Assembly: GCA_024277435.1 (NCBI GenBank)
Contig: JAJRVJ010000003.1
Location: 1-33,287, forward strand
Source of the DNA: Patescibacteria group bacterium
GTDB taxonomy: Bacteria > Patescibacteriota > Patescibacteriia > UBA9570
Direction of reading: 5' to 3'
DNA length: 33,287 bases
The translations under genes were made by a program, and so were the position numbers. Below are positions 1-33,287 of the stretch, piece by piece (within the stretch, counting starts at the first letter, position 1; every line of letters begins with the position of its first letter). The notes beneath the pieces are model-generated. The model did not search any database and was not told where the DNA came from. It saw only the letters and a list, made by a program, of their open reading frames with translations.

Positions 1-1
1 T

Positions 2-1294
2 GCAGGCACCGATGTTGTAGGTAAGGAGATGTATGAGTTTGAGGATAAGTCTGGTGATATGGTTGCGTTGCGTCCAGAATTTACTGCGTCTATTGCACGT
101 GCCTATATCGAGCACGGAATGCTTAATCGTACTCAACCGGTAAAATTATATACTAGCGGAGCGTTGTATCGGCATGATCGTCCGCAGGCTGGTCGTTATC
201 GTCAGTTTAACCAAATTGATTTTGAAGTAATTGGTGAGGGTCAAGCGGTTATTGATGCAGAATTAATTGCTGTAGGATATTTCATGTTTAAAGATCTTGG
301 GCTTGATGTGAATATCCATATTAATAGTGTAGGGGATAAGGAGTCTCGCAAGGAATATGTTGAGCTATTAAAGGAATACTATAAACCAAAGAAAAAGAAT
401 TTGTGTGATAACTGTAAAGAGCGGTGGGCGAAAAATACATTACGTCTATTAGATTGTAAAAATGAAGTATGTATAGAAATACGCCAAGATGCTCCACAAA
501 TTGTTGATCATCTTAGTCCAGCATCACGAGATCATTTCGTAAAAGTTCTTGAACATCTCGATGAAACACAAATTCCCTATACATTAGATCCATGGATTGT
601 ACGTGGATTGGATTATTATACGCGTACAGCTTGGGAATTTTTCCCAGTCGTAGAAGGTGAAGAGCAAATTCGCAGTCAATCCGCTATTGGTGGTGGTGGT
701 CGCTATGATGATTTATTAGAAGAGCTTGGCGCTACTGATCCTACACCAGCATCTGGATTTGCAGTTGGTATTGAACGGGTAATTCTTGATATGAAGGCAA
801 AGAATATTCAATTACCTAGTTTATATACATGCGACGTGTACTTAGCACAACTTGGTGAGAGTGCTCAAAAGCGTTCTATTAGTTTGATGGAATCGTTACG
901 ACAATCGGGTGTGCGTGTATGGTCGAACTTAGTGAAAGAGAGTTTGTCTGCACAATTAAAGATTGCTAATAAAACTGATGCAAAGCTTACGCTAATTCTT
1001 GGTAAGAAAGAATTGATTGATGGAACTATTATTATTCGCGATATGATTAGTGGCTCTCAGGAAATTATCGCTATGGATAAAATTCAAGAGGAAATTACTA
1101 CGCGACTTGGTAAGGTAGAAGATATGGGGCCAAAATTTATTATTCCTCTCGATCAATCTATATTAGATGATGCCATGCCGGAAGAAACTAAGCCACATTA
1201 TAAGTCTGCTGCAGCTCGTAAGAAAGCTGAAGAGGAAAAGAAAGTTAAAAGTAAGAAGGAGGCAGAAGCCAAGAAAAAAGCGGCCAAGAAATAA
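2..1294 (+). CDS. hisS: Histidyl-tRNA synthetase, 5' end cut by window edge
   Basis: Charges tRNA-His with histidine in the cytoplasm. The reading frame is open from base 2, and the residues before the first ATG at 29 (AGTDVVGKE) continue the class II synthetase motif, so the gene starts outside the window and roughly the first 60-70 residues are missing. Visible are motif 2 (ALRPEFTASIARAY, then RHDRPQAGRYRQFNQIDFE), the histidine-binding segment (RGLDYYTRTAWEF) and the GGGGRYDDL motif 3 region, followed by the C-terminal anticodon-binding domain. After that domain there is an unusual tail of about 55 residues ending in a Lys/Ala/Glu-rich stretch that most HisRS proteins lack. The HIT gene follows after two bases, so the two are probably co-transcribed. 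Identity is firm; the role of the basic tail is unknown (tRNA binding is a guess). Confidence 0.96.
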   Translation, partial: AGTDVVGKEMYEFEDKSGDMVALRPEFTASIARAYIEHGMLNRTQPVKLYTSGALYRHDRPQAGRYRQFNQIDFEVIGEGQAVIDAELIAVGYFMFKDLGLDVNIHINSVGDKESRKEYVELLKEYYKPKKKNLCDNCKERWAKNTLRLLDCKNEVCIEIRQDAPQIVDHLSPASRDHFVKVLEHLDETQIPYTLDPWIVRGLDYYTRTAWEFFPVVEGEEQIRSQSAIGGGGRYDDLLEELGATDPTPASGFAVGIERVILDMKAKNIQLPSLYTCDVYLAQLGESAQKRSISLMESLRQSGVRVWSNLVKESLSAQLKIANKTDAKLTLILGKKELIDGTIIIRDMISGSQEIIAMDKIQEEITTRLGKVEDMGPKFIIPLDQSILDDAMPEETKPHYKSAAARKKAEEEKKVKSKKEAEAKKKAAKK

Positions 1295-1296
1295 TT

Positions 1297-1638
1297 ATGC
1301 AGGATTGTCTATTTTGTAAAATAGGTCGTCATGAACTCGATAATGATTTTGTGTATGAGGATGATGACGTATTTGTTATTCATGATATTCATCCCAAAGC
1401 CAAGGTGCATGTACTAGCTATTCCTAAACAGCATTTAGTAAATTTTAATGATGTCAGTAACGATAATCGGGAAATTATTGGTAAGTTAGGAGTTGCTATA
1501 GCAAAAGTTACAAAAGATCTTGGCATCGCAGAATCCGGTTATAAGGTTGTTACTAACAATGGAAAGCATGGCGGGCAAGCGGTTCCACATTTGCACATGC
1601 ACGTTTTAGGTGGAGAATCGGTAAAAGGGCTAACTTAA
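1297..1638 (+). CDS. HIT-family (HINT-like) nucleotide hydrolase
   Basis: A 113-residue histidine-triad protein. It has an N-terminal CLFCKI zinc-type motif, the family core (KAKVHVLAIPKQH) and the C-terminal catalytic triad HLHMHVLGG. HINT proteins hydrolyse purine nucleoside phosphoramidates and aminoacyl-adenylates, so sitting two bases behind hisS makes functional sense: it could clear aminoacyl-AMP side products (inference). Length is typical for a bacterial HINT. There is no Shine-Dalgarno sequence before the ATG, as expected for a gene translated from an upstream message. Family assignment is firm; the physiological substrate cannot be read from sequence. Confidence 0.93.
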   Translation: MQDCLFCKIGRHELDNDFVYEDDDVFVIHDIHPKAKVHVLAIPKQHLVNFNDVSNDNREIIGKLGVAIAKVTKDLGIAESGYKVVTNNGKHGGQAVPHLHMHVLGGESVKGLT

Positions 1639-1650
1639 GTTCTTTAGTGT

Positions 1651-1679
1651 TTGACATTATTTACCAATAGTGTTATATT
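1651..1679 (+). promoter_or_regulatory. Promoter of the rpsU operon
   Basis: A -35 TTGACA (1651-1656) and a -10 TATATT (1674-1679) are separated by 17 bases, close to the sigma-70 consensus. This gives an mRNA leader of about 40 bases before rpsU. It is the only strong promoter seen upstream of the long rpsU-to-dgkA gene series. Confidence 0.85.
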
Positions 1680-1727
1680 TATTTTACAATTAAACATAAT
1701 CTCACCTTGAAGGAGGTGTAATTACTC

Positions 1728-1967
1728 ATGATAAAGTTAAAGAAGAACGACGGGGAATCAAACGAAGCGTTGATTCGTCGGTTTGTACGTAAAGTACAGG
1801 CCAGCGGTAATCTCATTCTTGTAAAAAAGAAGAAGTTCCGCAAACCGAATGTAAGCAAACGCTTACGTCGTAGAGCCGCTATTAAGCGCAGAGAGATGCG
1901 CACAGAAAAAGACTACTTACGCAAGATCGGTAAACTTGACGAAACCCGTGACCGCGGAAGACGATAA
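1728..1967 (+). CDS. rpsU: 30S ribosomal protein S21
   Basis: A small (79 residues), very basic ribosomal protein of the small subunit, involved in the initiation step of translation. The N-terminal half carries the S21 signature (NDGESNEALIRRFVRKVQASG), followed by an Arg/Lys-rich helix. It has a strong Shine-Dalgarno sequence, AAGGAGG at 1710-1716, 11 bases before the ATG; this is rare in this window, where most genes lack one. It has its own consensus promoter and is followed 16 bases later by yqeY, a common bacterial arrangement. The length is slightly above the usual 58-71 residues because of a basic C-terminal extension. Confidence 0.97.
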   Translation: MIKLKKNDGESNEALIRRFVRKVQASGNLILVKKKKFRKPNVSKRLRRRAAIKRREMRTEKDYLRKIGKLDETRDRGRR

Positions 1968-1983
1968 ATTTTGAAAGTACACT

Positions 1984-2418
1984 ATGTCATTTGTAGAGAC
2001 AGTTCAACAGGATATGCAACAAGCTTTAAAAGCCAAAGATACTGTAGCTGTCTCTGCTCTACGTAGTTTAAAAGCTGCTTTGCAAAAAGCAGAAATCGAA
2101 GCTAAGGGCTCGCTCGATGAACAGCGAGCTTTTGCTATTGTAAAAAAAGAAATAAAACAACGTGAGGATTCTATTGCGGAATATACAAGAGCTGGTCGCG
2201 CCGATTTAACTGAAGTAGAACAAGCGGAATTGGAAGTATTGCTAAAATATCAACCCGAGCAATTATCTGAAGAGGCCATTGTGGCCATTATTGAAGAGAT
2301 CGTTTCAGCATCCGGTACGAAAGATTTTGGACCACTTATGGGTCAAGTAATGGGGCGCACGAATGGTTTAGCTGATGGAAAAGTTGTACAGGATTTATTA
2401 AAAAAACATTTAGCCTAA
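1984..2418 (+). CDS. yqeY: YqeY/GatB-domain protein
   Basis: A 144-residue protein matching the YqeY family, which resembles the tRNA-binding tail of GatB amidotransferase. Visible features are a helical N-terminal part (SALRSLKAALQKAEIEAKG), KKEIKQREDSIAEYTRAGRADL, and the C-terminal segment GPLMGQVMGRTNGLADGKVV, the typical GKVMKxxxGxxDGxxV-like motif. It probably binds tRNA, but its precise function is not established for the family. It lies between rpsU and the giant surface-protein gene, 16 and 5 bases away, so it is very likely translated from the same message. Confidence 0.92.
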   Translation: MSFVETVQQDMQQALKAKDTVAVSALRSLKAALQKAEIEAKGSLDEQRAFAIVKKEIKQREDSIAEYTRAGRADLTEVEQAELEVLLKYQPEQLSEEAIVAIIEEIVSASGTKDFGPLMGQVMGRTNGLADGKVVQDLLKKHLA

Positions 2419-2423
2419 TAGTA

Positions 2424-5400
2424 ATGCGTGATCGTTCACCGTTGGCATTAATTCAATTCGGACTAGGCCTGTTAGCTGTTACGGTAACCGGTTTGTTTTT
2501 TTCTACTCTAGCCGTAATGGCTCAAGACGAAACTGATCTTGCAGCTAGTGCTACCGATTATGATATTCAGTTAGGTGCTAGTGATCCGATGGAATTAATT
2601 ACCTCAATCATTAATTGGTCGTTAGGTATCTTAGCTCTCATCGCCGTTATCATTATTATATGGGGCGGTGTTATTTGGATATTATCTCGTGGTGAAGAGG
2701 AAAAAATCCTTAAAGCTAAAACAATTTTACGAAACGGCTTAATTGGCCTAGGGATTATTTTGTCGGCTTGGGGTATTGCTACATATGTATTGAACTTGTT
2801 GCTAGACTTTACGGATGCTCCAGGATTTTACGATACGCCAGATGATGAGATTACCTACGGCGATGGATCGCCCTTCTTTGTGGATCATACAAATCCAAGC
2901 GATGGAGAAGAGGAGGTAACGTTATGTCATATTGTTGCCGCTACATTTTCATTCCCACTTAATGAAGAAACTGTTGATGAGGATAGTTTTCATACGTTTA
3001 TCCCTCGAGACTCCGTAAGTAATCCAACTGGTGGATTGAGTGACGGTGATAGTTGTTCCGACGATGTACAGTGTCGTTCTGGTGTATGTACCGAAAGTAG
3101 TGTCTGTGATGGTGATCAATTAGCTGGTTCATTTGATTTTTCAGAAAGTGGTTACTCAGCGGTATTTTATCCATCCGTGGATTATCAAGATAATACTACA
3201 TATAAGGTACAATTAGATACAACTATTGAAGGTATCGATCCAGAAACTGGAGCAGTGTATAATTTGTCATCGAGTGATAGTAAGCGCATATTTGAATTTA
3301 CTACCGGTACAGAAACTGATGAAATTCCTCCAACAGTTGATGTGGTGCAGGTTACGCCGTATCCAGAAGATGGGGCTACAGAAATTTGTTTAAATCCAAC
3401 ATTGCAAATTGGTTTCTCAGAGAGTTTAGATCCAGCATCGCCAGACGATGAAAATATTTGGTTATATGGATACGATGGTAGTGATCCGGCAGACGAGCTT
3501 GATATTGACAATGTACGTCTTCTAAGTATGGGAGGAGAAGCTGATGATACCATTGTGACAAGTCCAGAAGTAGAACTTTCAGAATTTACCGAGTATGGAA
3601 TGAATTTGTATAGTGGTGATGCCGATACTGATACATTTGAGAATGCTATTTATGATACGTGCGGTAATCCATTGAGCGGTGATTTTGATGATGAAATGGA
3701 AGGTTCACCAACGGATGATTTTGTGGATGCAACGAGCGCTGGTTTGGATCAAGCATTTTGTTCTTGTACGGAAGGCGTTGATACGTGTAACGTTGATGTA
3801 GGTGAATCATCTTGTGAGATTGACGCAGATACAACTTGTACATTAGATAGCGCGTGTTCTGATGCGCATGAAGACTATGTTGGATTTGAATATCAATGGA
3901 CATGGACAACCGGTGATCAACCATATTGTTCACCAGAGATTGATTCAATAACTCAAGAAGATAATTATTATTCTGAGGACGAAGATCCATACGGGGATAC
4001 TGGCAGTGAAGATACTGGAAAGGTATTGATTTCCGGAGATTATCTGTATCCATTTTACGATATAGATTTTTATAAGAATATATCAGCAGCTGGCATTCAG
4101 TGTTTTGATACGGACCACGAACCTAATATGTCCTGTTTTGTAAGTAATACTGGTAGCACTTCTATTACTGTACGTACTCCGGTGGGGAGTCGTGATGGTA
4201 GCGTTACCGTTGAGAATGCTGACGGTGAAGATACTTCAGCTGATGTGTTAACAGTTGATTCACCATATATACAATACACCTCTCCAAATGATGGACCAGT
4301 TGGTCAGTTTGTAACTATTAAAGGTACAAACTTTGGTGAAGATGAGGGGTTGGTCTATTTTGATGATATATTGGCAACGGTTCAATGTGAAGATGGTTGG
4401 AGTGATGATGCGATTATCGTGGCGGTACCAGATGGATTAGCTGATTATGAAACTCCCAAGATTCAAGTAATTCATGCTGATAATTACTATAGTAACCAAG
4501 CTACATTTGAGATGACGGACGGGGATCCAGGGCCTGGTATTTGTGAATTAAGCCCGGATTGTAGTGATGATGGATCGGAGAATGTAATTGCCTACGGTGA
4601 AAATTTTGGCGATAGTGGTACAGCGTACTTCAATGGTTCCGGAGAAGGCTATGAAGAAGCGGATATTGCTACATGGAATGATTATGATGTTGGAGAAGAC
4701 TCACAATATATTGAAACCAGTAGCACACCGGTAACGGAAGTGGATACATACGATTTTACCGCAGCTAATGATGATGGGATTAGTAATGGGTTAGATTATA
4801 CAATTACCTGTAGTGAGCAACCAGAGGTATTTGAGTTTAATCAATGTAGTATGGATGAGGATTTATGGTATTTACCAAACCCTCGTGGCAATGAGAAGAA
4901 TGCCTGTGTAAATTCAGTATCGATGATTGCGTTTACTGATAACATGGATTACACCACAACAGTTGCTAACACTAACATGTATAAGTGTAACTATGGCTTT
5001 GAAGATGACGGTGAAACCCTGATTGATTTTGATGATACAGAGTGCTCGGAAACTATTAGTGGAACTTTTGTAGTGGAAGCTATTTCCGATGCTTTTCTTG
5101 GCGGTGATGGCACAGGTACATTAAATGGTACTGAAGATGTAGATGGTGATGGTGATGAGGATTACTATGAAGGGTATACATTTTATCCTTCCAGCCTTGA
5201 TGCAGCGTATTGGTATAAAATTGAAGTTACAACAGGTGCATTAAATGAAGATGGTGTTCCATTAGCGGAGGATTATAGCTTTTCATTTCGCATTCGTAAT
5301 GACGTAGAAGATTGTGTAGCTGACGCATTATCGGTAGCGCCATATTCACAAATAGAAAATTCGTATGATAGCTCGGCTGCGTGTTTACAGAATTATGAAT

Positions 5401-8400
5401 ATGATTCCGACGATGATGGTAGTGATGAAGATTATACCTATCGTGCTCGGCCAGCTACTAGTGGATGTTTATTACTAGATGATGCAGGAACCTATAATTG
5501 GGAAATTGACGATGAAGATATCGTTCAATTTGGTGATTCGGACGATGCTTCGCAAGGGGATACCGATACCACTAGCAATGGATACGATACTATATGTTTA
5601 CAAGGTGAAGAAACCGCAAATACGGGTGATGCCACAGTAACGGTGAACTTGATGAATCCTGCTGATATTACTGAAGTGGCAGCATCGGATACAGCCGTAG
5701 TAACTGTAGATTTTGGCTACTGCACATCGGATGCAGATTGTATTACCGACGAGTGTAGTAATACTACCTGTGATGTAGAAACTTCACATTGTACACCAGA
5801 GATTACTAGCTTTACACCAAATAAGAGTACAGATGATGACCCAACTAATGACTCCGATCCTGATGTTGGACCCGGTGGTTGTATTACGTTGAATGGTTGT
5901 TATTTTGGTCCCGATCGAGCTGAGGCCGATTCTTGTACATGTACAAGTGTAGTGGATGAAACAGAGTGCTCTGTGAATGATGGAGATTCAACATGTTTAT
6001 TGCCAAGTAGAACGGATACATGCTCACTTGGTGAATCATTATGTGAGCTTAGTGAGGAATGTAGTTATACTAGTAGTACGGCTGAATTTGCCTCCGTTGA
6101 TGATGGTGGTGGATTCATTGGTTGCACATGCACCTCTGGAAGTGATACCTGTACGGTTGAAGATGAAGAAGAGAGTTGTGTAATTACTGGTACTGATGTG
6201 TGTTCAAGTTCGTACAGCACATATGTAGAGCCAAATGAGGGTAGTGTAACATTTAATACCACAGACGCCGAGTATCCAAGCGAAGTATATTGTGCGGATG
6301 TATGGGATAACGAGCAGGTTATTGCGCAAGTTCCTGAAACACTTGCGGCAGATGATTATGCCATTACGTTATATAGTTATTATTATAATGATATTTTAGG
6401 TTTCTATTTGAATGATACGTATGATGATGATACGTGTTCGGTAGGTACCGAGGCTACTCCATGTTTATGTACGGTAGATGCTAATGCCGCAGCGGAAAAT
6501 GATCTCGTAGATTTATTTGGTGAGAATTTTACATTATTAGATCCAGGATCTGGTAATGAGGAAGTAACATTTACAGATAGTACTAGCCGTACGGCTACTG
6601 ATGGCTCAGAAAGTTGGGATAGTGATAATCAAATCAGTGACGCGCCTGTACCTGAGGGCGCTGTGAGTGATGATGAAGAAGGCGTGCAATTAGAGAATGA
6701 TAGTTTAGGCATTACGAGTAATGCACTTGAATTTAGTGTGCAGTGTGAATCGAACTTTGATTGCGCAACAGGTTGCTGTTCCGATAATCAATGTGCTTCT
6801 GCTGAGGTATGTAATGCTTGTGAAAGTACTGATGACTGTGTAGACGGAGCATGCTCTTCAGAATGTGTAGATGGGCAATGTGCTCCAACTATTACTGCGG
6901 TGAGCCCAGAGGTAGGAGCAGTAGGGCAGCCAGTAACTGTACAAGGATGTTTCTTTGGAGCGTATTATGATTCCGATACATACGATCCATATAGTCGAGT
7001 AACGGTAGATGATATTGAGGCGTCACTAGCGTGTAGTGAAACGGATAGTTGGAGTAACAGTAAGGTTATTATAACTATACCAGACGGAATATTTGCCTCA
7101 GATGAAGATACTACTGGCGAAGTGCTATTGCGCCAAGTAAGTGATTCTGGTGCTAGTACACAAGATAGTAATACAGCAACCTTCACTCAAGATAATTCAT
7201 GTTCTACTGTAGATATTCCAGTATTATGTGATGCTACTCCAGCTTACAGTGCGTTTGATGACGATGAGGATACTGATGACAGTACTGGTAGTACCGATAC
7301 AAATATTTTATACGAGGGTGAGAATTTTTATGAAGCAGTAGATGGGTACTGTACATGTGAAACGGATAGTTTAGGAGAATGTGATGTAGATGAAGGTGAT
7401 ACGTCGTGTACTATAGAGGCAACTAATACATATTATGTAAATCCTGATGATACAGGAGAGCCATGTAGTGATGGTACAACTGAATATAACGATGAGGTTA
7501 TTAATGCTACATCAAACACCTATACATTATATGAACATAAGCCGGGAGAAACTTGGTGTACGTATGTAGATCCAGAAGATTCTAGTGTTTCATGTCAGAT
7601 TGCAGTAGGTGATACAAGTTGTGAGGAGACGGAATCAGAAACTTGTTATGCCGATCCAGATTATCCTACCACATCTGATGCATGTGCTTCTGATTTCGAA
7701 AATTATACTAGTTTATCTGGTGAGTTTAGTTATACAGATACCATTGAGGGAGATATTAACTTCCTTGGTTCAACTGATGAATTATATTATGTGAATGTGC
7801 CGTACGAATCGCAAACGGGTGACGTGCATGCTGTTGCCGTAATGGAGGATACTACACAATGTGTTAGTAATGGCCTTGAATTCCCTATTACTTGTGATGC
7901 CTGTGGAGATTGTGGCGATACAGGGTTGAATTGTGATCTAACCTTTGATGACGCATTTGGTTCATGTACAGCTGAGGTAACAGGATTCTGTCGTGAAAAT
8001 ACAAATTCATGCTGTAATACAACAAGTTGTGTGTATGATGACTCTGCCGATGAAGATGATGATGGCGGCACATGTGTAACACAGCCTACGATACTATTTG
8101 ATGAATACAATGATGACGGAGATCTTACATCGAATGCAGACACTAACCCAGAGCATGAGGATGTAGATATTTGTCCAAATGGTGAATTTAAATTGGATTT
8201 CTCATTACCGGTTACTACCGAAGATTTCTTTGGAGATACTGAAACTGATGAGAGTGAGGTTAATTTTGAGGACTATATTTTCTTACGCCCATCGTCTGTA
8301 GATGATGGTGATGTAGATACCGTTATCGATGATATCACTGTAGGTTCTGATCAAAGTACATTAACTCTTACACAGAGTGCATTGCTTGATTTTGAAACGG

Positions 8401-10673
8401 AGTATGAAATAATTATTCTGGCTAATCCTGAAATTGAATCTGATAATGATTATCAACAAGGTGTGATTAGTCGTGATAATGGGGCGGCAGTATACTGTAG
8501 TACAGATCAAATAGCTGATGGTTTATGTGATGAAGATACATATGTACGATACACCTTTACCACCATCGCTGAGGCTAGCTTTGAAGAGGCGTGTGGCCCG
8601 TCCTATGTAGTGCTAGAGGCGGATGGAGAAGAGTTCGTGGAAGATGGTTATATCTTTACTGAGGAAAATCAAGAGGAAGATTTCAGTGCATCTGTATATG
8701 CTGCTGGCGTTGATCAATATCCAGATGATGGAGAAACTGATTTTAACGGTGATGGTACATATGATGCTGATGCCGACAACGATGGTGATGGAGAGGATGA
8801 TGGAGATGATGACCAAGCTATTGTTCGTATCGCAGATGAAATGTATTGGGAATATGAATGGGATCCTGTATATGAAACTATTGAAGATCTTGAAGCTGCT
8901 TCGTGTCCAGTAGCCGGCATTATTTCTGGCGGAGAAACTGGAACATGTTCATGTGATTATGAAGATACCTGTGAAGTAACCGCTGGTAATCCATATTGTG
9001 AGATTGTTAATGATGCGGATACATTACGTTGCTTTACGGATTCACCTACAGCGGTATGTGATGAGCTTGATTCTACTTGGGATGGAAGCGCTTGTACCTG
9101 TACATTAGCAGCAAGCTGTTCCGTTGCGGCAGGTGAATCGAGTTGTTCAATCGATATTACATCTGAAGATTTTGAATATGATGAAGCGTCATCGTGTGAT
9201 ATTGGTGAAAGTTGTGGTGACACTTATGAAGGCTGGATAACGGGAGATTTTGTTGAGGACGATAACCAACAGGTAGTTACTGCCGATGGTGTAGAGGATA
9301 CCGACACTATTACCGTTGATGTGATTGGTGATGAAACAGTTGATGATTGGACTGATGATGATTCGCAAGCTGTTGAAGTAACATTCTGTCCTGATGCAGA
9401 TTACTTAGTGAGTTATGATAATGATGAATATAATTTTTCGTGGTCGTACTGTCGAGGTGATGATCCGCAGAGCGATGATTTCTTACCAGAATTTGAAGCG
9501 AAATTTAGTCTTGATGAAGCCAATGGTAATGAAGTAACTAATACGTATGGTGCTGATGCAGAATTTGTATACGAAGCTATCTTCCGGGATACTACATCTC
9601 AAGGCAATTATTTCGAAGCGAATAACAACACAATAGCCGTTCGTGTATACGATAATAATTTAGATGACGATCGTTCTACCATTGAAGATTCGGTAGGCCC
9701 AGCCCTATGGTTCTTATTAAAGGGTACAGCTAGTTCCGCTGGTTATAGTGAGGAAGAAATTGATGGTTATCAGGCTGTGAAAGTTGGAAATAGTTATTAT
9801 ATTGCCGCAACAAATTATGATGATACAGGATCTAGTATCGAGCCCGGTGCACTTACTCCGTATATTTTCGTAATAGCATGGAGCCAAGAGGCTAGCGAAG
9901 AAACGCAAGCTGTTGTTGATCAGTTAGTTGAATCCATTCGCTTTAATTCTAATGCCAGTGGAGTATTTGATGATGAGTGTAAATTAGAGAAACGCAAAGT
10001 AGTGCGTGATACGAAACGTGTTAACGACCTAGGTACTATTACATATTTATTATCTAGTTATTACTATAATGATGCGGATGGTAATGATGCTGCAGATTTT
10101 CCAGATGTGCAATCAGGATCATTCATTGCTGGCCTTACTGGTTCTGTATGGTCATCATGGAATTCAACATTGGGTAATGAATTAGGACAGAGTCTACCAA
10201 CCGATCCTATCAATACATACGATGATGCGGAAAATAATTGTCCGTTTGATCCGCCAGATATCGAACAAGGCGAGGATCCAGATAGTGGTAGTTATTACGA
10301 TGAAACTGGTACATGTTGGGATCCAATCTATCAAGATTATTATGGACCAGAAGGATCATATCTGTATCAATACCAATGGCGTGCAGATACGTGTAATGCA
10401 TCGGCTGGTGCATGTGATATTAGTGGTATTAAATGTGAGTCCGACGATGATTGTGATATTTTTGCTCTTTACTCAGACTTAGAATATACTGGAACGTATT
10501 CTTGGGAGGATGCTTCTACATGGAATCCGTGTTCTCAGTATGCAAATGGTGATACGGTAAGTGGTGATATTAGTGATTTTTCGAATGATGGCTGCGAAAC
10601 ATTTAATTATATGACACAATCAACATCTACTACATTAGATTCGGATTACTATGACAACAACTTCTCCGAATAA
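2424..10673 (+). CDS. Giant acidic surface protein with VirB2-like membrane module, Ig/TIG domains and Cys-rich repeats
   Basis: A 2749-residue protein with no clear full-length relative. Residues 1-33 form a signal-type segment. Two membrane helices (about 66-88 and 104-126, with WGGVIWILSRGEEEKILKAK between them) resemble the TrbC/VirB2 pilin-type module common in Patescibacteria. The rest is predicted extracellular and is very rich in Asp, Ser, Thr and Cys. It contains SbsA-like Ig segments (about 150-290, 300-420 and 1910-2060) and TIG/IPT-like folds (about 612, 1125 and 1487; for example SPNDGPVGQFVTIKGTNFG). It also has small disulfide knots (DSCSDDVQCRSGVC and similar near 1100 and 1441), a calcium-type Asp run near 2105, and at least seven copies of a Cys-rich repeat. 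There is no C-terminal anchor. It starts 5 bases after yqeY and overlaps the next gene by 23 bases. Adhesion or an episymbiotic attachment fibre is an inference. Confidence 0.85.
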   Translation: MRDRSPLALIQFGLGLLAVTVTGLFFSTLAVMAQDETDLAASATDYDIQLGASDPMELITSIINWSLGILALIAVIIIIWGGVIWILSRGEEEKILKAKTILRNGLIGLGIILSAWGIATYVLNLLLDFTDAPGFYDTPDDEITYGDGSPFFVDHTNPSDGEEEVTLCHIVAATFSFPLNEETVDEDSFHTFIPRDSVSNPTGGLSDGDSCSDDVQCRSGVCTESSVCDGDQLAGSFDFSESGYSAVFYPSVDYQDNTTYKVQLDTTIEGIDPETGAVYNLSSSDSKRIFEFTTGTETDEIPPTVDVVQVTPYPEDGATEICLNPTLQIGFSESLDPASPDDENIWLYGYDGSDPADELDIDNVRLLSMGGEADDTIVTSPEVELSEFTEYGMNLYSGDADTDTFENAIYDTCGNPLSGDFDDEMEGSPTDDFVDATSAGLDQAFCSCTEGVDTCNVDVGESSCEIDADTTCTLDSACSDAHEDYVGFEYQWTWTTGDQPYCSPEIDSITQEDNYYSEDEDPYGDTGSEDTGKVLISGDYLYPFYDIDFYKNISAAGIQCFDTDHEPNMSCFVSNTGSTSITVRTPVGSRDGSVTVENADGEDTSADVLTVDSPYIQYTSPNDGPVGQFVTIKGTNFGEDEGLVYFDDILATVQCEDGWSDDAIIVAVPDGLADYETPKIQVIHADNYYSNQATFEMTDGDPGPGICELSPDCSDDGSENVIAYGENFGDSGTAYFNGSGEGYEEADIATWNDYDVGEDSQYIETSSTPVTEVDTYDFTAANDDGISNGLDYTITCSEQPEVFEFNQCSMDEDLWYLPNPRGNEKNACVNSVSMIAFTDNMDYTTTVANTNMYKCNYGFEDDGETLIDFDDTECSETISGTFVVEAISDAFLGGDGTGTLNGTEDVDGDGDEDYYEGYTFYPSSLDAAYWYKIEVTTGALNEDGVPLAEDYSFSFRIRNDVEDCVADALSVAPYSQIENSYDSSAACLQNYEYDSDDDGSDEDYTYRARPATSGCLLLDDAGTYNWEIDDEDIVQFGDSDDASQGDTDTTSNGYDTICLQGEETANTGDATVTVNLMNPADITEVAASDTAVVTVDFGYCTSDADCITDECSNTTCDVETSHCTPEITSFTPNKSTDDDPTNDSDPDVGPGGCITLNGCYFGPDRAEADSCTCTSVVDETECSVNDGDSTCLLPSRTDTCSLGESLCELSEECSYTSSTAEFASVDDGGGFIGCTCTSGSDTCTVEDEEESCVITGTDVCSSSYSTYVEPNEGSVTFNTTDAEYPSEVYCADVWDNEQVIAQVPETLAADDYAITLYSYYYNDILGFYLNDTYDDDTCSVGTEATPCLCTVDANAAAENDLVDLFGENFTLLDPGSGNEEVTFTDSTSRTATDGSESWDSDNQISDAPVPEGAVSDDEEGVQLENDSLGITSNALEFSVQCESNFDCATGCCSDNQCASAEVCNACESTDDCVDGACSSECVDGQCAPTITAVSPEVGAVGQPVTVQGCFFGAYYDSDTYDPYSRVTVDDIEASLACSETDSWSNSKVIITIPDGIFASDEDTTGEVLLRQVSDSGASTQDSNTATFTQDNSCSTVDIPVLCDATPAYSAFDDDEDTDDSTGSTDTNILYEGENFYEAVDGYCTCETDSLGECDVDEGDTSCTIEATNTYYVNPDDTGEPCSDGTTEYNDEVINATSNTYTLYEHKPGETWCTYVDPEDSSVSCQIAVGDTSCEETESETCYADPDYPTTSDACASDFENYTSLSGEFSYTDTIEGDINFLGSTDELYYVNVPYESQTGDVHAVAVMEDTTQCVSNGLEFPITCDACGDCGDTGLNCDLTFDDAFGSCTAEVTGFCRENTNSCCNTTSCVYDDSADEDDDGGTCVTQPTILFDEYNDDGDLTSNADTNPEHEDVDICPNGEFKLDFSLPVTTEDFFGDTETDESEVNFEDYIFLRPSSVDDGDVDTVIDDITVGSDQSTLTLTQSALLDFETEYEIIILANPEIESDNDYQQGVISRDNGAAVYCSTDQIADGLCDEDTYVRYTFTTIAEASFEEACGPSYVVLEADGEEFVEDGYIFTEENQEEDFSASVYAAGVDQYPDDGETDFNGDGTYDADADNDGDGEDDGDDDQAIVRIADEMYWEYEWDPVYETIEDLEAASCPVAGIISGGETGTCSCDYEDTCEVTAGNPYCEIVNDADTLRCFTDSPTAVCDELDSTWDGSACTCTLAASCSVAAGESSCSIDITSEDFEYDEASSCDIGESCGDTYEGWITGDFVEDDNQQVVTADGVEDTDTITVDVIGDETVDDWTDDDSQAVEVTFCPDADYLVSYDNDEYNFSWSYCRGDDPQSDDFLPEFEAKFSLDEANGNEVTNTYGADAEFVYEAIFRDTTSQGNYFEANNNTIAVRVYDNNLDDDRSTIEDSVGPALWFLLKGTASSAGYSEEEIDGYQAVKVGNSYYIAATNYDDTGSSIEPGALTPYIFVIAWSQEASEETQAVVDQLVESIRFNSNASGVFDDECKLEKRKVVRDTKRVNDLGTITYLLSSYYYNDADGNDAADFPDVQSGSFIAGLTGSVWSSWNSTLGNELGQSLPTDPINTYDDAENNCPFDPPDIEQGEDPDSGSYYDETGTCWDPIYQDYYGPEGSYLYQYQWRADTCNASAGACDISGIKCESDDDCDIFALYSDLEYTGTYSWEDASTWNPCSQYANGDTVSGDISDFSNDGCETFNYMTQSTSTTLDSDYYDNNFSE
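3759..9222 (+). repeat. Interspersed Cys-rich protein repeat inside the giant surface gene
   Basis: At least seven units share the pattern C-x-C/Y-x(5-8)-C-x-V/I-x-x-G-D/E-x-x-C followed within 10-30 residues by one or two more Cys. Approximate unit starts are 3759, 5935, 6124, 7349, 7556, 8946 and 9091. Examples are CSCTEGVDTCNVDVGESSC and CTCTLAASCSVAAGESSC. The units are inserted between TIG- and Ig-like segments instead of forming one tandem block. They do not match a domain I can name. Confidence 0.7.
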
Positions 10674-11346
10674 TTTAGACGTAGAGGATATTTTTGCAGG
10701 TTCTGATGATGATCTTGAAAATATTCCTGTTACTCCTGTTACAGATAGTCAATCAGCTGAGCTAACGCCGGAAGCAGTAATGCAAGATATGCAGGTGGGG
10801 GAACCGGCAAGTATTGCTGATGCTGAAGATGTGTATGATGAGCCAACCATGCGTCGTCCATTTAATTGGCGGATAGTTATTATCGTGGCTATTATCGTGG
10901 GTGGATTATTACTTATTGCTGGTATTGTAGCGGGTGGTTATTATTGGTATACTCAGCGTAATACTATTGTGGAAGATAGCATTAATAATGTTAATGTTAT
11001 TATCAATACAAATGGTGCTAGTGACTCACTTACGAATAACTCCAATATAGATATTGTAAATGTGAATGAAACTCCGGCGAATGATAGTAATGGAGCGTTT
11101 GTGGATTCCGATCACGATGGGTTATCGGATGAAGAGGAGCGAGTGAATAATACTAATCCCCTCAAGAAAGATACAGATGAAGATGGTTTATCTGATCGAG
11201 AAGAGGTGAGAGTATACTTAACTGATCCGCGTAATTCTGATACTGATGGAGATGGCTTTATTGATGGTGAGGAGGTAGCAAATTTCTATCATCCTAATCA
11301 TCCCGATCCAAAACAACGTTTATTTGAACTACCTCAAGACAATTAA
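10651..11346 (+). CDS. Single-pass membrane protein with thrombospondin type 3-like calcium repeats
   Basis: A 231-residue protein. An acidic, probably cytoplasmic N-terminus (1-70) is followed by one membrane helix (about 74-98), an Asn-rich linker, and a C-terminal run of DxDxDG motifs (DSDHDGLSDEEE, DTDEDGLSDREE, DTDGDGFIDGEE). These are the calcium-binding pattern of thrombospondin type 3 repeats. The start overlaps the end of the giant surface gene by 23 bases, implying translational coupling and perhaps partnership at the cell surface. Domain assignment is good; the biological role is unknown. Confidence 0.82.
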   Translation: MTTTSPNNLDVEDIFAGSDDDLENIPVTPVTDSQSAELTPEAVMQDMQVGEPASIADAEDVYDEPTMRRPFNWRIVIIVAIIVGGLLLIAGIVAGGYYWYTQRNTIVEDSINNVNVIINTNGASDSLTNNSNIDIVNVNETPANDSNGAFVDSDHDGLSDEEERVNNTNPLKKDTDEDGLSDREEVRVYLTDPRNSDTDGDGFIDGEEVANFYHPNHPDPKQRLFELPQDN

Positions 11347-11361
11347 TCTACACGCGATACT

Positions 11362-12876
11362 ATGGATTTTCCAAATCAAAACCCTAACCCACAAGCCCCT
11401 GCTCAACCAGGCGCAGGGCAGCCACCTACACCCGGAGCGGCTCCAACCGGCGCTCCAGCAACTCCGCAACCTGTAACTCCGCAGCAACCAGGCGTCCAAG
11501 CACCAACTCCAACTGGAGTTCCAGCTGGGCCAACTCCTCCACAAACTGGGACACATGGGCCAATGCCAGGTCCGGCAGCTCAACCAATTCAAACTAGCCC
11601 ACCAGCCGGAATGCCTGCAGCAGGCAGCTCAATTCCTGTAACAACTAGCCTTGGCCTTCAGCCAGGAGGTATGGTTCCGGGATCGGGTCCGGTGCCACCA
11701 CAAAGTGGATCAGCGCTGCCTGGTACCGGTGATGTATATACAATGCCAGAAAAATTCTTGCAAGATTCTACAGCGCCAGTTGAGGGACAACCAGCTGGTA
11801 AAAAGAAAAAGGGTAAGGGGTTAACCATAGTATTGATTATTATTATTATATTAGCTATCGGTGGCTTAGTGGCTGCTGGCGTGTATTATTATCTGCAAAT
11901 TTCTGCAGAACCAGAACAGCAAGATCAGCAAATTGTGAATGAGATTGTTGAGAATGTGAATGAAAATGAAAATGGGAATACCAATGTTAACGAAAATGAA
12001 AATGTGAACGAGAACGCGAATGATAATGCAAATGTTAACGAAAATGAGAATGCGAACACAAACGAAAATGCTAACAAGAGCGCGAATGATAATGCAAATG
12101 TTAACGAAAATGAAAACGCTAACAAGAATGTGAACGCCAATGACAATGTAAATACAGCTATTCCATCTGATGTAGTACCAAGTAAGGATACAGATGATGA
12201 TGACCTTACTAATGAAGAGGAGAAGTTGTATGGTACCGAGGCAAATAAGCCAGATACCGATACGGATGGTTATACGGATGGTGAAGAAATTCTTGCTGGA
12301 TACGATCCAACAGATCCAACGAGCTCTAGTAGATTAGAGGATAGTACCATTGTAGAATCGTACAAGAACAAACAGTTTGGCTATACTATTCTTTATCCAA
12401 GTGATTGGGTGGCTGAAGAGGTATCAGAATCTACCGATAATGAAGTATTCTTTACTCCAACCACACTTGATACAGCCGGTCAATTTGTAGAAGTGTTAGT
12501 ACAGGATAATCCAACCGGGTTTACAGCATTAGATTGGTACGTTGATCAAGCTAAGGTTGATGAGGCCGATCTTACTCCAATTACTACGTTTGATGGACTA
12601 GAAGGTGTATTGAGTATTGATGGATATACAGCATATTTTGCAAATAGTGATTCTGTATATGCCGTAACATATAGCTTTGGTAATAAAACGGAAGTGCACT
12701 TTACATCATCGTTCACAATGATGGCTAAGAGTTTTGCATTCATTAAGAAGAGTACTAAAAAAACTTCAGATAGTAATTCAAATTCTAACACAAACAAAAC
12801 TACTAACGAGAACGCTAACACAAATACAAGCGCTGATACGAACACCAATACGAATGAAGATCCTTCTGACGCATAA
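11362..12876 (+). CDS. Membrane protein: Pro-rich N-terminus, Asn/Glu linker, TSP3-like repeats, PsbP/Mog1-like domain
   Basis: A 504-residue protein. Residues 1-145 are Pro/Gly/Ala/Gln-rich and low in complexity. A Lys stretch then precedes a membrane helix (about 153-180). Next is an extracellular Asn/Glu linker (about 192-263) and two calcium-type motifs (DTDDDDLTNEEE, DTDTDGYTDGEE). A globular domain beginning FGYTILYPSDW (about 333-470) resembles the PsbP/Mog1 fold often fused to bacterial lipoproteins. The tail is Asn/Thr-rich. It lies 15 bases after the previous gene, with which it shares architecture (N-terminal membrane anchor, linker, DxDxDG), suggesting relatedness or joint function. 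The stop is inside the start of ybeY. No enzymatic function is claimed. Confidence 0.82.
   Translation: MDFPNQNPNPQAPAQPGAGQPPTPGAAPTGAPATPQPVTPQQPGVQAPTPTGVPAGPTPPQTGTHGPMPGPAAQPIQTSPPAGMPAAGSSIPVTTSLGLQPGGMVPGSGPVPPQSGSALPGTGDVYTMPEKFLQDSTAPVEGQPAGKKKKGKGLTIVLIIIIILAIGGLVAAGVYYYLQISAEPEQQDQQIVNEIVENVNENENGNTNVNENENVNENANDNANVNENENANTNENANKSANDNANVNENENANKNVNANDNVNTAIPSDVVPSKDTDDDDLTNEEEKLYGTEANKPDTDTDGYTDGEEILAGYDPTDPTSSSRLEDSTIVESYKNKQFGYTILYPSDWVAEEVSESTDNEVFFTPTTLDTAGQFVEVLVQDNPTGFTALDWYVDQAKVDEADLTPITTFDGLEGVLSIDGYTAYFANSDSVYAVTYSFGNKTEVHFTSSFTMMAKSFAFIKKSTKKTSDSNSNSNTNKTTNENANTNTSADTNTNTNEDPSDA
11937..12153 (+). repeat. Asn/Glu codon repeat tract
   Basis: An imperfect tandem array of six-base units of the type AAtGTN / GAAAAT encoding alternating Asn-Val/Asn-Glu/Asn-Ala residues. 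It contains a longer duplicated block (GCGAATGATAATGCAAATG seen at about 12015 and 12080). It encodes the extracellular linker of the 504-residue protein. Such tracts change length by slippage and recombination. Confidence 0.8.
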
Positions 12877-13264
12877 AGCGAGAGCTCCGCGTTTAACACA
12901 GTCTTCTGTCCAGAAAGTATTACGAGCGGTTGGTAAGGAAGTGCAGCTCCCGAAAGATTTTTCTGTATCCATTGTTACGGTAGGGGATGCGGAGATGCAG
13001 AAATTAAATAAACAGTATCGCAATATCGATGCTGTAACGGATGTATTATCATTTCCCTATGACGATGACATCCTTACTGGTGAAATTGTGCTGTGCTATC
13101 CACAGGCACTACGTCAAGCTAAATACAAACAGGCGCCTATTGATAGGGAATTGGCCTGGCTTACTACGCATGGTATTTTACATGTGTTAGGATACGACCA
13201 TGAAATTGCAGCAGATGCTAAGATAATGAGGCCATTAGAACGATTAATATTACAACATGTTTAA
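12854..13264 (+). CDS. ybeY: Endoribonuclease YbeY (rRNA maturation)
   Basis: A 136-residue metallo-endoribonuclease involved in 16S rRNA 3' end maturation and ribosome quality control. The zinc-binding signature HGILHVLGYDH (about residues 106-116) is complete, and the family segment NKQYRNIDAVTDVLSFPY precedes it. The reading frame is open further upstream to 12734, but that part only reads the other frame of the preceding Asn-rich tail. The ATG at 12854 gives the standard YbeY length. The start overlaps the previous gene by 23 bases and the stop overlaps dgkA by 8 bases, so the block is translationally coupled. Confidence 0.95.
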   Translation: MKILLTHKARAPRLTQSSVQKVLRAVGKEVQLPKDFSVSIVTVGDAEMQKLNKQYRNIDAVTDVLSFPYDDDILTGEIVLCYPQALRQAKYKQAPIDRELAWLTTHGILHVLGYDHEIAADAKIMRPLERLILQHV

Positions 13265-13646
13265 TAACCTAAAACGTCTTTTGAAGAGTTTTAAGTACGC
13301 TACTACTGGCTTGATGTATGTATGGCATCATGAGCAGAATTTTCGAATACAAACGTTTGTTTCACTTTGTGTTGTACTAGCTATGGTGTTATTTCAGTTA
13401 CCGTTGTGGCAGGTTATTATTCTGATATTATTAATAATGATTGTATTAATACTGGAATTGATGAATACGATAGCTGAGAAAATGGTAGATATCTTAAAGC
13501 CGCGTATTCATTCCTATGTGCGTGTTATCAAAGATATGATGGCTGCAGCAGTATTTATATCATCTTTAGGGTCGGCAATTATTGGACTTCTCATTTTTGT
13601 ACCATATATAGTAGATTTATTTGTAAATTTGTTCTATAATAGTTAG
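13257..13646 (+). CDS. dgkA: Diacylglycerol/undecaprenol kinase family membrane protein
   Basis: A 129-residue integral membrane protein of the DgkA family, which phosphorylates diacylglycerol or, in many bacteria, undecaprenol to feed cell-wall carrier lipid. It has three predicted membrane helices (about 32-47, 52-68 and 95-120) and the family active-site region ELMNTIAEKMVD followed by IKDMMAAAVFISS. Canonical sequences read ELxNTAIE; here the order is NTIAE, a small variation. It overlaps the end of ybeY by 8 bases, a frequent gene pair. The actual lipid substrate cannot be decided from sequence. Confidence 0.9.
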   Translation: MFNNLKRLLKSFKYATTGLMYVWHHEQNFRIQTFVSLCVVLAMVLFQLPLWQVIILILLIMIVLILELMNTIAEKMVDILKPRIHSYVRVIKDMMAAAVFISSLGSAIIGLLIFVPYIVDLFVNLFYNS

Positions 13647-13668
13647 GAGATTTATTAACTTTTTTTGA

Positions 13669-14922
13669 ATGCGTATGCCCAAGGGGGATGTGATTACAGG
13701 ACTCGATATTGGATCAACCACGATTCGTGTTGCTGTTGGACAAATAAATCCGTACGATAATGAAATTCATATCATTGGGGCGGCTGAACATCCGGCGGAA
13801 GGTATTAATAAAGGTGTTATTACCAGTATTGAAGATGCTGTATCCAGCATTTCTGGAGCCTTAGACAAGGCTGAGCGAATGACCGGCATTCCAACGGAAC
13901 AAGCCTATGTTAGTGTAAATGGAAGCCATATTCTCTCACAGGAGAGCCATGGCGTTGTTGCTGTTTCTAAAGCCGATGGTGAAGTGCGTGAAGATGATGT
14001 GACGCGAGTAATTGAAGCTGCTCAAACGGTTGCTACACCACCAAATTATGAAATATTACATGTTATCCCACGTCAGTTTGTAGTAGATGGTCAAGAAGGT
14101 GTAAAAGATCCTGTAGGTATGACTGGAATTAAGCTTGAAGTGGATGCGCAAATTATTTTGGGATTAGTATCACAAATAAAAAATCTTACTAAATGTGTAT
14201 ATCGTACAGGTACGGATATTCAAGATCTTGTGCTTGGCGCCCTAGCTGCAAGTGAAGCCGTGCTCACTAAACGTCAAAAAGAATTAGGAGTGGCCTTAGT
14301 AAACTTAGGCGGACTCACTACTAGTGTAATGGTATTTGAAGAAGGTGATGTTATTCATACAAAAATATTACCAGTAGGGGCTGGCCATATTACTAATGAC
14401 ATTGCTATTGGCTTACGCACATCTGTAGATATCGCCGAAGAAATTAAAACAACTGCTGGTGCCGCTAGTTCTGAAACAGTTGGAAAGCATGAACAAATTG
14501 ATTTAAAGGATATCGATCCTAACGAAGATGGTAGGGTATCACGTCGTGAAGTGGCAGAAATTATTGAAGCTCGGTTAGAGGAGATTTTTTCAATGGTAAA
14601 TAAAGAGCTTAAGGAAATTAATCGGCATGGTATGTTACCAGCTGGCATTGTGCTTACAGGTGGTGGTGCAAAATTGAGCGGTATTGTGGAAGTGGCAAAA
14701 AAGCAGTTTTATTTACCAGCGTCAGTTGGTACACCGCGTACATTTAAAACAGCTATTGATAAAATACAAGATCCTGTATTTGCAACTGCACTTGGTTTGG
14801 TATTATGGGGAGAATCATTATCTGGAACACAGAGTTCTCACTTTGGTTCACTGCCAAAATTTTCAGCAGTGGGAGATGCTACCACTACAATGAAAAAATG
14901 GTTTAAGAGTTTGCTGCCGTAA
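13669..14922 (+). CDS. ftsA: Cell division protein FtsA
   Basis: An actin-like ATPase of 417 residues that tethers FtsZ filaments to the membrane. The phosphate-1 motif GLDIGSTTIRVAVG is at the N-terminus, the SHS2-type (1C) domain follows, and the adenosine motif IVLTGGGAKLSGI lies near residue 330. The C-terminus ends in a short amphipathic helix (TTMKKWFKSLL), as expected for membrane binding. A second ATG at 13675 is an equally possible start. A -10 TATAAT lies at 13635-13640 inside the end of dgkA, so it may have its own promoter. It is followed by ftsZ after a 204-base gap. Confidence 0.97.
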   Translation: MRMPKGDVITGLDIGSTTIRVAVGQINPYDNEIHIIGAAEHPAEGINKGVITSIEDAVSSISGALDKAERMTGIPTEQAYVSVNGSHILSQESHGVVAVSKADGEVREDDVTRVIEAAQTVATPPNYEILHVIPRQFVVDGQEGVKDPVGMTGIKLEVDAQIILGLVSQIKNLTKCVYRTGTDIQDLVLGALAASEAVLTKRQKELGVALVNLGGLTTSVMVFEEGDVIHTKILPVGAGHITNDIAIGLRTSVDIAEEIKTTAGAASSETVGKHEQIDLKDIDPNEDGRVSRREVAEIIEARLEEIFSMVNKELKEINRHGMLPAGIVLTGGGAKLSGIVEVAKKQFYLPASVGTPRTFKTAIDKIQDPVFATALGLVLWGESLSGTQSSHFGSLPKFSAVGDATTTMKKWFKSLLP

Positions 14923-14965
14923 TTATTGGTTATTGTACACATTTTGTATTCATATGCCTGTGAAT

Positions 14966-14992
14966 AAAAACACCGTACGATCGGTGTTTTTT
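14966..14992 (+). terminator. Intrinsic terminator after ftsA
   Basis: An A5 run with CACCG, a six-base loop, then CGGTG and T6: a standard Rho-independent terminator, symmetric enough to act in both directions. It separates ftsA from ftsZ transcription. Confidence 0.85.
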
Positions 14993-15041
14993 AGTACCAT
15001 AAAATATAGCTATTATTGCCTTTTGCATACATTTCGTATTC

Positions 15042-15065
15042 ATAGGCCATTGACTAATGGCCTAT
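15042..15065. repeat. Inverted repeat in the ftsA-ftsZ gap
   Basis: A perfect 10-base inverted repeat (ATAGGCCATT / AATGGCCTAT) around a four-base centre, not followed by a T-run. It sits 20 bases upstream of the ftsZ -35 box, so it could be an operator or an RNA hairpin. A sequence just before it (ATTTCGTATTCATAGGCC) resembles one before the ftsA terminator (ATTTTGTATTCATATGCC, about 14941). Confidence 0.6.
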
Positions 15066-15084
15066 TTGCGAGTAATCTACGGAG

Positions 15085-15115
15085 TTGATATTAGTTTATT
15101 TAACTTAACTATAAT
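15085..15115 (+). promoter_or_regulatory. Putative ftsZ promoter, nearly leaderless
   Basis: TTGATA (15085-15090) and TATAAT (15110-15115) are separated by 19 bases, slightly long. The -10 box ends 11 bases before the ftsZ ATG and there is no Shine-Dalgarno sequence, so the mRNA probably has a leader of only a few bases. Confidence 0.6.
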
Positions 15116-15126
15116 AGTTATTTGTT

Positions 15127-16296
15127 ATGGCAAATGGTAAATATATGGAAGTAAAACCAGACATTGAAACCTTCGCTAAAATTTTGGTGGTAGGTGTAGG
15201 TGGCTCTGGTGGTTCAGCCGTTTCTCGAATGATCGAAAGCGGGTTAAAAGGAGTAGAATTTATTGCGGTGAATACGGATGCGCAAGCGTTGCATCATAAT
15301 CCTGCAAAGCACAAGGTACATATTGGTAAAAATACCACTCGTGGCTTAGGTGCTGGTATGGATCCTGCAGTAGGGCGTAAGGCCGCTGAAGAAACTCAGG
15401 AAGAATTAGCTGAGCTCATGAAAGATTCCGACATGGTATTCATTACATGTGGGCTTGGTGGGGGTACCGGATCTGGTGCTGGTCCTATGATTGCTCAAAT
15501 CGCTAAAGATTCTGGAGCCTTAACTGTGGCTGTTGTTACGAAGCCATTTGCATTTGAAGGACAGCAACGTACAGCTATTGCTGATGAGGCATTGGCTGAA
15601 ATGAGTGAACATGTGGATACAATTATTACAATCCCTAATGAGCGCTTATTGCAAATTATTGATAAGAAAACTTCACTACTTGATGCATTCCAAACTGTAG
15701 ATGACGTATTGTACCAAGGTGTACAAGGAATCTCTGATGTAATTACTGTACCTGGTTTAATTAACGTCGATTTCGCGGATGTAAAATCTGTAATGTCTGA
15801 TGCTGGTTCCGCATTAATGGGAATTGGTCGATCTTCTGGTGAAAATCGCGCTGTAGAAGCTGCGAAGTCTGCCATTGATAGTCCATTACTTGAAATGGAT
15901 ATCGAAGGCGCACAAGGTATTCTTTTTACAATTGCTGGTGGATCAAACTTGGGTATGTATGAAGTAAATGAAGCTGCCCGTGTAATTACTGAATCAGCTG
16001 ATCCAGCTGCGAAAGTAATTTTTGGTTCTATTGTTGATGAAGATCTTGGCGACGAAGTAAAGGTAACTGTAGTAGCTACTGGATTTGGCACTACTGGTCG
16101 TTCTACCAAGAAAATTGAAGCTGTACGGCCAAGTCCATTCAGTGCAAAATCTACTGAAGATAAAGATGATTCTAAGGAAGATAAGAAAAAGAAATCATCA
16201 TTCCGTAATAAAAAGATTATGGATGAAGCTCCAGTAGACAACAGCACTGACGAAGATTTGGAAGTACCAGCCTTCATTCGGAAAAAGATGATGTAA
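15127..16296 (+). CDS. ftsZ: Cell division protein FtsZ
   Basis: A tubulin-like GTPase of 389 residues that forms the division ring. The G-box GVGGSGGSAVSRM is near the N-terminus, the tubulin signature GGGTGSGAGP is at about residues 110-119, and the T7 loop region NVDFADV is present. After the core, a charged linker (KDDSKEDKKKKSSFRNKK) leads to the conserved C-terminal peptide DLEVPAFIRKKMM, which binds FtsA. It is transcribed from its own promoter and ends at a strong terminator. Confidence 0.98.
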   Translation: MANGKYMEVKPDIETFAKILVVGVGGSGGSAVSRMIESGLKGVEFIAVNTDAQALHHNPAKHKVHIGKNTTRGLGAGMDPAVGRKAAEETQEELAELMKDSDMVFITCGLGGGTGSGAGPMIAQIAKDSGALTVAVVTKPFAFEGQQRTAIADEALAEMSEHVDTIITIPNERLLQIIDKKTSLLDAFQTVDDVLYQGVQGISDVITVPGLINVDFADVKSVMSDAGSALMGIGRSSGENRAVEAAKSAIDSPLLEMDIEGAQGILFTIAGGSNLGMYEVNEAARVITESADPAAKVIFGSIVDEDLGDEVKVTVVATGFGTTGRSTKKIEAVRPSPFSAKSTEDKDDSKEDKKKKSSFRNKKIMDEAPVDNSTDEDLEVPAFIRKKMM

Positions 16297-16316
16297 TTGC
16301 ATTATTACGCTATTTA

Positions 16317-16348
16317 AAACCCTCTCTGTAACAAGAGAGGGTTTTTTT
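16317..16348 (+). terminator. Intrinsic terminator after ftsZ
   Basis: An eight-base stem, CCCTCTCT / AGAGAGGG, flanked by AAA and followed by T7. It is a textbook Rho-independent terminator closing the division genes. Confidence 0.93.
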
Positions 16349-16402
16349 GATATACTGTATTTATCAAATATTAACTTATTCCCAACATTTATGGAGGTAA
16401 AA

Positions 16403-19078
16403 ATGAAGTCGCTACTCACTATCCTTGTAACCACAATTGTTGCAAGTGCTGCGCTTGCTATGCCAGCGTACGGCGCATCTACATATTATGCTGATGCTGA
16501 TGCAGGCGATGATGCTAATTCATGTACTAGCGCAGATGAAGCTTGTAAAACCATTGCTGGTGCCAAGGCAAAAATTGTTGCTCTTGATGATTCTAGTAAT
16601 GCTACGTTACGCTTATCTGGAACATTTACCGAGGGAGTGGTATTTTATGCGACAGATGTAACAGCGCCAAATACGTTAGATGGCTTACATATTACGGCTA
16701 ATAATTCAGATGTGAAGCCGCTCATTGATGGTACCGGATTAGAAACAGCTGTTGAAGTTGATGATATTAGTTCTGCAACCGTTGATTATTTAAAGATAAC
16801 TGGCGCACAGCAGGGTATTGTTATTGGCGGTAGCTCTGGTGATTTAGTTGGCAATATTGTTGTTACCAACAATAGTATTTATGATATTGAAAATACCGAT
16901 GATGCTAGCGCGGTAAGTACAATGGGTGTGTATGCATATCACGCAAAAAATCTTATTATCAATAACAATACCATTAATGGTGTAACAGCGGTGCTTACTA
17001 ATGGTACAAGTTATGATTATGTATATGGTATTGATGTATCAAATTCTAGTAATGTAACAGTTCGTTATAATACGCTTTCGAATATTACACATACGAATAC
17101 AGTAGCGGCGGACTCTACTTTTCAACAAGGTATTGTATACGGTATTTATAATAATAACAGCACCGATGTAATGGTGCAGGACAATGCAATTTCTGCTGTT
17201 TCAAGTACCATTTCTTCTAGCGTTGATAGTTTTAGTGGATCGGCCTATGCGTATGGCATTAGTTCGTGGAATGGGTACGATCATACTTTGCGCAATAATA
17301 CTATTAGTACAGTAACTGCTACAAGTACTACATCTGGAGATTCTGGATCGATGCGTTCGTATGTATATGGTATTGAGTTGAATAGTATTCAGCGTCACTC
17401 GGAGGGTAATAATTTAGTGCGCAATAATGCGTTAAGTGGTTTTATAAGTACAGCTACAGGTGATGCTGCAACCAGTTATGTTAATGGCGTGTATGTTTCT
17501 AGTGTAGAAAGCTTAATGGTGCGCAATAATACGGTGTATGATCTTGATATTGTAGGTACTTCGCAGGATGCAAGTGGTTCAGCTTATGGATATGTGTATG
17601 CAATTTATGCCCTAAATACACCTCAGGGAATTATCCGTAATAACACTATTGCTGATGCTACCAATACATTGGCCTATACGCAGGATAGTGCAACTTCTTC
17701 TGGATTTATGTATGGAGTGTATTTGAGTACAGCGCAAAATGTTACTGTGCGAAATAATACGGTGAGGGATTTTGCAATGGTAGCAAATAATAATAATGTA
17801 TCAGATTTCTATGATACGGGCCGCATTTATGGAATATACTCATATCAAGGTTCTACAATAACATTAAAGAAAAATATATTTAACAACTTTAATACTACCT
17901 ACGCCACTAGCGGTGAAGATGGTACCTCGTATATGTATCACTATGGTATTTATACGTATCGTAGCAGTGGTGTAACAACTCAGAAAAATACGTATAAAAA
18001 TGCTGTTATGGATCTTACAGTGAATGATCCTACAGCGAGTAGTTTTACGTATGGTTATTCGTATCCATTCTATTTTACTGATGGATCCAATCAAATAGTG
18101 AAAGGTAATAAGGTTATAAATAATACACTAACTACAGAAACCACAACGGATAATTATTTGAACACGTATTTGTATGCTATTGAGTTACTGGATACGCCTA
18201 ATTCTCAAGTGGAAAACAATACCGTAAAAAATAATACACAAACTGGTACGGCTGATACATCTGTTGGGGCTACCCAATATGGAATATATCTCTCGCGTGC
18301 GCCAGGTACACTAGTTAGTGATAATACGATTAGTGGTAATACCGTACAGCACGATGGTGCTGCATCAGGTTCGGCCGCATACTATGGTATGTATATAGAT
18401 AACTCTCCGCAGATATACATTAATGCAAATCGGTTACGCAGTAATGCAGTAAATACTGCTTCTACCGAGAAAGCCTACGGTGTGTATTTTTATGGAGATG
18501 CTAGTAAAACCTACATGATGAATAATATCGTGCTAGGAGATGCAGACTACGATGGAATCACAAGTTACGGAGTGTATCTTGCATCATCATCAACCAAAAA
18601 AGTATATGTATTGAATAATACCGTATCGGATTGGTATACTGCTGCGTCATTATTAGGTGGATCGAAATTACGCTTGAAGAATAATATTTTACTGTCGGTT
18701 GGTGCGGGATCATACCCATTGGTTGTAGGTGCAGATACTGTAGATATGGATAGTTTTCAATCAAACTATAATTTGATTCGTAATAAAACTACTTCAGGAC
18801 AGAAGGTGTACGATGATGATAATAGCGTAAAAATTACCTGGAGTGATTGGACAAGTAAGAGTAGCTACAGTAAAGATCGTAAATCTATTAACAAAGCGCC
18901 AAAATTGAAGGCGAATGGTTTATTGAAAAAAGGCTCTAAAGCAATAAATAAAGGAACCAAGAAATATGGTTTAGCTAAGAAATCGCTTCCATATCAATTA
19001 TTACAAACGGATTATAATGACACTAAACGTCCATTAGGTAAGAAGGTTGATATTGGTGCAGACGAACGCAAGAAGTAG
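16403..19078 (+). CDS. Secreted right-handed parallel beta-helix protein
   Basis: An 891-residue exported protein. A signal peptide (MKSLLTILVTTIVASAALAMPAYGA) is followed by more than a dozen beta-helix coils of the PbH1/NosD type, recognised by recurring VRNNTV, IIRNNTI and VENNTV segments with intervening YGIYL/YGVYL turns. The C-terminus ends in the DIGADE-type motif common in such proteins. The start at 16403 is preferred over the ATG at 16391 because GGAGG (16393-16397) is correctly spaced for it and the signal peptide then begins directly. Beta-helix proteins bind or degrade polysaccharides or act as adhesins; no catalytic residues can be assigned. A single gene between two terminators. 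Confidence 0.87.
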   Translation: MKSLLTILVTTIVASAALAMPAYGASTYYADADAGDDANSCTSADEACKTIAGAKAKIVALDDSSNATLRLSGTFTEGVVFYATDVTAPNTLDGLHITANNSDVKPLIDGTGLETAVEVDDISSATVDYLKITGAQQGIVIGGSSGDLVGNIVVTNNSIYDIENTDDASAVSTMGVYAYHAKNLIINNNTINGVTAVLTNGTSYDYVYGIDVSNSSNVTVRYNTLSNITHTNTVAADSTFQQGIVYGIYNNNSTDVMVQDNAISAVSSTISSSVDSFSGSAYAYGISSWNGYDHTLRNNTISTVTATSTTSGDSGSMRSYVYGIELNSIQRHSEGNNLVRNNALSGFISTATGDAATSYVNGVYVSSVESLMVRNNTVYDLDIVGTSQDASGSAYGYVYAIYALNTPQGIIRNNTIADATNTLAYTQDSATSSGFMYGVYLSTAQNVTVRNNTVRDFAMVANNNNVSDFYDTGRIYGIYSYQGSTITLKKNIFNNFNTTYATSGEDGTSYMYHYGIYTYRSSGVTTQKNTYKNAVMDLTVNDPTASSFTYGYSYPFYFTDGSNQIVKGNKVINNTLTTETTTDNYLNTYLYAIELLDTPNSQVENNTVKNNTQTGTADTSVGATQYGIYLSRAPGTLVSDNTISGNTVQHDGAASGSAAYYGMYIDNSPQIYINANRLRSNAVNTASTEKAYGVYFYGDASKTYMMNNIVLGDADYDGITSYGVYLASSSTKKVYVLNNTVSDWYTAASLLGGSKLRLKNNILLSVGAGSYPLVVGADTVDMDSFQSNYNLIRNKTTSGQKVYDDDNSVKITWSDWTSKSSYSKDRKSINKAPKLKANGLLKKGSKAINKGTKKYGLAKKSLPYQLLQTDYNDTKRPLGKKVDIGADERKK

Positions 19079-19102
19079 GTAGTATATATAAAGAGTATGG
19101 TA

Positions 19103-19136
19103 GGCGAGAGGTGGTGATTAATCACCACCTCTCGCC
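19103..19136. terminator. 34-base perfect palindrome after the beta-helix gene
   Basis: A 17-base arm, GGCGAGAGGTGGTGATT, is followed directly by its exact reverse complement, centred on GATTAATC. It probably forms a cruciform or long RNA hairpin and may terminate transcription, although no T-run follows. It shares length and core with the palindrome at 23897-23930. Confidence 0.7.
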
Positions 19137-19475
19137 ATTCCTCCTGATTCCCCGCTAGTCTACCCTCCTTTGGGTGGGTAGCCACCCTTTTGGCTACTAC
19201 GTATAACGCGGCAGCGTTTCAGCCAGCCCTGGTGCACTGGCCAGATATTTAGACAAATGAGTTATCTACATATCCTGCCAGCGCAACAAAAAAACGGGCG
19301 CAATGCCCGAATTGGTTCGTTTTATAGATTGGATAAGATGGATGTTGTACAACAGCGATTGCAATGCTCTGTTGTTGTAATGTGGAAATTTCACCGCAAT
19401 TGTACAGGAGCATCAGGCTTTGTTAATAGTGTAGTGATGATATAAAAGACTAGTGCGTATTTTCATATATTACGC
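19137..19475. other. Gene-free, hairpin-rich intergenic region
   Basis: No credible protein is seen. From 19160 to 19197 three overlapping hairpins exclude one another: CTACCC(19160)/GGGTAG(19176), GGGTGG(19172)/CCACCC(19182) and GTAGCC(19178)/GGCTAC(19192). GCCAG/CTGGC pair at 19222-19241. ACAACAG/CTGTTGT pair at 19349-19375. The segment 19150-19250 is clearly more GC-rich than its surroundings. It could hold a small structured RNA or a decayed element. I found no match by eye to tRNA, RNase P, tmRNA, 6S, SRP or cobalamin-riboswitch motifs. Confidence 0.5.
19288..19309 (-). terminator. Minus-strand intrinsic terminator in the intergenic region
   Basis: Read on the minus strand: CGGGC, a five-base loop, GCCCG, then T7. 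No annotated minus-strand gene lies upstream of it, so a short minus-strand RNA from about 19460 down to 19288 is possible. Confidence 0.6.
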
Positions 19476-19481
19476 TATAAT
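19476..19481 (+). promoter_or_regulatory. -10 box of nrdR, leaderless type
   Basis: A perfect TATAAT ends seven bases before the nrdR ATG, so transcription would begin at or very near the start codon. No convincing -35 box and no Shine-Dalgarno sequence are present. Confidence 0.55.
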
Positions 19482-19488
19482 CAGATAT

Positions 19489-19962
19489 ATGCGATGTTCA
19501 GGATGTTTAAATGACGATACAAAAGTAGTAGATTCCCGCGTTACCGACGAGGGAATGACTATTCGGCGTAGGCGGGAATGCCCTAAGTGTAATTTTCGGT
19601 TTTCAACCAAAGAACAAGTGGAAATTTTGAACTTAAAAGTAGAAAAGCGCGATGGTACTGTTGAGCCCTATTCTACCGAGAAGCTTTCCAGTAGCCTGCG
19701 CACAGCCTTACAGAAGCGCCTTAATGATGATGAGAAATTTAATAAGCTGTTAGCCGCTATTGAACGTAATGTACAACTAACAGCAAAGTCCGATATAATA
19801 GGTACAAGCAAAATTGGTGAGATTGTAATGAAACAGTTGAAGAAGCTTGATAAAATTGCCTACATTCGTTTCGCTTCAGTATATGAGGATTTTGATGATT
19901 TAGTATCGTTTCAAGAAGCGGTAGAGAAATTAATTACCAAACGTGGCAAGAAAAAGAAATAA
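19489..19962 (+). CDS. nrdR: Transcriptional repressor NrdR
   Basis: A 157-residue repressor of ribonucleotide reductase genes that senses ATP/dATP. An N-terminal zinc ribbon (CSGC ... CPKC), the basic stretch IRRRRECPKCNFRFST and a C-terminal ATP-cone beginning VEKRDGTVEPYSTEKL are all complete. The frame extends upstream to 19453, but NrdR proteins start at MRCSGC/MRCPxC, so 19489 is chosen. cobO-type adenosyltransferase follows after two bases. Its expected binding sites occur upstream of nrdJ at 20639-20687, so regulator and target are both in the window. Confidence 0.96.
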   Translation: MRCSGCLNDDTKVVDSRVTDEGMTIRRRRECPKCNFRFSTKEQVEILNLKVEKRDGTVEPYSTEKLSSSLRTALQKRLNDDEKFNKLLAAIERNVQLTAKSDIIGTSKIGEIVMKQLKKLDKIAYIRFASVYEDFDDLVSFQEAVEKLITKRGKKKK

Positions 19963-19964
19963 CT

Positions 19965-20534
19965 ATGCATATTCACGAAAAAGCTGAACCAGAATTCAAT
20001 CCAAAGAAGCGTCTTGGGTATTTGCACGTATATACAGGTGAAGGAAAGGGTAAGACATCTGCTGCATTAGGTATGTTATTACGGGCAGCTGGTCATGGCC
20101 ATAACGTGGTAATGATACAGTTTTTAAAAGGGGATAGTGAATCTGGTGAAATGAAAGCTGTAGAACAGCTGGGAGACCATGTAGCGATTATGCAATTTGG
20201 ACGTGACGATTTACTATCGATGGATGAAATACAGGCGATTGATGGATATTTGGCTAATCAGGCATTAAATTATGCCCGCGACCTAATGCGTAAGAATCGC
20301 CCGGATGTATTGATTCTTGATGAAGTGGCTACGGCGGTAAATCATCAACTTCTACCTATTGAGGATCTACTTGATTTTCTTCAAGATCGTCATCAGAATA
20401 CCGAAATGATTTTGACTGGCCGTAATGCGCACCCTTCTATACTAAATTTAGCAGACTTGGTAACGGTATTTGAGCCTACTAAGCATTATTTTGACTATCA
20501 GCAGTTTCAACCGCGTCAAGGAATTGAGCATTAG
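19965..20534 (+). CDS. cobO: Corrinoid (cob(I)alamin) adenosyltransferase, CobO/BtuR type
   Basis: A 189-residue enzyme that transfers the adenosyl group of ATP to reduced corrinoid, making adenosylcobalamin. The P-loop TGEGKGKTSAALG, MLLRAAGHGHNVVMIQFLKG and LILDEVATAVNHQLL match the CobA/CobO/BtuR family. It lies two bases after nrdR and upstream of the B12-dependent reductase nrdJ, so it very likely supplies that enzyme's cofactor. No de novo corrin-ring synthesis genes are visible, consistent with salvage of imported cobalamin (inference). It ends at a hairpin at 20566-20595. Confidence 0.93.
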   Translation: MHIHEKAEPEFNPKKRLGYLHVYTGEGKGKTSAALGMLLRAAGHGHNVVMIQFLKGDSESGEMKAVEQLGDHVAIMQFGRDDLLSMDEIQAIDGYLANQALNYARDLMRKNRPDVLILDEVATAVNHQLLPIEDLLDFLQDRHQNTEMILTGRNAHPSILNLADLVTVFEPTKHYFDYQQFQPRQGIEH

Positions 20535-20565
20535 GAATTAATAATCCGTATATTAAAGACCATCA

Positions 20566-20595
20566 ATAACCCGCACGTATAAAACGTGGGGTTAT
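20566..20595 (+). terminator. Hairpin after cobO
   Basis: A long stem, ATAACCC + CACGT paired with ACGTG + GGGTTAT, with one bulged G and a five-base loop. It has no clear T-run behind it, so it may be a weak terminator or an mRNA 3' stabiliser. Confidence 0.6.
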
Positions 20596-20631
20596 CCACA
20601 TTTACCCTATTTTCTGTGGAGAACCAGGGGA

Positions 20632-20660
20632 TTCCTAAACACAACATATTGTGGTACTAT
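20632..20660 (+). promoter_or_regulatory. Putative nrdJ promoter
   Basis: TTCCTA (20632-20637), 17 bases, then TACTAT (20655-20660) preceded by TG one base upstream, an extended -10. NrdR box 1 fills the spacer, so bound repressor would block polymerase. The resulting leader is about 155 bases. Confidence 0.5.
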
Positions 20661-20687
20661 GATTAATACGAACACTATATATAGTAA
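20639..20687 (+). promoter_or_regulatory. Tandem NrdR boxes
   Basis: Box 1 is ACACAACATATTGTGG (20639-20654) and box 2 is ACACTATATATAGTAA (20672-20687). Both match the known 16-base NrdR palindrome. They start 33 bases apart, about three helical turns, which is the arrangement NrdR needs for cooperative binding. Their position ahead of nrdJ and the nearby nrdR gene make the assignment strong. Confidence 0.85.
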
Positions 20688-20695
20688 TTTGAGTC

Positions 20696-20781
20696 AGAGT
20701 GGTATTTTTTCAAAAAGCTCTGGACGCTGATAAAAAGGCTTGGTTAAGGGCTTTTTAGAGAATATCAGGCTCGAAGGAGGG
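20696..20781 (+). ncRNA. Structured nrdJ mRNA leader
   Basis: Two consecutive hairpins occur in the leader. The first pairs AGAG + TTTTT with AAAAA + CTCT (20696-20721). The second pairs CTGATA (20727-20732) with TATCAG (20763-20768) and contains an inner AAAAG/CTTTT stem, a purine bulge and a CTT/AAG tip. The purine stretch GAAGGAGGG follows at 20773-20781 but lies 41 bases from the nrdJ ATG, too far for normal initiation. Conserved cobalamin-riboswitch motifs are not visible. It could be a distinct nrdJ-associated RNA element. Confidence 0.45.
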
Positions 20782-20821
20782 TATATACGTATCGTATTAA
20801 CTATTTATACATACATATTAT

Positions 20822-23206
20822 ATGTACGAACTAGAAGGATTACGTAAACAGGTTTTCGACGACCGTTACGCTCTTAAAAATGACAAGGGTGAACAATTAG
20901 AAACCACACCTGAAGAAATGTGGAAACGCGTATCAGGTGCTATTGCCTTGGCAGAAAAAACTCCTGAACTCCAGAAGGAATGGGAGCCAAAATTTTATGA
21001 TATTTTAGAAGGCTTTGACTTTGTTCCTGGCGGACGCATTCTCGCTGGTGCTGGATCTGGTGTGCCACTTACATTTTATAACTGTTTTGTTATTCCATCT
21101 CCAGATGATAGCCGGGCAGGTATTATGGATAGCGTAACTACCATGATGGAAATTATGAGTCGTGGTGGTGGCGTAGGTGTAAATCTTTCTACTATTCGTC
21201 CGCGTGGTACCTATGTGAAGGGTGTAAATGGAACAGCTTCTGGATCCGTATCATTTGGTGCGCTTTATTCATTTGTAACTGGATTAATTATTCAAGGTGG
21301 TTCACGACGTGGCGCTTTGATGTTAATGCTTGATGATGATCATCCAGATATTGAAGAATTCATTACTGTTAAACAGGAAATGGGCCAAATTACGAATGCG
21401 AATCTTTCAATCTGTATTTCTGATAGCTTCATGGAAGCTGTTAAGGCTGAGGCTGATTGGGATTTAAAATGGGAAGGTGAAGTTGTACGCACTATTAAAG
21501 CGCGTGATTTATGGAACTTGATTTGTGATTCTGCTTGGAGATCTGGTTAACCGGGAATGATGTTTAAGGAGCGCTACAATAAAGAATCCAACTCTTGGTA
21601 CTTTGAAGATATTATTGCTACTAACCCATGTGGTGAGCAAGGTTTAGGTGCTTGGAATGTATGTAACTTAGGTGCTATTAATTTAGCTAACTTTGTATTA
21701 GAAGATGGGAGCTTCGATTACGATCGCTTAGGTAAAGTAACAGCAACAGCTATTCGTTTCTTAGATAATGTAATTGGAAGTACAGAATATTTCTTTCCAG
21801 AAAACGAAGAAGCGCAAATGGATATTCGTCGCACTGGATTAGGTTCGATGGGATTAGCTGATACCTTTATTAAAATGGGTATTCGGTATGGTAGCCCTGA
21901 AAGTATGGCAGTAGCTGAAAAGATCTACATGTTAGTGCGTGATGAGGCTTATCGAGCGAGCGCAATGATTGCTAAAGAAAAAGGATCTTTCGGAAAATAT
22001 GAGAAAGATAAGTTCATGCAAGGTAAATTTATTCAACGATTACCAAAAGACATTCAAAACCTTATTGAAGAAAATGGAATCCGTAATGGTGTGTTGCTTA
22101 CGCAAGCTCCTACAGGAACAACCAGTATTCTTTCCGGTGTAAGTTCTGGAATTGAGCCAGTATATGATTTTGCGTTCAAACGCAAAGATCGTTTAGGCGA
22201 GCATCTTGTATATCATCCATTATTTGAAGAGTGGAAGAATGCGCAAGAAGATGAAGATGCAGAGGCTCCAGACTATTTCATAAATGCGAAGCAACTTACT
22301 CCAGATGAGCATGTACAAATGCAAGGCATGATTCAGAAATATGTAGATTCGAGTATTAGTAAAACTGTAAATGCTCCGAATGAACATACACCAGAGCAAG
22401 TACAGGAGTTATACATTAAAGCCTACGATCTTGGGTGTAAGGGTGTAACATATTATCGTGATGGTTCACGTGATATCTCTGTATTAAGTTCTATCGATGA
22501 CGATGCAGAGGTGGATGGAGCTACTGAGGAAACTGGGCACAAAATGCGCCCACGTGAAATCGTTTCTCCACGATCTCGTCCTGAAAAGGTTGAGGGTGCT
22601 ACATATAAAGTAAAAACTGGTTACGGAACAATGTTCGTAACAATTAATCATGACGATCAAGGTCAGCCGTTTGAAGTATTCGCTACGATTGGTAAGGCTG
22701 GTGGAGTATTTGCTGAAGAATCCGAAGCGATTTGCCGATTAGTATCATTATCACTACGAGCGGGAATTCCTGCGCAAAATGTGATTGAACAAATTCGTGG
22801 TATTCGTGGGCCAATGCCTACTTTTGGTAAGAATGGAATGATCCTTTCTATTCCAGATGCGATTGGGCAAACCTTGGCTGAACATATCGAATCACACTCT
22901 CCAACACCCAAGTCCACACAACTAGCTGCTGAAGCTCAACAAGAGGTGAATGAAGAATTAATGGAGCAAGATGCTGGTCAAGATCTTATAGCACCTGCTG
23001 TAACTAAAGAAACTGTGTCTGTGAAACAAACCGAAAGTGTAACTGTAGAAACTGATGGTGCTGTAAAATATCAAACCTCAACTGCTGCTACAGCGTCTAT
23101 CGCGAATGTAGGGCTATCTCCTGAATGCCCTGAATGTGCAACTGTAATGGCGTTAGCCGAAGGTTGTATGACATGCTTTGGCTGCGGCTATAGTAAGTGT
23201 GCGTAA
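20822..23206 (+). pseudogene. nrdJ: Adenosylcobalamin-dependent (class II) ribonucleotide reductase, interrupted by an in-frame TAA
   Basis: Reduces ribonucleotides to deoxyribonucleotides using adenosylcobalamin as radical source. The reading frame is continuous except for one TAA at 21548-21550 (residue 243), between WRSG and PGMMFKERYNK. Relatives have SGDPG or SGEPG there, so a GAA-to-TAA change explains it; no bases are gained or lost. The first part (20822-21550) holds the N-terminal region with YNCFVIP. The second (first ATG 21557) holds the catalytic NPCGE motif (Cys radical, Glu), CNLGAINL, the TSCPD domain (TYKVKTGYGTMFV through MPTFGKNG) and the C-terminal redox cysteines (CPEC, CMTCFGC). 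Full length is about 794 codons, normal for NrdJ. All catalytic motifs are intact, so the stop may be a sequence error, a strain mutation or a read-through site. It is controlled by NrdR boxes. Confidence 0.93.
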
Positions 23207-23219
23207 CATCCGGGATGTC

Positions 23220-23247
23220 GTAGGGTTAATTCATGAATTGACCCTAC
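23220..23247 (+). terminator. Palindromic hairpin after nrdJ
   Basis: A 28-base inverted repeat, GTAGGGTTAATTCA paired with TGAATTGACCCTAC. All pairs are Watson-Crick except one that would be a G-U pair in RNA. A smaller palindrome (ACATCC/GGATGT) sits directly after the nrdJ stop at 23206-23218. It probably acts as a terminator without a T-run. Confidence 0.6.
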
Positions 23248-23279
23248 ACATACACCAGTATTTTTGATACACTATTATT

Positions 23280-23873
23280 ATGCAAAACTATTTCACACGA
23301 AAAAACATTATCACCGCATTTGGATTAATTGCTTTTGCAATTATCGGGCGCATGCTGTTACAAGCTATGCCAAATGTAGAAACACTCATGGTGGTATCCA
23401 TTATCGCCGGAGCAATTTTAGGTCCGTATCTTGGTTTATTGGTTTCGCTATTATCAGTAATTGGTTCAGACGTACTTATTGGAAATACGAGTATATTAGT
23501 ATTCACCTGGAGTGCATGGGCATTTATCGGTATAGCGAGCACTCTATTGAAGCGTAAGAGGGATTCTGTGCCACAAAAAATAGCCGTATGGTCCGATTCT
23601 TTGAAGTTTACGGCTGGTGGTGCCCTAGGAACGCTATTTTTCTATCTATGGACGAATTTTGGCGTTTGGTTGATGACTGCTATGTATCCAAAAACATGGG
23701 AAGGGTTAATGCAATCATATATCATGGCGCTACCATTCTTGCGTAATCAATTTGTAGGAAATATGATTATTATTCCGGCGGTATCGATAGTATTTCTAAC
23801 CGCTTGGAAATACGCACCTGCACTTATTAAGAACTGGCAGAATCGAAAAGTTGTTGGTACGGTGCTGAAATAA
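23280..23873 (+). CDS. Putative ECF-type vitamin transporter S component
   Basis: A 197-residue hydrophobic protein with five to six predicted membrane helices (first FGLIAFAIIGRMLLQA, then MVVSIIAGAILGPYLGLLVSLLSVIGSDVL, and a late TMYPKTWEGLMQSYIMALPF loop). The gene lies directly downstream of the B12-dependent reductase and the corrinoid adenosyltransferase. Its size and hydropathy fit the substrate-binding S subunits of energy-coupling-factor transporters (DUF6580-like). Cobalamin is the likely substrate by context, not by sequence proof. A TACACT hexamer lies six bases before the ATG, another leaderless-type start. The gene ends at a 34-base palindrome. Confidence 0.72.
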   Translation: MQNYFTRKNIITAFGLIAFAIIGRMLLQAMPNVETLMVVSIIAGAILGPYLGLLVSLLSVIGSDVLIGNTSILVFTWSAWAFIGIASTLLKRKRDSVPQKIAVWSDSLKFTAGGALGTLFFYLWTNFGVWLMTAMYPKTWEGLMQSYIMALPFLRNQFVGNMIIIPAVSIVFLTAWKYAPALIKNWQNRKVVGTVLK

Positions 23874-23896
23874 AAATTATATTCAATTGAGAATTT

Positions 23897-23930
23897 CACG
23901 TAGAGACGCGATTAATCGCGTCTCTACGTG
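23897..23930. terminator. 34-base perfect palindrome after the S-component gene
   Basis: A 17-base arm, CACGTAGAGACGCGATT, is followed by its exact reverse complement, then TTTT. It probably terminates transcription in both directions. The centre GATTAATC and total length are the same as at 19103-19136, while the outer arms differ. Confidence 0.8.
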
Positions 23931-23959
23931 TTTTAAGGTTATTTTACATATTCATATAG

Positions 23960-23987
23960 TTGACAATATAGTGTTTTAGGCTAAAAT
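23960..23987 (+). promoter_or_regulatory. Promoter of the first GC-rich cassette
   Basis: TTGACA (23960-23965), 16 bases, TAAAAT (23982-23987): near consensus. The -10 box covers the ATG at 23986, so that ATG cannot be the usual start and the mRNA begins almost exactly at the leader hairpin (about 23991). Confidence 0.8.
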
Positions 23988-23990
23988 GAT

Positions 23991-24044
23991 CCGGCTATTC
24001 ATAGGTTATCGGTCCTGCCTACTTCAAATGGACCTAGCCGGAGG
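23991..24044 (+). ncRNA. Folded 5' leader of the GC-rich membrane-protein gene
   Basis: Outer stem CCGGCTA (23991-23997) / TAGCCGG (24035-24041) encloses inner stem GGTCC (24011-24015) / GGACC (24030-24034). The two helices stack directly on the 3' side. The Shine-Dalgarno GGAGG (24040-24044) shares its first two bases with the outer stem, so folding could limit ribosome access. The leader starts at the predicted transcription start. No known riboswitch class is recognised. Confidence 0.6.
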
Positions 24045-24051
24045 AACGCTA

Positions 24052-24375
24052 ATGCTCATCCCCCTCGCGCTGCTTGGCGCCTCATTCTTCTTGGCCCTGG
24101 TGGCCCTTCAGCCCTCACCAGAGACATCTGGCAAGCGGTGGTTCCAGGCCATCGTCGTGGCGCTCAGTCTCAGCACGATGTTCCTGGTCGGCTGGCTTCC
24201 TATGGCGCCCTTCGAGGTGACGTTCATGAACGTCAACGAACTGAAGGTCTACCCGTGGGTCCCGTGGATTGCGGTCGGCGCCGTGTTCATCATGTGTCTC
24301 AGCAAGCTCTTCGCGGAGCTGCTGGAGCCCAACCACGTCGAGTACGTGGAGGTCGAGCCCGAGGAAGAGGACTAG
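24052..24375 (+). CDS. Small GC-rich membrane protein, unknown function
   Basis: A 107-residue protein with three predicted membrane helices (about 2-20, 30-52 and 70-92) and an acidic C-terminal tail (VEYVEVEPEEED). I do not recognise a family. The start at 24052 is chosen because GGAGG at 24040-24044 is seven bases upstream, and because the earlier in-frame ATG at 23986 lies in the promoter. GC content is about 62% over the line starting at 24241, against about 38% in a neighbouring gene, and third codon positions are mostly G or C. This indicates recent acquisition. It has its own promoter, folded leader and double hairpin terminator, so it forms a one-gene cassette. Confidence 0.75.
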   Translation: MLIPLALLGASFFLALVALQPSPETSGKRWFQAIVVALSLSTMFLVGWLPMAPFEVTFMNVNELKVYPWVPWIAVGAVFIMCLSKLFAELLEPNHVEYVEVEPEEED

Positions 24376-24380
24376 CGTCT

Positions 24381-24450
24381 GCCCTGTGTTATCTGCGAAA
24401 GCGCAGTGACACAGGGCCGTCCCAAAACACGTCATATCTGGCGTGTTTTG
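24381..24450 (+). terminator. Double hairpin ending the first GC-rich cassette
   Basis: The first hairpin has a nine-base outer stem GCCCTGTGT (24381-24389) / ACACAGGGC (24409-24417), with an inner CTGCG/CGCAG stem and an AAAG loop. The second is CAAAACACG (24423-24431) / CGTGTTTTG (24442-24450), a probable terminator. The first is more elaborate than a normal terminator. Confidence 0.7.
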
Positions 24451-24528
24451 TGTTTATGAGCATATTAATGATATACTTAGTTCCTACACAGTTACACTTT
24501 GTTTTATTAATTATTTATAAGAAGTTCT

Positions 24529-24684
24529 ATGCCACATGGATCAACTTGCAGCTGCGCAATGTGCAGCTTAGGTAAAAAGATGGGTATGATCAAAAAAGGT
24601 GATCAACCTGCTGCCGAGAGTAAGGGCGCTACTTGCGCTTGCGGATCTGGAAAAGATTCTGCACAGTGTTGCGCTAAAAAATAG
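24529..24684 (+). CDS. 51-residue Cys-rich protein with SEC-C zinc motif
   Basis: A tiny protein starting MPHGSTCSCAMC and ending CACGSGKDSAQCCAKK. The C-terminal part is a SEC-C motif (CxCGSGK-x4-CC), the zinc-binding element known from the SecA tail and many small proteins. The N-terminal CSCAMC adds three more possible ligands. It has its own start signals (TTACAC at 24492, an 18-base gap, TATAAG at 24516-24521, then seven bases to the ATG) and its own terminator, which supports a real gene. SEC-C motifs often mediate contact with SecB or ribosomes; here the function is unknown. Codon use is like the native AT-rich genes. Confidence 0.82.
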   Translation: MPHGSTCSCAMCSLGKKMGMIKKGDQPAAESKGATCACGSGKDSAQCCAKK

Positions 24685-24700
24685 TATTCACGCGTAAAGC

Positions 24701-24730
24701 AAAAAGCCTCCCACCCGGGAGGCTTTTTTT
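24701..24730 (+). terminator. Intrinsic terminator after the SEC-C gene
   Basis: AAAAA, GCCTCCC, loop ACCC, GGGAGGC, T7: a strong Rho-independent terminator. Confidence 0.95.
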
Positions 24731-24750
24731 AGTTGTGTTATTATGTAGCC

Positions 24751-25371
24751 ATGGAAATACTTTATATTCTTGATCTACTTGGAACAACCTCATTTGCGTT
24801 GGTGGGTGCGTATGCGGCTATTCGGCATAAGTACGATATTATTGGTATTATCATTTGTGGATTTCTTACAGCGGTAGGTGGTAGCACAATTCGTTCACTC
24901 TTACTTGTAGAACAGCCAGTATATTTTTCGGATTCAAGTTATTTGGCAGTAGTTGTGGTGGGTATTGCGCTAGCGATTGTGTTTTTTAGATACTTACCAA
25001 AGTTGCAAAGTGTTGTATTGATAATTGATGCAATAGGTTTAGCAACGTTCGCTTACATTGGAGCGCAAGTTGCTGTTCAACATGGGCTATCTACGATTAT
25101 GGTTGTTATCATGGCGGCCATCACCGCTGTTGGTGGGGGATTGTTACGTGATATTGCCATGCGTGAAAAGCCCCAGATCTTTTATAAAGATTTTTATGCC
25201 ACCCCAGCTTTATTATTAGGCCTAGTGTATGTACTATTTCCAGAATTACAAACCGCACCTGTTTTTATATATGGAATTATTGGCATGACTATTATTGTGC
25301 GACTATCAGCGATTCGTTATGCGGTAGAAGTATGGAGGCCGTGGACTACGGGGAGGCTTTCACTTAATTGA
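24751..25371 (+). CDS. TRIC-family (UPF0126) trimeric cation channel protein
   Basis: A 206-residue membrane protein with two homologous three-helix halves, each with a glycine motif (FLTAVGGSTIRSLLL; ITAVGGGLLRDIAM), as in prokaryotic TRIC/YicG proteins, which form potassium-permeable trimers. About seven membrane helices are predicted. An upstream TTG at 24733 is in frame, but the ATG at 24751 is the standard start; a TATTAT hexamer lies six bases before it. The stop TGA is part of the -35 box of the next gene. The physiological cation role in bacteria is not well established. Confidence 0.9.
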   Translation: MEILYILDLLGTTSFALVGAYAAIRHKYDIIGIIICGFLTAVGGSTIRSLLLVEQPVYFSDSSYLAVVVVGIALAIVFFRYLPKLQSVVLIIDAIGLATFAYIGAQVAVQHGLSTIMVVIMAAITAVGGGLLRDIAMREKPQIFYKDFYATPALLLGLVYVLFPELQTAPVFIYGIIGMTIIVRLSAIRYAVEVWRPWTTGRLSLN

Positions 25372-25396
25372 CAAAAGTAATAATCGTACGTATTAT
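25368..25396 (+). promoter_or_regulatory. Promoter of the DUF1858 gene
   Basis: TTGACA (25368-25373) overlaps the stop of the upstream gene. After 17 bases comes TATTAT (25391-25396), nine bases before the ATG, with no Shine-Dalgarno sequence. It predicts a leader of about two bases. Confidence 0.85.
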
Positions 25397-25405
25397 TGCC
25401 ACCAT

Positions 25406-25687
25406 ATGAAGATAAGTAAAGATACATTAATTGGTGAAGTACTTATGGAGTATCCTGAAGCTCAGGATATTATGCTTAAGTATTTTGGTGAAGAGGTAGC
25501 CTGCGTAATGTGCCCGGGCCAGGCCTTTGATACATTTGAAATGATTGCCGACCTACATGGTATTGAAGAAGAAGTTGTAGATGAGATGCTAAAAGAAATG
25601 AACGTAGTAATTGCGCAAATACTTGAAGATAATAAAGGAACCACACTAGTTTCTAAAATTGAACAAGAAGAGCAAGTTGCTGAATAG
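25406..25687 (+). CDS. DUF1858-type protein with redox cysteine pair
   Basis: A 93-residue protein. Its first 65 residues match the DUF1858 / hybrid-cluster-protein-associated disulfide domain: ISKDTLIGEVLMEYPEAQDIMLKYFGEEVACVMCPGQAFDTFEMIADLHGI. The pair CVMC (about residues 32-35) is the presumed redox or metal site. The acidic C-terminal extension (KIEQEEQVAE) is variable. The biochemical role of the family is not known. It stands alone between its own promoter and a shared terminator. Confidence 0.88.
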   Translation: MKISKDTLIGEVLMEYPEAQDIMLKYFGEEVACVMCPGQAFDTFEMIADLHGIEEEVVDEMLKEMNVVIAQILEDNKGTTLVSKIEQEEQVAE

Positions 25688-25707
25688 AGCTTAGGGTATG
25701 GTTAAAT

Positions 25708-25736
25708 AAAAAAGCCCCCGAGCGGGGGGCTTTTTT
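25708..25736. terminator. Bidirectional terminator between DUF1858 gene and glnA
   Basis: A6, GCCCCC, loop, GGGGGC, T6. The A- and T-runs on both sides let it serve both converging genes. Confidence 0.94.
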
Positions 25737-25752
25737 GATACTGCCGTTAGCT

Positions 25753-27069
25753 TTATAGCATTGGTAGATACGTATCTACTTCGTACTGTGTTACTTGGGT
25801 GCGGTAAGCATCCCATTCAGCACGCTTGTTTTCGAGGAATTTTTCGAACACTTGTTCTCCAAGGACTTCTTTTAGCAATTCGCTCTTTTCTGCAAGAGCA
25901 ATAGCTTCTCCAAGGCTACCTGGTAGAGCGAAGATGCCACGTTCTTGCATTTCTGCTGGAGTCATTTCGAAAATGTCATCTTCTACAGCGTCAGCCAGTT
26001 CATAACCTTCTTCAATACCCTTTAATCCGGCGCGTAACATTACGGCGAATACAAGGTATGGGTTTGCAGCTGGATCTGGGCATCGTAATTCTACGCGAGC
26101 TGCATTGGCTTCGCCACGAGTAAGTGGAATGCGTATTAATGTAGAGCGGTTACGGCGACCCCATGCTAGATACACAGGTGCTTCGTATCCAGGAACTAAC
26201 CGTTTGTATGAATTTACATACTGGTTAGTAACTGCAACGATTTCTGGCATATGTTTTAGAATGCCCGCAACGTAGGATTTAGCCTCCTTGGATAAACCAT
26301 ATTCATCACTGTCATCATGAAAAATATTTTTCCCATCTTTCCACAAGCTTTGGTGAACATGCATTCCGCTACCATTTTCTCCAAAAATAGGTTTCGGCAT
26401 AAACGTTGCGTAAAAACCATGTTCATGCGCAATTTCTTTTACGATGTACTTATAGGTCATTACAATATCACCCATAGTAAGTGCGTCAGCATACTTCATG
26501 TTGATTTCTTGCTGTGATGGAGCTACTTCGTGATGACCGCGTTCAACTTCATAACCAAGTTTTTCTAGGGCTTCTACACTACGTTCACGGAGAAATGTAC
26601 TCTCATCCATAGTGAGTTGATCGAAGTATCCAGCAGTGTCGATAGTAACGGTATCGGTATTGTCGGCGAAGTAGAAATATTCTAGTTCAGGACCAACAAA
26701 CATTTTGTAACCTTTGCTTTCAGCGTATGCTAAGTTATCTGCTAGTATAGTTCGTGGGTCGCTGTGATACGGATTACCTTGCGCATCGAATACATCGCAC
26801 ATGAAACGTGCAATTTTGTGTACATCAGCTTCCAATGGCATGATAGCGAATGAATCGAGTACTGGCTTTAGCACTAGATCACTTTCTTCAATGCGTGCGA
26901 AGCCATCGATAGATGAGCCATCAAAAAAAGCACCTTCTTCAAGATACCGTTCTAATCGCTGCACTGGGAAGGTAATGCCTTTGAGCATACCGAGAACATC
27001 GGTAAACCAAAAACCAACCATAGTAACGCCTTCGGCTTTAACTTGTTTTAAAATATCAGCTTTCGTCAT
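25753..27069 (-). CDS. glnA: Glutamine synthetase, type I (alpha subtype)
   Basis: Makes glutamine from glutamate, ammonia and ATP; 438 residues, a dodecameric enzyme in its family. Visible motifs are DVLGMLKGIT, FFDGSSIDGF, metal-binding GPELEYFYF, GHHEVAPSQQEI, NGSGMHVHQSLW, NSYKRLVPGYEAP and RRNRSTLIRIP. The adenylylation-loop Tyr (NLYDLP in GSI-beta) is absent, so this is the alpha type, not controlled by adenylyltransferase. It has a consensus promoter and an 80-base leader with dual hexaloop hairpins, and it lies directly downstream of a GAF-ANTAR gene. RNA-level control of expression is therefore likely. No Shine-Dalgarno sequence precedes the ATG. Confidence 0.97.
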   Translation of the reverse strand: MTKADILKQVKAEGVTMVGFWFTDVLGMLKGITFPVQRLERYLEEGAFFDGSSIDGFARIEESDLVLKPVLDSFAIMPLEADVHKIARFMCDVFDAQGNPYHSDPRTILADNLAYAESKGYKMFVGPELEYFYFADNTDTVTIDTAGYFDQLTMDESTFLRERSVEALEKLGYEVERGHHEVAPSQQEINMKYADALTMGDIVMTYKYIVKEIAHEHGFYATFMPKPIFGENGSGMHVHQSLWKDGKNIFHDDSDEYGLSKEAKSYVAGILKHMPEIVAVTNQYVNSYKRLVPGYEAPVYLAWGRRNRSTLIRIPLTRGEANAARVELRCPDPAANPYLVFAVMLRAGLKGIEEGYELADAVEDDIFEMTPAEMQERGIFALPGSLGEAIALAEKSELLKEVLGEQVFEKFLENKRAEWDAYRTQVTQYEVDTYLPML

Positions 27070-27084
27070 AATGGGTTAGACGAT

Positions 27085-27150
27085 AAAAAATTAGGCTCGG
27101 AAGATGACTTCCTTGTCATTCCAAATATGAATTGAGCACTTCTTTGTACT
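27085..27150 (-). ncRNA. ANTAR-type dual-hexaloop leader of glnA
   Basis: On the minus strand, hairpin 1 is AGTAC-AAAGAA-GTGCT (27150-27135) and hairpin 2 is ATGAC-AAGGAA-GTCAT (27119-27104). Both have six-base loops with A at position 1 and G at position 4, the known hallmark of RNA bound by ANTAR domains, and they are joined by a 15-base linker. Overlapping hairpin 2 is an alternative stem GGAAG-TCAT-CTTCC (27112-27099) followed by GAGCCTAA and T6 (27090-27085); GCTC (27137-27134) can also pair with GAGC (27098-27095). ANTAR binding could thus favour the twin hairpins over a terminator and switch glnA on. The terminator stem is short, so the exact mechanism is uncertain. Confidence 0.72.
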
Positions 27151-27158
27151 ACACCTGT

Positions 27159-27188
27159 ATTATAGGGCCTAATGAAGATTAGTGTCAA
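27159..27188 (-). promoter_or_regulatory. glnA promoter
   Basis: Minus strand: TTGACA (27188-27183), an 18-base spacer, and a perfect TATAAT (27164-27159). The spacer contains the inverted repeat CTAAT-CTTC-ATTAG, and CAAAC-ATC-GTTTG overlaps the -35 side; either could be an operator. Transcription starts just before ANTAR hairpin 1. Confidence 0.88.
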
Positions 27189-27213
27189 ACGATGTTTGGC
27201 ATGTGGATAACCT

Positions 27214-27933
27214 CTAGGAGTCAAGTGTAAGAATAATTGCTTGAGCGATATCTTTCATGGTTTTTTTCGTATTCATCGCCTTTTTTCTAATCATTTGATA
27301 GGCCTCTTCTTCGGTTTTGTTATAGTGTTTCATAACCATGCCCTTGGCTTTTTCTAACACCTTACGGGTTTGTAAGGTTTCTTTAAGTGTAATGGTTTCA
27401 GAAATTAACTTTGCGTTAGATAATGCGCCGCCTACTTGAGCGGCAATAATTTCAAGCATACGAATATGATCCTTGGTGTAGCGCCGGGCTTTTTTATTTT
27501 GGACATTAATTACACCAATCAATTTTTTTTGATAGATAATTGGCATTGAAATAAAGGCTTCCCAATTATCTTCATCAAGTTTAGCAATTTTTGCGAATCG
27601 TTTATCGTTGTACGCTTCTTTATTGAGCGCAACAGTTTTTTGATATTGCGCTACCCAACCAGTGATACCTACGCCAAATTCCAGCGCCATTTTATTAATC
27701 ATGCCGGGATGGGGTATTTTGGATGCTTTTAATATAAGGTGGCTATCTTGCGCTAAATAGATCAAGCACGCATCCGATTTCATGGTGCCGGAAACTAGTG
27801 AAACAATTTCATCGAGCACTTCACTAATATTCAAATTATAGCTAATTGTTTCGGTTATCCGATGCAATAACTTGAGTTCTTCGGTTTTTTTCTTGAGTTT
27901 ACGCTTAAGGGCTGCCGTGGAGGTGGTAGTCAT
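27214..27933 (-). CDS. GAF-ANTAR domain RNA-binding regulator
   Basis: A 239-residue regulator. A short N-terminal coiled coil (LKRKLKKKTEELKLLHRI) is followed by a GAF sensor domain (about 25-170; GVGITGWVAQYQKTVAL and FISMPIIYQKKLIGVINVQNKK are typical). The C-terminal ANTAR domain (about 180-235; LQTRKVLEKAKGMVMKHYNKTEEEAYQMIRKKA) forms a three-helix RNA-binding fold. ANTAR proteins act as antiterminators by holding two hexaloop hairpins in mRNA leaders. Exactly such a leader lies 60 bases downstream, before glnA, on the same strand, so glnA is the probable target. The ligand of the GAF domain is unknown; a nitrogen signal is an inference. It is divergent from the rhodanese gene with only 25 bases between. 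Confidence 0.92.
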   Translation of the reverse strand: MTTTSTAALKRKLKKKTEELKLLHRITETISYNLNISEVLDEIVSLVSGTMKSDACLIYLAQDSHLILKASKIPHPGMINKMALEFGVGITGWVAQYQKTVALNKEAYNDKRFAKIAKLDEDNWEAFISMPIIYQKKLIGVINVQNKKARRYTKDHIRMLEIIAAQVGGALSNAKLISETITLKETLQTRKVLEKAKGMVMKHYNKTEEEAYQMIRKKAMNTKKTMKDIAQAIILTLDS

Positions 27934-27958
27934 ATGCTTCTATGGTATACTAGGTTCC

Positions 27959-28264
27959 ATGAAACCTCAAGAAGTATATAACGATTTACAGATTCCTTCG
28001 AATAGTCATTTAATTGATGTTCGTGAATTGCAGGAATATTCTGCTGGCCATGCCCAAGATGCGGTGCATATGCCGTTATCGGATTTAGTGAATCTTATTC
28101 CTAAATGTACATACGATAAAGATGCTGATGTGTATCTGATGTGTAGGTCGGGCGGTCGTAGTTCTGTTGCGGTAGGTTTATTTACAAAAGCCGGTTTTAC
28201 AAAAGTACATAATGTAGATGGTGGAATTATTGCATGGGATGCTGCTAAACTACCTATCGAGTAA
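27959..28264 (+). CDS. Rhodanese-like sulfurtransferase, single domain
   Basis: A 101-residue single-domain rhodanese. It shows LIDVRELQEYSAGHAQDAVHMPLSDL, the active-site loop CRSGGRS with the catalytic Cys, and the C-terminal VHNVDGGIIAWDAAKLPIE. Such proteins carry persulfide sulfur between donors and acceptors. The frame extends back to 27872 over the opposite-strand ANTAR gene, but the ATG at 27959 gives the normal domain start. A TATACT hexamer (27946-27951) lies seven bases before it, another leaderless-type start. Confidence 0.92.
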   Translation: MKPQEVYNDLQIPSNSHLIDVRELQEYSAGHAQDAVHMPLSDLVNLIPKCTYDKDADVYLMCRSGGRSSVAVGLFTKAGFTKVHNVDGGIIAWDAAKLPIE

Positions 28265-28280
28265 TATATTTGAATACTAT

Positions 28281-28808
28281 ATGAAGAATAGTACAAAATT
28301 ATTAGTAATAAGTGTTAGCGCAGTAATTGCTTTGTGGGCTGGACCAGTATTAGCGGCTTTCGGAGATGAATGTGTAGATTCACCATGGACACCTATATAT
28401 AGTATTCAGAATATTACGTGTGACGATGATTGCGGTGTATTACGCATTGTTGATAGTAATAATACAGATACAATATATTACGAAGCGGAGGGTTATACTG
28501 ATGTTGCAGAGCAAGGTCGCGATGAATTACGTATAACTATTAGCGATGCCTGTGCCTTACCAAAGGTTACTTTTTCATTTGATGGTGAAATGAATGAAGA
28601 GCAGGTTGAATTTCAAGAAACCGTAGATAAGTGGGATATAGGAATGGATAGGCAAGTGATTATTGAAGTAGGGGAATTAAAATTAGATATTCGGGTGCGT
28701 AATTCTAATCATGTAAATAAATTTTGGTATGCTGTTGTTGGAATAACGGTTATTTCAATTATTACATTAATTGTCACTGGCTTGATTAAGCGCAAGCAAA
28801 AATCATAA
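28281..28808 (+). CDS. Exported membrane-anchored protein, unknown family
   Basis: A 175-residue protein. A signal peptide (LLVISVSAVIALWAGPVLAAFG) is followed by an extracellular part with four Cys near its N-terminus (ECVD, ITCDDDCGVL) and one later (DACALPK). A single C-terminal membrane helix (about 148-168, WYAVVGITVISIITLIVTGLI) ends in the basic tail KRKQKS, so the globular part is held outside the cell. The ATG at 28281 is chosen because it begins the signal peptide; the frame is open farther upstream. It converges on thiQ and overlaps its end by 6 bases. I do not recognise the domain. Confidence 0.8.
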   Translation: MKNSTKLLVISVSAVIALWAGPVLAAFGDECVDSPWTPIYSIQNITCDDDCGVLRIVDSNNTDTIYYEAEGYTDVAEQGRDELRITISDACALPKVTFSFDGEMNEEQVEFQETVDKWDIGMDRQVIIEVGELKLDIRVRNSNHVNKFWYAVVGITVISIITLIVTGLIKRKQKS

Positions 28809-29480
28809 GCTGCGAGTGAGTAGTTGCTTCACGGTATCTACAGAAGATTGCTCAAGTTCTTGCCAATTTCCGGCTGCAACAATAGTTCCATTAACGATAC
28901 ACACAGCTCGCGTACTCATGGTGCGGGCTTCTTGAATATTATGGGTTACTAAAAGAGTAGGAATAGAATGTTTCCGCAAGAGTTTTTTTAGCCAGTGAAC
29001 AATATCGTATCGGCGTATAGCATCAAGTGAGCCGAACGGTTCATCTAGTAACAGGGTTTGGGGATTATAAATTAAGGCTCGTGCAATAGCGATGCGTTGT
29101 TGTTCGCCACCGCTGAGTTGTTCGGGATATTTTTCTGCAAGATGATCAATGCCAAACTGCGTGAGTAGTTCGGATACACGTTTGTGAATGTCTGGCTTGG
29201 CAATTTTTCGAATACGTAATGGGTAGGCAACATTTTCAAATGCTGTGAGATGGGGGAGTAAATGTTGCTGTTGATCCACTAAACCAACGGAGTGTTGTTG
29301 AGGGGTGATTGATCCTGTATATGGTTGTAGGCCAGCCACACAACGCAGTAAGGTAGTTTTACCAGCGCCGGAAGGGCCAATAATGCTAAGAATCTCACCG
29401 GGTTCAGCTGTGAGAGAAATGTTCGTAAGAATTATGTGTTCATCAATGCTGGCGGAGCAGTTATGTAGTACGAGGCTCAT
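28803..29480 (-). CDS. thiQ: Thiamine ABC transporter ATP-binding protein
   Basis: A 225-residue ABC ATPase that powers import. It has Walker A GPSGAGKTT, the Q-loop region LVDQQQHLLPHLTAFENVAYP, signature LSGGEQQRIAIARAL, Walker B TLLLDEPFGSLD and the switch His in LLVTHN, all complete. The ATG at 29480 (MSLVLHN) is preferred over the upstream one at 29516. It overlaps the end of thiP by 20 bases and is the last gene of the TPP-riboswitch operon, which fixes its role as thiamine or thiamine-phosphate uptake. Unlike its two partners it has no internal stop. Confidence 0.9.
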   Translation of the reverse strand: MSLVLHNCSASIDEHIILTNISLTAEPGEILSIIGPSGAGKTTLLRCVAGLQPYTGSITPQQHSVGLVDQQQHLLPHLTAFENVAYPLRIRKIAKPDIHKRVSELLTQFGIDHLAEKYPEQLSGGEQQRIAIARALIYNPQTLLLDEPFGSLDAIRRYDIVHWLKKLLRKHSIPTLLVTHNIQEARTMSTRAVCIVNGTIVAAGNWQELEQSSVDTVKQLLTRSL

Positions 29481-31005
29481 AATGATATTTAATAATAAAG
29501 AGTATGGATACACCAAGGGTCATGATAAGTAGTAGCGTTGTCATGCCTGTGGCCGCTAACGATAACCGGTAGTTACTCATGAGGCGATATGAAAATTGCA
29601 TAGCAAGTGGTTGTTGGGATGGCGTAAGAATGCTGGCAATGGCGATATCTCCTAATACGAATATCCAAATCAGGGCGGTAGCTTGAATGATGCTGGAACG
29701 TAGTAGCGTAAGACTAGTTTTATATTGTTGCCATCTATTAGCACCTAGTACAGTGAGGGTTTCTAGAATGTGTTTGGGCTGCGCATTCCATTGTGTAGCA
29801 ATAAGTGTAATAGCGATTGGCATAATGAGAGCGCAGTACGCAATAACAGTAATGGGTAGTGATTGATCTAGCCATAGTCGCCAAGCTAGCCCCAGAGTAA
29901 CGGGTGATAGGGCTAATATGGCAATTGGCCACCACTTCCAGTTGCTACGTGTACTTAATACCAGCGTAGTGCTTAGAGTAACACCAGTAACGCTAGCTAT
30001 GAGTGCGATAAGTAGTGTTCTACCAAGCGTGGCCGGAAACGATGTGATAAATAACTCACTGTAGTTGGAGAGCGGTAGGCTTTTTAGAGCAATGGCGATA
30101 ATAGGCGCTAGGATAAATGCGGCGAATAGTATTCGCACAATGCGTAGCCACCATGCCGGTGTGTGTTTGGCGAGTACAGATGAACGTTGTTCTATAACCG
30201 ATGATTTTCGGCTAAACCATAGTGCGCTTAATAAGATAAGAGCAAGAACTATAAACTGCATTATGGCTAATGTAGTGGCTGTAGCGATATCGTACTGCTG
30301 AGTAAGTGTGCGGTAAATAGTTACTTCAATAGTTTGATATTTGGATCCGCCTAATACCAAAGGTAGGGCAAAGCTCATAGCTGCATACAACATAATAATA
30401 CTACTTACACCAGCAACTGTACGTTTAATGCGTGGCCAGGTGATGGTGCGGAGAATATTCCATGATGAAGCACCACATACTTTGGCGTTATCAATTATTC
30501 CGTAGCCAACATTGTGTAGGCGTAAACGGATAGCGATGTAGGCGAGCGGAATGTTGTACCAGCAGTGGCTGGCAATAATAGCCGCCGGAGAGTAGAGGAA
30601 TTGTATTGGCTGGAGATGTAACCATTGCAGTAAGGTATTGATGTATCCAGCATTGCCATATACGGCTACAAATCCTAAGCCAACAATAATTGCCGGCAAA
30701 AAAATGGGTAGCATCATAATGGCGCTGAACCAATGGGGCGTACTTACGCGCTTATGATGTTCTAACAACGCTAGTCCACCACCAATACAGATTGATACTA
30801 GCGCGGTAATGCCACTTTGCCATGCCGTGAACCAGGCATGCGATATCGTGGCTGCACTAAATTCAATTTAGGAAATATGCGGCCAAGCTTTAAGCAATAG
30901 CATCATTAACGGAGCGCCAACACTAATTGCTAGCACCCCACTAATAGATAGGCTAAGTAAGCGGTTTACTGGATGCCTAGTGTTTCGTTGACTGTTTCTA
31001 TCCAT
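29461..31005 (-). pseudogene. thiP: Thiamine ABC transporter permease, interrupted by an in-frame TAA
   Basis: A two-part permease of 514 codons with about 12 membrane helices, matching the ThiP length (about 536). Both halves carry the cytoplasmic EAA-like loop that docks on ThiQ (DNAKVCGASSWNILRTITWPRIKR; ETLTVLGANRWQQYKTSL). From the ATG at 31005 (MDRNSQRNTRH) the frame is open to codon 46, a TAA at 30870-30868 between AWPHIS and IEFSAATISHAW. It then continues without any shift to 29461. The remaining open frame could restart at the TTG at 30768, but this would drop the first membrane helix. The 5' end overlaps thiB by 40 bases. A single base change (Lys, Gln or Glu codon to TAA) explains the break. 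Confidence 0.87.
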
Positions 31006-32021
31006 ACTTCAACATCTTCACTTGATAGATTGTTAGGAACTGCAATGATTTCATCTTCACCTGGCATGATGATTTCACTGTAGGCTTCTGGCCAGGTGGA
31101 GGTATCACCTAGTACGGGAATCATCCATTGGGTTGTTGGGATGGTATTTTGTACTTCATCACTTAATAGATAGTCTACAAACGCTTGGCTAGTTTCGGTA
31201 TGCTATGTGCCACGTACGATACCAGCACCTTCTACTTGCCGAACATAACCTTCCTTAATAGGGATAGCTGCATATTGATAGCTGTCTTCTTGATCAATAT
31301 GATACGCTGGGCTGGTGAGGTAGCTTAATACAATAGGGGCTTCACCTTCTAGGAAGAGATTAAAATACGCGGTGCCCCAATCGGGTGTAACTTGAAATAC
31401 ATTGCTTGCCATATTGTTCCAGAAGAGTTCTGCTGCATTTTCAGAAATCCCGTAGCGTGTCCATAACATAAGTTGTGTGCCAGGGGAGGATAATCCTGCT
31501 TGCTCGATAATTACTTGATTCGCATATGTACTTGAGGCAAGATCGCTAAGGCTGATTGGTTCATCGAATGTAAGGGCTTCTGTATCGTAGACAAATCCAA
31601 TGTAGCCGTAATCGAATGGTGTCATTGTGAATTCCTCATCAAAGCGAAGGTTGCTAGTAATTTCCGCAGAGCGCTCTGGAGTGTATGGAGAGAGTAGGTT
31701 GTTTTCAATAACTGTTGAATAATCTATATTATCTAATCCCATCACTACATCAGCTTTAGGATTATCTTGTTCAGCTAGTAGTTGATTGATCATGCTACCG
31801 GTATCGCTGAATGTAACGATATCCAATTTCGCATTAGCTTGGTTTTCGAAGGATTCCGTGATTTGTGGTAGCAAGCCATATTCGGCTGCTAAGCTATCAT
31901 ATGTGTATAGCGTTAGTGTAGTTGGTGTTTTAGCTTCATTAGTTGTTTGTTCTGATACGCTTGTGCAACCGGCTAGGGTAGCAATCGCGGCGCACAGAAA
32001 TACGGCGACAGTTTTTTTCAT
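30966..32021 (-). pseudogene. thiB: Thiamine-binding lipoprotein of ABC transporter, interrupted by an in-frame TAG
   Basis: An extracytoplasmic solute-binding protein of the ThiB/TbpA family. It has a lipoprotein signal MKKTVAVFLCAAIATLAGC (lipobox LAGC), then LTLYTYDSLAAEYGLLPQITESFENQ, AKLDIVTFSDTGSMINQLL and ADVVMGLDN. The ATG at 32021 is chosen, since the frame upstream only reads the terminator. At codon 273 (31205-31203) a TAG separates VEGAGIVRGT from HTETSQAFVDYLLSDEVQN. Relatives read (A/G)-K-H there, so AAG-to-TAG is the likely change. The frame then runs on to 30966, giving about 350 residues, close to family length. The last 79 residues would be lost, including part of the second lobe. 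Confidence 0.88.
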
Positions 32022-32037
32022 GATTGTTGCGTAAATA

Positions 32038-32060
32038 ATAAAAACCCCTGTAACAGGGGT
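32038..32060 (-). terminator. Terminator of the TPP riboswitch
   Basis: Minus strand: ACCCCTG, TTA, CAGGGGT, then a T-run. It lies between the riboswitch and the thiB ATG, so it is the expected expression platform: thiamine pyrophosphate binding would favour termination. Confidence 0.9.
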
Positions 32061-32080
32061 GGACAAATCAAAAATAGATT

Positions 32081-32156
32081 AGCCACATTCCCTGCGCTGG
32101 CATTATCCAGATCAGGTGCTAAGGATATTTCTCAGGCTCACGAGTGAACCACTCCT
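32081..32156 (-). promoter_or_regulatory. TPP (THI-box) riboswitch
   Basis: Minus-strand RNA with the conserved elements GTGAGCCTGAGA, ACCTGATCTGGATAATGCC and AGCGCAGGGAA, the invariant pyrimidine-sensor and pyrophosphate-sensor helices of the thiamine pyrophosphate riboswitch. It is followed by a terminator and the thiB-thiP-thiQ operon, so it should shut down thiamine uptake when the cofactor is plentiful. Confidence 0.96.
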
Positions 32157-32169
32157 ATATAGCAGATTG

Positions 32170-32197
32170 AGTATAGCATATTAAATCTCCTCTACAA
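32170..32197 (-). promoter_or_regulatory. Promoter of the thiamine transport operon
   Basis: Minus strand: TTGTAG (32197-32192), 16 bases, TATACT (32175-32170). It starts transcription about 10 bases before the riboswitch. Confidence 0.7.
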
Positions 32198-32233
32198 TCG
32201 TTCTTGTTATTTGGAACAGTTATACAGGGGAAC

Positions 32234-32281
32234 GGGAGATAGGCGCCGAAGCATCTATCTCCCTCTGGTTCAATGAACCAG
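32234..32281. terminator. Pair of hairpins behind the second GC-rich gene
   Basis: GGGAGATAG (32234-32242) / CTATCTCCC (32255-32263) with a 12-base loop, followed by CTGGTTCA (32265-32272) / TGAACCAG (32274-32281) with a one-base centre. They lie downstream of the minus-strand gene and may end its transcript. Tandem hairpins also follow the first GC-rich cassette. Confidence 0.55.
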
Positions 32282-32317
32282 TCCTCCTTGGTGTGGTCAT
32301 CTTATTTGGGGCCGGAT

Positions 32318-33160
32318 CTAGTAGACCGACCCGCGGCTGTAGTCACCGCGGCCGTGGCCGGTGACCGCGCTCCAGGCGGCCCAGAAGCCGCCCGGACGCA
32401 GCACCTTGTCCCAGCTGAGGGGCAGGTGGCTACGCCGGAACTCGTCGGGGTCGGCTTCCAGCACGCGGCGGGCGGCTTCGGACCAGAAGTCCATGCGTTC
32501 GGCGCGCAGGTCCACGGCCCAGAGGTGATCGGGATCGCCCAGGGGCAGGCCCACGCGGCGGATCTGCCCCGCCACCTCTTCGGCCTTCAGCCGGGTGCGC
32601 TTGGTGTTGGGCATGCCATCCTCGCCCAGGCTCACGCAGGGGCAGAACAGTCCCGTCGTGATGACAGGGATGCCCAGCTGCTGGATGACCCACAGCTCCC
32701 AGAGGTGGGTGGTGAGGTACGGCCCCAGGTTGCCGAAGGCCACGGAACCGGTCTGGTTCGTGACGCAGAGCTCTTCCATCTGCTTGAGCAGACGGTTGCG
32801 CTCGGCGAACGAGGTGGGGTCCGGGTGGAGGCTCTGCTCGATGTAGGTGCCGTCGTTGAACAGCAGCCGTCCGAGGGTGTCCAGCACCGCAGCGGACACT
32901 GCGCCGGCCGAGACCGTCTCCATTTGCCCGAGGGTGGTGATGGCGACCGTCTCTTCCATGCCGAACTGGCCGTTCTCGCCGCACCGCTCACCGACGCCCG
33001 TGAAGGGGCCGTTGATCTGCAGCGTGACGGCCGTGGGATCGTTCCGGTCCACGAAGGAGCTACTCACCTGCTTCGGCACCCCCCGGAACGCGCCCAGGGC
33101 GATGTGCCCGAAGAACGGCGGCTCGAACCCGATCATCCCGCGGGGGAGAGACCGTTTCAT
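32318..33160 (-). CDS. GC-rich gene of unknown function, probably acquired
   Basis: About 280 residues from the ATG at 33160 (MKRSLPRGMIGFEPPFFGH); an upstream ATG at 33211 would add 17 residues encoded by AT-rich DNA, and an internal one lies at 33136. The protein looks soluble, with no signal or membrane segment. It has segments such as FVDRNDPTAVTLQINGPF, GQFGMEETVAITTLGQMETVSAGAVSAAV, TTGLFCPCVSLGEDGMPNTKRT and a Trp-rich C-terminus. I do not recognise a family. GC is about 70% over two counted 60-base lines (32521, 32881), against about 38% in nrdJ. The opposite strand is also open over most of the region, as happens in GC-rich DNA. The minus frame is preferred for its balanced composition. 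No Shine-Dalgarno sequence is clear. Confidence 0.65.
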   Translation of the reverse strand: MKRSLPRGMIGFEPPFFGHIALGAFRGVPKQVSSSFVDRNDPTAVTLQINGPFTGVGERCGENGQFGMEETVAITTLGQMETVSAGAVSAAVLDTLGRLLFNDGTYIEQSLHPDPTSFAERNRLLKQMEELCVTNQTGSVAFGNLGPYLTTHLWELWVIQQLGIPVITTGLFCPCVSLGEDGMPNTKRTRLKAEEVAGQIRRVGLPLGDPDHLWAVDLRAERMDFWSEAARRVLEADPDEFRRSHLPLSWDKVLRPGGFWAAWSAVTGHGRGDYSRGSVY

Positions 33161-33194
33161 TTTGGGCGCGTAAAAAGTCGTTTTCTCTGCTATG

Positions 33195-33235
33195 ATTAGC
33201 TTCAAATACATTGTTTAACCTGTTAAGAAGCTAAT
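33195..33235. repeat. Inverted repeat upstream of the second GC-rich gene
   Basis: ATTAGCTTC (33195-33203) and GAAGCTAAT (33227-33235) form nine-base arms. Inside lies a second palindrome, TTAACCTGTTAA (33215-33226). It sits where the promoter or operator of the minus-strand gene, or the border of the inserted segment, would be. Confidence 0.6.
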
Positions 33236-33287
33236 TATGATAAAAAAAACGAAACAATCCTTATTGTCCAAAGTGCGCTAATCCACA

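Follow-up and report, generated by a model that had tools for sequence, protein, structure and literature searches.

How does a bacterium of the Patescibacteria, a vast and uncultured lineage of very small bacteria with reduced genomes on whose metabolic regulation almost nothing is known, control its glutamine synthetase? The question is raised by a stretch of 33,287 nucleotides (hereafter, the window) harboring what appears to be a specific circuit in which a regulator and its RNA target are combined with a gene of nitrogen metabolism. Read 5' to 3' on the minus strand, it comprises a GAF-ANTAR gene (27933-27214), a promoter, a hairpin (P1), a linker, a second hairpin (P2), a U6 tract and glnA. 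The original prediction held that the glnA leader is the target of the ANTAR protein encoded next door, and this core claim is strongly supported by the comparative evidence from related genomes. Operation of the leader as an antitermination switch under that protein is, in our judgment, the probable reading of the locus.

The gene directly upstream of glnA (27214..27933, minus strand) encodes a protein of 239 aa, in which Pfam confirms both of the domains that had been predicted, namely GAF (PF01590, 2.6e-17) and, at the C-terminus, ANTAR (PF03861, 8e-19; 67.6 bits vs. the cut-off of 27.3, residues 183-234). A genome-wide domain search detected no other ANTAR domain in the 1.33-Mb genome. The domain is also rare in the phylum, since only three of the 380 genomes sampled, this one included, gave any ANTAR match, two of them above the cut-off. 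Homologue searches, carried out in 144 related genomes and 84,980 species genomes, nevertheless retrieved 14 further distinct Patescibacteria genomes in which an ANTAR gene neighbors glnA in the same orientation (in two of them the genes are about 1 kb apart) and a fifteenth, G009 (L133), where an ANTAR fragment lies beside glnA. No glutamine synthetase was encountered near the ANTAR locus in the 60-odd homologues fetched from Acidobacteria, Nitrospirota, Elusimicrobia and Planctomycetes. Those linked to glnA fall together in a tree of 29 ANTAR proteins (4 changes vs. 9.9 in shuffles), and the protein from the window groups with those of G003 and G001 from its own family.

The region between the two genes was predicted to carry a consensus promoter just ahead of two short hairpins with hexaloops AAAGAA and AAGGAA, each featuring A1 and G4, and it does so. 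The promoter is of the sigma-70 type (27159..27188, minus strand), with the -35 element TTGACA at 27188-27183, a spacer of 18 nt and the -10 element TATAAT at 27164-27159; it is a 12/12 match and the sole such site within 26900-28100. P1 (27135..27150, minus strand; AGTAC(AAAGAA)GTGCT) starts 8 nt after the -10 element and has five pairs, one of them G-U. P2 (27104..27119, minus strand; ATGAC(AAGGAA)GTCAT) has five pairs as well, and its core, GAC and GTC flanking the loop, is common to most relatives. A dual hexaloop comparable to this one was found in none of 300 dinucleotide shuffles of the leader, and no Rfam family matched the leader at any sensible score. The linker between P1 and P2 is 15 nt long in the window and ranges from 1 to 36 nt in the other leaders. 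In the eut leader of E. faecalis, linkers of 5-12 nt have been seen and a linker of 14 nt drastically cut induction (PMC3369931). The linker in the window falls outside this range, a point against the proposed switch, though the range is not a general definition and three relatives have longer linkers; the ANTAR-leader search model of 2012 likewise permitted a variable linker (PMC3369931). Moreover, one hexaloop alone has been reported to suffice for ANTAR binding (PMC8934654). As a side observation made by eye, the stretch ATTAGGC in the promoter spacer (27174-27168) could pair with GCCTAAT just before U6, which could give a terminator only for transcripts begun upstream of the promoter.

According to the proposed mechanism, transcription would start at the TTGACA/TATAAT promoter, so that the RNA would open directly with P1 and P2 would come next. 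A GAF domain reporting nitrogen need would then let the ANTAR dimer bind the hexaloops of P1 and P2; the bound dimer would hold P2, otherwise the source of the 5' arm of the terminator, so that transcription continues into glnA. Without the nitrogen-need signal, transcription would end before glnA. The structural side of this scheme is best seen in the relatives: in about 12 of them, folding the leader from P2 on gives, as the best structure, a stem-loop followed by a U tract. This stem-loop (-10 to -22 kcal/mol in most) takes its 5' arm from the 3' strand of P2, hence P2 and the terminator are mutually exclusive. In L003, L044 and L063, the apical loop of the terminator is itself a hexaloop of the A/G-N-N-G type (GATGAT, AATGAT and AATGAT, respectively) and may offer the ANTAR protein a third site, within the terminator.

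In the window itself, the alternative stem that had been predicted along with the T6 run does exist (GGAAG-UCAU-CUUCC, 27099..27112, minus strand) and excludes P2, but it is a weak candidate terminator (-6.1 kcal/mol), fails the standard terminator scan and ends 8 nt before the U6 tract (27085..27090, minus strand). Because the window's own terminator is weak, the antitermination step in this genome is extrapolated from the relatives. Hence the strongest alternative: the leader is bound by the ANTAR protein, but with the terminator decayed, binding acts here on translation or RNA stability, or else glnA expression is nearly constitutive. This alternative draws on the weakness of the stem and the long gap to U6, on the stability of P2 without protein (the minimum-energy fold of the leader retains P2, not the competing stem) and on the precedent of ANTAR targets lacking terminators, which may be regulated at the level of translation (PMC3369931). 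At the same time, the promoter, both hairpins, their loop bases and U6 all remain in the window, and its closest relatives, L003 and L004, possess strong terminators at the same place. On balance, decay of the switch is an unlikely reading, and antitermination is the preferred one.

Binding of the leader by the ANTAR protein, which both of these readings assume, could be doubted on the grounds that the motif is short and that the window site attains modest scores with covariance models (see below), i.e., the hairpins might arise by chance or serve another factor, the ANTAR gene being beside glnA incidentally. The comparison of leaders speaks against this. A dual hexaloop was recorded when both loops had A1 and G4, the stems were at least 3 bp long with at least two G-C pairs and the linker did not exceed 30 nt; by this rule, whose thresholds were fixed after the leaders had been inspected and which dinucleotide shuffles almost never pass, it is present in 14 of the 16 ANTAR-linked glnA leaders and absent from all 17 glnA leaders of those relatives that lack a detected GAF-ANTAR gene (Fisher exact 1.5e-7). 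The two misses are L003, where the P2 loop is GATGAT, and L006, with a U-U mismatch in P1. Across the 16 leaders, G4 occurs in 32/32 loops and A1 in 29/32, i.e., in all first loops and in 13/16 second loops; the P2 loop starts with G in L003, L063 and L068. The loop bases are thus nearly constant and the hairpins track the ANTAR gene, in line with what was expected of related glnA leaders if the prediction was right. The homologous leaders mostly carry a promoter 5-14 nt before P1, several of the matches being weak. A telling case is G002 from the same family, which features thiP, thiQ, glnA and a DUF1858 gene in the same order and has kept the promoter: at this syntenic site, the ANTAR gene and the RNA hairpins are absent together. 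No dual hexaloop was found near the ANTAR genes of Moranbacteria L065 and Levybacteria L090.

The stems themselves point in the same direction. When the 16 leaders are aligned gap-free, 91.9% of cells pair, and double-sided changes occur in 34 cells vs. 10.1 in shuffles; since the hairpins were picked partly by pairing, these counts are inflated and were weighed jointly with the presence/absence result. The covariation score for both hairpins is 0.637 vs. 0.229 in shuffles, and it drops to 0.196 or less once the partners are slid. A covariance model built from 13 leaders with the window excluded (R1) ranked the leader site first in the window, at 20.2 bits (E about 0.02), the next best match scoring 8.1. 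Hence, both the compensatory stem changes and the match to a covariance model that the prediction called for were found. A second model, R2, gives the window site only 12.7 bits, probably in part due to the long linker. In the scan of 144 relatives with R2, the five best matches are situated in ANTAR-bearing genomes, all from the training set, and ANTAR-less genomes yielded nothing above chance.

R1 also revealed copies on which it had not been trained. One lies between an ANTAR gene and amtB, encoding an ammonium transporter, in a Candidatus Uhrbacteria genome (L036); another, a weak one (19.9 bits) with both hairpins visible, is located 5' of a glutamine synthetase of another type in Uhrbacteria G020 (L164). 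Together with the leader contrast, the covariation and the joint absence in G002, this recurrence upstream of amtB and of a second glutamine synthetase makes a chance origin of the hairpins, or a role for another factor, highly improbable. With its three GAF-ANTAR genes and a minimum of two dual-hexaloop leaders, genome G020 (L036, L164) looks as if it had a small nitrogen regulon. Further untrained copies were located upstream of small genes in L039 and L041; these dual-hexaloop RNAs with terminators (L039, 4187-4220 and 4646-4682; L041, 4637-4673) lie ahead of short, functionally uncharacterized genes that immediately precede the ANTAR gene. The existence of an Uhrbacteria genome with two or more sites might also suggest that the ANTAR protein of the window mainly targets genes elsewhere and that the glnA site is a minor one, but this is the least probable reading of all, as no other convincing site emerged in its own genome in scans of limited sensitivity, the whole-genome scans with R1 and R2 having missed the known window site too. 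Two candidates were rejected: the top match bearing on a wider regulon in the same genome sits inside a ribosomal protein operon, and a further site in G001 (L161), situated within an ORF, is probably a chance match.

In an alignment with EutV (6wsh), nine of the 11 hexaloop-contact residues of EutV are identical in the window protein (R142, K143, K147, K149, E160, Y164, R168, M172 and N173); R175 is replaced by K and R177 by T, and the mycobacterial ANTAR protein 1s8n likewise has T at the position of R177. In the AlphaFold2 model (pLDDT 87.9), the GAF domain can be seen along with a long helix and the helices of the ANTAR domain. By sequence, the closest solved structure to this GAF domain is the GAF domain of PtsP/EI-Ntr (3ci6, 8e-21), which is also the closest by fold (TM 0.88, normalised by target). 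Glutamine binding has been reported for GAF domains of this PtsP-type (EI-Ntr) family (PMC4848567), so the signal would most likely be glutamine or 2-oxoglutarate, with the GAF domain as the direct sensor, a reasonable guess by analogy.

The gene downstream, glnA (25753..27069, minus strand), codes for a type I glutamine synthetase of 438 aa (PF00120/PF03951). Judging by eye from its C-terminal sequence, the enzyme has IFEM where NLYDLP would align, so the adenylylation tyrosine is missing, as had been noticed. It does not follow that the ANTAR circuit replaces adenylylation, as was also proposed: none of the eight genomes tested has GlnE, and since G002, with no ANTAR gene either, is among them, nothing points to a replacement and the idea was rejected as framed. 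The search gave matches in each of its controls (E. coli, Caulobacter and Corynebacterium). The genome of the window gave no match for PII, an ammonium transporter (Amt) or GlnE.

These findings leave room for a broader and tentative idea, which we regard as possible rather than probable, of one-protein, one-RNA nitrogen control in Patescibacteria without PII and GlnE. A GAF-ANTAR protein would sense glutamine or 2-oxoglutarate directly and, through antitermination, set the level of glutamine synthetase and, in certain lineages, that of ammonium uptake as well, substituting for the PII/NtrC or GlnR of larger genomes. The predicted circuit recurs in Gottesmanbacteria, Buchananbacteria, Uhrbacteria, Roizmanbacteria and the window's own family, and in different genomes it is tied to different types of glutamine synthetase and to an ammonium transporter. 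The GAF-ANTAR proteins thereby gain a testable role and, from the EI-Ntr GAF domain, a concrete ligand hypothesis.

Several other features of the window are worth recording. The reading frame of a class II ribonucleotide reductase (20822-23206) contains an in-frame TAA at 21548-21550, either a real disruption or a sequencing error; its relatives, we presume, have SGEPG at this position. An ORF of 2749 aa with abundant Cys, Asp and Thr (2424-10673) probably encodes a large surface protein. A TPP riboswitch (RF00059, 68.3 bits; 32072-32166, minus strand) is situated upstream of an ABC uptake cluster, probably for thiamine, with a solute-binding protein at 31203-32066. Toward the contig end (32001-33287), G+C rises from about 0.42 to 0.61, suggesting a possible assembly join or foreign DNA; the ORF at 32318-33211 (minus strand) matched no Pfam family.

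As to known systems, the leader resembles the RNAs recognized by EutV, NasR and AmiR in the two short hairpins, the A1/G4 hexaloops and, as is clear in about 12 relatives, a terminator overlapping P2, and also in the nitrogen genes downstream, including those for glutamine synthetase and ammonium transporters (PMC3369931), upstream of which Ramesh et al. (2012) predicted ANTAR leaders (PMC3369931). The Patescibacteria set differs in its GAF signal domain and in the relaxation of A1 to G in three P2 loops. Ramesh et al. (2012) knew of no characterised example of the GAF-ANTAR type (PMC3369931), and Patescibacteria do not figure among the phyla listed in the companion overview (PMC3369936). In EI-Ntr (PtsP), the GAF domain is coupled to a phosphotransferase, whereas in the window a GAF domain with a predicted ligand is coupled to an RNA-binding domain. 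The arrangement had been thought undescribed in such a reduced bacterium: a full-text search of 5.39 million papers, most subscription journals lying outside it, found no earlier report of an ANTAR domain in Patescibacteria. This genome is not alone in having the arrangement, which recurs in several Patescibacteria lineages. The nearest counterpart is NitR of Clostridium saccharobutylicum, described as an ANTAR antiterminator of GS/GOGAT genes under nitrogen limitation (PMC6316151). Like NitR, the window protein is an ANTAR family protein, and it is predicted to antiterminate glutamine synthetase expression; NitR belongs to a clostridial nitrogen-assimilation gene cluster, whereas the GAF-ANTAR gene described here stands directly upstream of glnA in a member of the Patescibacteria. 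ANTAR control of glutamine synthetase is thus already known from NitR, and what appears to be new here is its probable occurrence in Patescibacteria.
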